A stretch of 64,000 nt of DNA, from positions 1-64,000 of the forward strand of contig JAVLUZ010000719.1 of assembly GCA_036768485.1 (NCBI GenBank), written 5' to 3'. Position 1 is the first letter of the stretch, and every line of letters begins with the position of its first letter. The translations under genes and the position numbers were made by a program. Source of the DNA: Mermis nigrescens. Lineage: Eukaryota > Nematoda > Enoplea > Mermithida > Mermithidae. Positions 1 to 64,000 of the stretch are shown here, one piece after another. The notes beneath the pieces are model-generated. The model was not told where the DNA came from, ran no database searches, and saw only the letters and a program-made list of their open reading frames with translations.

Positions 1-1049
1 TTGTATATGTTATAGCACTACTTGCCAGGGTACCACGCATAACTACTGGCGTCTTAAAAGCTGCATAAAATGACATGTCAACAGTCTACAAAAGATTCGC
101 ATCTCAAGTGTTTTAAGTATTGTTTTAGTCATTTTGGCATGGATTTCGGAAATATGAAATCCCACGCTAAGCGTCAGTCTATTTTACCCATTTATTGAAT
201 GAATTTAGAACCAAGATTCGAAAAATTTTGTTAAAATTTTTACGTCACAATTTAAGACTTAAGTGCATATTTTGCTAAATTTTCCGAAGCTCTGCCCGGA
301 CAGGAGGCGCTTGAGCGCGCCATCCCACACCCTCCAGCTCCAAAAGAGATGGTTTCCGCTGCACTCTATCTTATTGAAGGTCCTACCCGAGTAGTAGGAT
401 TCGCAGTGCAGAGCACTAAATGTATAAGAATTTTCAAAGAAGTTGTTTGTTCCGGTATGCAATTAAATTGTCGCAGGACGATGTGAAAAGTCTAGAGAAG
501 ACATAATTTCACAACTAGGATGCATTTTTATACGTTTTATCAACTTTTCAGGCAAACAGATTTGCGGGCACCCCTCCCCCATGGTAAAAATCGAGGATAC
601 ACGCATAAGAACGACGCATTCATATACGTTTTTATCCATTTTCGAAATGAAGAATTTTTTCGACTACCCCTGGGGAAAATTCTTGTTACATCTTAGGGTA
701 TTTGGCCAGATAGTGACTTAATTATGTTAAGAAAGTAATTTTAGAATATCCTCCAAAACAAAACCGTCGAAAATCACTGAATCACTGAGACATGTCCTAA
801 AAATAAATTTTTCAGCTAGATAATCTTATAACAAAGCGCGGAAAAAATTTTGATAGAAGACAAACAATTACTTCTCGAAACATTCAGGGTTTGCATGAAA
901 AAATCCCTGTTTTGACACATTTGCATGAAGTGGAAGTTTTCTGGCACTTATACAGAATAGTAACTGCTCTTGTGCAAAGTATAGTCGCAACATTTATTGA
1001 TTTTTTTTAACTTCTTGATTTTTCCTAGGCATAGGCTTAGATTTATGTA
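1..1049. other. Non-coding left edge, no gene seen
   Basis: AT-rich DNA without a credible coding exon. The only distinct part is the GC-richer block at 289-414, listed separately. A 14-nt inverted pair (ACAGAATAGTAACT near 953 and its complement near 1172) brackets the first satellite array. Confidence 0.5.
289..414. other. GC-richer block with nested stems, possible structured RNA
   Basis: Seen: a 126-nt block closed by GCTCTGC (289-295) and its complement GCAGAGC (408-414), with an inner GGCGC/GCGCC hairpin near 306-321, CTGCACT/AGTGCAG (359-365 with 405-411) and CCTAC/GTAGG (382-386 with 394-398). The outer two right-hand arms overlap, so they would be alternative pairings. The block stands out from its AT-rich flanks. 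I compared it by eye with U1, U2, U4, U5, U6, 5S and SRP RNA and found no match. It could be an unidentified ncRNA, part of a SINE, or chance. Confidence 0.2.
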
Positions 1050-1055
1050 CGTGGT

Positions 1056-1143
1056 AGTGCTCCCGCTTAGGTCGGTATCGCTTCCGCTTAGGTCGGTATC
1101 GCTTCCGCTTAGGTCGGTATCACTCCAGCTTAGGTCGAGATAC
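1056..1143. repeat. Satellite array, 21-bp unit, inverted relative to 1704-1817
   Basis: About four copies of a unit close to GCTTAGGTCGGTATCGCTTC. Its complement carries CGACCTAAGC, the core of the array at 1704-1817, so the two arrays face each other across about 560 bp. Confidence 0.8.
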
Positions 1144-1703
1144 AGGCATTAGTTTGTTTGATGACGTCATAATAGTTACTATTCTGTAGATGAAGGTCCA
1201 TATCCAGAAATTTGTTTCGGGGGGGGGGGAACGACCAGAATTTTTTAAATATAGAAGGGACCAAAGGACGAATTAAAAAAGACGTTTTACGACCACTGCA
1301 GCTGTACACTTCCTAAAATTTTGCTACTCAGTTGCTTAAATATGGTGAGAATTCAATGGACACGCTCTTGGAAAAATTTAATTTTCTGCATAAAACCTAT
1401 GCAGAACAGTAGACATAGATGCAAAATACGCTTTAGGTTGTATGAAGACTAAAAATGGAGTGTCTAAACCACGCGCTTGCGACTAAATAGACCCTAATTA
1501 TAAGTGTTTTGCGATTTTTGTCTAAAAAAGCAAGAAAAATCATTCTTTCATTTCGGAGGGGAATGAGTTCCCCTATCCTTCCTGTATACGAGCCTGTGCA
1601 GAAGTACCAGTTTTCCGATTAAGGACTCCATTTTTGAGCTATTTCGACATGATGAGCACGTCTATGAAAATAATTTTGCGGAAAAATATGTTTTAGGCTG
1701 TTT

Positions 1704-1817
1704 GTCGACCTAAGTGGGAGTATGTCGACCTAAGCAGGAGTATGTCGACCTAAGCAGGAGTATGTCGACCTAAGCAGGAGTATGTCGACCTAAGAAGAGT
1801 AGTTCGACCTAAGCATG
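1704..1817. repeat. Satellite array, 20-bp unit with GTCGACCTAAGC
   Basis: Six consecutive copies of a 20-bp unit close to GTCGACCTAAGCAGGAGTAT; the last two are diverged. A related array lies at 55198-55330. I see no coding potential. Confidence 0.85.
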
Positions 1818-3224
1818 TTTAAAGCTTATAACATCTAAACCATACATAGGCACAATTATTTTTCCCAGGTTCAAATGACCTTCACAGGCTTGCATGGTTG
1901 CTCAGAATGCCCAGAACTGCAGTGCCATTTTTCAGGAAAAATTTTTGGGCACAGTATTGACCTATTTTGTCTATAGACTATGGTTATACATACAAATATC
2001 ACTTTCATATATTTTACCCAAAATAATATATCTGTACTACAGTCTCATGAATCACACCAATATGATGAAAAAATATGCAATCACATATCAAAATAAATCG
2101 ATTTAATTATGTTTTGTGTTGTTCAACAACAATAAGCAACTTTGGCTGGGCAAAGCAGCACATAATTAATTCAATTACGTGGTTGGTCATACTTTTCTAA
2201 AAACGGCTTAATTAACAAAGTGGCTAGCATGTAATTTGCTAGCCAACAATGCTAAAAATGTTGTTGACTAAAAAAATCATAAGGTCAGTTGTGTGGTTGG
2301 ACATGTAAAACTAAAGAAAATGGACTAACCAACAGGAAAACATCGTGGTTGGCTACCAACCATGTATACTTAGCATTGGACCAATGTTCATTTTACAATT
2401 TTTTAAAAATTTTTGTCTTTATTTTCAATTTGTACGTGGTTCTTCCCAAAATTTCGCGTGGTTCGCCTTATTTTGCTTTGCGTGGTCCGTGGTTGGTCGA
2501 CTCCCTCAAGTCACTTGACCCCCACTTGACCCTATCCACATGTAAGTTCTAAACTATGCCCAAGCCTGACAATTATGAGGTAAAAACAGCAAATTAAGAA
2601 ATAGTGTAAAAGACTGCCCATGCTTTAGCATAAAAAATGCAACATTTGAAGTCCTGTACTGGGTCTCTTTCGATCAAATATCTTTTCCGTGCTTTTTTGA
2701 GGAACCTACAACTAAAAACAGTTTAAATTGAACTCGAATCGAAATGCAATTTAGACCATATTCTAAAGTGTAGCCATGTTGAGTTATGTAGGCCTACTTA
2801 GCTACCTTTTAGACACCTCGCCCGCCCGCCTTCATTGTTGTCAACCTCCAGCTGTAAAAAAAGTAAAAAATTTAAAACTTGTTAGAAATGTCAAAAATGC
2901 CAGTCAAAAAATTAAATACCTATTAAGAAAATTATTTTTTCAAATTGATATTTTTGAACATCGGAGCAAGAATTTTTGCTTTCATCAGACATTAAGCAAC
3001 TCGAATCTCGATTTAGGTAGGCAAGCAACTACAAACAATGCAAATAAATGTTAGTTACTTAAGTCGGCGCTGAACTCGAACTATCGAGTCCTCAATTTTC
3101 CGGGAAAAAGTTGCATTTTGTGGCCGTTTCTGGTCAAAAAGCATCTGAAATTGCATAAAACAAAAGAATCAATTTTAGCGAAAAATCTCACATTCAGAAA
3201 AAAAATCCCAAAAAGTCACGAAAA
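1818..3224. other. Non-coding, local GGTTGGTC-rich stretch
   Basis: No credible gene. Between about 2170 and 2510 the words GTGGTTGG and GGTTGGTC recur, including a small inverted pair around 2349-2361, which suggests a decayed repeat. The rest is unassigned. Confidence 0.4.
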
Positions 3225-3450
3225 AAGCAACTCAAAAACTTAAAAACTCACTTTTTGCGAAAAAAAACTCACGGGTTGGCAAAACTGTACTAACTGACAC
3301 TGGTTTTTCTTAGCAATTCGGTTCACATTGTGAAGCATACCCAAAATTTTTTTCCACATTCCAAATTTCGGTTCATATTTTGGGAGTCTAAAAAACGTTA
3401 AAAAAATTGAACGCTTGTGTTTAAGAACCCATGTTTTTTTGTAGAAAGTC
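3225..3450. repeat. MITE family F copy (GGTTCACATTGTG type)
   Basis: Contains the GGTTCACATTGTG, TTTTTTCCACATT and AAATTTCGGTTCA blocks shared with 6095-6355, 10680-10810 and 11210-11345. No coding potential; taken as a non-autonomous element because the same modules recur at separate sites. Confidence 0.55.
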
Positions 3451-3627
3451 CATCCCACATAAAATGGCGAGACAAATTACAAATTACAAATTACACATAT
3501 TTTATTCGCTGATCCGACAACAAACCAAGTAACATCAATACATTGATAAGTAATGAGAGAAAAAAAGATAAAATATAAACATACACAGTCTTGAACATTT
3601 TGTTATTGTAAATTTAGTGTAAGTGAG

Positions 3628-3858
3628 GGTGTGGGTCCGGAACCAGACTCAGGACAAATGGGTAAAATCCGGACAATCAATCAGGACAATGGAAATATCA
3701 GGGCGATGTATAAGATATGTAGGGTCCGACTGGCCAGGACCGGACAAATTGGGTAAAATCCGGACAATCAATCAGGACAATGTATTAGATATGTAGGGTC
3801 GAGGCTAGCCGGTATGAGACAAATTAGGTAAAATCCAGACAATGACAAAATCAATACA
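3628..3858. repeat. Tandem repeat, about 76-90 bp unit, 2.5 copies
   Basis: Three successive units share a core of GGACAAATTGGGTAAAATCC followed by GGACAATCAATCAGGACAAT and then GATATGTAGGGTC. The third is truncated. A small minisatellite with no coding potential. Confidence 0.7.
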
Positions 3859-4029
3859 TGGGAGTAGGGTAGTTCAGAACTAGGCGAGGGTGCCCAGCAC
3901 AGCGACAGTCAAATAACGCTTTGTTTTGAACTTTTCCAATTTTTTATGTTGGGTCCTTCATTTGTCACAAAGTAAACGAAGTCAATGTTTATAAGTGTAT
4001 ACAGACAACTCTGGTGTGTATCAGGAAAA

Positions 4030-4260
4030 ATCCACCAACAACCCCCAAAAACCCTTAAAAAAACCCACGAAAACCCCCAAAAACCCAAAACGCAAAATTT
4101 TCAAAATCTGGCTTTTTGCCAGCCCTGACAAGCTGTCGATAAAAGTGCAGTGATTGGCGTGGCGCGGCCTTGAAATCAATAAAAAATATAAAATTAAACC
4201 AATACGGTTGCGAAGCGCTGGAGGATTTGGAAATTTTGGTTCTCTAAAACGCATTTTTGC
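4030..4260 (-). repeat. MITE family F copy with GC hairpin core
   Basis: On the - strand it matches the right half of the element at 6095-6355 (AACCAAAATTT, a decayed GCGCTTCGC core, then a GCCGCGCCACGCC block). Non-coding and diverged. Confidence 0.45.
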
Positions 4261-4317
4261 ATTAAAAAAATTGGCCGAATCAGGCGCGGCCTAAACATCA
4301 ATGACAAATAAATTAGT

Positions 4318-4430
4318 GATCGACCAGGGCGACTTTTTCGGCGGGCGCGGCGGTACTGGGGCTGAAGAAAAATCCCCGGCCCCGGCGGGCTGGGGGCGGG
4401 GCTGGCCGGGGTCAGACAAGGAAAATATTA
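4318..4430. repeat. GC-rich CCCCGGCC repeat next to GTGATCGACC
   Basis: A sharply GC-rich stretch built from CCCCGGCCCCGGCGGG and GGCCGGGG blocks, next to GTGATCGACC. The same GATCGACC word lies next to the similar stretch at 11100-11205 in inverse orientation. Probably the arms of a foldback MITE. Confidence 0.5.
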
Positions 4431-4959
4431 TTGCATGACACATACTTGGGATGGGCATAGGAAAGAAATAATGAGCGACTGCTCCATTCAGTAGTAAATG
4501 GCAAGCGCAAAGTTAGGTGCGCCTTTTAATATCAAGTTTATTACTATTTATGTTACAAGAAACAAATTTAGTCCAGTGTTTCATTGTCTGAATCATCAAT
4601 AGAGTCTATGTCTCTGCTATTAGCACACTCTATATCATTTGAATCTTCGCTACTGCTACCGCTGCTGTAGCGATTGGATGCAATAGGTATTGGATGTAAT
4701 AAATGAGGCATCACACATTCCCATAAGGGGGACGGGCATTACCCCCCCCCCAGGGTCCAAGACACAAGTCACTTTCAGACGATTTTCGGTGAAAACCTTT
4801 TGAATTTTTGAACTTAATTATTTAGTATGGCAAAAGTGTACCTAACCATTAGAATTTCACGAAGTGATACATTATTTTAGAATGTGAGCTAGAGTAAATG
4901 GATAAACTATCACTATAAAACATGCATGTAATCGCTTAAAATTTTATGAGGGTAAATCA
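4431..4959. other. Unassigned non-coding DNA
   Basis: No gene or clear repeat recognised. An acidic codon-like run near 4570-4680 has no supporting splice sites, so I did not call an exon. Confidence 0.4.
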
Positions 4960-5190
4960 GTATACATGTAGCGGCTGGAAATCTAGGGTAGGGGTCCCTC
5001 GTCATTTTTAGAAGGAGGGGGTTAGCGACTAGATCAAAAATGGTAAAAACACATAAAAATAGCCAAAAAAGCGCAGGTTTTTCGCCAAAAAATGGGGGAG
5101 GGTGGTCAAATACTTTCTGACTTTCAAAGAAGTTCGGGGCTTCAAAGCGTGGATGGGGGATGGCCCAAACCCCTATCACATGTATATTTC
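4960..5190 (-). repeat. MITE family C copy
   Basis: On the - strand this matches 24655-24890: CTACATGTA-type ends around a run with GAGGGACCCCTA, a TTTTTGGC core and CATCCCCCATCC. Only two copies are seen in the window. Confidence 0.5.
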
Positions 5191-5289
5191 TCGGCCATTT
5201 TCAGGGGAAGGGGGTAAGCGGCTCCATTTTTGCAGCCGCTTACCCCCTGAAAATCTTTAGAATGGTAGAATTCGCAATAAGGAATTCTA

Positions 5290-5830
5290 CACCTTTTTGC
5301 AGATTTTGTTCTTCAAAAATCTTTGTACATGTACAAAGACGGTCCTGATTCCTGAAACGTCTTTGTACATCAACAAAAATCTTCGCCGAATACAGAAAGA
5401 CCGTGCTTCTGAATGTGATAATTCGGCCTGAATTTTGTTGATAATATTAGTTTGGCGTTAGAAACCCAGAAATTAGCTAAAATATACAATCAAAAGTCAA
5501 AAGACCCTGTTTTACCACACTAAAATCGCTACTGTACCATATTATAATAACCAAAAATTTGCGTGTACAAAATGTACAAAGACTTTTGGGGACCATCTTT
5601 GTACATGCACAAACGGACCGTGTACAAAAAAACACTGGTACAAAATGTACAAAGACTTTTGAGTACCATCTTTGTTCATGTATATACAAAGGTACATTGT
5701 ACAAAAAAACACTGTCACATACTGATAGTATGCGAAAATGTGTATGTTTAAGAATATATTTATATAATATAGCTACAAAAATTTGTTAGCTCATACAAAG
5801 ACCTTTTCGGAGATCTTTGTACAAGCACAA
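5290..5830. repeat. GTACAAAGAC repeat region with a 73-bp tandem duplication
   Basis: CTTTGTACATG and GTACAAAGAC (complements of each other) recur many times. At 5563-5710 a unit of about 73 bp is present twice in tandem, each ending in GTACAAAAAAACACTG. Each unit is itself an imperfect palindrome around CTTTTGGGGACCATC. Peptides read through it are low complexity; not a gene. Confidence 0.65.
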
Positions 5831-6094
5831 GAATCTCGTACAACAAAATAAAGTAGGCTAATAATAGTCCACCACTTACTTTTCTAGTCCTCCAATTTGG
5901 GATTTCAACCCTCCTTCAACTCTGGACCTTAGGAAACTATTTGAGACATATTTAGTTTATCGGATCGGACGCAATTCTGCAGCGTAGTTTACATTCGCCT
6001 ATAATTAACCTATGTCCTAATTTTTTATTACACAAGAAACGCGTTTTAAAGCACAGCGGTTCCCATTCAATTAAATGTAAAAGCGTTTTTTGTA
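5831..6094. other. Unassigned non-coding DNA
   Basis: No gene or recognisable repeat. Confidence 0.4.
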
Positions 6095-6355
6095 AAAATA
6101 ATTTGTTGAAAACGTACGATTTTCAACCACCGTTTTTTCCACATTTAGGGGTTTTTGTGAACCAAAATTTCGAGATGTGGAAAAAAATTTGGGCTTGGTT
6201 CACATTGTGGAAAATTTTTGTAATGCTAAAAATGCGTTCTGGAGAGGTAAAATTCCAAAATTTTCCGGCGCTTCGCGCCGGATTGATTCATTTTCATTGC
6301 GTTTTATTGATGCTCACGCCGCGCCGCACCAATTACTGCTATTTTATTAGCTTGC
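6095..6355 (+). repeat. MITE family F copy with CCGGCGCTTCGCGCCGG core
   Basis: The most complete copy of the GGTTCACATTGTG family. It carries ACCGTTTTTTCCACATT, GTGAACCAAAATTTC, GGTTCACATTGTG and, at 6265-6281, the perfect hairpin CCGGCGCTTCGCGCCGG. Copies at 10680-10810 and 11210-11345 share parts of it in both orientations. Confidence 0.6.
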
Positions 6356-6684
6356 TCTAGAAAACTTGTCTCAGATGAAAAATACGCATTTCCAGCACAG
6401 ATTTTAGGGTAAATAGACCAACTTGAAACCACCGATTTTTTTCTACATTTGGGTTAAGGGACCAATGCGTTTTCTTGACTATAGGTTACTTAAGTATACC
6501 TACGTAAACAACTAACTGAAGTAAGTGTCTATATAAACAAGAAAGTGTTAATTGTCAGTAAAATACAAGAAATTTGATAAAACGCAAATACATGATAAAA
6601 TAGTGACTGAACAAAAGGACATACAAAGATCACGGAAGTAGTACAATTAGGTATGCCCCAACAATAAATTTGTAAAATCAATGT

Positions 6685-9424
6685 TTAGGAGCTCTTTTTT
6701 GAACAAACGAATTTTGGAGAAGAGACTATTTGATCAGGTAAGGAGTTCCAGATTTTTCGGTATCTTTGCGAAAAATCGTTGAGGTGAGCATTGGAACGGA
6801 CAACTGGTAACGTAAGTTTACGACTGTTAACTGATCGGGTAGTGCCTTGACTAAAAATGAAGAATTCATTAGCATCAATACAAGATAAACCATTAATAAT
6901 TTGATACATGAGACATAGACATATGTGAAGACGACGAAGTTCTAAAGAAGGCAGGTTTAGAAGCTTTAGGCGTTCAAGATAGGATAGATTGCTATTAAAA
7001 CCAAAAAGACGTTTAGTAAATTTACGCTGAACATTTTCAAGACGATTTATATCATTTGCATAATATGGATTCCATACAGAAACAGCACACTCAAGCATAG
7101 GTCTTACATAAGTAGTATAGGCCCTAACTAAAATATCTTTATCACGAGAAAGAAAAGCTTTGTGTATTAGAAAACAACGAGAAACAGCTTTTTTAATTAT
7201 GTGATTTAAATGTTCCTTACAATTGAGATTGTGGGAAATATAAACACCCAGATCACGAACGGAGCTAATATCATTTGGAATATTTATATTATTCAAAGAA
7301 TAAAGCTTTTTTGGATTATTTTTACCAAGACGTAAAACTGCACATTTTTCTGAAGCTATAGGAAGTTGCCAATTTATAGACCAAATATAAATATTGTCCA
7401 AATCTTTTTGTATTAAATGATTATCAGAAGATGGACCAAAGATTTTGACATCATCTGCAAAGAGGTAAATTTTACTGTATTTAATCAAGTTACATAGGTC
7501 ATTAACATAAATTAAGAATAAAGTAGGACTAATACAACTACCTCGGGGGACACCACTGCCAACAGGCATGAAGTCAGAAAAAACTCCGTTAATACAAACA
7601 CGTTGAAATCGACCATGTAAAAAGGATTTAAGCCAATTAAAAAGTAGACCTTTTATTCCATATTTAGAGAGCTTATATAAAAGCTTAGAAAAGGGAATTT
7701 TATCAAAAGCTTTAGAAAAGTCGATGTAAGCAACATCAACAGGAGTTCTATTACTCAAAGATACCGTCCAACTGTGTTTACATTTAAGTAGTTGTAATTC
7801 ACAAGACTTTGATTTTAGAAAACCAAACTGAAAAGGAGATAAGAGTCTGTTTGTAGTGAGAAAATCGACAATTTTTGAATTTATCAAATTTTACATGATT
7901 TTACTTGATGAGCAGCAAATAGAAATCGGCCTGTAATTTCTGACTAAAGCTGCGTCACCTTTTTTAAAGACTGGGGTTACATTTGCCAATTTCCATAAAT
8001 TGGGGATAGTGCTAGTCAAAAATGAAACATTAAAGATACTAGTTAAAGGCTCAGCAAGATAATTTGAAAGTTTTTTCAAGAAAAAATGACAGAGTCCATC
8101 GGGACCAATAGCAAAAGAACCTTTTATTTGATTTAAAACCAGTTGCACGTTCCAAGCGTCAAAATGAATGGTTTGCAATGCAAAACCAGTCATCGAATCT
8201 AAAAAAGGAACATGATTATTGTCAACAGAAAAACAGAAGAAAAGTAGTTATTAAACAAATTTACCTTTTCTAAAGGATCAGAGACGATTTTGTGGTCATG
8301 AAAAAGAGGTGGAAAAGAGCGATGATTATTCAACCGATTATTGACAAATTTATAAAATGATTTCAAACTTTTGTCAGAAAGAAGATTAATTTCTTCAGAA
8401 GCAGAGAAATTTTTAATTTCAAAATCCGATTTTTTACAAAAAGATTTATATTTGATTTTTGTATCGGTGGAGTGATAAAGTTTATGTTTCTTCCAAAGCA
8501 TACGTTTTTTAGTTAACATTTTTTTAATCAGTTTGGGATATTTACGTTTCATGGGCTTGGGGTGAGTTAATGGGACAAATACATAAATTAAAGAGTGAAG
8601 TACTCCAACGAACAAATTATACATATTATTTACATTAGAACAGGTATCAAAAAGATCAGGCCAAGAAATCTGAGACAGTGATAGACCTAAAGCATTAAAA
8701 TCAGCTTTACGAAAGTTAAAAAAAGATGATCTAGGATTTTGGACTGGCATCAAAAGACAGTCAAATATAATTGAATTATGGTCACTATTAGAAAAAGGAA
8801 TATCAACTTTTACGTTAGAAATTTGATCAGATGCAAAGAGAAGATCTAGTATATTATTATCATGAGTATTTTCTGTTATTCATTGATGTAAACCAGTGCC
8901 CGAAAGTGTGTCGAAAAATAGGGTATTAAGATTATCAGTGGGAACCGAACTTATCCACCAATTGATTTTTGGCAAATTAAAATCTCCTAAGATTACAAAA
9001 GGGAAAGGAACAGAACAAGCCCATTCGATACATCTACATAAAATTTCAGCATAAGCTAGATCAAAATCAGGGGGTCGGTAAACCAAAATAAATCTGATCT
9101 TTCTATCAGAATCAAAAATATCATTTATTAGAATTTCGGGAGCTTTAAAAGCGGGTGGCGGATTTATTTGAATAGCATTAAAAGAAGTTTTAAGAAATAA
9201 AGCTACACCCCACCTCGTTTACAGTTTCGATCACAGCGAAAAATACGATAATTTTTGCCAGGGCACAATAATCCATCGGAAATATCAATATGGAACCATG
9301 TTTCAGAAAAAAACAGAGCATCAAAACTTTCTTCATTCAGCAAAAAATGTAAGTTGCTAAGTTTGTTCAAAAGACTTCGAGCATTAGCATAAAAACATTG
9401 AAATTTTAAATAATCTTGGGGCAC
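6685..9424 (-). pseudogene. LINE ORF2: AP endonuclease + reverse transcriptase, frame-broken
   Basis: Would nick target DNA and reverse transcribe the element RNA. Endonuclease pieces: NARSLLNKL and SETWF in 9424-9203, then YRPP and GDFNLPKINW in 9086-8880. A linker piece follows at 8753-8199. RT: GPDGL and FKKGD in 8193-7891, then a 400-codon stretch 7887-6685 with DFSKAFDKI (motif A), GVPRGSCISP (motif B) and FADD at residues 143-146 of that stretch (motif C). 8193-7891 and 7887-6685 share one frame and are parted only by a TAA, i.e. a single nonsense change. Other joins are frameshifts near 9200, 8870 and 8200. Dead copy. Confidence 0.85.
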
Positions 9425-9430
9425 GGATAC

Positions 9431-10310
9431 CTAATGAGCGAGTCGTGGGCTATTAATATTTACATTAGGTTTACATTTAACGCAATCAGCACAAAAATCA
9501 GTGTATAGTCCTTGTTCACCTCGAGATTTGCGATCATTCAGCTCATAAACCAGTTTGCGTTGCTGTTTTTGTTGTAGAAAAGATAGGTCAGGATGACAAC
9601 GTAGACGCGAAAGTGGGCCTTTGGATTGGACACGGACTGTCTTATTAATCAATGAGATAAAGCGATGCCTTGCCTGAGCCGAAGTCAGGCAAACTTTGAC
9701 AAATTGAACGCGATTATCATGAATGGGGACCATCACGAAAGACGCGAGTAACATCGGACGACACTAGATCATGACTGTCAGAATGAGAGTCGATTAGAGA
9801 TTTAACCTGATTCATGTCCTCGACACTGTTCGATAAAGGCAAATTGAATAACACGGCATTGCACTTTTTAGAATCCCTTTCAATCGCATCATTTATCATG
9901 GCAGACAAATCGTTTTTATCATAATCAATAGAAGAATTTCGTGAACGTTTGAGGCGATCAATTTTATTTTGTAAGTCAGCAAGTTGAGTAGCAAAATTGT
10001 CTAAACGTTGTTCAATATGCAGACATTTTTTCACAATCGGTCTACAATGGAAACAATAGAAAGTGGAATGGGGCTTTGAATAAGTTTCATAGTCATGATC
10101 GTCAACTTTTAAGCAAGAAGTATGACCCCAGTGTTCACAAAAATCACATAATAAAGCAGTATCGTCATCAGTGACTAACTTGTAGCAAATAACACAGTCG
10201 GCAGAATTTTCATTTGTAGCATTTAATACAGCAAAGTTAGACGTACGTGATGGTGACCTGGCACTTAAACTGATATCAATATTTTTCGAAGCGCAATTTC
10301 TTTTACCCAT
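9431..10310 (-). pseudogene. LINE ORF1 with PHD-type zinc finger, one frameshift
   Basis: Start chosen at ATG 10310 (MGKR), which aligns with the start of copy 2 at 53867. A Cys/His cluster runs CVIC-x11-CDFC-x2-WGHTSC-x19-CFHC, a PHD/RING-like finger. A charged coiled-coil-like segment follows, then a C-terminal domain with VQFVKV and KSRGEQGLYTDF. The frame shifts near 9727-9740, after the FRDG motif; copy 2 is continuous there. In this group ORF1 is thought to bind element RNA. Confidence 0.8.
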
Positions 10311-10376
10311 GGTAGAAATCAAAGAAATACTTAGGCAGAATTGCAATATTGATCAAATTTAGTTCGTCTCATAATG

Positions 10377-10679
10377 AGGGCATCTTATTATCTGTTGCTG
10401 TTACAGATCTTCCACGGCTGGACAAAACCAACGAAAATTATGATGCTTTTCTAGCCATGGATGAATTTTAGCCCTTTGTAATTTTATCAGTCATTGGTTT
10501 TCGAATTTTATTCGTTGATAATTTTTGCTTATTTGGATAAAATCTTTGCTCTTTTTGATTTATTCTTTGTTGTGTTTAGCTACATTTACTCATTTTCTGT
10601 TGTTGATCGAAATATATCAAAGATTCGTCTTAGGTGCCACAATTATATGTAAGATGAACTTTCTAAGAAAAAATGGCTT
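10377..10679. other. Non-coding DNA upstream of LINE copy 1
   Basis: No gene or repeat recognised between the LINE 5' end and the next MITE. Confidence 0.4.
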
Positions 10680-10810
10680 TTTTATCATGAGCAACCCGTT
10701 TTTGAACGTTTTTAGACCCCAAAAAATGTGAACCAAAATTTGAAATGTGGAAAAAAAGTTCAGGTATGGTTCACATTGTGAACCAAATCGCTAGGAAAAA
10801 AAACGGTGTT
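10680..10810 (+). repeat. MITE family F fragment
   Basis: Shares GTGAACCAAAATTTGAAATG, TGGAAAAAAAGTTC and GGTTCACATTGTGAACC with 6095-6355. The last of these is itself a small palindrome. Confidence 0.55.
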
Positions 10811-11099
10811 TTCAACAAGAAATATAACGTATTTGTCAACTCTAAATCTTTTAGCCATAGCTATGAATGAATATGTTAAAAGTAGCATTTAGTTTAAATA
10901 AGTTAAGTGGAGGAATCGAAAACATGCAGATTTCCCTGAACATTTATTCAGTAAAAGCCCATTTATACACAGTAGCAAAGTTATAACAAGGATTAAGTAA
11001 GTATACATATGGTCTAATCAGTACAGTTGTCAAAATTAACACTTGCTCATTGATAAATAAGTGCCAGTATCACAGCCTGTACAAAATACGAATTACACT
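10811..11099. other. Unassigned non-coding DNA
   Basis: No gene or clear repeat. Confidence 0.4.
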
Positions 11100-11210
11100 A
11101 AATTTTTCCCCGGCCCCGGCCATTTTTCGACCTTGCCCCGGCCGGGGCCGGGGATGCTTAAAAATGGCCGGGGATTGCGGGGCCGGGGCCCCGGTCGATC
11201 ACTAAAATGA
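11100..11210. repeat. GC-rich foldback of CCCCGGCC blocks ending in GATCGACC complement
   Basis: CCCCGGCCCCGGCC, then CCCCGGCCGGGGCCGGGG, then GGGGCCGGGGCCCCGG, ending GGTCGATCACT. Strongly self-complementary. The end word is the complement of GTGATCGACC beside 4318-4430, so the two are probably copies of one hairpin-forming MITE. Confidence 0.6.
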
Positions 11211-11345
11211 ATCAATGAAAATTTCGGAATTTTACCCTTCTAGAACGCATATTCGCATTACAAAAATTTTTCACAATGAGCCACGCCCAAAATTTTTCCA
11301 CATCCCGAAATTTCGGTTCAGAAAAACCCCTAAACGCGGAAAAAA
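11211..11345 (-). repeat. MITE family F copy, inverse orientation
   Basis: Reverse-complement match to 6120-6300: ATGAATCAATGAAAATTTCG, TTCTAGAACGCAT, CACAATGAGCC, TTTTTCCACATCCCG and TTTCGGTTCA. It lies directly beside the GC-rich foldback, so the two may form one composite. Confidence 0.6.
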
Positions 11346-11744
11346 GTAAGTGAACTGACTCTGACTGACTACTATCCGCCTTGAAAAATAGCCTTTACAG
11401 AAATTATTCTATTATATATATTTTACTGCAATGAATAGCTTGAGAGAATTTCGAAGTAAAAAGTAAATACTATATTTTTTACTAGTGCACGTACGTCGTT
11501 GTTATCCATAAAGTGATTATTACTGTAACACCCGACCTCTTAAATGCTATCATCAGAGTAGGCTGTCAATTGGTCGTCCGTCGGGCAGTGTAGAAATCGG
11601 AGTTACAATTATAGGAAAATTCGATTTCCGAGTGATTTTAATGCACTAAGTCAAAAAGATAGACAATATGTATGTAGGTACTTGCTTTCAAGTGCGTAGG
11701 AAAGTGGAAGCAGGCGGCGCAATGGCACACAAAACAAATTTTAG
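11346..11744. other. Unassigned non-coding DNA
   Basis: No gene or clear repeat. Confidence 0.4.
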
Positions 11745-11954
11745 GTATAGTCTGTTTCATTTATTCGAGAACTTTTTCAGTAAATGTTTTTGAAAGCTAC
11801 AGTATGCCACATAGGTGATTTACTGTAGCTCAACAGAAAAGTTGAGTGGGGGAGAGCGGCCGCTATTCTTTCACTTTCAATGCATTAAACCGTCCATATA
11901 GACTCAATTCGAGCATCTAAATAGGGCTGTGACATACTGCAGTAAGTGTGCTAA

Positions 11955-12050
11955 ATAAAAATCTTGGAGCAGGAATTGATGCCATGCTACTTCGACGACA
12001 ATCGGAAGTTCTACCACTACGCAAAGCGGTAGTTTTCGGTGATGTTTCAA
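11955..12050 (-). repeat. Degenerate tRNA-like (SINE-type) unit
   Basis: Next to GCTAAATAAAAAT. On the - strand it carries a degenerate A-box (GCGTAGTGGTAGAAC) and the GTCGTCGAAG block also seen in the unit at 12660-12765. Probably a decayed relative of that unit. Confidence 0.35.
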
Positions 12051-12344
12051 ATGCTACAGTCTGTTTCATTTATTCGAGAGCTTTTTAGTCAATTCTTTTA
12101 GGGGTTACAGTAAGCAAAACAAGACGAATTACTGTTATTCGGCAGATCAGCTCAGTGCGGGCGAGTGGCTGGAATTCTTCCATTTTAATGCTCTAATCCA
12201 CCTATATAAATATAATTTAGGCATTTAATCAGTACTGGGAAATGTAACGGGGGCGCCGCCTCCCACCGTTGCGTGAGCAAAATTTTACCCGCACCGGTTT
12301 CCCGGATCTTCCGCTCTGAGTTGCGTGTGTATTACTAATCGACT

Positions 12345-12535
12345 CATGGACGTAACCAGAGGGGGGTCAGTGGGGTCTTTTGACCCCCCCAAAATGGAAT
12401 CGTCACAAAAAAATTCAAAGGGGGGAGTAAAGGAAAATAAGCCATCTTCAAGTTTAACGTCGTTTTTTTACCATTTGAGACCCCCCCCCAAAACTGTTCA
12501 GACACCCCCAAAATAACATCCTGGTTACGTCCCTG
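12345..12535. mobile_element. Short MITE with GGACGTAACCAG inverted ends
   Basis: GGACGTAACCAG at 12348-12359 and its exact complement CTGGTTACGTCC at 12521-12532 bound about 190 bp rich in C and G runs. CGACT at 12340-12344 and 12536-12540 forms a direct repeat, consistent with a target duplication. No coding capacity. Confidence 0.65.
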
Positions 12536-12659
12536 CGACTACTCGGGCTCTTGCTCACAATTGCGCAAAGTATTGAATAATATTGAGAAACAATGAAACA
12601 TCAACGTCACGGGTTAAACTTCAAAGTAGGCATTTCTAGCCGTGTAGTAGCACTCCTGC

Positions 12660-12765
12660 TACAGAAATACTACAGTAAGTGCGCTAAATAAAAAGCTATC
12701 GCGTGGAATCGAACCCAGTTGCTTCGACACGACAAGCAGACCACTGAGCTATGAGGGAGTTCGCG
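12660..12765 (-). repeat. tRNA-derived SINE-like unit with A and B boxes
   Basis: On the - strand, CATAGCTCAGTGGTCTGC matches a Pol III A box and GGGTTCGATTCC a B box, at tRNA-like spacing. The stem GCTTG/GAAGC between them is imperfect, so a working tRNA is not supported. It shares GCTAAATAAAAA with the unit at 11955-12050. Confidence 0.55.
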
Positions 12766-13260
12766 GCGTTTCTTAACATTTTAGTCTATTGTGTTTAAAG
12801 TGTCAACTAAGGATAAGCTGAATGCGCGATTTTTATCTGTAAGTTGATTAATTTGCTGGAAGACGAGAATAAATTATGTGGCAAAAATGTTATTGAAAAA
12901 CCCTTCTCTGGTACGTAACTACAGTGAGATCTAGCGAACTACAGTAAATAAGAAAGAAGGGGTTACTGTAGCCTCCGAAAACATTTACTGAAAAAGCTCT
13001 CGGATAAATGAAACAGACTATAGTCTATTGTATTTAACGGTCAATTTATGACAAGCTGAATGCGCGGATTCCATCCGTATGTTGGATGATCTGCTGGAAG
13101 ACGACAATAAATTATGCCGTAAGAAATTTTATTGAAAAACCCTTCTTTCATATGTAGCTACAGTTATCTCTAAATGACCTGCAGTAAGGGAAGATAGAGT
13201 TATTGTAGCCTCGGAAAAGATTTACTGAAAAATCTCTCGGATAAATGAAACAGACTAAGG

Positions 13261-13978
13261 TATTAGTGTTTCAGGAAACTTTGAGTAAAAGAATCTGTAA
13301 CCAGATCCAGCCAGAGTAGTGCAAAAAAGTGGTTGAGAAATGTGCTTGCCAGTATTTATTGAGTGTAATATCGTCGTCATTCTGCCAGTTTAAATCACTT
13401 TTGCCGTCGACGGACATATATTAATACAAATGCTCATAAAGACAAATCCTGTGACTTAAAATTCAATGTTATGGTAGAACTTTACTACATAATTTTCTGT
13501 CTAACTCTACGTTATTGGTAGGTCTCCTCTAATGTAATACATACGTCTTACAAAATCACTCAGTTTGAAGATACGATCACTTTCCCTAGGCCACTTGTTT
13601 GTGTTGCCTCTCAGTTCGTTTTATAATTTTATTAAGAATTTGATAAGCTAACGATTCGTGTAATTTTTATTATCGAAGTAAATATTACCTGTTTCAACAA
13701 TACCTGTAAAAAGTTGAAAAAACAGATTTTTTAGTTAATGACGCCGACGGTGAAAACCGCAAATAATATTGTGAAAAAATATGTAGGTATAATAGAGTGC
13801 TGCTGCTGGAGTTTAAATTGTTTTCAGTTTACAAATAGTATGAAGTTATTGCTATCGCTTAAGAGCAGAACGGGTGCCTACTAGTTCTCATTTGCAATCA
13901 ATTTCCTACGTACATGGACTGTTTATGCACTGCTTTGGACGGAATAGCACTCTTTAACTAATCGTAATTTTTTTCCAG
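13261..13978. other. Upstream intron or 5' region of gene A
   Basis: No coding exon. It ends in a good acceptor (pyrimidine run, then CCAG at 13975-13978), so at least one untranslated exon should lie further left; I cannot locate it or the promoter. Confidence 0.5.
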
Positions 13979-14169
13979 GTAATTCCGCTACTTATTTAAC
14001 CGCACAATGTCGACTAATCGAACGAATTCACTGGAAAACGTTAATTGGTCTGTTCCAATAAGCATCAGTCCGGCGGACTTGATCAATAGCGCCATAAATA
14101 ATAATCCTAATTCATCCAGTTACTACTTGGCTGCAGCTCGAGAATATTCTACCGAAATCATGGATGAAA
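13979..14169 (+). CDS. Gene A exon 1 (start codon at 14007), unrecognised protein
   Basis: First coding exon of an eleven-exon gene of 744 codons. The exon follows acceptor TTTTTTTCCAG and ends at donor GTAAGT (14170). ATG 14007 is the first ATG in the exon and opens a polar, Asn/Ser-rich segment (NNNPNSSS, AAAREYSTE). Ends in phase 1, matching exon 2. Across the gene, the first half is low-complexity (Gln, Ser, Thr, Asp/Glu) and the second half more compact and beta-rich. I do not recognise the family. Introns carry a mariner, a hAT and many MITEs. Evidence for one gene: all ten junctions agree in phase. Confidence 0.7.
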
Positions 14170-14236
14170 GTAAGTAAAGGACCTTACGGTTCTTTATAAT
14201 TAAGATGCGTTTTCGATAATCCTTCCTGATGATCTG

Positions 14237-15443
14237 TAGGCTCATTCATACTTCGTCCGATCCGACATCGGACGACACCGCATGTTGCATCCTGTCGGAC
14301 GCGTGTCGGACAGAGTCGGATGCGACCATACGTGGGCAGCAAGAAAATTCTGGGGGGTGCAAGATTTTTTGAAGGTCAAAAAATGGCCTTAAAAATGGTG
14401 GTATGGCGATAAAAACACCATTTTTCGACGTTTCTCATCAAGCACTATCCATTGGCATCAAAAAATTGCGAAAAAACTAAAAAAATTTTCAAAAATTGAA
14501 TTCTGGGGGGGGGTATTTTGATTTCTGGGTGGGGGGGAATTTTGGTTTCAGGGGGTATTTTGGTTTCTGGGGGTGTATATCCCCAAATCCACCACGCCCA
14601 GGTGTGGTTGGGGGTATGTAACCCCCCAGAAACTAGAATACCCCCCAGAAACCAAATACTCCCCCGAATTCAATTTTTAAAAATTCTTTTTGTTTTTTCC
14701 TCAATATTTTGATGCCATTGGATAGTGCTCGATGAGAAACGTCGCAAAATGGTGTTTTTTCGCCATACAACCACTTTTAAGACCATTTTTTGACGTTTAA
14801 AAATTTTTTCATTCCCCCCTCCAGAAATAAAAATTAAATGCTGAAAGTATCGAAGTTCGTTTCATGCGCCAATTCATTTAAACTTAATAATTTATTTAAA
14901 CTTATTTCCCACAAATATGGATGTTCTTGAACAGCTATGATTAATAACTCCGTAGTAACGTCGTGAAAATCGCCATTGGCCATTTGCAATTAATTAAATT
15001 TTAAACCTGAAAAATACAATAAAATGAATTGACTGCAACAATAAATAGTACAAAATAAACGAGACACGATATGCCACAGCGCTTTTATACGACTAGTACA
15101 GAGCAATAAATTAATCAAAAATTTTAAGCTTGAAAAATGAAATAGTACAAAATAAACAAGGCGTGCAATGTGCTACATGTCGCGCTAATCTTCTTACACG
15201 CTGTAGTTTGAATTTCATGTGTGTCGGACGGACGAAAGTTGAAACCAACTCAACTTGTCCGTTCCGACAAGAAAGTCGCATTGTAAAACAGATTATGACG
15301 TCATGCGCAAAGAAAAGTCGGACGCGTGTCGCATGATGTCGGATAATGTCGGACTCATGTCGGTGCGTGTCGGAGCGCTTCTGTCAATTTTCGCATTCCG
15401 ACACCAAATCGGACGGAGTCGGACGAAGTATGAATGCGCCTTA
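14237..15443. mobile_element. DNA-transposon-like repeat block 1 with TCGGA-rich inverted ends
   Basis: Starts GGCTCATTCATACTTCGTCC at 14239 and ends with the complement-type GGACGAAGTATGAATGCGCC at 15421-15440. Ends are built from TCGGACG words. The interior contains MITE family A material and a unique part (14820-15190). Block 2 (15476-16850) repeats the layout. No transposase visible; read as a non-autonomous element. Lies in gene A intron 1. Confidence 0.6.
14327..14820. repeat. MITE family A, head-to-head pair (A1)
   Basis: 14327-14606 runs CATACGTGGGCAGC to CGCCCAGGTGTG; 14607-14820 repeats much of it inverted (CCATTGGATAGTGCTC, AATGGTGTTTTTTCGCC). The pair forms a long imperfect hairpin with G-run and C-run arms. 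Confidence 0.75.
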
Positions 15444-15475
15444 ACACGTTTACTTGAAAGATTTAAGCCATTCTT

Positions 15476-16850
15476 AAGGCTCATTCATACTTCGTCCGAT
15501 CCGACATCGGACGACACCGCATGTCGCATCCTGTCGGACGCGTGTCGGGCAGAGTCGCATCCGAGTCCGACAGGATGCGACATGCGGTGTCGTCCGATGT
15601 CGTATCGGACATCGGATCCGACTTTCATTCATACTTCATCCGACTTCTTCCGACTAAAAATCAATATTTTCAGCGCAACAAACATTGATGTTTTTATATT
15701 GTCTCTCTGTCGAACAGCGTTTGTACCATAACTACCATAACTGGGCGTGGGGCGTGGGGGGTTGGGGGCATACGTGGGCAGCAAGAAAATTCTGGGGGGT
15801 GCAAGATTTTTTGAAGGTCAAAAAATGGCCTTAAAAATGGTGGTTTGGTGAAAAAACACCATTTTTCGACGTTTCTCATCGAGCACTATCCATTGGCATC
15901 AAAAAATTGCGAAAAAACGAAAAAAATTTTCAAAAATTGAAGTCTGGGGGGTATTTTGATTTCTGGGGGGGGTATTTTGGTTTCTGGGGGGTATTTTGGT
16001 TTCTGGGGGAGGTGCATACCCCCCAAATCCCCCACGCCCAGGTGTGGTTGGGGGTGTGTAACCCCCCAGAAACCAAATACTTCCCCAGAATTCAATTTTT
16101 AAAAATTATTTTTGTTTTTTCCTCAATATTTTGATGCTATTGGATAGTGCTCGATAAGAAACGTCGAAAAATGGTGTTTTTTCGCCATACAACCACTTTT
16201 AAGACCATTTTTTGACGTTTAAAAATTTTTTCACCCCCCATCCATCCAGAAATAAAAATTAAATGCTGAAAGTATCGAAGTTCGTTTCATGCGCCAATTT
16301 ATTTGAACTTATTTTCATCACAAATATGGATATTCTTTAACAGCTATGATTAATAACTCCCTAGAAACGTCGTCAAAATCGCCATTAGCCATTTGCAATT
16401 AATTAAATTTTAAACCTGAAAAATACAATAAAATGAATTGACTGCAACAATAAATAGTACAAAATAAACGAGACACGATATGCCACAGCGCTTTTATACG
16501 ACTACAGAGCAATAAATTAATCAAAAAGTTTAAAGCTTGAAAAATGAAATAATACAAAATAAACAAGGCGTGCAATGCGCTACATGTCGCGCCAATCTTC
16601 CTACACGCTGTAGTTTAAATTTCATGTGTGTCGGACGGACGAAAGTTGAAACCAACTCAACTTGTCCGTCCCGACAAAAAAGTCGCATTGTAAAACAGAT
16701 TATGACGTCATGCGCAAAGAAAAGTCGGAAGCATGACGCATGATGTCGGATAATGTCGGACTCATGTCGGTGCGTGTCGGAGCGGTTTTGTCAATTTTTG
16801 CATTCCGACTCCAAATCGGACGGAGTCGGACGAAGTATGAATGCGCCTTT
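15476..16850. mobile_element. DNA-transposon-like repeat block 2, tandem relative of block 1
   Basis: Begins AAGGCTCATTCATACTTCG at 15476 and ends GACGAAGTATGAATGCGCC at 16847. 16250-16850 is nearly identical to 14820-15440. Block 2 has an extra 200 bp at its left end made of TCGGA words in both orientations (15540-15655). Both blocks contain the same family A pair at the same place, so they duplicated after that insertion, or the pair is part of the element. Confidence 0.6.
15769..16250. repeat. MITE family A, head-to-head pair (A2)
   Basis: Same structure as 14327-14820: CATACGTGGGCAGC from 15769 to GGTGTG at 16046, followed by an inverted partial copy. Part of block 2. Confidence 0.75.
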
Positions 16851-16888
16851 ACTTAAATCTGTGTTGAAATATACGGAATGCTGAAATA

Positions 16889-18401
16889 CAGGGTGTTTCA
16901 TAATGATCTGCTCCCCTAAACAAGCATTTTTATCCAAGCTACAGAAAATTTAAACATACCATATTGTAGAGAATTTAATTTTGCGTTTATTGGTATTTGT
17001 TTCAGGGAAAAAAATTAGTGATTCTTTTTTATAGCATAAAAACGATAAGCAATGCGAAAATTTACAATTGCAAGCCTTGACTCACAATAAAAATCAGTTT
17101 CACCGCCATCCGAATCTCGAACTTGTTTTAATCGTTCAGGCATGGAACACAGGAGGCTCTGGAACAAATTCTCATTAAATTCCAGGCTAGACAAGACAAT
17201 GTTCAAGTTTCTCAACAATGTCTCTTGCGAATAACGCCCTTGACCACTTTCTTGGTGCATCAGATCCTCCCTCTGTCCTTAACTATTTCGCCCAAATTTT
17301 CCGTCGCATTCAGGTCGGGACTGTTACCGGGCCACAAATCATTGCCCCAAAATTCAATGTTCATGTTTCTTAGATAATTTTGCGTTAAATTAGCTTTTAT
17401 GCATGGCGCTCTGTCATGAACAAATGTGGTTTCACCAACAACAAGAACATTATCAGGATCGTTCAAAAATGGTAAAACCTTCTGACTTAGCACAACATGA
17501 CGGAAATATTTACCATTCCACGATTGTCCATGATCCTTAATTACCCAAAGCAAGCGTTTAGCAGTAAACATTAGGAAAATACCAATGCAAGATGGGTTTT
17601 TGACAACACCGCGAAAATGTTCCTTGTCATCGATTTCACCTGGCTCAAGTGCCCAAACGCGGTCATTCTGATGGTTGGGTTTCCGAATTGAATAAATAAA
17701 GAACTCATCACTGAAGGCAAAGTGCTTAAAATCGGATTCATCGTAATCTCTTGCATTTTCAGCAAGAAGCAAGCGATTTTCGCGATTCAGGTTCGTTTTT
17801 AGGGGTTTGGCGATTACGTGAAATGGTTTAAAACCCTGTTGTCGCAAAAAAACTAAAAACTTTGCAGTGACTACGAGTTTTTCCTCTTTCGGCCAAAATT
17901 TGATTCGACAGTCCGCGGCAACTTTTCCGTTGCAATCCAGTACTTGCACGAACAATGTTCTTTGATTCTTGAGACAAAATTTCCGGCCTGCCGCATTTCG
18001 ACAAGTCCGCAAAACAGTCGGAGGGTTTTTTTGCCAGTTGTCTTGAACCCATCTTTCACTCCTTTTCAACCAATTGGCCACCCAATTTTTGGTAATGAAT
18101 TCTGCTCCAGCTTCCTTTGCCTCAAAAAAAGCAGTTGCCCGAATCCTATCCACTAAGCGAGCTTGCTCCGAATCAAAACTCATTTTGAACAAATGGGAAT
18201 AACAAGATAATCCTAAAATAATCAATTTTACAGATGGGATTACTTTACATTGATACAACTTATGACTCATTGTTCAATAAATAATCACAATAATACCACT
18301 AAACGTAGAATTAAATTTTCTACAAGATGGTATGTTTGAATTTGCTGTAGCTTGTTTATAAGGGTCTTTTCCAGGGGAACAGATCATAATAAAACATCCT
18401 G
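16889..18401 (-). mobile_element. Tc1/mariner transposon (DD37E type), complete ends
   Basis: Terminal inverted repeats of about 95 bp: CAGGGTGTTTCATAATGATC at 16889 and, inverted at the right end, CAGGATGTTTTATTATGATC. Element 1513 bp, flanked on both sides by TA (16887-16888, 18402-18403), the target duplication of this superfamily. The right flank is a TA-rich run, so the exact TA is slightly ambiguous. Carries one transposase on the - strand and lies antisense in gene A intron 1. Confidence 0.9.
17015..18270 (-). pseudogene. Tc1/mariner transposase with one frameshift
   Basis: DDE transposase that cuts and pastes its element. The frame opens at 18270; ATG 18183 (MSFDSEQ) is the likelier start because the helix-turn-helix (TKNWVANWLKRSERWVQDNW) follows closely. 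Catalytic residues: D in FSDEFF, D in FVHDRAPC, E in DLNATEN, with 37 residues between the second D and the E, so DD37E rather than the DD34E of classical Tc1. NDRVWA and WPGNSPDLN are family hallmarks. The frame breaks near 17260, where the end of the first part runs one base out of phase with the C-terminal part to 17015. Inactive unless repaired by a close relative. Confidence 0.88.
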
Positions 18402-18403
18402 TA

Positions 18404-18876
18404 TATATAAATATACAGAATTGAACATCGCTTACTCAATTTCGGTTTCCAATCTGTTTTTGAAGTAAAGTGCTAAGGCAATTTTGATAAGATCCAGTGA
18501 CGGATTTAGCATAATAGTCAATATAGGCAGAATTACCTTAATTTTCAGTTTTAGATCAATTATCCGCTTGGAAGCTTTGATTTTTATCCATTTTTGGCAT
18601 TAATCGTCCTATTTTCCTAAATTTTTCATTCTACTTTGAATTTCCAGCACTTTGCAGACAAGTTTCAACATTGATAGCAAATTTTCTATATAACTGTCCA
18701 AACCCGCTTTTATCTATTATTGAACTTTATCCGACTTTATCCTGTGTTTGTAGGATTTTGTGTCGATAAATTCGCTCTAACTCCGTCTAAGCTTAATATT
18801 GAATTGTGTGTCAAATTTTACACTAACGTAAAATATTCTAAATCTACATACAACCTCTGCTCAGCACTTTTTGTAG
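18404..18876. other. Gene A intron 1, right part
   Basis: No repeat recognised; ends in the exon 2 acceptor. Confidence 0.4.
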
Positions 18877-19164
18877 CTTCTTCTAAAAAGCCGAATATTG
18901 ATGCTGTCGATAAGCTACAGATGCATTTGCATCAACTGGCCATACAACAACAAATGCAACAACAGCAACAAATGTTTATGGCAAATGTATTGGCCAGGGC
19001 TGCTGCCGAATTATCGCTGAAGTCGCACAGTGTCACCAACGTCATATCTTCACCAACTCAAGCGATGCTGTCAGCATCGCAAGCCTATCAAATGTTCCGT
19101 GTGGGACATGAATCTCCGGAGCCAGTGCGTGGTATCCTGGCTGGCGCTGCATCCGCTTTTTTCG
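18877..19164 (+). CDS. Gene A exon 2, Gln/Ala-rich helix region
   Basis: Acceptor TTTTTGTAG (18876). Encodes a likely amphipathic helix or coiled coil with LQMHLHQLAIQQQMQ, then an Ala-rich run and a Ser/Thr-rich part. The donor is uncertain: GTTTGA at 19165 gives phase 1 and joins to exon 3; GT at 19129 or 19132 gives the same phase and a slightly shorter exon. If left unspliced the frame stops at 19181, so a short two-exon product cannot be excluded. Confidence 0.65.
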
Positions 19165-19974
19165 GTTTGATTAACCTTTAGTGTTTTTTGAAGTTCTTTA
19201 ATTGTTTGTATAAGAATATTGTTTTTTACAAGGGATACGGCTCGTTAAGTAAGTGTTAACCATTTGATATTCATTGCTCAGAACGTAATGTTGTTACTTT
19301 TTATCAGTACGGCACGTGACGCATACCAAGTAGTGCTTTGCAAATCTAAGTCCTCGGTTATAAAGTCAAACATTCTTCAATACGAATCAGTGAATAAAAG
19401 CAGAAAGAGATGAGTATCTAAATTTTTCATCCTAAACTTTCCTTCTTTTGTGCATTTTTAGATCATTTTTGGTTTTGGTTTATTTGCTCAGTTTTTTGGG
19501 TCCTTTAAATTCTAAGTCCCAATTCTTAAAAAAACTAAATTTCATATTTTTTACTTATTTGCACCGTCATCATCCAAATCCTCCATAATCCAAGTTACAC
19601 GAGTCTGTGGAAACAGGCTTTTCATGTTCTAGTCCATTTACAGCTCAATTTTTCAAGATGATAAAGTTCAAAGTGCGTTTTTCAAGTATGTAAAAGTGAA
19701 TCTTTTTATGAGTTTATTTGCTCCTACTTATTCAGTTTAAAATTAATTAAAATTAGCAAAGAAGTACAAAAAATCATAATTTTAATTGTCATAAATTCGA
19801 ATTTTGTTTTGTTTTCTGAAATTTCAGCAATGTTTAAAAAAGGAGTAAAATTATGGCATTTCTAGAGAAATTAGATATTTCACATGTTAGATATTTGACT
19901 GGAAGATAGAACAAGAAAGCATAATTTTTTACTATGACTGGAGTCATGCGTAATTACCTTACGTGGGTGTGGGG
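19165..19974. other. Gene A intron 2, left part
   Basis: AT-rich; no exon or repeat recognised. Confidence 0.4.
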
Positions 19975-19982
19975 GTTCACAC

Positions 19983-20204
19983 CATAAGTTGGGCAGCACC
20001 GAAATTCTGGGGGGGGGGTGAAAAAATTTTCAAAGGTAAAAAATGGTCTTAAAAGTGGTCGTATGGCGAAAAAACCATTTTTCGACGTTTCTCATCGAGC
20101 ACTATCCAATGGCATCAAAAAATGACTAAAAAAGCAAAAAAAGATTTCAAAATTCGAATTCTGGGGGTGCATACCCCCAAACCCCCTCCCCACGCCCATG
20201 TGTG
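19983..20204 (+). mobile_element. hAT-like MITE family A (A3) with 8-bp target duplication
   Basis: From CATAAGTTGGGCAGC to CGCCCATGTGTG. GTTCACAC is repeated exactly at 19975-19982 and 20205-20212. No coding capacity. In gene A intron 2. Confidence 0.85.
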
Positions 20205-20212
20205 GTTCACAC

Positions 20213-20968
20213 CCGAGAATCCGAAAGTCCCCCCAAAACCGATAAACCCCCAGAATTGAATTTTTGACATGCTATCTTGGGATTTTTGTCAGCTATATAC
20301 CATCCAGACCTCCAGAATTTGGTCGCTGCCCATGCATGGTAATTACCCGCCCCAACATGAGAGTTGATAATGTTCAACGCAATCTCGATAGCGTTGCGTG
20401 CACACATAATATCGACAGTTGATTAGTTAAAAATATCATCGCTCCCTGCAGGACATATTGTGCGCCTGAGTAATAATAGCGGTTTGTCGTTATGAATGGC
20501 ATGCGAAAGGGTCATGCACATGGCATTGTTTATTATCACTGAGGCAGTTTTTAATAATTAACACAAATGAACTTGACAATATTCTCAAAGAAGGACTTGG
20601 TGGTTCGAAGAGGAAACAAACTGAAAATTGGAAATTTGGAAAATTTACTTGGAGACTTGCGAGTTGGAAAGATACTCTTGAATTGGAAGCCTTGAGCGAG
20701 CAAAATCCAGATTAAGCCTCGGGAAGTTGGGATTTGGGACTTAGATTTCTAATGGGCTCCTAGTTTACAAAATTGCATTTAGCCTTGATTACATATATGC
20801 ATTGATGCGCTAGCAACAAGTAAATTTTTTATCTCCTAGTGACTTTCTTCCGCGGTGGACGCCGGACGGCCGACTGCCATGTACATCACTAATAAATTAT
20901 GATTTTTTTAAATGATTGTCATTTTTGGCTGTTTGCTGTATAGGCGTAGTAATTTATTGCAATTCTAG
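20213..20968. other. Gene A intron 2, right part
   Basis: No repeat recognised; a local GGAAATTTGG-type run near 20620-20700 is unexplained. Confidence 0.4.
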
Positions 20969-21375
20969 ACCTTAATACTTCGGGGGTATTACAACCGTCG
21001 ACATCTTGTGGAAGTTCGGTTGCAGCTGCTGCACCGTTGCTACCAACTACTGCTAGCGCCATTTTTGGCTCCATCGACGTAGGTGACGACAACATTAGCG
21101 CTTGTGGTAATCCACCGTTCAATGATTATCACCCGAATACACCTACTGCCAATAGTCAGGCTGAGGATGGCATTGATGGCGAAAATGAAGACGAAGGTGG
21201 CGATTTCGAATTTTCAGCTGTCACTGGCGAACGAAAAACAATAGCTGGCGGCGAAGGCCGAATGAATGTGTTGACAGCCGGGTCGAACATGATTAGACAG
21301 GATTCCAGAATGCATCCTCCAATGCTTTCAGGCCTTCGACAAGGTCACGGAAACGGCAGGGGTGACGCCAAATGG
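20969..21375 (+). CDS. Gene A exon 3, Gly/Asp/Glu-rich acidic segment
   Basis: Acceptor AATTCTAG (20968), phase 1 entry. Encodes about 135 residues: an Ala/Thr/Ser start, an acidic patch (DGENEDEGGDFEF), then a Gly/Arg/Met part (GEGRMNVLTAG, LRQGHGNGRGDAKW). Donor GTATTT at 21376 gives phase 0, as exon 4 needs. Probably disordered; acidic and Gly/Arg-rich parts occur in many regulatory proteins, so no function follows. Confidence 0.65.
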
Positions 21376-21687
21376 GTATTTCCGGTCATTTGATTTAAGA
21401 TGTCATTTTGTGAGCTTAGGAGGACGCGTGCATTCATCATCCGCGCCCAGGGCCGTGCTTAGAGGTTTAGCGGCCCTGGGCGAAACTTATTTTGGCGGCC
21501 CCCATAATTTTTAAAACTGGTATTATAGGCATCATAATTATCACTTATGTTATCCTTTACATATGTACCTATATGTTCGCAGTTAGCATCTTACTGTAAA
21601 TTTACTAACAAAATATATTATTTTTAGTAGGTATCGTATGTTTTTTCTCGAATAATTTACCTATTTCGTGAATGATGACGTGCTTTA

Positions 21688-21955
21688 TTACAAAATAACT
21701 TGCCTAGCTTTCTGAGCGGCAAACTGGTCAATCAATTGCAAAAAATCTAACGAAGATGATAAATCCTTTTCAATTGAAATAATCGCTAGTGCACTTAGAC
21801 GAGAATCAGTCATAGTTGACCGCAAATATGTCTAAATATATCTAACAATACCTATTGCTGAGGCCACAGCAATAGGTATTGTAAGTAAAATTCTGAAATC
21901 AATTATAAGGTTCGGGAAAACATCCTGGAGGTCATTTGATAGATATTTAAGAGTG
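21688..21955 (-). pseudogene. hAT transposase C-terminal remnant
   Basis: On the - strand a frame reads LSNDLQDVFPNL, IIDFRILLTIPIAVASA, then past a stop TYLRSTMTDSRLSALAIIS, IEKDLSSSLDFLQLIDQFAA and a final stop at 21688. This is the conserved hATC dimerisation region (family pattern: ILLTxPVTVASAERSFSK, then YLRSTMxxxRLxxLAxLSIE). The SAERSFSK part is destroyed and an in-frame TAG follows. Only the last 85 or so codons remain; the catalytic part is not visible. Confidence 0.85.
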
Positions 21956-22004
21956 ACTTGAGCGATTCATCATCTTCCCATGTTTTTAAAGCTGGTATTC
22001 GTGG

Positions 22005-22128
22005 GTAGTGCTCAATGAGAAACTTTGAAAACGGTATTTCTTGGCCATACCATCATTTTTAAGACCATTTTTCGACCTCTAAAAAACCTTTCACCTACCC
22101 TCCCGGGATTTTGTTGCTGCCCACACAT
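22005..22128 (-). repeat. MITE family A fragment (A5) inside hAT element
   Basis: Inverse half copy: GTAGTGCTCAATGAGAAAC, GGCCATACCATCATTTTTAA, then GTTGCTGCCCACACATG. No target duplication found. Confidence 0.6.
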
Positions 22129-22382
22129 GCTGCGGGGGTCTTAGGTGGCGCGGTCAAGCGTTCCCTGCGGGGTCCAGGACAGAGTCCCTACAAATTTTGT
22201 AAAAAAAGCATTTTAATGTAAAATAATAACGTTAAAATTTTCGCAAAAACGGCCGAATTTCGGCCCTGAATGGAGCCCAAAAACACTCAAAATTGATGAA
22301 CTCTTACATCTCACAAAACTTCTGAGCTGAAATGCGTTTTTCGACCTCCTGCTAATTACATAGCGCAGCAACGGGTCGCTGC

Positions 22383-22650
22383 CACACCTGGGCGTGGGGG
22401 GTTTGGGGGGGGTATGCACCCCCAGAAACCAAAATACCCCCCCCCAGAAATCAAATTACCCCCCAGAATTCAATTTTTGAAAATTTTTTTCGTTTTTTAC
22501 GCAATTTTTTGATGCCAATGGATAGTGCTTGATGAGAAACGTCGAAAAATGGTGTTTTTATCGCCATACCACCATTTTTAAGGCCATTTTTCGACCTTCA
22601 AAAAAATCTTGCAACCCCCCCCCCCAGAATTTTCTTGCTGCCCACGTATG
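22383..22650 (-). mobile_element. hAT-like MITE family A (A4) with 8-bp target duplication
   Basis: CACACCTGGGCGTGG at the left and GCTGCCCACGTATG at the right. GTCGCTGC is repeated exactly at 22375-22382 and 22651-22658. Nested in the decayed hAT element. Confidence 0.88.
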
Positions 22651-23339
22651 GTCGCTGCCAATAAGATATAGAAAAATCTATAAATTGAAGTTTTTGTTCT
22701 TACCCTTTTCAGGCCCATTTGTGACCTTCTTATTAAGAAGATGCAGTTCAGAAAACAGGAAATGCACAAAAACATAAGAAAATTTGGCCATTTCTTTCAT
22801 TTAAAATAGGATTGTGTCCTTGTAAAGAAAGACAAAAAAGCAAAGAATAGACAAACTGGTGCACAATAATTTTCGCACTTTTAGTTTTATGCTCAACAAG
22901 CATGCGCACTTTCATTCAATGAACAAATAGTGCATTAAATTACTAGTGATGTGAAGTGCTCAGCTGATTCAAGCTTTTAAATTCATTTGATCTATGGCCC
23001 GGTGCAAAGCGCCGGAAAATTTTGACATTTTAGCCTTTTCGAACTCAATTTTCTGGACACACATTATTACAACAGAAAAATCAACAATATGTCTGAAAAA
23101 TGAATACAAGTATAGCTCAGTTAGCGTTCTCTTAAAAATGCAAGTAAAGATTTTTAACTGACTGGGTTTGCATTAGAACGTCGAAAAATCGATCCTTTTG
23201 AACGTATGTATCGAATTATTGTTAGAGGGCCGCCAAAAAATGAATTCTATACGGCATGCACTACAACTTTTTTAGCGGCCCATAATTTTAGCGGCCCTGT
23301 GCGGCCGCTCGCACCCCTAGGCACGGCTATGTCCGCGCC

Positions 23340-24185
23340 ATAAATATCCGTAGGCCCCTGAAAATTCCTAAAATTGCAAAATGATGACAATAAGTCGACG
23401 ATTTGAACGATGGAACTGTTTTTTGCCACTCCTTTTTGAGTACTGACGTGAAAAAGCATGTGAAAGCAACTATGTAAGTTGAAAAAGGCTACACATTTTG
23501 ATTATTTTAATGGCTGGCTAAGACTGCGGTATGTTTCTCGTATAGCGCCTCTCCAATGTCTGGAGATGACGACTGACGTTTTACCATGCAGAAAATTGCA
23601 GATTATGAAATAAATACGAAGTCACTGAGGGAAATTCAAGCGCTAGTTTGAAATTTCGGGTTTGAAATTTTTAAATTTTATTTTTGTTTAAAAATTTTTG
23701 AATGCCCGTCTGATTTGTTCTGTATGTTTAATTCTGGTTTACTACAGCAATCCAGACTCAAAAAGGCAACTGATCGACATTAAATTTTTTACCCAGGTGA
23801 TATATCCTTAAGAGCTGCAGTAAGCAATATTTTCTGATGCTGAACATCTTTAAATGCATAAAAGCAACTGCAGTAATAGGTAGATTTAAGACAAGAGGAT
23901 GAGTAAGTTCAGTTATAGATGTTTCGTTTTCTTACACGTTGTGACTCGGATTTTCCATCTTGAATTAAAAATTGTCCCTTGATATTTGATTTCTACCCAA
24001 AATCGCTTGAAAAGCCTTCCTGGGCCCAAGTTTTTTTATCGAAATCATGTTATCATCTTGATCCTACTTAATAATGTTAAGTTATCACTCCGATCGTTTA
24101 TTGATTTCGGCGATTCTCTTATGACATGTATGATTTTCTAAACGCTTTTTCTAAACTTACAACATATTTTCTTCATTTCGTTCAG
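23340..24185. other. Gene A intron 3, right part
   Basis: No exon or clear repeat. Confidence 0.4.
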
Positions 24186-24376
24186 AGCTGGGATTCCTTT
24201 AAAAATTGTTTGCGTACTCCGTCACCACAAGAAGTTACCGCGCATCGCCCTTTGGCTAAACTACAACCTTTACGTAACAGTGACCAAATTCTTAGCGCAT
24301 TATACGGTAGACCACACAATCCGAAGCCGATTGGCAACGAAAGAGCTCAATTTAAGCGGCGCATCGGCCAACTTGA
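24186..24376 (+). CDS. Gene A exon 4, basic segment
   Basis: Acceptor TTTCGTTCAG (24185), donor GTGAGT (24377), phase 0 in and 2 out. Encodes 63 residues rich in Pro, Arg and Lys (TPSPQEV, HRPLAKLQPL, AQFKRRIGQ). TPSP is a possible proline-directed phosphorylation site; that is inference. Confidence 0.7.
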
Positions 24377-24654
24377 GTGAGTGTTCAATATCTTTGGTAA
24401 AATTTGGAATTTTTTTATTATTTTCATACTGACAGTATTCAATTTTTTTGTCCTAATCATAATGTCTTCTTAGCTTTTACATTGAATCCCATGCCACAGT
24501 CATAAATATGACGCGCTATGTTTATAAATATTCTGAATCTCAGATTCTGATATGTTCTTGAAAAATCCTTGAATGAGAAGGTATTTGAAATAGAATAAAC
24601 CATGCATATTGGGTAATTTACTTGGAATCTTATAAGATATAATGTTATTTTAAC

Positions 24655-24890
24655 ATACATGTAACAGAGAGGATGGGGAATCCTACATCCAAAGTCGGAC
24701 GTCGCCCCCATCACCTCAAAGCCAGAAAATTTTTGACCCCCCCCCCGATTTTTGGAAAAAATCAATTTTTTTGGCCGTTTTTAGGCGTTTTTTTGGCAAA
24801 AATTAGAGGTCATTTACCCTCCTCTCCACCCCCTTTAAATTTGGCCGGTGATCCCTCATCCAAAATTCCGTGCCATTACATGTCTGTAGT
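24655..24890 (+). repeat. MITE family C copy
   Basis: ACATACATGTAACAGAG at the left and CATTACATGTCTG at the right around ATCCAAAGTCGG, TTTTTGGCCG and CCCTCATCC blocks; inverse match to 4960-5190. In gene A intron 4. Confidence 0.5.
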
Positions 24891-25215
24891 TGCATATACC
24901 TTTATGATCAAAAGTCTCGCTTTTTTCCACCGTTGGAGCCAGGAAAGCAGATTTTCCTGTTTTATCGGTAACAGGTGATGCGGTCTCGTTAGATGTTTCC
25001 ATCTCCAATTCGATGTGGGAAATATCATTTAGTGAATAATAGGCGGCATGGTGTCTGCTAAGACCGTGTAGCTGCATTGATCGTAAAAATGGCGAAAGAG
25101 ATGCAGAAACACGAAATATCATGATTAAGTGAAAATCATCGGAAAAGTTTATGTTTATCTTAATTTACCAGACGAAAAAATGCTCGGGAATTATTTGGCT
25201 TCAAATCAAATTTAG

Positions 25216-25355
25216 ACGTCCAGACAATCAAATGACTTCGCAAAATCAGGATATGGTTGAACAGGCGACGAGCAATTTTAATTTATCAAATACGAAAAAG
25301 GAAACGTCGAACAAATTTATGGCGACGAATGAAACGGCAGCTGCTCCGGGAAATA
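25216..25355 (+). CDS. Gene A exon 5, Asn/Thr/Gln-rich segment
   Basis: Acceptor CAAATTTAG (25215), donor GTATAT (25356). Phase 2 in and 1 out; the exit agrees with exon 6. Polar composition (MTSQNQDMVEQ, NETAAAPGNS). An alternative donor at 25375 gives a phase that does not fit exon 6. Confidence 0.6.
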
Positions 25356-25837
25356 GTATATTTTATGAATACGAGTATTTCTGTTCTTATAATTTATTTC
25401 ACGAAACATTGAGCACGTTTCAGACAAAAGCAATTTCCAGATATGCTAACTCGTATTTGACATACAAAAGATTCACAGAAATCATATTTTTTTGGTGAAT
25501 TTATGCATTAGAATCGGTTTTTAGGTGGTACATTTCAGACCGTTAAAGAGCGAAAAACATTCTTTGTCGCTGAAATTTGGGATTTTCGGAATGTCTTGTG
25601 GTTCTTAAGTAAAAATTGCATTGCAGGAGGCATAAAAAATCACTTGCAATGCTGGTAATATTTCATTTATTTGAAAACTATAGCACGTATGTCCTTTGCA
25701 TGAGTAATCGTTTAATTTTATTACAAAAATTGATTACATGAAGCCCTTAATCGCTAAAAAAGTTTAAGCTTGTCAAAAGTGAGCGATTGGGCACAGTTTC
25801 TATTTTAGACCTAATCCAGTCTTAAACGCTTACGTCA

Positions 25838-26135
25838 TACATGTAACAGGGGGTGGGGAGGATCCCCCCACCCAAATTCGGATTTGGGGGGCGGAGTCAA
25901 AAATTGAGCTTCTTGGGCCAAAATGACCCCAAATACTGGTATAAGCGCTAAAATAGCATTAAAACTACGTTATTACACAGATTCTGGTCAATTTAAAGCT
26001 TTTTTGAAATAAATTTTCGATTTTCATCCGTTTTCGGCCTGCATTTTGCCTCATTTTCCCCATAAAATTTATAATTTTTCCATTCTGGGACGTAAGGACC
26101 CTAAACTCCCCACATGCATGTCTGGACTCAACTAA
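25838..26135 (+). repeat. MITE family B copy
   Basis: CATACATGTAACAGGGGG, then AAAAATTGAGCTTCTTGGGC, ACTGGTATAAGCGC, ACGTTATTACACAG, TTTTCATCCGTTTTCGGCC and CATGCATGTCTGG. The same series of blocks recurs at 26725-26985, 37405-37628, 37915-38020, 40410-40560 and 61065-61300. No coding capacity. Confidence 0.6.
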
Positions 26136-26724
26136 GCCCTTATTTTTTCTGGACACTTCAGATTCTAAAATGGGAAAAATTTTATAGAAGAATTACTAAG
26201 TTCAAAAAGAAGCCTGAATTGTGAAAACCAGAAATTTTCTCACAAAGCTGGAAATTTAGGAAACAGTCCGTCTGGCGTCTACCAATCAGTAAAGAGAAGA
26301 CCTCGATTTTTGTTCATTTGAGTGCATCAATTTTTGTAAAATTCACTTAAAATCTCTTTCAATCTGTATGCATTTGGCGGTGCTACGATTAAAATAATAT
26401 AAATCTTGATAAATATATTATTTATGCTCTTCTTAGGTGAAAGAAATATGTTATAACACTCAAACATTATGCTAGATATTATGCAGATCATTTTTAAGAC
26501 TTAGCTAGCGGTTCTGTTCTAATTAGCAGTCCTGTGCTTTTTAGCGGTTGTGCTTCCTAATCGAACTCATGTTAGCGGTTGTGTCACCGATTTTCGGAAG
26601 CTGCGTTAGTTTCATGCGAATAGAACACCATCGTAATTTGCAATTCTATGGCATTAATGTGTCAGCAAGGGCATCTTGTCTAAGTGCTGCTGACTTGACA
26701 TTCTTGACGGGGCGATGACGGTTA

Positions 26725-26985
26725 TGTACACATGTAGCATGGCCGGTCTTGGAAGATCAGCAAAGAGCTTTTGGAGCTAAAATGGCCTCAAAAAGTGGTT
26801 TAAATGCTATAGCAGCGTAAAAACTATTTTAATTAACAGTTTCTGGTCAATTTTATGCACGTTAGCAGAAAATATTTGATTTTTGATCATCCTTGACCTT
26901 AAATCTGCATTATTTTTACAGAAAAGTTTCTATTTTCCTATTCTGGGGCTTCATACATCCTAAATTACTCCCCTCGCGCATAACC
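26725..26985 (+). repeat. MITE family B copy
   Basis: Diverged: GCTTTTGGAGCTAAAATGGC, AACAGTTTCTGGTCAATTTT, GATCATCCTTGACC. In gene A intron 5. Confidence 0.5.
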
Positions 26986-27088
26986 GGTTCCGATGAGTTT
27001 TGGTATAGTTTCTTCGTAATTCTGAATTTTTTTCGGTGCTTCTTGGCTGTAGGCACATAGCTCTGGGGAGAGATAGGGAGGACTAATC

Positions 27089-27329
27089 CTTAGGTGGGCG
27101 GCACCAAAGTTCTGGGGGAGGTGCGAAATTTTTTTGAAGGTCAAAAAATGGCCTTAAAAATGATGGTATGGCGAAGAAACCATTTTTCAACGTTTCTCAT
27201 GAAGCACTATCCATTGGCATCAAAAAAATTGCGAAAAAAACAAAAAAATATCAAAAATTTAATTCAGGGGGTATTTTGGTTTCTGGGGGTTGCATACCCC
27301 CCAAACCACCCCCCTTACGCCCAGGTATG
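27089..27329 (+). mobile_element. hAT-like MITE family A (A6)
   Basis: CTTAGGTGGGCGGC to CGCCCAGGTATG. Flanks GACTAATC (27081-27088) and GACTGGTC (27330-27337) agree at six of eight bases, a decayed target duplication. Confidence 0.7.
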
Positions 27330-27337
27330 GACTGGTC

Positions 27338-28178
27338 CCTCCAAAATTTCGGAGGTAGTACGAGCATCTTTTACAAGAATCATTAAGAAAAAATGAAAAT
27401 TCTCGAAGCGCATCTGTCAGAATAGATTTTAGTATACTATTGAGATAGTAAGGCATAAATTTCGAGCCCGAATTTATCGTTTTAAAACTTTTGTCTTTCG
27501 AAAAGTCAAAGTTTTAGTAAGACACGGTGAATATGACAAAAAATTTTTGGCGCTCTGAGCAAATTATTTATTTTCCGTATTGCTTTTTCTTTCCAAAGAA
27601 CCGGAATTGGGTATAGAACAAGTGAAATAATTTTTGAAAAGGGTTAAGCTTGTATATAATGTTTAGAAATCGTTTGTATGGTGATTTAATGCAACATCTT
27701 TCTTAATACGGTTGAAATGGTTAATTTTTGGATTTTTTTCTACAATGTGTAGAGCTCGATGAGAAGCTCAAAACACCATTATTTACTGCCTATCTACAAG
27801 TATCTGTTGAGGTATCTGACTTTAACATTTTAGTCTTCCATGCTACGTACCTACTTGACAGTCTGAGAGCTACTAGTCTTGAGGCATCGCCACATTAATG
27901 AATTTACGGCGAAAATTTGAAATTTTTGCTGCTTTACGTGCTAAGTATGTGTTAGGCTCCGACTGCTTAGAAATGATTTCATTATTTCTAGCCGTCCTTA
28001 ATTTTCGGTCTAAAAGTGCATTTAATGAAAGTTAGCATGTAAACAGATTGTGGGAAATTTTGGATACTTATTTGTTAAAAGCACTGCACCAGACATGATA
28101 ACGGATAAAATAGGACGCTATTATAAATAGCGGATTTTCGGGACTTCTATGCCATTAATCTCTGTTCTATACATTTAG
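27338..28178. other. Gene A intron 5, right part
   Basis: No exon or clear repeat. Confidence 0.4.
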
Positions 28179-28356
28179 GTGGATTGTCTTCGGATCATAG
28201 GACTGATCAAACGAGGAAGCAGAAAGAGGATGGAGCTTATAGCGCTACTACAGCTATAAATTCTTCGCAATCGAGTAACCAATTGCAGCGCAGATTCTCA
28301 CCTCCTCGACCTGGTTTTACGAGCCCTGGACGCGATATGCAGTTTGTCAATACTAA
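28179..28356 (+). CDS. Gene A exon 6, Ser/Arg/Pro-rich segment
   Basis: Acceptor TACATTTAG (28178). Encodes SSDHRTDQTRKQKEDG and a Ser/Arg/Pro stretch (RRFSPPRPGF). The donor is either GTTTGT at 28357 or GTTTGT at 28342; both give phase 2, as exon 7 needs, and differ by five codons. Confidence 0.6.
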
Positions 28357-28789
28357 GTTTGTTTCTTTTTGTGTCAGATAATTGCGTACGGTTTCAATTT
28401 AGCATACAACAAGTTCCATACTGAATCAATTCCTGAAATTAGGGTACTAAATGTGAAAGTGTGCCAATTTTATCACTAACTATAGTCTCAGCTTTGGTTT
28501 GAATTTCTACTTATCAGTTCTTTTAAGTTTGTTTTCTATAAATTTGTTTTTAAACATGTCACAATTACCTACATAAAAATTGGGTCAGGTGCTAAAATAG
28601 CGTACAGACTATTTCAATTGACATTTTGCGATCGATTTCAAGCATTTTTTTTGCAGAAAAGTTTACATTTTCATTTATTTTTGACCATAATTTTGCCTTT
28701 GGTTCAGTCGCTGCACTACGTGTACATATGCACGCGCGATTAAGGCAGGTGTACACATTCCTTACCAATACCTATTCTTTTAAATATAG

Positions 28790-29056
28790 ACCTGCTCACA
28801 GGTTCCCAATGATCATACTGCCGCCGCAGGGCACCATTGCCATTTATTTGCGGGACAATTGTATCGTGGAAATGACGGTCAATAAGACCTTAAGAGTTGA
28901 GTGCCAGGGTCGTTTTTCGGCCGCGTCCAATTCACACGGAAACATTAATTGTATCCTTCATCCGGACGGTCGCATTTTTCAGCAGGACACAAGGGTGCAA
29001 TGTTTGTTTGGCAAGAATAAAGTCGCGTCTTTCGGACCTCAAGTACCCATCATTCA
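28790..29056 (+). CDS. Gene A exon 7, first beta-rich DG segment
   Basis: Acceptor AAATATAG (28789); CTCACAG at 28801 is an in-phase alternative removing four codons. Encodes ILPPQGTIAIYLRDN, VECQGRF, ILHPDGRIFQQDT and FGPQVPII: short beta strands with Gly/Asp turns. The donor that agrees with exon 8 is GTTTTT at 29057 (phase 2), a weak site; GTACCC at 29043 is better but gives phase 0 and puts exon 8 in a less convincing frame. This is the least certain junction of the gene. Confidence 0.55.
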
Positions 29057-29960
29057 GTTTTTTTAAATTTTTTCACATGTTAAATTGACTTGTTTCGAAG
29101 TGGATGTAGCAGATTTCAAGTAAATATGGCACGGGGCTGCAAGCTCACAGAATTTAGCTGTGATCGTACAGAGGAACAGTACCCGAAATTAAAAAAAACA
29201 ATTGAACAAAATTTATTTTCAATTCATTGTTGTTTAATTTTTTCGTGCCTCTAATTGGCCGTACCAAAAAATGTATTGGCCTCGAAAATCATATGATCAG
29301 ATGTTCATGGGCCACAGAGGCTTAAATAAGCTCTTCTCAATACTTTATTCCATTATGCTTTCTTTGATGCTACATTATAGAGCTCGAGATTCTCCGCCTT
29401 TGCCGTCACTTCTGATTTTTTCACTGAGAATTATGCTCAACATGCAGGTATATGCTTCCTATCGGGATACGTTTAACTCGTAAGCACTGTAGGTGGAAGA
29501 GTGTTGTTGAATATCGCTGGGTTTTCTGTCGTTGGTGTCAACGGACAATTCAGTGGTAGCCGATTTTGTACTCACTTGAAAAATAGTCGGCTATTTTTGT
29601 AATTTTTCTCCAATTTATTTTGTTATTGGCCTTCTACTTCTCTTAATTACGTTTTTCGTATCTGTTATTGAAAAACTATAATTTTTCATTCCTGTAAGAA
29701 ACCAATGAGGCTGTTTTAGCAATTCCTATATTTTACATTCTTTAACGCAATGAACTACGTAAACCTTATTGTATGAACTTCACCTTGCACTAAAATCAAT
29801 GGAGAGAAATGGTGAATAAGATATAAAAGAGATAAAATAGAAATAAAGATACAAATAAAATAAAGTACAAATAGAGAGAAACTTTATGAATTCGTTCCCT
29901 CACAGGAAAATGCTAATATTGTTCCAAAACTCAGGCGAAATCAGAATCCGAAATAGCTCA
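29057..29960. other. Gene A intron 7, left part
   Basis: AT-rich with a purine-rich ATAAAATAGAAATAAAG-type run near 29820-29880. No exon with usable splice sites. Confidence 0.4.
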
Positions 29961-29964
29961 TAAA

Positions 29965-30130
29965 CACTGGTGGATTTAGAGGGGGCGGGGCGCGGTCGCC
30001 GCCCCTGTCGTCAAAAAATATTTGAGCGCAATGAAGAATAGATGTGTATTTTTTGATGATTTTTGACATTTTTATCATGATTTTTCGAATTTTTCCGGTG
30101 CTTCGCGCCGGGATAGTACTCATGAATGAC
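29965..30130 (+). repeat. MITE family E copy (GGTGGATTTAGAGG end)
   Basis: Left end GGTGGATTTAGAGGGGGC with GGCGCGGTCGCCGCCCC, hairpin core CCGGTGCTTCGCGCCGG at 30095-30111. Right end missing. Confidence 0.5.
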
Positions 30131-30850
30131 ATTTATTGACTCTTAACGCTCTGAAACACTGAAATGTAAGTCATAAGAGTAGCTTTTGTAAAGAACAATG
30201 ATTTTTTAGCTCTTACAATGATTTCTCGAGCGTTTTTTCGGCGATTTGTGTCGATTTCCTGCATCAATTATGCGAGTTTCTCATCACACTTACCGCGTTA
30301 GTTTAAAACACTTTCTAGTCTTTTAAAATTTTTTCAAAATACGTTTAATAAATGAAACGGAGTATAGTTATGATCCGCTATGCTGACTAGAGGTGTACCG
30401 GGTCTGGGTCTTATGAATTTTATCGCTTTATCAATAATCAATTAAAGAAAAATTTCAGAAACAATTGGTGATCTGTAAATCTACAGTAGTGCACTTGACT
30501 GTTTTCGGGGTAGTCTGTAAGTGAGCACTTCAATTCTTGATATTAGCAGATATATACATAACTGACTCCTCGAATTTTGGGTAGCCGAAACTTTAAAGCT
30601 AGCGATTTCGACAAAAGGTAAAAATAACGCTATTTTAAAGCGTTTATCGCTGAGCTCTATACTCTGCGGATAAAAAATTGTTTTCATCCATATTCGAAAG
30701 AATATGTCATTTCATATAGCCGTACAAATGATTTCGCAACATTTTCTACCCAGTTCGACTAGTGAAAAATTTTATATTTGATTTTGCTCGAAGCGTCAGC
30801 AAATTTTGACATTTTCACTCGTCTTGCTCAAGCTCGAACTGAGTTGGAAG

Positions 30851-31107
30851 CATAGGTGGGCAACATCAAAACTCTACGGGGGTGCAAGGTTTTTCAAAGG
30901 TTAAAATGGTCTTAAAAATGGTGATATGGCGAAAAACACCATTTCTGTCTTTTTACAATAGAAAATTTTTGTTCTTCCCCATTGGCATCAAAAACTTTAA
31001 AAAAAACAAAAAATTTTAAAAAAATTGAATTCTGGGGGTATTTTGGTCTCTGGGGGTATTTGGCCTTCTGGGGGTGCATCCCTAACCCCCCTGCACGCCC
31101 ACGTGTG
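30851..31107 (+). repeat. MITE family A copy (A7)
   Basis: CATAGGTGGGCAAC to CGCCCACGTGTG. Flanks GTTGGAAG and GTTAAAGG agree at five of eight bases. In gene A intron 7. Confidence 0.6.
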
Positions 31108-31505
31108 GTTAAAGGCGAAAATTATGCAAAAACAATGAATCCGACGGCGCGAAGCACCTAAAAGTTTTTGGGTCTTTTAAATACGCTTCAAGATGTTTCA
31201 ATTCTCCCCTGGGCGCCTTTAAAGAATTTTCGTACTTCCAAAGTTTTGGGGGACGGGTCCCTAACCCTACGTGCATGGGCATTCGCTTTGGCTGGATATA
31301 CTCATTGTGCTTATAGATGAAGCATTAGCAGGTCCACTTAAATGAGCGAATTTAACTTGTTATGTAAAAATCTGATTTGTCAGCCGTATATCTGCGGAAC
31401 AGATACGAAACAAAACAGAAATGTTTGCGCTTTAAGCTTCATAATTGAAAGAAAGCAAATTGAAGTTTTCATAATGCAAACCGTTTAGTATGTGTTTTCT
31501 TACAG
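31108..31505. other. Gene A intron 7, right part
   Basis: Contains a decayed hairpin core (GGCGCGAAGCACC near 31145) and a CCCCTGGGCGCC-type run; otherwise unassigned. Confidence 0.4.
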
Positions 31506-31564
31506 TGGAAAATTTTTGTTCTTCCCTACTTCTGGAAACCACGCCACCTGGGATCATACAATAG
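31506..31564 (+). CDS. Gene A exon 8, 59-bp micro-exon
   Basis: Acceptor TTTCTTACAG (31505), donor GTAAAT (31565). In the chosen frame it encodes GKFLFFPTSGNHATWDHTI and ends in phase 1, matching the exon 9 acceptor at 32405. In the frame needed for phase 0 exit the exon ends in TAG, so the chosen frame is the only one that links onward. Confidence 0.55.
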
Positions 31565-32405
31565 GTAAATATATCTCTATTTTAACATTGTGCGAGAAGT
31601 GGTTTACACTTCTATTTCGTATTTTTTCAATCGTAAGAACGAAAAGACAAAATTATATGCTATTCGTGGGATACAAAAATATTTGGAAGCGCGAAGACTG
31701 ATTGCACCCTGCTCATTTTCGTCACTTATGAACATTTATAGGCGAGACAAAAAAGGCCCGATCTTAAATAATAACCTGGGCCAATATGAGCATATAATTA
31801 TGAAACTTGTTTCATTATATAGATAAAACTTCATTTAGAAAAATTTGGTCAGTTGTCCCTTTTTCATATGTTACGGTAGACACTCCATTTTGATATTGTT
31901 AACACTTCAGAATTTCTGCATTGTACGCACTACTGAGTATGTTGGCGCACCGTAGTTACCCTTTTTGAAAATATCTTCAATCAAAAAATATTATCACATT
32001 GTTAAGATCCCAGAATAGGTATTCTTTATACTAGGCATTAAAATTGCGAGACATCCTCAAAAGGATGAGCAAATAATGACAGAACCGAAAAAGCTCTGGC
32101 GTTTAAAGTAGCTTAGGATAGGGTGTAGTGAAATTGCATTAGCGCGCAAACCCCTGGTAGCAAGCCAGAATGCTTTAGACTATTTGAAGAACATTCTTAT
32201 TTATCTAATGCATCTAGTCCCAAAATTTTATGTATATATTAGTCAAAGTTGTGACGCTTAACATCGGAGTGTAGCCTTTTTTGGTCCACTGGCCAGGCCA
32301 CACGATTTCCAATTTTATTGTGCAACTGATTGTTAAATCGCTCTGAACAAAATATCAGTTTTTGTAATTGCGACTTATTATTATTAATACTTTTGCGCTG
32401 GTTAG

Positions 32406-32584
32406 ACAATTCAACACAGGGAGTAATTTTTAACATGAAACCGGACACGCAAGCTTATATAGTTAGCTCGACCATGTTCAAGGGTACGACTAGCATACCG
32501 GCCGAGTGCTTGCGCTTGCCGTCTATGGATTACGATTTCACTATATCTGTATTTTACAACGAACAGTTTACTGGACCCGAAACA
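32406..32584 (+). CDS. Gene A exon 9
   Basis: Acceptor GCGCTGGTTAG (32405) supplies the two bases needed after exon 8; an internal ACACAG at 32419 is a decoy in another phase. Encodes NSTQGVIFNM, AYIVSSTMFKG, LRLPSMDYDFTISVFYNEQ. Donor GTTAGT (32585), phase 0. Compact hydrophobic/polar alternation suggests a folded beta domain. Confidence 0.7.
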
Positions 32585-32629
32585 GTTAGTATTTACGTGA
32601 TATTTTAGTTCATTGTATACCTACCAGCA

Positions 32630-33003
32630 TGGGTGTACGCAGGGGGCGGGGCGGGCGGTCGCCTCCCTAAGCCTAGAAATAATCTGGAAAGGTAAGATAT
32701 TGCATGGAAAATGATGAAAATTGGCATCTTTTCATCGAAAAATCTCAAAATTTTCGGCGTTTCGCGCCGTGGGATCATTATTTTTCAAAATTTTGCCTCA
32801 AGCACGGCCAAAAAACGTTATTTTATATGACATATTGAGAAAAAATAAAATTTTTTCGAAAAGTTTGAATTTTATGAACTTAATGGATAGAGCATGTTCG
32901 TAAACGTTAGAAAATGCTTTCTATTCTGTGCCCCGGCGAACATTTTCCGAAATATAGGGTCGACTGCCCCTCCTCCCCCTAAAAAAATCCTGCGCACGCC
33001 CCT
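32630..33003 (+). mobile_element. MITE family E, full copy with both ends
   Basis: Left GGGTGTACGCAGGGGGCG, right complement ATCCTGCGCACGCCCC; between them GGTCGCCTCCC and the hairpin core CGGCGTTTCGCGCCG at 32755-32769. The TACGCAGG/CCTGCG end pair is typical of widespread MITEs. In gene A intron 9. Confidence 0.65.
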
Positions 33004-33244
33004 TGTCTTTGACAGAATTACATCTTAGCATAAGTTTGCATATTCGATTGTATATAGAGTATGTAAAGTATAATCATTTTATCAATTTTTGCATTTGAAT
33101 CTACTACCACGCGATCTTATAATAAATATAACAATGTGCTAGTTATAGTAAAAATCTTCAGATTGCATATTTAATTAAAAGTTTATGTAGTGATGTCCAA
33201 ATTTTTAGCATTACTAAAAATCTAATTCGTATATAGGTAGGTAC

Positions 33245-33575
33245 TTAGGGTCGTATTTTAGGGGAGGTTCCTTGACCGAAAAAAATTTGAAAGGTAAGAT
33301 AATGCACGGAAAGGTAGAAAAATTGAATGCTTTATCGTAAAATCTTCGAATTTTTCAGCGCTTCGCGCTGGACGTGAAGTATTTTCCATCATTTTGGCCC
33401 AAGCACGACCAAAAAATTACATTTCTATAGCCTTTTAAGTGAAAAATTTAAGAAAAAGATCGAATTATGTCGAAAAATGTGGTTTTTGCGAGCTATCTCG
33501 ATGAGTTTCCTGCAAAATAGAACAATTTATGTTGCCCTCCCCTTCTGGCCGAATCCTAGATACGGGCCTGTAGGT
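33245..33575 (+). mobile_element. MITE family E copy
   Basis: Left GGGTCGTATTTTAGGGGAGG, core CAGCGCTTCGCGCTG at 33356-33370, right CCGAATCCTAGATACGGGCC. It ends about 35 bp before the exon 10 acceptor. Confidence 0.6.
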
Positions 33576-33609
33576 ACTCAATGATTCATCACTAGATTAT
33601 TTGCTTTAG

Positions 33610-33843
33610 TTCTGTAAATCCTTGAAGCGTTTTGAGGCTGCATGCTGTCAAGATCTGATCCGTCATTATGCCAAACACAGCGAACGTGAAGATGGCTCCA
33701 TTTCGGTCACCATCAATGGCATCTACATAAAGCAAGATCGCTTTGGCAACGTCTCCGTCAACAGTAGACCACGTACTATACGTTTATCGCCTCAAAAAAA
33801 TACCATTAGCGTTCGTACGCATTTTGTTGACATGGCTATTCAG
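33610..33843 (+). CDS. Gene A exon 10, second DG segment
   Basis: Acceptor TTTGCTTTAG (33609), donor GTATAG (33844), phase 0 on both sides, 78 codons. Encodes FCKSLKRFEAACCQDLIRHY, then EDGSISVTINGIYIKQD and FGNVSVNSR: again short strands with DG or NG turns, like exon 7. Similar DG-turn repeats occur in ciliary proteins such as SPAG17 and in polo-box-like proteins, but I see no motif that would let me assign either. Confidence 0.75.
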
Positions 33844-34690
33844 GTATAGAGCAAAGTGCGAAATTATTAAAATCGTCTGATTTATCAGTAAAATAAGGAA
33901 AAACAACATATCGCTAACTTTATTGTAATAATCAGCTAAAGCTTTATAGCGCATATTTGTATCCGAACACTTTTAATGTCGTGAACAATTTATCAAAATT
34001 TTGCTCTGAGCCTTGATGAGGCTCAAGAGGTATCCTATTTGCACAAAGAGCTGTAAAGTGTTAAGTACTGATGATTAGAGACCGGATTTTTAGGTGTTAG
34101 CACCTTAAAGCTCTATGTTGTGAAGTTCTTTTCACAGTTTGAGCCTGTTTTGCACCTTGTTTGACTCTGAAAACGGCTATACTCTTCACTTATTATCGAC
34201 GGTTTGCACCTTATTGGCCGATGCTTTGCACCTATTTGGCCCACTTTTTGCACCTAAAAATCCGGTCCCTACTGATGATACACTCTGCGAATGAATGCCG
34301 CAGACAAAATCATGCGCCGCAGCTGCTTGGCTCGAAAATTTGAGCAATGAAGTGAAATTATACCCAGGTGCAGACACAGCTTTTGTGCAAGGCTACAGAA
34401 AGCGTAATTTAAAACGTAGTTAGTAAATCGCGGTAAAATTTAAACGGAAGCACATGAATAAAAAGTCGTTGCTACTCATTCTAGCCAATGATATTCGTTA
34501 TTTATTAAGAAAACTTAATATGAGTATAAAAATAATCAAAATTGCGATGCTTATCATACTGTAGCATACTGGAATTTTACTTTCAAGCCAAATCAAGCGG
34601 AGAATTGATGACTAGGTCCCCTACTCATGAGCTAAAAATTCTCGATTAGTAAGTTTTAGGTGCGAGAAGAGGTAACATATTTGGGATAGT
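33844..34690. other. Gene A intron 10, left part
   Basis: A diffuse repeat of TTTGCACCT near 34145-34255 (four copies); no exon recognised. Confidence 0.4.
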
Positions 34691-34695
34691 GCAGT

Positions 34696-34955
34696 CATAC
34701 GTGGGCAGCACCAAAATTCTGGGGGTGCAAGATTTTTCAAAGGTCAAAAATGGCCTTAAAAATGGTGGTATGGCGGAAAAACACTATTTTTCAACATTTC
34801 TCATCGAGTACTATCCATTGGCATCAAAAAATTGCGAAAAAAACAAAAAAAATTCAAAATTTGAATTCTGGGGGGGTATTTTGGTTTCTATGGGAGGGGT
34901 ACTTTAATATCTCGGGGGGGGGGTGCATACACCCCAAACCCCCACGCCAGGTGTG
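34696..34955 (+). mobile_element. MITE family A copy (A8)
   Basis: CATACGTGGGCAGC to CGCCAGGTGTG. GTGCAGT before and GTGCAGAT after suggest a target duplication with a one-base change. Confidence 0.7.
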
Positions 34956-36457
34956 GTGCAGATGTTCTCTTTTTTATTAATAATTAGAGGTCATGCAAAC
35001 ACTCGTTTTGCTTGTTTTTGGTCTATTTATTTCAATAGAAAATTTACACAGTATCGTTTTTTCTCCTTTTCTTATCTTTTTTTTTAAATTTTCATATTGT
35101 TTTTTATCGTTTTTAAATTTTATAAAAATTACTTTCCGAGAATTTTTTTATTTTTTTATATTCAAACAAAATCTTTTGTGTCCTACTGGAACCACAGGAC
35201 AGGATTCATAACCTTTCTGACTTTTTGAATAATTTTCAATGAGAATTGAGATAATCTGAACTATGTTTGGTGTCAAAAGTAAATCAAAGGCATGCAAAAA
35301 ATTTTACACACTTATTGTAGGAATAGTCTTTTGTTTTTATCTTTATGCCATTGTTATTGCATCGATTATTGTATTACCGAATCATTTCCATATTCAGTGA
35401 GAAAATTGAAGTTTAATTAAAGCAATGAAAAGAAAGGATAATTATCAAAATTTTATTACTTTGTGATTGGAATTTCCATCTGCAAGCTTAATCAAGCGAA
35501 TCAACGTTAAAGTTCTCTAATGAAACCAATTCGATCGAAATACAACGGAATTTCGACCTAGGTCGGAACTACGAGTGTGACTTTTCGTTTGCATTCCTAT
35601 GGATCCACATGAAACGTATATTTCAAGGAAATTTTTTCCTAATTTCTGATAAAAATCATTTAGACTTATTTTAAGTGTGGTGTAAAGCGTTCATTAATGC
35701 ATGCAAACGTTTTTGCGCTAAGCTGATAGCAAGCAGTTCTCTACCGAGTTGTCCTTGTATTATGCATCATTCGCCGGGAAATTAAATAAGTGAAAATTAT
35801 TTGAAAAATTGAAATTTAGGGGTTCAACACACTGTAGCACGATGAATTTTTACTTTCAAGTCAAATTAAAGACCATTTACGTTGTGCATATAGTTTTCAC
35901 AATTTTTGACTTGATATAAATCGATTACGAAATTGGTCTAAACTGGAGCAATAGATTTTTGACAAAATAAGTATAAGTAGGTTACACCTTTGCTTTGTAT
36001 AACTTAATTCCGAAAATTCCTGCTTTTCGGAGTTGCTCATATAGATCTTAGTACCCCGCACTGGCTTTTACTGCAAGTTATTTCACTCTTATTACCGATA
36101 CTTTTAACAAAAAATTGGCGCTACAATATATTGCATAATCAGAATTTAGTTCGGTTACAAGGTCTATATGTAAAAAGGATAAGCTACACATACTTTTGCC
36201 TATTGTACGAAATCTTGTGCAAGGAAATCAATTCTGGTCATATAGAAATGACTACAGAAGTGGTTTTCAGATATTGCCACTGTAACGCAATTTCGCATGA
36301 CGAAACCTTTTGTATTCCATGTTGATTGTGTATGATATCATGTCCAGCGCATCAATTTTAATCACTTTTTCGGTCAATTCAAATGGATTAGAAAGTTATC
36401 CGCTATGCGCTAGGTTTAGGAAAATATGCTGCAGTTTATGGATAATTGTGTATTAGC
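34956..36457. other. Gene A intron 10, right part
   Basis: A T-rich run at 35010-35160, then AT-rich DNA. No exon with usable splice sites and no clear repeat. Confidence 0.4.
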
Positions 36458-36719
36458 CACACCTGGGCGTGGGGGGTTTGGGGGGTATGCACCCTCAGAA
36501 ACCAAAATACCCCCCCCCCAGAAATCAAAATACCCCCCCAGAATTCAATTTTTGAAAATTTTTTTTCGTTTTTTTCGCAATTTTTTGATGCCAATGGATA
36601 GTGTTTGATGAGAAACGTCGAAAAATGGTGTTTTTTCGCCATACCACCATTTTTAAGGCCATTTTTTGACCTTCAAAAAATCTTGCACCCCCCCAGAATT
36701 TTCTTGCTGCCCACGTATG
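36458..36719 (-). mobile_element. hAT-like MITE family A (A9), abutting exon 11
   Basis: CACACCTGGGCGTGG to GCTGCCCACGTATG. GTATTAGC is repeated exactly at 36450-36457 and 36720-36727. The exon 11 acceptor is at 36744, so the right duplication lies within the branch-point and pyrimidine region. Confidence 0.9.
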
Positions 36720-36744
36720 GTATTAGCGTTGTTTCTCGATACAG

Positions 36745-36873
36745 GAGGAAGAAAAGGCTTACGTGAAACGAGGTGTAAAGCGTGTGCACGTGAGCAAAAG
36801 TGGCATGGTAGTTTCGGATGGCGAATGTATTACTGCCATGGACCATTACGGGCGAATTGTGTCGTCTAGCTAG
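36745..36873 (+). CDS. Gene A exon 11, probable last exon with TAG stop
   Basis: Acceptor TCTCGATACAG (36744), phase 0. Encodes EEEKAYVKRGVKRVHVSKSG, then VVSDGECITAMDHYGRIV and a short Ser tail before TAG at 36871. The acceptor lies 17 bp after the target duplication of the MITE at 36458-36719. AATAAA at 37348-37353 could be a polyadenylation signal. Alternatively a GTGTCG donor at 36859 (phase 0) would skip the stop and join the possible exon at 36985. Confidence 0.7.
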   Translation, partial: EEEKAYVKRGVKRVHVSKSGMVVSDGECITAMDHYGRIVSSS

Positions 36874-36984
36874 TCATTGGTCTGCAAATCATTATAGTTT
36901 GTCTCGTTTTTGCGATCTGGCCGTTTTTTAATTAATTATGTAAAATATGAAAAATATTTATGCTCGTCCTATTCGTTATTTTAG

Positions 36985-37197
36985 AGTAGTTCTATGAAAA
37001 AAAATTGGGAGCGCGACTGGTTTTATTCATGTCGTTCATGCGCTTGCCAAGATGCTCGAACTGAAGTCGCATCATTGTCTATTACTAATTCTAGCCTACT
37101 AGATTTTAGAATATGTTACAATTATATGCTTATTTTTGTTCGCTTCGGTGTCTCTATTAATCGTATTTTTCCGATTGCGAACGCGAGTATTGCCTAA
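36985..37197 (+). CDS. Possible alternative last exon of gene A
   Basis: Acceptor ATTCGTTATTTTAG (36984) opens, in phase 0, a segment with KKNWERDWFYSC and a small Cys cluster (CRSCACQD), then a Ser-rich run and a hydrophobic tail to a stop at 37195. Phase agrees with a GTGTCG donor inside exon 11. The last third looks intron-like, so the exon may be shorter or unreal. Confidence 0.3.
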   Translation, partial: SSSMKKNWERDWFYSCRSCACQDARTEVASLSITNSSLLDFRICYNYMLIFVRFGVSINRIFPIANASIA

Positions 37198-37404
37198 GCG
37201 TATTTATTCACTCGTCCAGCAGTGTCTTATGCCATTGAATGCTGAACTAAGCCACCTTGAATGTATTAATTTTCGCGGTAAAAGTTCATTCCTGTCTTAT
37301 TTCGAACGATTCGCTCATATTAATCTTTGTTTTTATTAGTCTGTAAAATAAAATACCATTGCCGTCACTGCTCTCGATAAAAAAATTTCACATTGTTTTA
37401 TTAA

Positions 37405-37628
37405 ATTTTCAAATGTTGAAGGGAGTCTAGGAAAGTTCAAAATCTAGCTTTTCAGGCCTAAAATGACCTCAAAAACTGGTATAAATGCTGAAATAGCGGT
37501 AAAACGACGTTATTCCATAGTTAATTGTTAATTTTAAGCACGCTTGGAGAAAATTTTCAATTTTCGACAATTTTCGCTTTCATTATGCCCCATTTTCCCA
37601 AGAAAATTTCCCATTTCTTAATTCTAGA
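37405..37628 (+). repeat. MITE family B copy
   Basis: Blocks TAGCTTTTCAGGCC, AAAATGACCTCAAAAACTGG, ACGACGTTATTCCATAG and GCCCCATTTTCCC as in 25838-26135. Downstream of gene A. Confidence 0.5.
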
Positions 37629-37636
37629 GTCTAGTC

Positions 37637-37904
37637 CGTACGAGGGCAGCAAGAAAGTTTCGTGGGGAGGGGGGGTGCAAGATTTTTTGAAGGTCAAAAA
37701 ATGGCCTTAAAAATGGTGATAGGGCGATAAAAACACCATTTTTCGACGTTTCTCATCAAGCACTATCCATTGGCATCAAAAAATTTTGAAAAGAACGAAA
37801 AAAATTTTCAAAAATTATATTGTGGGGGGGGAGGGTATTTTGATTTCTGGGGGGGGGTATTTTGGTTTCTGGAGTACACCCCAAACCCCCTACGCCCAAG
37901 TGTG
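37637..37904 (+). mobile_element. hAT-like MITE family A (A10) with 8-bp target duplication
   Basis: CGTACGAGGGCAGC to CGCCCAAGTGTG. GTCTAGTC is repeated exactly at 37629-37636 and 37905-37912. Confidence 0.88.
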
Positions 37905-37914
37905 GTCTAGTCTA

Positions 37915-38020
37915 GACCATAGGTGCACAGCATGGCCAACCTTGGGGGGGTCAAAGGATTGAGCTTTTTTGGGCCAACATGAGTTCAAAAACTGGTATAA
38001 GCGTAAAACAGTGTTAAAGC
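37915..38020 (+). repeat. MITE family B fragment
   Basis: GGTGCACAGCATGGCC, AAAGGATTGAGCTTTTTTGG, ACTGGTATAAGCG; then the similarity stops. Confidence 0.45.
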
Positions 38021-38734
38021 TGTAATTGAGAAGCCTGAAAACTGGGCAGGTCCGGAGACCCGCCACTGGACGGCGTTCGGTCGCTTGCGCGAGCCGAACC
38101 AGTGCTCAATTACCCAAAATTGCGCTATCTAATCTGAGATGTGTAAATATAATGGTGTTAGCGGTGGGTAATTGCGGTATGTAAAGATATCTAAACGGAC
38201 ATCATGTCACCCGTGGAGATACCTAACACACATACAACTACCTAAACGGCAACAAACTATAAATACCTACGGGACTTACTTAAGTACCTACCTGGCTAAC
38301 CTTAGCGCATGGTCAGGTTGCTACGGCGATTCGCCTCTATTCAACCACTTGACCCTCAATTTACTTACGACCTAAAAACTCCTCGGACGTAGATTTGTCC
38401 GTACCTAGGAAGATTTAGGCAGCTACGCCCCAGATACCTAACGCAGCAGTAATTAAGTAGCCCGGAATTTGCCCTAGGTCAGTTGACCTATTTCGGACCA
38501 AAATAATGATTATCGCGAAAGATTTGAGAGCTTGTTTTCGCAAAATACCTATGGAGAAAACTATTCGTTTTTTTGGTTCCAATAAGCACAATGAACTATA
38601 AATACAACAACACAGAGCTCTAGCCCGGGCAGTCGTCCTTCATAAGAATTATGTAATAATTTTTATGATTTTAGATTGAAAAGATTGGATGATAGGATTT
38701 TCGATAAAGTGAAAAACTAAAAGGGTAAGACACC
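38021..38734. other. Unassigned intergenic DNA with short inverted repeats
   Basis: CAATTACCCA near 38107 and TGGGTAATTG near 38164 form an inverted pair around 50 bp; GTTCGG/CCGAAC near 38074-38098 another. TACCTA recurs through 38205-38310. No gene. Confidence 0.45.
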
Positions 38735-38965
38735 TATAGTCCGTTTCATTTAGCTTAAGTTTTTAAAATATTTAAAGTGCCTACAAAAGTGTTTTAAACT
38801 AATACGGTAAATATGATATTCAACAGTATATCGAGTCATATGAGACGTAGGTATGCCATTGCTGATACGCACTACTGTAGCAAAATTTTAAAGCGCTTTT
38901 GTAGCCGGATTCTTGCAGAAAAATTCAAAAGAAAACCGCAAAGTTAAATGAAACAGACTACAGAT
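38735..38965. mobile_element. Short MITE with AGTCYGTTTCATTTA ends
   Basis: ATAGTCCGTTTCATTTAG at the left and the complement AAATGAAACAGACTA at the right, about 230 bp apart. Same terminus as the cluster at 11745-13260. Confidence 0.6.
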
Positions 38966-39459
38966 TTTTACGACGAATAATAAAATCGGGGTCGTCCACC
39001 AAATTCAAAGCTGCCTGCAGTATACTGCACTTCTAGGCAACTAAATTGCTAAGTTTATATACACGAAAAAACACGTAAAAGAAAAAGTCGTTCGAATAGA
39101 CGAAATAACAGCTATACAAGCTAAACGCAACTCAACGGCGAAAAGGCACGACCAAGAATAATACGAATAAAAGGAAACTTCTAGCAGAAACAAATTATGC
39201 TTATGACAATAATTTTAACCAATAAGATTAGGATAGACGGCGTCTATATACAGTATTGATTTTTCCGATCTCAACAGGCTTAACCGGATTAGCGGTCATG
39301 TCGCCTATGTTTTATATGATAAGAAAAGGGGACGTATAATAAATCCACAGGATAGCTCACGCTGCATACCTCTCGGGGTACGTACGTGACTTGCTAGTGA
39401 GACCAATCAGCGCGGAGTGGCTAAGTCGCGGGTCCACTCGTAAATCCTACTAGTGTTTC

Positions 39460-39560
39460 CCCCGGTGGGAGAAACATTTCTCCCATCAAAATTTACCCCG
39501 GAGGGAGAAACGTTTCTCCCAGCAAAATTTTCCCCGGTGGGAGAAACGTTTCTCCGAGTG
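39460..39560. repeat. Three 36-bp repeats, each with palindrome GGGAGAAACGTTTCTCCC
   Basis: The 18-bp palindrome lies at 39467-39484 (one base different), 39503-39520 (perfect) and 39539-39556 (last base different): an exact 36-bp period. Spacers are ATCAAAATTTACCCCGGA and close variants. Confidence 0.9.
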
Positions 39561-40012
39561 TGATTAAAGCTTATCATGGTTTCGCCGTTTCTCCCGTTTC
39601 TCCCAGTCTCCGGGTGTGGTTACCTAAACTTATCATGGTTTCGCCGTTTCTCCCGTTTCTCACAGTCTCCGGGTGTGGTTACCTATACTTATCATGGTTT
39701 CGCCGTTTTTCCCGTTTCTCCAGGCTCCGGGTGTGGTTACCTATGCTTATAATGGTTTGGCCGTTTCTCCCGTTTCTCCCAGGCTCGTGTGGTTACCTAT
39801 ACTTATCATGGTTTCGCCGTTTCTCCCGTTTCTACCAGTCTCCGGGTGTGGTTACCTATACTTATCATGGTTTCGCCGTTTCTCCCAGGCTCGTGTGGTT
39901 ACCTATGCTTATCACGGTTTCGCCGTTTCTCCCGTTTCTCCCAGGCTCCGGGTGTTGTTACTTATGATTGTCATGGTCCAGGCTCCGTGTGTGGTTACCT
40001 ATGCTTATCATG
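39561..40012. repeat. 59-bp minisatellite, about eight units
   Basis: Unit landmarks: GGTTACCTATACTTATCATG, GTTTCGCCGTTTCTCCC, GTTTCTCCCAG, CTCCGGGTGT. Units vary from about 48 to 60 bp by losing one GTTTCTCCC block. That word is half of the neighbouring palindrome. Confidence 0.9.
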
Positions 40013-40075
40013 CTATTTATTTCTCCCTATCTTTTTCATTAGTAGGATTTACGGGTTGGGCCTAAGTCGCCACGG

Positions 40076-40409
40076 AGCTTCTTACTATCAGCGTCGCGGT
40101 CTGATAGCGAACATTCGCCTCTTATCGGCTAGAGCGCCGATTACGTATCTTGGCGAATAATTGACCAAAATTGATGCAGTCAAAAGCGTTTCGCTCGATA
40201 GCGCGAAACGCGTGTAGATACACCTACTACAGATGAAACATCATCTCGACGGGTTAAAGCGCAAAAAGGCGCAAAAGCTATAAATAGCCCATCCGAACAG
40301 CGAAACGAGCTGACGGGAAAACACATCCGAACAGCAAAACATGGCTGCTGACGGGAAAGTTATAAGAGCGCATGAGTTCGACGAGTGTGTATGTACACCG
40401 CACCGCACT
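40076..40409. other. Unassigned intergenic DNA
   Basis: CCGAACAGC(A/G)AAAC with GCTGACGGGAAA occurs twice near 40290-40350; GCGTTTCGCTCGATAGCG forms a small hairpin with CGCGAAACGCG near 40188-40212. No gene. Confidence 0.45.
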
Positions 40410-40560
40410 TACAAAGCTACGTTATTACACAGTTTCTGGTCAATTTAGGGCACTTTTGAAGAAGATTTTCATTTTTCATCCATTTTGGCCTTCATTTTGC
40501 CTGATTTTCCCCAAACATTTTTCCATTCTGGGGTATTAGGATTTTCAAACACCCCCTCCT
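40410..40560 (+). repeat. MITE family B copy
   Basis: CTACGTTATTACACAGTTTC, GGTCAATTTAGG, TTTTTCATCCATTTTGGCC, GCCTGATTTTCCCC. Lies just left of the LTR element, whose target (GGTGCTGCCCA) resembles a family A end. Confidence 0.55.
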
Positions 40561-40586
40561 GCATTCCCCAAAATTTTGGTGCTGCC

Positions 40587-40866
40587 TGTAAGACCATGGC
40601 CAGTCTTACACAAGGGATCTTAATTCTCACCTACCGTACGTACTCTGCATAACAGCTTGAATGCCGGAAACTAACCATTTTACTATGGTGCATGGAGTAT
40701 ATATAACCCCATCTAAGTATCCGCCTACTTGATTAGTGCCTACCTACTTATACATATTACGAACCCACCACCTAATAACAGGAATATAAACACGTATTAT
40801 GATAAGAGAAACGACATTAACACATAAACCCATTTTATCATGTCTTTATATCCTATCTTTGTTACA
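40587..40866 (-). repeat. 3' LTR
   Basis: 280 bp, TGTAAGACCATGG to TTTGTTACA on the + strand. Contains GTATATATAACCCC, a possible core-promoter TATA on the + strand; on the sense (-) strand no clear TATA was identified. Confidence 0.93.
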
Positions 40867-40882
40867 TTCCTCCCCTTTTTAA
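40867..40882 (-). promoter_or_regulatory. Polypurine tract of the LTR element
   Basis: Directly inside the 3' LTR, the sense strand reads AAAAAGGGGAGGAA, the normal place and composition for the plus-strand primer. Confidence 0.75.
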
Positions 40883-41409
40883 ATTGATTGTTCGGCTGAA
40901 GAAAGGTCTTAACTGAATTTGAAGCATTGCTTACTCTTGTCGCAAAGTTTGAAGTGTAGAAGCCAAAAATTTCCGGGTGGCGACTAAGATGCATAAGATG
41001 GAAGACGGGTCATTATACAGCATTTAGAATACTGGTTAAATATAGGCTGATGCGTATTAATTAAAAATTTGATGATAAAACGTCCTTTTTAACCCGGGCT
41101 CTGGTCCACTCCAGCTCCCAGGGTGTCATGTGACTCCTGGCCATTTTGAGGCTCTGGTCCACTCCAATTCCCTAAATAGCACAGGAAATTCACAATAACA
41201 ATTGGCGCGGCATACATTGCCCCTGCCAATAGGACGTTGGCGATGGCGTGGCAAAATGCGCCTCTTCTATCGCCAATAATACCAATAATAACAATTTATA
41301 TTGCATCGCGGCATAGTGCGCCTCTGATGCATTGGCAACATAACATATTACAAGATTAAATACTTAAACGTAGGTATAGGTACGCATTATGGATAAACAA
41401 AGCCTAAAT
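40883..41409 (-). other. Non-coding 3' region of the LTR element
   Basis: Where an env gene would usually lie there is only about 530 bp without a coding frame. GGCTCTGGTCCACTCCA-type word twice (41097 and 41150), and AATAGGACGTTGGCGATGGC-like blocks near 41230 and 41280. Confidence 0.6.
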
Positions 41410-44400
41410 TTAATACTCGATGCTACCGTCGCTCATGGTGTCTGCATCATTTAATGCATCGCGTTTTTCGCCCCGAAATGGACGAATTTGATTCAAATGG
41501 ATGACCCGAATCCGTCGACGTCCCGCCAATTCGCGAATAGTGGCATTTGGTGGGCGTACACGACGAATTTCGTATGGACCGAGCCAGCGAGAATGGAATT
41601 TTGACGTGGCTCGGGCGTTCCGTAAAAGCACTAATTGGCCCGGATGATAACGAGGCGTCGGTTTTTCCGTGCGATTCCGACGATCATATTGCTCCTTCTG
41701 CTGTCGTTGGGCTTTCTGGGCAGCCTCGATGGCAAATCGGCGTGCCAAACGCAAATGACGATGGATTTCTCGGACGGAGGGAGCCTCTGGTTCGTCCGGC
41801 GTATCAGCCACTAAGGCTTGCTCCATCGGTAGCTTCGCCTGGCGCCCATAAACGAGGTAGTAGGGCGTGTATCCCGTGCTGGCGTGTCGGGTGGTGTTGT
41901 AGGCGAAGGTGACAGCCGGCAGGAACCGATCCCACTCGTTCTGCTCGTCCTGAACGGTTGTGGTCAGCATGGTTTGCAGCGTACGGTTGAAACGCTCCAC
42001 CAATCCGTTCGTCTGGGGGCAATAGGCCGTCGAGGTGATGTGCCGCACCTGGTATAGCCGGCAAACCTCCTGAAAAACGGCAGCAACAAAGCCCGCGCCT
42101 CGATCCGATTGGACAACCTTGGGCGCCCCAAAACGCAAAACGATGCGCTCCAGGAAGTGCTCCGCAATGGTTGTGGCTCGGATGTCTACGGTAGCCACGG
42201 TCTCGGCCCATTTTGTCATCCGATCTATGAAAACTAAAATATTAGTTTTTCCATGGGCCGTTGGCAGTGGTCCCATGGTGTCCATAACCCAATGCTGCAT
42301 AGCGGCAGCTGCTGGAATAGAGTGAAGGGGTTGGACGGGTAAAAAGTAAGTGATGGGTTGACGTTTTTGGCAGGGCAAACACTCCCTACAATATTTAAAT
42401 ATATCAGAACGCAACCCCGGCCAAAAAAAACGTTCTTTAGCTTTCTCATAGGTACGCTGAAAAGCTAAATGTCCGCTGGTGGCGTCATCATGCAACGCCT
42501 GGAGCAGCGTGGGAATTAACCTTCGGGGGACGGCCACCAATGGTTCGGCGTTCGGATCCTTTTGATATTTAAGGACGCCGTCGTTTCCGAGTAGATAATT
42601 CTCGGCGGCGTCCCACTGCTCCGCGTTCATGTGTGACGGCACCCGTCGAGCCTGTAATAAACGAAAAATGGCACCTAAGAACACATCACGTCTCTGCATA
42701 CTTATTAGGTCACGCGGCATCTCCACCGTGCACACCTGCTTTGCATTTATGGCTGCTTTTGTAATAATGGGAGCAGCAGGCAAGCGTGAAAGAGCGTCGG
42801 CGTTTGCATTTTCACGACCCTTGCGATAAATGATTTCGTAGTCGTACTCCTGCAATGATAAGACCCAACGAACGAGTCTAGATGGTGCCGAATCATGAAT
42901 TTTTAAGAGACGGATGGGAGCATGATCTGTAATGAGCGTGAAATGGTGTCCATATAAGTACGAGCGAAACTGTTTAATGGCATAAGTAATAGCCAGTGCC
43001 TCTTTTTCAACAGTTGAATAATTACGCTCAGCTTTAGTTAACGTGCGTGAGACAAATGCTACCGGACATTCCTGCCCCTCTATCATTTGGGCTAGGACTC
43101 CCCCGATCCCAGTTCCGCTAGCATCTGTCTGAACCAAAAATGGCTGCGAAAAATCTGGAAAAGCTAGGGTAGTAGCAGAAACTAAATCATTTTTGATCGT
43201 TTGAAAACTCTGCATGCATTCTTCCGACCAAACAAAATGCACATTTTTACGCAACAATTTATTAAGTGCATGTGTCTTATCTGCGAAATTTTTAATGAAA
43301 CGTCTATAGTAATTAGCTAAACCTAGGAAGCTGCGTACCTCTGTGACAGTCTGAGGCACTGACATGTGGAATAATCCGTCTATTTTGGCCGGATTAACAT
43401 GCAAACCATTACAATCGATAATATGACCTAGGTAGCTTACTTCATTCAAAGCAAATTCACATTTTTGCAATTTAAGAGTTAAACCAGCTCGGCCAAGCCG
43501 ATCGAAAACTTGTTTAAGCTGTTTAATGTGAGTTTCGGGGTCAGAACTACAAATTAAAATGTCATCCAGATAAACGAAACAATTTCGCCATTTTAAATCT
43601 CTCAGAACTTTTTCCATAGTTCTCTGAAAAGTGGCTGGGCCGTTGGACAAGCCAAATGGAAGTACGTTAAATTCAAAGAGACCCAAAAATGAGTTAAAAG
43701 CTGTTTTATTTTTGTCTTCTTCAATTAACTCGATTTGATGATAACCTTGTTCTAAATCTAAGGTTGTGAAAATCGTAGATCCTTTAAGTTGACTAAAAAT
43801 GTCCTCAATTAACGGCAATGGATACGAATCTTTTACAGTACATTCGTTTAACTTTCTATAATCGACACAAAAACGTTTGGATCCGTCCTTTTTATCAACT
43901 AGGACGATAGGAGCAGCCCAGGGGCTCTGAGATGGCCTAATAATGCCATTTTCCAACATTTTATTTACATGCTCTTCAACAATTTGCCGTTTAGCATACG
44001 GTATTCGATAAGGTGGCTGAGAAATCGGCCTGTGATTGGCCGTATCGATACCATGCTGTACAATGGACGTCCGTCCCAAGGATCTATTAACTCCGAAAAT
44101 AGATGAATTTTTTTCCAAAAATTCGGAAAATTGTTTTCGAACGCTTGGGTCCGGGACATGAATCAATTTTTCTTGAATCAATTCGCGGAAATTTTTGAGC
44201 TTTTCCTGACATTGATTTTCCCGACACTCTCCCACTTCCTCCCCTGTTAAAACGTGATTAACAGAGCAAACTCTAGCAATACGCATGTTTTTATATAAGC
44301 GAATAGGTTGCTTAGAGTAATTGATAATAGGAAGGGAAGAAAAATGGTTTTCGTTTAAATTTAAGCGTAAATTTGGTACATAAATTGCGTCGTACGGAGT

Positions 44401-45831
44401 AAAAGAATTAATATCAACCCAAGTCGAATTAAAAGTTTCTAAATCAACATTGATTGGTAAAGAATAAATAGAAACTGGAGGTACTAAAATTGTGTCTTTC
44501 ACTGAGACAAAAGCGATTCGTTCTTTTTGGTTTGTTGAGAAAATTAATGGAATAGGTTTATTTTGACCAAAACGAGCACATTTTTGTTTATAGTCAAAAG
44601 TGAAACGTTGTGAACTGCCACATAATTTATTTATTACGTCACAGCCTATTATTATAGAATAAGGACTGTTTTGCATTATGACAAATTTTATAGATAAGTT
44701 TTGAGTTCCAATCTGTACGTCTAAAATAATTTCACCAGGTGATTGTATAGCATGACCAGTAATAGAAGTGGCTGTAACCGCTTGACGCGGTTGCAAGGGT
44801 TGGTCATCTTTACACTCTAAATACGTAATATTATCTAAAATTGACACTGTAGACCCTGTGTCAACAAGGGCTAGTAGCCGACGTCCGTTGGGCATACGGA
44901 CATGTATATGAGGCCGGGACATAGCTATCCCGGTTTGTGCAATGGCCAAAATCGGCGTACGATTTCGGCGCCGATAATGTGTTTCGGCGGATATTTCTGG
45001 CTGCTGGGCGCGATAACGAACTGTCAGGGGCTGTCGGCTCAAGGGGTGTGAATGTCGAGGGCAGCACAATGATGTCATTTGCGTGCACAAACGTGGGCAC
45101 AGCATAGCGAACCAGCGGCAAGCAGATGAGCAAACGCCGCAACCCCAATGACACCAGATACAGCACCAGCCGTATCTCAGCCCTAGATAGCCTAAACCAA
45201 GCACAATTATAATGACAAAACACCAAAATATTGCATTAGTTAAGGTCTGGCCGATTCCACTTGTAAGTGAAGATATAGCATGACCAGTTTGCTGAAATAA
45301 ACCACTTACTGCGGTCTGGAGGTGTGAAACCGCCAGACCATTAACGTCTTTTACGCCATCCCCAATATCGCGCAAAACTTGGCGAAATTGTGCCGGATCT
45401 ATGTTTAGGGTGGACGTAAAATTCACGAGTTGTTGCATTTGCTGTCGCAACCGCCAGGTTTCGAGAGCAGTGAGCTCGAGTGACGTCTGAAAAGGCGGTT
45501 GGCGCCCTAGATCCCGAAAAACCATCGGGGCGTCAAAAATGATGGTGGTGGGTGAATCTAGGAGTATCGAAGCGTCCAACCGTCGTTGTAATAGTGGTTT
45601 GACGTCAACTACGCCGTGGGAACTTATCCATCGGTGCTGGCTGGCGTCATAATGGACGCCAGAAGGTGCTTGAAAGCAGGGCACCTGCGGAGCAGCTGAA
45701 ACTAAGTCTTGCGTTCCTGGCAAAATAAAATACAGAGTTTCGTTAATAACAAGCGGCAAGAGCGCATAGCACTCCTTGCCGACACGATAATTCCAAAAAT
45801 AAGGTCGGGCTGAACCTGAACGCATGGCCAA
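41410..45831 (-). CDS. pol: Gypsy Pol polyprotein fused to a C-terminal envelope-like domain, 1473 aa, open
   Basis: One uninterrupted frame. Residues 1 to about 290: envelope-like part (see 44960-46144) with a membrane span at about 200-222 and a Cys-rich tail. Protease: DTGS at 324-327. Reverse transcriptase about 640-830: DLEQGYHQIEL, LPFGLSNGPATFQ, YLDD at 754-757. RNase H: catalytic-type D903 in TDASGTGIGG. Integrase: His/Cys zinc binding near H1121 to C1151/C1154 (CLPC), catalytic D1184, D1243, E1279, the last pair separated by 35 residues (DD35E). The tail IRVIHLNQIRPF is typical of Gypsy integrase ends. All catalytic motifs are present. It lies one base back (-1) from gag, like an ordinary gag-pol pair, but I see no standard slippery heptamer. 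Start is nominal, since it would be entered from gag. Confidence 0.92.
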   Translation of the reverse strand: MAMRSGSARPYFWNYRVGKECYALLPLVINETLYFILPGTQDLVSAAPQVPCFQAPSGVHYDASQHRWISSHGVVDVKPLLQRRLDASILLDSPTTIIFDAPMVFRDLGRQPPFQTSLELTALETWRLRQQMQQLVNFTSTLNIDPAQFRQVLRDIGDGVKDVNGLAVSHLQTAVSGLFQQTGHAISSLTSGIGQTLTNAIFWCFVIIIVLGLGYLGLRYGWCCIWCHWGCGVCSSACRWFAMLCPRLCTQMTSLCCPRHSHPLSRQPLTVRYRAQQPEISAETHYRRRNRTPILAIAQTGIAMSRPHIHVRMPNGRRLLALVDTGSTVSILDNITYLECKDDQPLQPRQAVTATSITGHAIQSPGEIILDVQIGTQNLSIKFVIMQNSPYSIIIGCDVINKLCGSSQRFTFDYKQKCARFGQNKPIPLIFSTNQKERIAFVSVKDTILVPPVSIYSLPINVDLETFNSTWVDINSFTPYDAIYVPNLRLNLNENHFSSLPIINYSKQPIRLYKNMRIARVCSVNHVLTGEEVGECRENQCQEKLKNFRELIQEKLIHVPDPSVRKQFSEFLEKNSSIFGVNRSLGRTSIVQHGIDTANHRPISQPPYRIPYAKRQIVEEHVNKMLENGIIRPSQSPWAAPIVLVDKKDGSKRFCVDYRKLNECTVKDSYPLPLIEDIFSQLKGSTIFTTLDLEQGYHQIELIEEDKNKTAFNSFLGLFEFNVLPFGLSNGPATFQRTMEKVLRDLKWRNCFVYLDDILICSSDPETHIKQLKQVFDRLGRAGLTLKLQKCEFALNEVSYLGHIIDCNGLHVNPAKIDGLFHMSVPQTVTEVRSFLGLANYYRRFIKNFADKTHALNKLLRKNVHFVWSEECMQSFQTIKNDLVSATTLAFPDFSQPFLVQTDASGTGIGGVLAQMIEGQECPVAFVSRTLTKAERNYSTVEKEALAITYAIKQFRSYLYGHHFTLITDHAPIRLLKIHDSAPSRLVRWVLSLQEYDYEIIYRKGRENANADALSRLPAAPIITKAAINAKQVCTVEMPRDLISMQRRDVFLGAIFRLLQARRVPSHMNAEQWDAAENYLLGNDGVLKYQKDPNAEPLVAVPRRLIPTLLQALHDDATSGHLAFQRTYEKAKERFFWPGLRSDIFKYCRECLPCQKRQPITYFLPVQPLHSIPAAAAMQHWVMDTMGPLPTAHGKTNILVFIDRMTKWAETVATVDIRATTIAEHFLERIVLRFGAPKVVQSDRGAGFVAAVFQEVCRLYQVRHITSTAYCPQTNGLVERFNRTLQTMLTTTVQDEQNEWDRFLPAVTFAYNTTRHASTGYTPYYLVYGRQAKLPMEQALVADTPDEPEAPSVREIHRHLRLARRFAIEAAQKAQRQQKEQYDRRNRTEKPTPRYHPGQLVLLRNARATSKFHSRWLGPYEIRRVRPPNATIRELAGRRRIRVIHLNQIRPFRGEKRDALNDADTMSDGSIEY

Positions 45832-46144
45832 ATGAGGAGGGTTTCCCCTGCGACTCGGGCTGCTACATCATTACGCTGAGTCCATAACCTTGCAGCTAAA
45901 GTAGCATCTAAACGCAATAACTGACGCACAGTTTGAAGTTGCGCATCAGCTATACGACAAATATGCGTCCAGATTTGAGAAAAACGGGTGGTTTCCCAGC
46001 GATTAAAAGAAGCTTCTAAATACTGTAATCGAGAATTTATTTCCGCAGATTCTCCGGATTTTATAAGATTAGCTGGTGCGGGGATTTCCGAAAAATTTTG
46101 AGAAATATTTGATTCTGGTTGTGCCAAATGAAAAGTTTCATTAT
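44960..46144 (-). pseudogene. Envelope-like (chuvirus-type glycoprotein) segment between gag and protease
   Basis: Upstream part, in the gag frame (about 46144-45790): NSRLQYLEAS, RFSQIWTHICRIADAQLQ, ARVAGETLLIWPC. Downstream part, in the pol frame (about 45790-44960): GKECYALLPLVI, YFILPG, VPCFQAPSG, HRWISSHGVV, then a helical stretch with an N-glycosylation motif (NFTS), a hydrophobic anchor (FWCFVIIIVLGLGYLGL) and many Cys. This order of blocks is what I know from glycoproteins of chuviruses and of env-bearing animal retroelements (class III fusion type). The two parts are one base out of frame near 45790, and the first half of such a protein is missing, so it is partial and broken as a membrane protein. 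It is in frame with protease downstream. Confidence 0.62.
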
Positions 46145-46663
46145 CATAAGCTTGCATAGCTAATTGCTGTAGCTCAAGGGCATACCTGATAACGGGTTTC
46201 CGGGGCCCCTGTCTACGATTATGCAACTGTAAGGCTTTTAATTCCGTGTTTTCGATGGGTACAAAACGACGACGGAGTCGCTCGATCAAGGCATTAAAGT
46301 CTAGAGCGAGCCGCTCCTCGTCAGGGATGGATTCGTAAGCCACTTCAGCGAAATCTCTTAAATAGGTTGGGAGTATTACCCTTTGTTTTTGGTTATCCCA
46401 ACCATTGGCCACAGCAACGCGAATAAAACGATCGGTCCACCGGTCAAAATTTTCGTCTGACCGCCCGTGAAAATACTCACCTATGCTAGCAGGTCCACCT
46501 GTGCTAGCAGAAACTACAGGGGCGCCGGTGGCGCCACCTGCTGAGCGTCTTCCATTTGACGCTGCTGGCGTCTTACCGTTACTTCTAAGCGCTCTAATTG
46601 TTCTCTCATTCGTTCCATGGTATTAGTTGGCTGTAAGCTCGTAGAGACCTTACGACTGCTCAT
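46145..46663 (-). pseudogene. gag: Truncated gag with one frameshift
   Basis: ATG 46663 opens a 49-codon Gln/Arg-rich coiled-coil start (MERMREQLERLEV) that meets TAG at 46514. One base back the frame continues as EYFHGRSDENFDRW, a typical capsid opening, then WDNQKQRVILPTYL and IERLRRRFVP, as in Gypsy capsids. Capsid similarity ends near 46145 where the envelope-like part begins in the same frame. No CCHC nucleocapsid knuckle is present. Confidence 0.75.
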
Positions 46664-49317
46664 CAGATTTTGAATTTTAATCTAAATTCTAAATATATAT
46701 TTTGCTCAAGAAAAATATTTATAATCATCTAATTGATCGCAAATTCGTGGACATTTCATGTTGCAAAGTGCATTTTTAGCTATCCAAAAAAAACAGCATG
46801 AGAAAAATATTAAAAATCGCATGCTTGTAGATATCTTGTGGCTTCTCATCGAATTATATACTGAAATATAGCGCCAAAAGAATTTTTATAATCATACAAT
46901 TTCAAGCTTGCTTTTGAAGCGAAATTCGGCAAGGTATATTGAAACAAATTTTCAAAATTTAGGAACGCACCGTTAAATGTAATGCATTTCGGCTGATATG
47001 TCGAATAAAGGCGAACATACACTATATCGAGCGAACCTCTGAAATTTTACAAACAATTAATTATTGTACCGGTTGACATGCACTTGTTATATCTTTATAC
47101 GTTCACTCGAAAACTAGTTATGGTCACCGCCTGAGACCGATATGCTGCTGCTTAAATACGCACTTACCATTAGAAGCGTTGCCCTTGCGCTTATTACTAG
47201 GTTACATATTCTGTTTTACGCTGCTTCCGTCGGCATCACATTTATAAGGCGAGCAACACAATAAAACAACTTTTATGAACCGCGCGGTTTAACGCCTCGA
47301 GTGACCACCGACCATGCCATATTGCAATTTATGTAGGTCATCTCGGGAAAGCCGACAACTGCGCCACTACAGCGTACACACGTGTGTCAACACAAAAAAA
47401 TCATGCCCCCAAACAGTTTCAATGTAACCTCACGCCGATTCACTAATTAATAAACAATGGGGCATACGGTAGCGGCCAGCTCGCTACACAATTGACCGGT
47501 CCACTACGTCTACGTCACCTATGACGGACTATAAACGGCTGGCGGGCAATAGTATACACAAAACACAGTATCACAGGTAAGGCGCGTGCATATAGTGTGC
47601 ATGATTCGACATGTGCGTTTCGGGGATCGCTCTTTTAATCGCGCAAATTAGGTTGCAAAGTTTCGAATAGAAATTATGCAATTACGAAAGGACAAAATTA
47701 CGTATTTTGATCATCCTTTTTGGTTCGACCGTTTGACATTATGAAGTGAAAATGCGTTCAGTGACCAGAAAGTGTCCGAGAATTGAGTTTCGGGTTGAAC
47801 GTGTCAGTCCGTGAATTTTCGGTGAACTCTTTAGATCACATTAAAAGTAACCTTAGGTAATTTTCAAGGTAAACAAAATCGGTAAGTTTAGGTCGCATTT
47901 AAAAGTGATAAGGTGAAATGACCGAAAACGGTACAATTTCTCAGGTACTTCGGAAAATAGAATGAAAAATATCGTTCAAAATTGAAATGTTGTCCTTGAT
48001 AATATGAAATTGTTCAACCAAATTTTACGAATAACAAATTGGATCTCGCTCTCTCAAAATCTCGCTAACTTTGCAGAAGAATGCGCGCCTGGCTCGGAGA
48101 AGGTCGCGTAGATAGGTATAAACAAGTAACTTTGCATGCGTGATGAAGTGAACGGCCTGATAGGGCACGAGCGGTCAAATATCCGAGGATTTCAAAATTG
48201 CATAATGTTTAGAATAATATAAGAAACTTTGCATATTTACTTTTCAAGGTTATTGTGAATATTTGCAATGAATTCACGAAAACTATCCGAAAAGTGCTTC
48301 GACAATCGGTACAGCATAAAGCACAACATGCACATATGTACGAACTCAAATGAGCAGGTTATGACTGGGGTAAAGTGGGAATTGTAATCGAGCTAACACA
48401 ATTAACATGTTTGCAATAGATTTTGCGAAAGTATTAATTTTCGTATTAGGTAAAATTATTCGAACTATTTGTTCTAGCTCAGTTAATGCAATTAGCATGC
48501 ACAATAAAGTAACTGGCATTTGATTTTTAAAATTATTACTTTTATTTACATTGAGTTCGCAAAAACAATTTAAAGGGGTTCGAAAATTAGTGACAGCAAA
48601 GGATACGAGCATGCACAGCAGTAAAATCGAGTGAACAGCTCACAACCAGATATAGTCTTTGGTGTAAGTTAGCACACTTAATACGTGTTGCATTTTCAAC
48701 GAAAAATCTGATTTTCGTATTGTAAAAATTATTTGAAATCCGTTCAGTTATTAGCAAACATATGCAAATGCGAGTTCAGTAAAATAGTCACGATTAGATT
48801 ATGCAGAGATTTCGAAATAAGCTAGTTATTTACACATTTCGTACCTTTTTCAGCCAAAACTTCATAGTTTTTGTCTTTTCCCGTGAATTACTGAGAAATA
48901 TTTCGCATCAACGAGGAGTAAAAACAATATTGCAAGGTTCAAATCAGATATCGCCAGCTTATTGCTCATCGCAGCCGTGTGAAACAACGTAGTGGAAATT
49001 ACGCACATAATTATGTTAAAAAAGAATCAGAAATATTTGATAGCACATATTTTTATCGGACCACCCACAAAAACAGGCATCGCCTACATCAGGCACATGG
49101 GTTCGATGTGATGATCGAGCTAATGGAATTAAGAACGAATTTTCCCCATCACACATACAGGCGGATTTGGAAAATGATATAAACATCCATCGAGCAGCAG
49201 GAAAAGGGATCAACACAAAAGGTCGAGCTAATCGGCGTAAACTGGCGCTACACGTGTTGGTCGCCGGGTAGTTCCGGTGTACGGTAGGTGGCGAGAGGTC
49301 TTGAGAAGTGATCAGTT
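46664..49317 (-). other. Long leader of the LTR element, no gene recognised
   Basis: About 2.65 kb between the primer site and gag without a convincing coding frame. Leaders in this group are usually a few hundred bases. It may hold a decayed gene, internal promoter or packaging signal; nothing specific is visible. Confidence 0.55.
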
Positions 49318-49334
49318 TCCCAGATTGCCCCCCA
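49318..49334 (-). promoter_or_regulatory. Probable primer binding site
   Basis: Three bases inside the 5' LTR the sense strand reads TGGGGGGCAATCTGGGA, beginning TGG as expected for pairing with a tRNA 3' CCA. I cannot assign the tRNA. Confidence 0.5.
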
Positions 49335-49337
49335 ATA

Positions 49338-49616
49338 TGTAAGACCATGGTCAATCTTACACAAGGGATCTTAATTCATACCTACCGTACGTACTCTGCA
49401 TAAAGCTAGAATGCCGGAAACTGACCATTTTACTATGGTGCATGGAGTATATATAACCCCATCTAAGTATCCGCCTACTTGATTAGTGCCTACCTACTTA
49501 TACATATTACCAACCCACCACCTAATAACAGGAATATAAACACGTATTATGATAAGAGAAACGACATTAACACATAAACCCATTTTATCATGTCTTTATA
49601 TCCTATCTTTGTTACA
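49338..49616 (-). repeat. 5' LTR
   Basis: 279 bp, same ends as the 3' LTR; differences near positions 13-16, 40-42, 65-72, 84 and 170 of the repeat. Confidence 0.93.
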
Positions 49617-49621
49617 CTGCC

Positions 49622-50055
49622 CATCTACGGGTGTGACCGTTTTTCTGGCACATCAAGACCATTTTTTGCATGAAAGTTATTTTTAGTCTGCTCCACTGAA
49701 TGCCCCAAAATATGTGCTTTTTCTTGGACATAAAAAGGATAAAAAGGTATCTTGCATTGATACAATTTTGCAAAGAAAAGCTTCATGAGCTTATCAATTG
49801 CTAAACACAGTATCATGATTATCACTTCAGTTCAAACTGATTTTTTAATTCATTTATATTGACTCAAAAACTGATCCGTGCACAACGTTTTGTGAAATTT
49901 AGTATAAATCATACCATGTGCAGCACTCTCTCTATATGCGCAGGAATTTTTATTCTGCAGGATAAGAGCAACTTGTATGTACGTGACCGATAGGTCATAA
50001 TTTTGCCTAAATATTCTAGACGCGGGCTTTACTGTTGCTTCTATCAGTATTAAGA
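49622..50055. other. Unassigned intergenic DNA
   Basis: No gene or clear repeat between the LTR element and the next LINE. Confidence 0.4.
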
Positions 50056-50224
50056 CAACAACAACAAAGATTTATTGCAAAACGTACAAGATATGGTAAA
50101 AATAAAGACACAGCGTACGATACAAAGATATGATAAAACGATATGACTAAAACGTCAGCAACGGGACACGCAGTCACGAACGTGAAAACTTACGCGTGCC
50201 CCTTCAGATGAACAGAAAAATCAA

Positions 50225-52967
50225 GAGCATTTAGTTTGCGTTTAAAAAATTTCTAAGCTAGGTGAATTTACAACATCAACTGGAAGTGAATTCCACAGAT
50301 TCACATATCTGTGACTGAAATCATACTTGAGAATATCTGAACGAGCTACTGGAACAGTCAGTTTAAGGTTATTGACAGAGCGAGTATAGTTGCGATTGAA
50401 TGCGAAAAACTCGTCACAGAGAATGTGTGATTTTCCATTAATAATCTGATAATAAAAGGATAAAGCAAAACGAATACGGCGTATTTTCGAGACGTTCTAA
50501 CGACAGACTTTTTAAACGATCATTATATGACAAACCACTGTTAAAACCAAAAATACAACGGGTAAACTTGCGCTGAACTCGCTCGATACGATCAATATCT
50601 CTGAATACGATAAGGACTCCAAACGGTACAGCAGTACTCTAAAAGCGGACGAACATATACAACAAAAGCGCGAGACAAAATTTCATGATCACGAGAGAAG
50701 AATAACTTCAGTATCAGACTGGATCGCTGAGAAGCTTTTTTAATCACTCCATGATAGTGCTGCTGAAATTTCAAATTTTGAGACATTAGAACACCTAAAT
50801 CGCGGACACAGTCAGAATCAGAAGGTAAAAGTTGATTTCCAATAAAATATTGATGTTTAGGATTATTATAACCCATGTACAAAACTGAGCATTTATCAAT
50901 AGATATCTGAAGCTGCCATTCACGCGACCATGTATAAAGCTTATTAAAGGTCGTTTTGAAGTATAGTTTTAGAAGAGGACAAATTATACATTTTAACATC
51001 GTCAGCAAATAACCGAATACGACTACTCATATTATCACATAAATCATTAATGTAAATCAGAAAAAGGGTTGGCCCTATCACGCTCCCTTGCGGGACGCCG
51101 CTAGTTACATTAAAGCTATCTGAAAAAGAACTATTAACAACAACGCACTGAGATCGAGAGGATAAAAAAGATTTAAGCCAGTTGAAAAGAAAACCATTTA
51201 GACCATATGCAGAAAGTTTATGAAGTAATTTTGTGTGCGATAAAGAATCGAAAGATTTTTAAAGTCGATAAAAATTACATCTACAGTAGATTTTCTATCA
51301 ATAAATTTTGCCCATTCGTTTTTACACTGTAGCAATTGCATTTCACATGATCGACCTTTTAAAAATCCAAATTGGAGAGGAGAAAGTAAATTATTTATAT
51401 TTAAGTAATCCAGAATCTTTTTTATTAACAATTTTTTCCATAATTTTACAAGGAGAGCAACGCAACGAAATCGGACGATAATTTTCTACACAAGCAGAAT
51501 CACCCTTATTTTTTGAAAACTGGAATAACGTTTGCTTGATACCACAATTTTGGAATTGAACCTGATCGAAAAGAAGTTTCAAAGATAGAAGCAAGAGGAG
51601 GAGAAAGAAAATAACCTAGTTTTTTAATAAAAAATGAGCATAGGCCATCAGGGCCACATGCAGTACTTGGTTTAGATTCGCGAATAGCTCTGTAAACGGT
51701 GTCTACATAGAAATTCATTTCTGCTAACGAAGAAAAAGTACGAGCCTGAAAAACAGGAAGATTTTGATCATCAACAGTGAAAACAGAGGCAAAATATGAG
51801 TTAAAATGATTAGCTTTTACATGATCGTCATCTAATTCAATACCATTAGATAAAGTCAGGGGAAATGAACTTTTCCTGATTTTCAAACGAGAATTAACAA
51901 AATTGTAAAAGTTACGGATATCGCCTGATTTCAAAACTTCTAATTCTTCTTTAGCGTAAAAATTTTTGGTTTCTCTTTTTATAGATTTGCAGAAACTATA
52001 ATAGATAGTTCGATTTGTTCGAGTTTTGAACTTTTTGTAATTTTTCCATAATTTAAGTTTTTTTTTAAAATATAACTTACGGATGTGTTTAGGAAGAACT
52101 TTCTTAAAATTTCTATGTACTTTTTCAGGTATTACATCAGAACTAATAGTTTGAAGAACTGAAACAAAAACATTATACATATCATCTGCCGAAGTACACT
52201 GATTAAATAAATCGGGCCAAGAAACAGTGGCTAATCGCATAGAAATTAACTCGTAATTGGCTTTTCGAAAATTTAAACAAGAGGGCATGTGATTTGTCTC
52301 TTCGTACCCTTGAATTTCGAAAGCAATAGAATTATGACTACTATCAGAAAAAGGGAGGTGATATCTTCACGTTAATGGCTTGATTAAGTGAAAAAAGCAA
52401 ATCTAATATATTATTATCATGAGTTGGACTACGGATTAGTTGCTCCAAACCAGTTGTACAGAAGGTGTCATAAAATAAAGTATTGATGGGATCAGAAGGA
52501 AAGGTGTTGGAGACCCAATTAATTTTAGGAAGATTAAAATCACCAACAATTAATAAAGGATAAGGTACATTAGAAGCCCATTCAATAGAATTACAAAGAC
52601 TTTCAGCATACATAATATCATAAGTAGGAGGACGATAAGCTAGAATAAATCTAGTTTTGAAATCAGTATTGCATAAATCAAAAATTAAAATTTCACAGGC
52701 AGGAAAATTGATAGGAATTTTGATGTGTTTAATATGTAGATTATTATTAGCAAAAACTATAAGTCCACCCCCACGTTTATTTAACCGATCACATCGAATA
52801 ATTTGGTAATTATTTGAACTGCAAAGTAGACTATCTGGAATTTCAGGATAAAGCCAAGATTCACAACAAAGTATTATTTCAAACTGTTTGCTATTTAGTA
52901 ACAGTTTTAAATCACCTAGCTTATTTAACAAACTTCTTGAATTGAAGTACAGAACTTTTAAACGCAA
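50225..52967 (-). pseudogene. LINE ORF2: AP endonuclease + reverse transcriptase, frame-broken
   Basis: Endonuclease 52967-52344: NSRSLLNKL, CESWLYPEIPDS, AYRPPTYD, VGDFNLPKINW, THDNNILDLLFS; the frame is lost just before the expected SDH motif. Linker plus first RT motifs 52288-51506 (ACGPDGLCSFF, NVIPVFKK). RT pieces 51594-51391 and 51431-51198 (LQFGFLKGRSCE, FIDF), then breaks around the active site near 51040, and 51008-50592 (WQLQISIDKCSVLYMG, DLGVLMSQNLK, VRPLLEY). Tail to about 50225 (FSHRYVNLWNSLP). At least five frame breaks. Confidence 0.85.
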
Positions 52968-52991
52968 AGTACGAGAAAGGGGCGCGACTAC

Positions 52992-53867
52992 CTAGGTGAA
53001 GAGTTGGTTATTAATATTACGGTTTGGTTTGCATTTAACACAATTGGCGCGAAAATCGATAAAAAGACCTTGTTCACCTCGAGATTTACGATCGTTGAGC
53101 TCGGAAACCAGTTCGTGTTGACGTTTTCTTTGAAGGAATGATAAGTCAGGACGGCACCGCAAACGCGAAAGTTGGTCTTTGGATTTAACGCGGACTGTCT
53201 TATTGATCAAGGAAACGAAGCGATGCCTTGCCTGAACCGACGCTAGGCAAACTTTGACAAATTGGACGCGGTTTTCGTGAATGGGATCATCACGAAAGAC
53301 GGGTGTAACATCAGATGATACTAGATCGTGACCATCAGAATGAGAATCGATTAGCCGTTTGACCTGATCAATGTCCTCAACACTGTTCGATAAAGGCAAG
53401 TTAAACAGAACAGCATTACATTTCTTAGAATCTCTTTCGAATAGTATCATTAATCAGAGCAGATAGTTCGTTTTTATCATAATTGGTAGGAGAATTTCGA
53501 GAATGTTCAAGACGATCAACTTTCTTTTCTAAATTGGCAAGCTTAGTAGCAAAATCATCTAAGCGACGTTCAATATGCAAATATTTTTTCACAATTGGTT
53601 TACAATGGAAACAATAGAAAGTGGAATCGGGCTTTGAATAAGTTTCATAATCATGATCATTAACTTTCAAACAAGAAGTATGACCCCAACGGTCGCAAAA
53701 ATCGCATAATAAGGCAGTGTCGTCATCAGAAACTAACTTGTAGCAAATGACACAATCACAAGAATTATCGTTCGTATCATCAAGTAAATCAAAGTTGGAC
53801 CTTCGAGATGGTGACTTAGAACGTAGGCTGGTATCCGTGATCTTTGGTGCACCATTTTTTTACCCAT
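52992..53867 (-). pseudogene. LINE ORF1 with PHD-type zinc finger, frame-broken
   Basis: ATG 53867 (MGK). A homopolymer T run directly after the start probably carries the first frameshift; a second lies near 53440, where copy 1 is continuous. PHD-like Cys/His cluster (CVICYKLV, CDFCDRWGHTSC, CFHC) at about 53765-53605. C-terminal part 53450-52992 (RDSKKCNAVLFNLPLSNSVE, KSRGEQGLFIDFRA) is intact and closely matches copy 1. Confidence 0.82.
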
Positions 53868-53925
53868 GGTCGAAATATGTAGGTTTGTAGAGTTGAAATA
53901 TTGATCAAATTAATTAGAAGTAACG

Positions 53926-54314
53926 CATTGCGGCTCTTATGTCCGGTTTTAAGGCTTGGGGTCTGGTTTTGTCTGGTCGAAAGTCTTCTCCGGTTTTCGA
54001 TGTCCAGTTTTTTAAGCAGTTGATTTGCTTTTGCTCGGTCTTAAAATTTTGTACTATATCAAGTTATTGCCATGCTGCATGTTCTTATTCACATCTGCTT
54101 ACTGTAGGCAGCACCATTTCCTGGCTAAACTTTACTCGGAGTTTTTGAAGAATATGGTGTGATTCGATTTTGCGCCATTCCGGCAGAATTGCCGTACAAT
54201 TGCGCAAAAACGATACTTTGTGTCACTAAAAGACGCGGAAAAAAGAAATAAATCAAATCCATACAAAACTCACAGAGGGCATTCGTGTAGCTGGTTCACA
54301 TATGTATTAACATA
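53926..54314. other. Unassigned intergenic DNA
   Basis: TCTGGTTTTGTCTGG-type words at 53940-53975; no gene. Confidence 0.4.
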
Positions 54315-54344
54315 GTCAAATTATAAGGGCGTATGTGTGCGGTC

Positions 54345-54430
54345 GATAGCATCTGAGGAAACGAGAGAAAGTTGCTGGCAGTCGGATTCGAAACGTGGAC
54401 CCTGTCTAAAGTCCAGAACCATAACTAATC
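54345..54430 (-). repeat. tRNA-like unit with B box
   Basis: On the - strand TTAGTCGATTAGTTATGG resembles an A box, CTGGACTTTAGACAGG an anticodon arm, and GTTTCGAATCCGAC a B box, at tRNA-like spacing. Acceptor pairing is not convincing; a tRNA pseudogene or SINE head is likelier than a working tRNA. Confidence 0.45.
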
Positions 54431-54521
54431 GACTAACGATGGTTAATTTCAATAAAGATTGCAAGGTATTCGTGATGTTTTGCTGGTTTACCAGCTGATT
54501 GGGCTTAGGCTTAGTATCATG

Positions 54522-54665
54522 GACTGACCAAAATGTTGGTGCCAGCGTTTAAAATAAGCCTAAGTAATGGGATGCGACGATCGGAGCGAGCGAAGCGAGC
54601 GACGCGGAGTTGCATCCCATTACTTAGGCTTATTTTAAACGCTGGCACCAACATTTTGGTCAGTC
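54522..54665. repeat. Perfect 54-bp inverted repeat with 36-bp loop
   Basis: Left arm 54522-54575 starts GACTGACCAAAATGTTGG; right arm 54612-54665 is its exact complement (54 of 54). The loop, 54576-54611, contains GGAGCGAGCGAAGCGAGCG. Structure of a hairpin MITE or foldback. Confidence 0.95.
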
Positions 54666-55197
54666 ACATGAATCTACTGGAAAGATCTGAAGACTGCCTT
54701 ATTTGTTTTCAACATGACTCAAATCGAACCAGTTAGGTGGCAGCTTTCACCGGATACTACTTGCTGTATAAGTACCTATAACGTGGCTATCTTAATACAT
54801 ATGTGAACCAGCTGCACCAATACCCTCACAGAGTTACGGTACTTCAAACATCATACTTCGACATTCACCATTTTGAGCCACTTTTAGGAATTTTTGCAGT
54901 TTATCAAAAGTTTCCGATTTTTACTACAAACATATTTTTCTACCATTTTCAAGGTCGCAGATTACAAAAAATTAAGTTATACTGCACGGAAACCAAGATT
55001 GAAGAAAAAATTTTTGTAATTTTTTGCACAAATTTTCAAGAAATTTTTTTTAATTTTACTATTTTTGCATTGTTTAAATCCAGTTAAAGATTTCTACTTA
55101 AATACGATTCAAACAGCATTTTTGGATTATCTCAAAGTTCCATCCATTTGAAGATTCAAACAGTGGAATGCAGAATAACATGTAGGTAATACCCAAT
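54666..55197. other. Unassigned intergenic DNA
   Basis: Readable peptides here are Phe/Ile-rich from AT-rich sequence and lack splice sites; no gene called. Confidence 0.45.
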
Positions 55198-55330
55198 TTA
55201 GGTCGACCTAAGCATCTAGGTATATATACATCGACCTGAGCATCTACACATCGACCTAAGCTTCTATACATCGACCTAAGCATCTATACCTCGATCTAAG
55301 CGGAAGCGACCTCGACCTAAGCAGCCGAAA
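55198..55330. repeat. Satellite array of TCGACCTAAGC units
   Basis: Seven copies of TCGACCTAAGC or one-base variants spaced by about 20-23 bp (CATCTATACA-type spacers). Same core as 1704-1817; the GGAAGCG word after it also appears in 1056-1143. Confidence 0.8.
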
Positions 55331-55742
55331 TCACCTTCTCAGATACACTAAGCCTAAGCCTAAACGTCATTTAAGCAGAAACTTGAATTTTTACATATCT
55401 TATCAAGTAAAATGACAGAGAAAAACATGCAAAAAATTGTTTTTTCAAATTTAACAATTTTAAAACAGAATTTTTCTTTCCGCACGATAAAAGTAATTTT
55501 TTCGTAATTAGCGACCTTGAAAATGTTAGGTAAATATGTTTTTAGCCCAAATTCGGAACATTTTTGGTTCTAGATATCTTGTGGGGCGCGCGTAAAACTT
55601 GTCATTCCATTGACTCGCATGTCCCATTACTAATTCGTAATTACATCTATTAGCGACCTTGAAAATGTTAGTTAAATATGATCTTGTCATTTTGTCTTTT
55701 ATCAGTTGGTTTAGTAATAAAATTCTTTCTTTCTTCTTCTAT
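55331..55742. other. Unassigned, short direct repeat
   Basis: TAGCGACCTTGAAAATGTTA occurs twice (about 55508 and 55651) in AT-rich DNA; no gene. Confidence 0.5.
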
Positions 55743-55750
55743 ATCCGGAG

Positions 55751-56011
55751 CACACCTGGGCGTGGGGGGGGGGGGGTTTGGGGGGTATGCACCCCCAGAA
55801 ACCAAAATACCCCCAGAAATCAGAATACCCCCAGAATTCAATTTTTGAAAAATTTTTTCGTTTTTTTTCGCAATTTTTTGATGCCAATGGATAGTGCTTG
55901 ACGAGAAACGTCGAAAAATGGTGTTTTTATCGCCATACCACCATTTTTAAGGCCATTTTTTGACCTTCAAAAAATCTTGCACCCCCAGAATTTTCTTGCT
56001 GCCCACGAATG
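55751..56011 (-). mobile_element. hAT-like MITE family A (A11) with 8-bp target duplication
   Basis: CACACCTGGGCGTGG to GCTGCCCACGAATG, 261 bp. ATCCGGAG is repeated exactly at 55743-55750 and 56012-56019. Confidence 0.92.
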
Positions 56012-56030
56012 ATCCGGAGTAACTTGTTCA

Positions 56031-56443
56031 ATCGTTTTTGCTCACATCGCCACAGACTTTTCCTGATGCCTTACTTTTTGAAACACCTCAGATTCACATT
56101 TATATTCTCGCTTACATTGCCTGCCATCCGAGTCCATTTATGACAGAGTAAAGTACCTACCGTAACTCTATCTTCACCAATATTGGTTCGTTTTCCATGA
56201 AATTTTTTCCCGCATTTTCTTTTTGCATGTCCTGATTTCAACCAATAAAGGAACGACATCGGTTGAAATGAGGAGGACATGCAGAAAGAAATTGCGGAAA
56301 AATTTCTTGGAAAACGGACCAATATTGGTGAGATGAGTTATGGTACTTTACTTTGTCATAAGCGAGACTATAAATGTGGATCTGAGGTGTTTCAAAAGTA
56401 GGGCATCAGGACAAAGTCTGTGAGCGATGTGAGCAAAATCGAT
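56031..56443. repeat. Long foldback (about 410 bp inverted repeat)
   Basis: Left arm 56031-56244 and right arm 56262-56443 are complements over most of their length (TTGCTCACATCG, CTGATGCC, AACACCTCAGAT, CACCAATATTGG and GCATGTCCT blocks, each with its complement). The spacer is 17 bp. The left arm has an extra block of about 27 bp near 56115-56140. It begins 11 bp after the target duplication of the neighbouring MITE. Confidence 0.88.
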
Positions 56444-56504
56444 TAGATGGGGAAAAAATTTTTTTAGGATCTATCTGGCGAAAATTCTGGATACGCCTAT
56501 GAAT

Positions 56505-56690
56505 GCAGTATGTCAATGAATAATCTGGTACATAGAGCATAAGCATAAGTGAAGACGACGAAGTTGTTATGAAGGCAGGAATAAGAGTTTTAAACGATCT
56601 GATAGGCATAGGATTATAAAAATTGAAAATACGCTCAGTGAATCTATGCTGAATATTGACAATACGGTTTATACCGATTGCATAAAAAGT
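56505..56690 (-). pseudogene. LINE RT fragment (third copy)
   Basis: Similar to 6890-7060 of LINE copy 1: AAGTGAAGACGACGAAGTT, GAAGGCAGG, ACGCT(C/G)AGTGAAT, then GACAATACGGTTTAT. Only the 3' part of RT (IHxRLxxL region) is represented. Confidence 0.7.
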
Positions 56691-56930
56691 ATTTCCACCA
56701 GAAACAGAATAATTTTTTATGACCTTAAATGAATATAGTATGTCGAAAATGTCGAAAAATGCGGTTTTTGCCAGCTATCCCGACGAATTTCCCGACATAT
56801 TGACCAATTTATGTTAGGTCCGCCCCGCCCTCTTGGCCGGATCCTGAATACGGACCTGCTCACACGTGTACGTAAGAACTTCTTTAATGAACGTAAATGT
56901 TTCTTAATTTTAACCTTTTCTTGAGCTTAG
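56691..56930. other. Region before gene B, partial MITE family E
   Basis: CCGGATCCTGAATACGGACC at 56836-56855 matches the right end of family E; no hairpin core. Ends in the acceptor of gene B. Confidence 0.4.
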
Positions 56931-57220
56931 CTTTTACGATATGCCAGAACAATCGACTTCATCTGCAGCCGCTGTTGTGATAGCCAGCAAATCTCAGTCA
57001 TCTGGCTTGCATTCTGAACTTGCCGAAAGCCGATGCTTAAACCCTTCGTTTTTGCTTAAATTGCCTCATGATACTGTTAAAATGTTAAAAGATCGTTCGA
57101 AAACTGTGCCATTCAATTTGTTTTCCAGCCAATTTCTTTCTTCAGAAAATTCGTCATTATGTGCAAACGATTCAATAAACGTATATGACACAGCACCGTC
57201 CAGTTTGGAAACAAAGAGTA
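56931..57220 (+). CDS. Gene B exon, Ser-rich unrecognised protein (possible start at 56941)
   Basis: Acceptor CTTGAGCTTAG (56930), donor GTAAGT (57221). ATG at 56941 may be the start, but the frame is open upstream to the acceptor, so it could be internal. Encodes 93 codons from ATG, Ser-rich, with SLiM-like composition (EQSTSSAAAVVIASKSQSS, KLPHDTVKMLKDRSK). Leaves in phase 1, matching the exon at 59917. Family not recognised; probably disordered. Confidence 0.6.
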
Positions 57221-58424
57221 GTAAGTTATGATGAATTGCTTCACACTTTATTAGTATGAACAGCCCCATGTCCAGGAGCTTATTTTGGGGGAAGCGCTAA
57301 TATTTTGGAAACGCATATAGTGCGTTTATAAGTATTTTTACGCGATAAAACGACATTTCTGACCTGTTACGTTTTTGGATGACCTCTGCGGCTTGAAGTA
57401 ATAAAAGATATAAAATTAATTGATTCAACTGATATTTTGGTAGTTTGACAGTATTGAACAAAAAATTTTCAATGTGAAATCCTGCCTACTTTTTCTGCTA
57501 CATTTAGACTTTTGCGCCTCATAAAACACGTAATCTCTCTTAATATAATTTTTTTAGTTACACTTGTGCTATTTCACTCGTCCTTTTTGTTTCTTTCTTA
57601 CTAATAGCATGCTGCACTTCTATCTCTGTCTTTCTTTTTTTATTTTTATTTGGTCTTTATATTTTTTATTTATCTATGTATTTATTCATTTATTTTTTAT
57701 TTTTCTCTGTATTTTCTTTTTCTTTCTCGCTTCTTTCTCGTATTGATGACTTCTTACCATTACATAAGTACATATATCTACCAAATTTTCGACTTTTCCC
57801 CCTTTAAGCTCAATTTTGTAGCTTTCTGAGGATAGCATGACATTATATCTGGCGCGAAGCATAAAAAATCCATTATTTTTATGCTTTTAATCTTAATTTT
57901 GCACTTCCCCGGAAACAACAATTTTGTTTGAATATTTGCATGCTAAGAATAGTAAAAAGCCCATATATGTACATGGTTTCTTAGTCGAAAATTATGAAGA
58001 AAAGTTCATGTGGAGATTTCTCATTATCTTTCTGAATACCGGCCTAAGTTTTAGCATATCGTCTTTCTCCCTTTTCTCGCTAGAATTAACAATCTAGTCT
58101 ATTTTACAAAACCCTGCGCATTGACGACAATTGCTGAGTCATTCTATATCGATTATTCAAACAAATTTGAAAAAATTAGGTAAAATGAACAAAATATAGT
58201 CAAAAAAATGTGCATGTGGCGCGAAGCGCCGAAAATTCGAGATTTTTGAGCCATAAATGAGCATATAACGCTGAAAGGAGCACACTTTTTGCAACTTTTA
58301 CCAACTTTTACAAAAAATCGACAATTTTGGGGGGGGTTGCAGCCATTTTGCAGGGGGTCAGTTTCCATTCTGGGAGGTCAACTCCCCAAACCCCCTCCCA
58401 AGAACACGTTTGGACTACGCCCAG
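57221..58424. other. Gene B intron, left part, with pyrimidine-rich tract
   Basis: 57545-57745 is strongly T/C-biased on the + strand. 58217-58232 carries the GC hairpin core GGCGCGAAGCGCC. No exon. Confidence 0.45.
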
Positions 58425-58860
58425 AAATTAATTTACGGGTGGCGGGGAGGCGACTTCCGCCCCCATTGACTGAAATTTCTTACGGCATGGTAACTATATT
58501 TTTGTGCTTTTCTTCCATTTTTCAAGCAATAATTCTAAAAATTTTCGACGCTTTAGGCGTTGCCTTAGGAGCAGAATACAGGAAATAACGAAGTAGTCTA
58601 AATGTCTAAACGTCTTTCTGCCTGAATTTCACTAACTTTTCGCTCGAATTTGCCGGCAATTTTAAAAATTTATGAAAAAAGTCTTGCTCATATATCATTT
58701 CGAATAGAAATAGATTGTTTAAACTGGCGAAAAACGTTATCTTGCGCGTGAATAGCAGATTTTCGGGCCTATTCTTGGCCTTTTTTGGAAATAGATAGGG
58801 TTCCGTCGCGCCCTTCTCTAATCCTCACATTACGAAAATCCTAGATCTGCCACTGTATAG
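58425..58860 (+). mobile_element. MITE family E copy
   Basis: Left ACGGGTGGCGGGGAGGCG, right AAAATCCTAGATCTGCCACT; core region AATTTTCGACGCTTTAGGCG at 58536-58555 is a decayed hairpin. In the gene B intron. Confidence 0.55.
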
Positions 58861-59394
58861 ACCTGCATTGTATTGCAAGGTTAGGAACAGTGCGTTCACT
58901 TTATCCGCTTTGTGATATACGCAAAGACCTAAGTTTTTTTAAGTAAAGACTGTATTCCCTCTGGAAAGAAAGCGCTCGCAAATACTTAAATATTTCCTTG
59001 TTTTGCTAGGTGTATGATGATGCTGTAGTCAGGATTTCGTTTCAGTGGGAGGGATTTTGAAAGTTAGATATCTCGAGAACCACAAGGGCTCGGTCAAAAA
59101 TAAAGACATTTTCGAACGTCTCTCATTGAGCTCTAAACAATGGTAAAGAAAAACTTCAAAAAAATCTTAAAACATTTTCTAGCTTATTTCATATTTATAT
59201 GCAAAAATATGCCATTAAGACTATCTGTGCAACTTATTTTCATTATCCAGTCCATGAACAATTTCTGAACTTTTCGTATTTGTATTCGATCTTTGTGCTC
59301 TGCAAAGAAAAACAATTAGAAAATTAGTGATTCAGTGCGAACCGCCTGGAAAATTTGGCATGTTCTCCGTGTCTGACTCAAATTTTAGCGGGTT

Positions 59395-59625
59395 AAAAGT
59401 CGAAAACTATATAAATACAATTAATCCGGCGCAGAGCGCCGCAAAATTTTACGTTTACTAGCTCAAAAGTACGCTAGAATCTGTTTTGGTGACCCTTTGA
59501 ATGCATTTCGAGAACTTTTTATTTCTTCCTCTGGGGGACACTTGAGAGAGACAGAAAATTTTTCACCATTCCGAGGAACTGCCCTCTCGCCCCTTGCCCC
59601 TCTTAGCTACGGGCCTGCAGTATGA
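59395..59625 (+). mobile_element. MITE family E copy, right part
   Basis: Core CCGGCGCAGAGCGCCG at 59426-59441, right end CCCCTCTTAGCTACGGGCC. Confidence 0.5.
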
Positions 59626-59916
59626 TTATAGAAAGTACGAAATAGAAGGGAAAGTCAAATACGCCTAATATTTGAATGGCCAGTTGTAAGCAGCACTATT
59701 CATTATATAATATATATAATCTAATAGGCTAATTCTACTGTCAATTTTACATTTTTTTATCTTATCACGCTAGAAAAATATATGAACAAAAAGATAATTT
59801 CTAGATAATTATATTTCGAGCCACACAGGTGTGCTTACCACGCTTTCTGTGATAGTCATATAATTTGTTAGAAATCAATTTTTTAAAAGTTTTTTCTGAT
59901 CTTGCTTACGTTTCAG

Positions 59917-60200
59917 CAAATATGCTGTCGATCACTACGGATTCTCCGGCTTTCAAGGATCCCCCTAGCGTTCAACACAACGCTTCTCGTTTCACGGATT
60001 CAGTCATTCCTGGTTCAAATTCAATTGAATCACGAGCTCGTAAATCAATTCTTCCTCTGCTAGCTCCAAGAGTATCTGCAGACTGTCCCCCAGATAATAA
60101 GAAGCCGACTACATTCCTTATCATTCCTTATTCTGCCGACAAAACTAGGCAAAATGGCAACTGTTCCGATATAAACGGAAACAAAAGGCCTATTAGTGGA
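59917..60200 (+). CDS. Gene B exon, continuation
   Basis: Acceptor GCTTACGTTTCAG (59916) supplies two bases and joins in phase to 57220. Encodes Ser/Pro/Asp-rich sequence (TTDSPAFKDPPSVQ, ARKSILPLLAPRV, PPDNKKPTT). Donor GTTAGT (60201) gives phase 0; GTGGAG (60196) would give phase 1 and could join the possible exon at 63307. TDSP and SILP-type sites are inference only. Confidence 0.6.
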
Positions 60201-60444
60201 GTTAGTCTATTATTACTTGACCAGATATTACTTTTTTTAATCTTTCATCATCGGACGTTTAAGAAGTTTAGACAATGTAAAATCACGACATTTTGGTTTA
60301 GCAAATGAAAACTAGTTTATTGAAAAGATGCAGATATGTAAATAGTTAATTGTTTTAGCCGACTTTGCATTTGCTCTTTTTCCGAGAACGATACGTAAAT
60401 AGATATGCAAGAGTGCAACCACTATAATGACATTCTAGTATTAC

Positions 60445-60600
60445 TATTGGCAGGGGCGGATTTTAGCGAAGGGCACCCTTCCCCGTCGTGCCCAAAAATA
60501 GTTGGCGAGATAAAGAAAGGACATTTGATTTGCAATGATTTTCGGCCGTCAGTGATCATAATTTCTCAATTTTTTCAGCTCTTCGCGTCAGACAATCCTA
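60445..60600 (+). repeat. MITE family E fragment
   Basis: Left GGCAGGGGCGGATTTTAGCG, core CAGCTCTTCGCGTCAG-like at 60577-60592; right end missing. Confidence 0.45.
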
Positions 60601-60666
60601 ATCTATGACATTTGTTTGCTTTCTTGACGGCCTGGAAGCCATATTTTTGGGGTCGGCGGCATTAGA

Positions 60667-61420
60667 GCGACGCTATTCACAAGGGCGACAGTAGTCAGAA
60701 GCGCGACACAGCATAGCTTATTACGTTATCGTCTGTTAATAAAAAATTAAAAATTATGTTTTTATACAGTACTTAAAATGCAAGTCAGAAGCGTTTTCAA
60801 TGGATATTGATAATTAAAAAAAGAGTTGTTGTGCAACTTTCAAGACGCGACATGAATATACAATACTTGGCTAATATAAGTGTATTCAAGGAAAAAATAG
60901 TGAAAATACTATACAAGATAGCTGGGACCTTTTACCGTCTTGTCGCTTCTACATGTACCTACAATATGTTATACGTATAATCCAGCAGGTACCCTCTATA
61001 ACTAGGACAGACTTACCGGGATGCGCCAGACTCAGCTCCTCAGTAGTCATGTGCATATACACAGCATATCTGATCTGGAGCAGGATGGGGTCAGCTGATC
61101 TGGAGGTCAAAAATTGAGCTTTTTTGGGGCCAAAGTGACCTCAAAAACTGGTAAAAATACAGTTTCAAGCACTTTTACAGAAAAATTTTTATTTGCATCC
61201 ATTTGGGCCTTTGTTTACTTTTCCCCAGTAGATTTCTCATTCTTCCAATCTGGGGATCTAATACCTCCCAACCCCACCCTCGTGCATGTCTGATCATGAG
61301 GCGGATTTGCCCATTGTTTTTCTAATGCATTTCGCTCTTATGAATAGCGTCGCGCTTCTGACTACTGTCGTACTTGTGAATAGCGTCGCGCTCGTGAATT
61401 GCGTCGCGCTTATGAGTCCC
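60667..61420. mobile_element. Element bounded by 41-bp inverted repeats of GAATAGCGTCGC type
   Basis: 60667-60707 (GCGACGCTATTCAC to AAGCGCGAC) is matched inverted at 61349-61389 with about three mismatches. GAATAGCGTCGCGCT-like words repeat three times at the right end (61341-61412). The interior includes a family B copy at 61065-61300. No coding region. Confidence 0.65.
61065..61300 (+). repeat. MITE family B copy
   Basis: AAAAATTGAGCTTTTTTGGG, CAAAGTGACCTCAAAAACTG, TTTGCATCCATTTGGGCC and GTGCATGTCTGATC. Nested between the 41-bp inverted repeats. Confidence 0.6.
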
Positions 61421-61589
61421 AATCATATTTTTGCATAAGGAATACGTTTTAAAACGATTTCAAGAGCAGAAACAGCTATTTTGCATAGTTTTCTTCTATT
61501 TTCAAGTATGTATAACATCTAAAATTCTTCGACACTCCGCATCAAATGCTACAAATACAGGAGATCAAGCAGTACCTAATTCAAGCTCG

Positions 61590-61870
61590 TAAACGTGTTT
61601 CCGCCTAAATTTCCCAAATTTTCGGGCGCTTCACGTGGGATTTTCGCCAAAGCTAAAGAAATTCAATGATTTTTTCTCAAAATGCTGTCAAAATTTTCGG
61701 AATGGTTACAAAAAATTTCGCGCCAAAAGTGATTTTAAATAAAATTAGACAATATAAAACGCCAAAAAACGCTATCTTACACGCAAAGGGCAAATTTCGG
61801 ATCTATTTTTGATTGCTTTTGAAAACTTTGGGTACTGCTACCCCTTACGAAAATCCGCCACTGACTATCG
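61590..61870 (+). repeat. MITE family E copy, right part
   Basis: Decayed core CGGGCGCTTCACGTGGG at 61623-61639, right end TTACGAAAATCCGCCACTGA. Confidence 0.5.
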
Positions 61871-63295
61871 GATTAATCTGACAGGGTCTGGTCAGTCAGA
61901 CAGTACATACTTTTCATTAATGTAACACTTCAAGTGAAAATAATCGTTTTACATATAATCGTGCTTCATCATTACTGATTATATCGATTTAGTTTGTGTT
62001 CTAGCATTCTATGATTTTAATTCCATCAAACGCGTCTCTTTATTTTATGGCTTGTATTGAATAAGAAAAGAAGTCTACACGTTCTTTAAACGTTTCTCAA
62101 GGCTCAAAATTTCAATAATAGCTCAACAAATTTGATTTTAAAAAAGATAAAACAATCTAATGGGAAATTGAAGAAGAATGAGCGATTAAAATGGATAAAA
62201 AGACAAAATTTTTTCACCACCGTGCTCGAAATCAAGTGCAACCACCGATAAATGTTTTTTTCCTGCAATTTCACATTTAGCATGTACAATGAATAACGCT
62301 ACGTAGGAGTTTTTCCACCTTTAAAGCTTAACTTTACTTATCTCTAGTTTTTATGACAGTGAAAGAAACAGAAATTCCTGAACACGATGCGAAGCGCCGA
62401 AAAATTTATACCTATACCTAATTTTTTAAAGTTAAATTTGCGGTCTTGTCTGAGGATTAGTGAAAACATACGAAACAGAAAATTGCCAAAGTGGCACATA
62501 ATTATTTCCAAGGGCAGGTGGGCGGGGGGGGCGGCCGCTCTGTCGGCTCCGGAGGCACATAGCTGTAAGGGCATAAGGGGGTGGTACTAGTCCTCCTAAA
62601 ATTTGAAAGTCTGAGTATTTTTTTACAAGGGTGCTCCAAATAAAAAAATTGAAAATTATTCAAGCGTATCTGTCAGACCGCCAGAATAGATTCTAGCATA
62701 CTTTTAAGCTTATGTATAGGGTAAAAGTTTTCGGGCGATTCACGCCGGATTTATTGTACGGCACCCTGGCACAATTAAAATTGAAATATTTTAAAATTTT
62801 TTTAAAATTTTTCTGCTCTAATATATAGAGCTCACTTTGAAACGCTAAAAAACACCAGTATTCTTGTCTGCGTACATACGAGTACAAGCATAGCTGGTGA
62901 GATATCTGACTTCAAAATTTTAGCCCCCTCCCAATGCAAAATGCCAGCTACTTGCTTGCGGCTCAGAGTCAGAGGGCGAGATTAAAGAATGGATATACAT
63001 ATGTACATTTTCTTCGGTGTTTTTCTTCTAGAACATATTTTTGCGCCAGAAATTTAGTTTTTGAGCGCAGCACAAAGATTCTGTGCTTCTTTCACTGACT
63101 TTTTGACGAGTATTAGCTAATACTTTTAACAGTTTTCTCCTTAATTAGCATCGTATTTGATCCATATGTGATAAAAACGGAGAGGCAGCTGCAGTTTTAA
63201 TTATCTTTGGTTATTTCTATCTTGAACAAATTTTTCGGTGCTTTTCACCAAGCTTTGTTTAGATGATAAGGAAGAAGCATGCACGTTTTGTGCAG
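61871..63295. other. Non-coding DNA with MITE remnants
   Basis: Hairpin-core remnants at 62387-62400 (TGCGAAGCGCCG) and 62732-62748 (CGGGCGATTCACGCCGG), and a G-run at 62519-62535. No credible exon. Confidence 0.45.
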
Positions 63296-63494
63296 GAACT
63301 TATCAGAAATTTTGAATTCTTCTGATCATTTAACGCATCCTGTTATGGAGAGAACAAGTGAAAAGTTTTTCATACCCAGTAAAAACATTTTAAACCCCGA
63401 AATTGGCGATTTTCCAAAAAATCGTAGAAAATGTCCTGGCTTAAATAAGCATTTTCATCGATCGTTGAATTCAAAGGACGCTTTTTATTTCTAG
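63296..63494 (+). CDS. Possible last exon of gene B
   Basis: A frame from acceptor TTTTGTGCAG (63295) or CTTATCAG (63306) runs to TAG at 63492. Encodes a basic, Ser/Asn/Pro-containing peptide (SEILNSSDHLTHPV, KNILNPEIGDFPKN, GLNKHFHRSLNSK), compositionally like the two gene B exons. The 63307 start would fit phase 1 from a GTGGAG donor at 60196. Unproven. Confidence 0.35.
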
Positions 63495-64000
63495 GAAAAA
63501 GTTCATCATCATGAATGTCAAAAAATGTTTTTGACGCGTTTCGGTCGTTTTTTAGCCTAAATTAGGCATTTAGAAAAATGCGAAATAAAAAATTTAGAAC
63601 AATGCTGGTTTCGGGTACCTGATGCAACCAAAATATACAACATTATATGCAGCCCGGGAAACAAGGTAAATAATTCGGACATAAACACCAACGCGATCAA
63701 GACTTACGATATCAGTATTTTATTAAAGCTTGCAAGATAGCGGCTAATTATGCTGAGAAAATGTTTGAAAAAATACTTAAAATGATTTGAAATGACTACT
63801 TATATTGTTTTGCATGTTCCTAAATGATACCCCTTAAAAATTCTACGATCTTTAAAATTCTTCAGAAAGAAGCCATGATTGATCTAATTGCACATTAGTT
63901 TATTTCTCAAAATTCGTTGCTTGTCTCTGCATGAATGTTGAAAAACTGACTATATAACGAATTTAAAATGAATTAACGGCTACTATTCAATAGCTGCGTT
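63495..64000. other. Right edge, unassigned
   Basis: AT-rich; no gene or clear repeat. Confidence 0.4.

What the first reader, a model, noticed from the sequence alone, without database searches (positions are those of the whole stretch)
44960..46663. Envelope-like glycoprotein segment lodged between gag and protease of a Gypsy element
Seen: capsid-like sequence runs directly, in frame, into blocks typical of chuvirus-type glycoproteins, which run through a membrane anchor and Cys-rich tail directly, in frame, into protease (DTGS) and a fully open RT/RNase H/integrase. Known: env genes in such elements lie after integrase. Here that place holds only about 530 non-coding bp. Either a new architecture or a recombination product in which env replaced the gag C-terminus and nucleocapsid; the open 1473-codon frame and similar LTRs mean it happened recently or was kept.
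Basis: partly seen in the sequence, partly recalled or inferred. Interest (0 to 1): 0.88.

Follow-up and report, generated by a model that had tools for sequence, protein, structure and literature searches.

The report
Envelope protein inside a gag-pol polyprotein
A large, diverse group of virus-like jumping genes in a nematode genome carries a chuvirus-type membrane-fusion protein between its particle-building and enzyme parts, in one reading frame where this could be read, whereas known relatives keep an envelope gene at the end; the copy in this window is a damaged, recombined member.

Summary
The glycoprotein (GP) segment is real, but the window copy is a damaged chimera of a family in which GP normally lies between nucleocapsid and protease. 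Window copy: LTRs 97.5% alike, 5-bp duplication; gag joined to the C-terminal half of GP at a 12-nt shared sequence (46157-46146); leader and gag 98-99% identical to short gag-only elements, GP 99% to copies with GP. Elsewhere in the genome (524 Mb, probably the nematode Mermis nigrescens) GP matches at least 195 places. In 38 of 38 places examined protease follows GP; 89 of 107 RT matches have a listed GP upstream, 0 downstream. In two lineages read in pieces, gag-NC-GP-TM-PR-RT is one open frame with a hydrophobic segment opening GP. GP matches Pfam Monjiviricetes_fusion in 5 of 5 lineages and, weakly, herpes gB; dN/dS is about 0.07 in the one measurable pair. ICTV places Metaviridae env downstream of integrase; the ten literature searches I made listed no gag-env-pol order, but one key paper was not held. 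Most likely a membrane-threaded Gag-Env-Pol polyprotein; expression is untested.

The parts
49338..49616 (-). 5' LTR (279 nt, TG..CA)
   Evidence: 7 mismatches of 279 to the 3' LTR
40587..40866 (-). 3' LTR (280 nt)
49617..49621 (.). target-site duplication GGCAG, 5' side
40582..40586 (.). target-site duplication GGCAG, 3' side
46651..49337 (-). 2.7-kb leader with no ORF of 120 codons or more; its last ~1.5 kb is about 98-100% identical to the leader of four gag-only elements
46158..46622 (-). gag: capsid N-terminal part (frame A); its first ~45 codons are out of frame relative to relatives
46146..46157 (-). 12-nt sequence shared by gag and GP parents: recombination junction; CA C-terminus, NC and GP N-half are missing here
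44938..46145 (-). C-terminal half of a Monjiviricetes (chuvirus-type) fusion glycoprotein, with TM and tail; crosses from frame A to frame B near 45800
45178..45231 (-). transmembrane segment of the glycoprotein
   Evidence: hydrophobic segment at the end of GP in 5 of 5 relatives
44938..45177 (-). Cys-rich tail and linker, running in frame into protease
44623..44919 (-). aspartic protease (DTGS), RVP E=1.9e-6
43417..43896 (-). reverse transcriptase (RVT_1)
42844..43230 (-). RNase H (RT_RNaseH / RT_RNaseH_2)
41866..42531 (-). integrase (H2C2 zinc domain and rve core)
41410..45867 (-). open frame B: late GP - TM - tail - PR - RT - RH - IN
40867..41409 (-). 543-bp 3' untranslated region, no env there; purine-rich tract at its end

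Best explanation
The window copy is a defective member of a large lineage of Ty3/Gypsy-type LTR elements whose coding region runs Gag(CA-NC) - internal hydrophobic signal - chuvirus-type class III fusion glycoprotein - TM - tail - PR - RT - RH - IN. Shown: the order, one open frame from capsid to RT in two lineages, the homology, the constraint on GP. Inferred: the full-length RNA is translated as one polyprotein that threads the membrane as flavivirus polyproteins do: Gag stays in the cytosol, the internal signal inserts GP into the ER lumen, the TM brings the chain back so that tail and Pol are cytosolic, signal peptidase frees the GP N-terminus and the element protease cuts around Gag and Pol. 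Gag, Env and enzymes would then be made at one site in a fixed ratio, giving enveloped, potentially infectious particles. Inferred for this copy: while copying a mixed pair of RNAs, reverse transcriptase jumped from a full-length RNA to a gag-only RNA at the 12-nt shared sequence, losing the C-terminus of Gag and half of GP; with frame breaks in gag and GP it cannot encode complete Gag or Env.
For: GP between gag and PR: 38 of 38 distinct places (window included) have PR downstream on the same strand, 35 of 38 also RT within the fetched flank; integrase homology was never found upstream of GP in the ~1.5 kb held. 89 of 107 RT rows (86 of 104 places) have a listed GP upstream within 6.5 kb, 0 downstream, 0 on the opposite strand. 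Read in pieces: C620, ATG-CA-NC-signal-GP-TM-PR-RT without a stop, GP and RT printed in one 2287-aa frame; C11, CA-NC-signal-GP-TM-PR-PR-RT in one frame; C192, CA-NC-signal-GP-TM-tail up to just before RT in one frame, RT in the same printed 2230-aa frame; C389, GP-TM-PR-RT-RH; C574, NC then a stop-free 607-residue GP. GP identity: PF24664 in 5 of 5, best 6.2e-18, BDV_G in 5 of 5; profile of five GPs hits herpes gB chains, best E=2e-4; 15 invariant cysteines at 27-57% identity to C620. Constraint: pN/pS 0.15 (0.11-0.21), dN/dS 0.07 for L064 vs L067. Hydrophobic segments: at the end of GP in 5 of 5, at its start in 4 of 5 (the fifth peaks at 1.38); six Gag and Pol pieces peak at or below 1.39. 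Chimera: leader and gag 98-99% to four gag-only elements, GP 99% to GP-bearing copies, junction at 12 nt.
Against: No RNA or protein data: polyprotein translation, membrane threading and particles are untested. The N-terminal half of GP matches no Pfam family in three lineages (P0006, P0008, P0134: 0 families); the GP identity rests on the C-terminal half. The PR of C192 was recognised by its DSGA motif only (P0139: 0 families), and that of C389 is below its cut-off in the piece used. N-glycosylation sequons are not clearly enriched (28 against about 20 in shuffles over five GPs; 5 against 4.9 in C620); C620's GP has a further hydrophobic window in the middle. Many copies are broken; L013 and L016 have frame disruptions in gag. 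C11 shows no gag ATG in the piece read; I saw the integrase end of no copy but the window. Open-frame lengths printed by the genome search are upper bounds, because one long value turned out to be N. Of 107 RT rows, 18 have no listed GP. The dN/dS rests on one lineage pair with dS about 1.5; other pairs are saturated. In the window copy PF24664 is below its cut-off.
Confidence: 0.8

Rival explanations
1. Same architecture, but GP is not translated as part of one polyprotein: alternative splicing either removes the GP stretch as an intron (giving Gag-Pol) or makes a subgenomic GP(-Pol) mRNA.
For: Cer1, a Ty3/Gypsy element of C. elegans, has no stop between gag and pol and makes its extra protein CERV from a spliced mRNA (passages of PMC10309623). 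Nothing in my data excludes splicing.
Against: GP is continuously open and in frame with NC on one side and the PR region on the other in C620, C11 and C192, which a spliced-out stretch would not need; splice sites were not tested.
Confidence: 0.3
2. A one-off recombination product: env lodged by accident in this locus, with no wider meaning.
For: The window copy really is a chimera, joined at 12 shared nt, and is frame-broken.
Against: GP precedes PR in 38 of 38 places and in lineages with GP identity down to 27%.
Confidence: 0.03
3. An endogenous chuvirus fragment that happened to insert between gag and pol of one ancestral element and is carried as a passenger.
For: Jingchuvirales glycoprotein fragments are common in arthropod genomes and often flank LTR elements (PMC10084718, results and discussion sections).
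Against: GP is kept in frame, with conserved cysteines and dN/dS about 0.07; pN/pS 0.15 for GP against 0.17 for RT in the same pair. A passenger would decay.
Confidence: 0.05
4. The segment is a gag-derived or host protein and not an envelope.
For: The window piece alone matches PF24664 only weakly, and the N-terminal half of relatives matches no Pfam family.
Against: Relatives match PF24664 in 5 of 5 and herpes gB by profile; hydrophobic segments flank it.
Confidence: 0.02

Closest known systems
Anakin (BEL/Pao element with chuvirus glycoprotein, mosquitoes; PMC7642597, passages and one section seen)
   Same: LTR retroelement that captured a chuvirus-type glycoprotein and multiplied it.
   Different: BEL/Pao, mosquito hosts. 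I saw no statement of Anakin's gene order; the paper says that env of the related Roo, Tas and Cer-7 lies downstream of the polyprotein.
Errantiviruses / env-bearing Metaviridae (ICTV profile PMC7879559, passages seen)
   Same: Ty3/Gypsy-type pol order, LTRs, an envelope protein.
   Different: Env is encoded downstream of integrase in the ICTV profile; here it sits before protease, in the same frame where this could be read.
Jingchuvirales glycoprotein EVEs of arthropods and nematodes (PMC10084718, abstract, results, discussion)
   Same: Same glycoprotein family; LTR-Gypsy fragments nearby in Hymenoptera and other insects; one nematode event with two EVEs.
   Different: That study found no clear glycoprotein capture by Gypsy; its nematode EVEs are flanked by simple repeats and low-complexity regions. 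Here GP lies inside the element, many times over.
'Mono-Chu' glycoprotein EVEs of ants (PMC6540820, passages seen)
   Same: Similar glycoproteins, found in all 19 ant genomes studied, mostly in ant-only clades.
   Different: The passages seen do not tie them to a retroelement; whether any is such an element was not tested.
Cer1 of C. elegans (PMC10309623, passages seen)
   Same: Nematode Ty3/Gypsy without a stop between gag and pol and with an extra protein.
   Different: Its extra ORF lies after pol, does not resemble Env, and is made by splicing.
Flavivirus polyprotein (recalled)
   Same: Cytosolic capsid, internal signal, lumenal envelope glycoprotein, TM, cytosolic enzymes in one chain: what this would work like.
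   Different: Unrelated; membership not claimed.

Membership tests
Ty3/Gypsy (Metaviridae) | LTRs with TG..CA ends and 4-6 bp target duplication | tested here: met
   (window copy)
Ty3/Gypsy (Metaviridae) | pol order PR-RT-RH-IN | tested here: met
   (window copy)
Ty3/Gypsy (Metaviridae) | Gag with capsid and CCHC nucleocapsid | tested here: met
   met in relatives C620, C11, C192; NC absent from the window copy
Ty3/Gypsy (Metaviridae) | RT phylogeny within Metaviridae | not tested
   no reference tree was built; assignment rests on domain order and Pfam hits
Errantivirus-type env-bearing Metaviridae | Env encoded downstream of integrase | tested here: not met
   543 bp non-coding after pol in the window; listed GP upstream of RT in 89 of 107 rows, downstream in 0 of 107
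Chuvirus-type (Monjiviricetes) fusion glycoprotein | match to Pfam PF24664 above the curated score | tested here: met
   5 of 5 relatives match (C620 50.8 bits against 27); 68 of 68 genome matches over the cut-off; window copy below it
Class III fusion protein | gB/VSV-G-like fold | tested here: inconclusive
   profile hit to herpes gB, best E=2e-4; single-sequence AlphaFold of the window piece was poor (pLDDT 48)
Anakin | BEL/Pao pol | not tested
   no RT comparison to Anakin or BEL/Pao was made
Single Gag-Env-Pol polyprotein | one translated product cleaved into Gag, GP and Pol | not testable with these tools
   no RNA or protein data

The most novel reading that the evidence does not exclude
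A long-lived, diverse lineage of enveloped Ty3/Gypsy-type elements with the genome plan LTR-gag-env-pol-LTR in one reading frame: envelope made from the same chain as Gag and Pol by threading the membrane, as flaviviruses do. As far as I found, it would be the first reverse-transcribing element with env between gag and pol and with this style of envelope expression, perhaps dating to one capture of a chuvirus glycoprotein before the lineages split (C620 and C11: GP 27% identical; L064 and C11: RT 47%; no tree was built).
Probability: 0.6. Interest if true: 0.9.

Novelty: new variant of a known kind. Interest (0 to 1): 0.82.

Why it matters
The ICTV profile states that Metaviridae env lies downstream of integrase. 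An env inside gag-pol would need another way to express an envelope (membrane-threaded polyprotein or splicing), a fixed Gag:Env ratio, and protease cleavage beside a membrane. It would also show that the chuvirus-type glycoprotein captured by BEL/Pao elements in mosquitoes was captured by Gypsy-type elements too, here in a nematode, and it offers many copies for comparison, including a recombinant that suggests co-packaging with gag-only elements.

Tried and rejected
Rejected: one-off artefact, passenger EVE, gag-derived segment (see rivals). Programmed frameshifting inside GP was considered for the frame change near 45800 and dropped: 14 of the 16 closest copies (L010-L025) carry early and late GP in one frame there; L015 and L024 share the window's change. 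Led nowhere: GP against 5.8 billion predicted proteins, none at E<=0.001; GP in viral contigs, none; Rfam on the window, none; single-sequence AlphaFold of P0001, mean pLDDT 48, no fold search run; insect odorant receptors, none found but no control rang, so not informative. In the single-sequence PDB search the best rows for C620's GP were TRPA1 channels (8 of 19 rows, best E=0.0046) ahead of gB (E=0.15); I judged them chance because the five-GP profile lists no TRPA1 and 36 of its 38 rows are gB. The GP/RT distance correlation of 0.99 is inflated: several of its 25 loci are one place fetched twice and only 5 are distinct lineages; I do not rely on it. Rows dropped: I counted 38 distinct places out of 60 loci (L009-L068), leaving out 6 gag-only loci and 16 repeat fetches. 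Three of the 104 places appear as two rows. The Chary and Hayashi eLife paper on envelope-carrying retrotransposons, cited in PMC13172572, is not held, so I could not check whether it reports this order; this is the main gap in the novelty claim.
Full report
What is in the window. The element lies on the minus strand at 40587-49616. Its LTRs are 279 and 280 nt with 7 mismatches of 279 (97.5%) and a 5-bp duplication GGCAG. After a 2.7-kb leader comes gag with a capsid-like domain, then glycoprotein sequence, a TM and Cys-rich tail, protease, RT, RNase H and integrase, then 543 bp of non-coding DNA. Gag's start is also out of frame relative to its relatives. This copy is therefore broken in gag and GP, while pol is open.

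Host. The assembly has 523,963,438 bases in 860 contigs. A COX1 copy read with the invertebrate mitochondrial code is closest, among hits that name an organism, to the mermithid nematodes Thaumamermis, Romanomermis, Diximermis and Hexamermis (69-71%); the top-scoring hit (70%) names no organism. The published Mermis nigrescens assembly is 524.2 Mb in 867 scaffolds (PMC10989877, passages). The host is probably that species; this is inference.

The junction is copy-specific. A DNA search with 44700-46650 splits at query position 494-505. The gag side matches six gag-only places, four of them at 99%; the GP side matches 16 other places at 97-100%. For ten GP-bearing places a gag is listed about 1.5 kb further upstream, at 87-89%. 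Both parents carry the same 12 nt at the junction. Leader and gag are 98-99% identical to four gag-only elements, GP 99% to GP-bearing copies, and the LTR 89% to the gag-only type. The simplest history is a template switch by reverse transcriptase from a full-length RNA to a gag-only RNA, which would mean that the two were packaged together.

The position of GP is not copy-specific. Of 60 loci fetched around matches, 54 hold GP; they are 38 distinct places, the window included, and in 38 of 38 protease follows GP on the same strand, in 35 of 38 RT too. Integrase homology appears only as a ~20-residue C-terminal remnant in five gag-only loci, never upstream of GP in the ~1.5 kb held. A search with the window's RT/RNase H gives 107 rows at 104 places; 89 rows (86 places) have a listed GP upstream on the same strand, none downstream, none opposite; for 18 none is listed. 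Both lists hold only the best-scored candidates (104 of 3822 and 132 of 1039), so neither the 18 nor the zeros are exhaustive. GP matches cover at least 195 distinct places; 22 of 134 and 23 of 68 matches are printed as lying in open frames of 1500 residues or more, but such values are upper bounds since one long value was N. The stretches on which I rely contain no N.

Anatomy of other copies, read in pieces. C620 (L070, L065): ATG, capsid, CCHC knuckle, linker, hydrophobic segment, GP, TM, Cys-rich tail, PR, RT, without a stop; GP and RT lie in the same printed 2287-residue frame. C11 (L069): capsid, knuckle, hydrophobic segment, GP, TM, two aspartic-protease domains in tandem, then RT, in one frame open to the end of the piece, without an evident gag ATG in the piece. 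C192 (L074): capsid, knuckle, hydrophobic segment, GP, TM, Cys-rich tail and a DSGA protease motif that Pfam did not recognise, open to just before RT; RT is in the same printed 2230-residue frame. C389 (L073): GP, TM, PR, RT, RNase H, with about 365 residues before the GP signal in which no gag domain was recognised. C574 (L016), a close relative of the window copy, has the knuckle and a stop-free 607-residue GP but a frame change and a stop in gag.

Identity of GP. Five lineages match PF24664 (5 of 5, best 6.2e-18) and Borna virus G (5 of 5); three match herpes gB weakly. A profile of the five hits herpes gB chains in the PDB, best E=2e-4, with 33 gB sequences at or below E=0.013 and 36 gB among 38 rows; with one sequence alone gB is at E=0.15, behind chance-looking TRPA1 rows at 0.005-0.01. 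The PF24664 matches of the fetched pieces begin at about profile position 280 of 653 or later; the N-terminal half gives no Pfam hit in three lineages. Fifteen cysteines are invariant at 27-57% identity to C620. Hydrophobic segments end GP in 5 of 5 and open it in 4 of 5; in C192 the opening segment is weaker (1.38). Six Gag and Pol pieces peak at or below 1.39; C620's GP has one more hydrophobic window in its middle. Sequons: 28 observed against about 20 in shuffles summed over the five.

Constraint. Between lineages L064 and L067 (GP 82% identical) pN/pS is 0.15 (0.11-0.21) and dN/dS about 0.07 with dS 1.49; RT in the same pair gives pN/pS 0.17 with saturated dS. Other lineage pairs give GP pN/pS 0.27-0.33 with saturated dS. 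In the measurable pair GP has been kept about as strictly as RT.

How it most likely works. Shown: order, frame, homology, constraint. Inferred: a membrane-threaded polyprotein as described above, compared from general knowledge with flaviviruses. Splicing remains possible; Cer1 of C. elegans uses it. No RNA or protein data were available.

What is known. [quoted passage not shown] Dezordi 2023 found no clear capture of Jingchuvirales glycoproteins by Gypsy (PMC10084718, abstract, results and discussion). Anakin is the BEL/Pao case (PMC7642597, passages and one section). Bdelloid rotifer elements carry env-like ORFs as ORF3 (PMC5408684, passages). Ants hold many chuvirus-like glycoprotein EVEs, which could be looked at again for this architecture (PMC6540820, passages). 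Ten searches of the held library listed no paper that I recognised as describing a gag-env-pol order; the term 'gag-env-pol' with 'retrotransposon' gave 0 papers, and of ten papers with 'between gag and pol' I looked into two. I saw listings and passages of most, and a directly relevant eLife paper was not held.

Verdict. The finding is real and larger than reported; the window copy is a poor example of it. I rate it a new variant of a known kind (env-bearing LTR retroelements) with an unusual genome plan.

Noticed in passing
L031, L033, L034, L035, L037, L038: Short gag-only elements. Five of the six (not L037) carry a ~20-residue remnant of the integrase C-terminus after gag, in frame with it in L031 and L033; L031, L033, L034 and L035 are nearly identical in leader and gag and look like an amplified non-autonomous family.
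   Followed up: partly
L069:3863-4174 and 4406-4738 (C11 element): Two aspartic-protease domains in tandem between GP and RT in one open frame (RVP E=1.3e-5 and Asp_protease E=6.7e-9).
   Followed up: partly
L073:2-1096 (C389 element): About 365 residues in frame before the GP signal with no recognised gag domain; gag may lie further upstream or be replaced.
   Followed up: no
window 39555-39992: Tandem array, mostly 56-59 nt spacing (six copies), just beyond the 3' LTR.
   Followed up: no
window 6685-7887 and 51506-52967 (minus strand): ORFs that look by eye like non-LTR retrotransposon reverse transcriptase and endonuclease fragments; no family search done.
   Followed up: no
window 17260-18270 (minus strand): 336-aa ORF that looks by eye like a mariner/Tc1-type transposase; no family search done.
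   Followed up: no
G000:C61:36162539-36163888: COX1 read with AGR=Ser, TGA=Trp inside a 48-Mb contig: a nuclear copy of mitochondrial DNA or a mis-joined piece.
   Followed up: no
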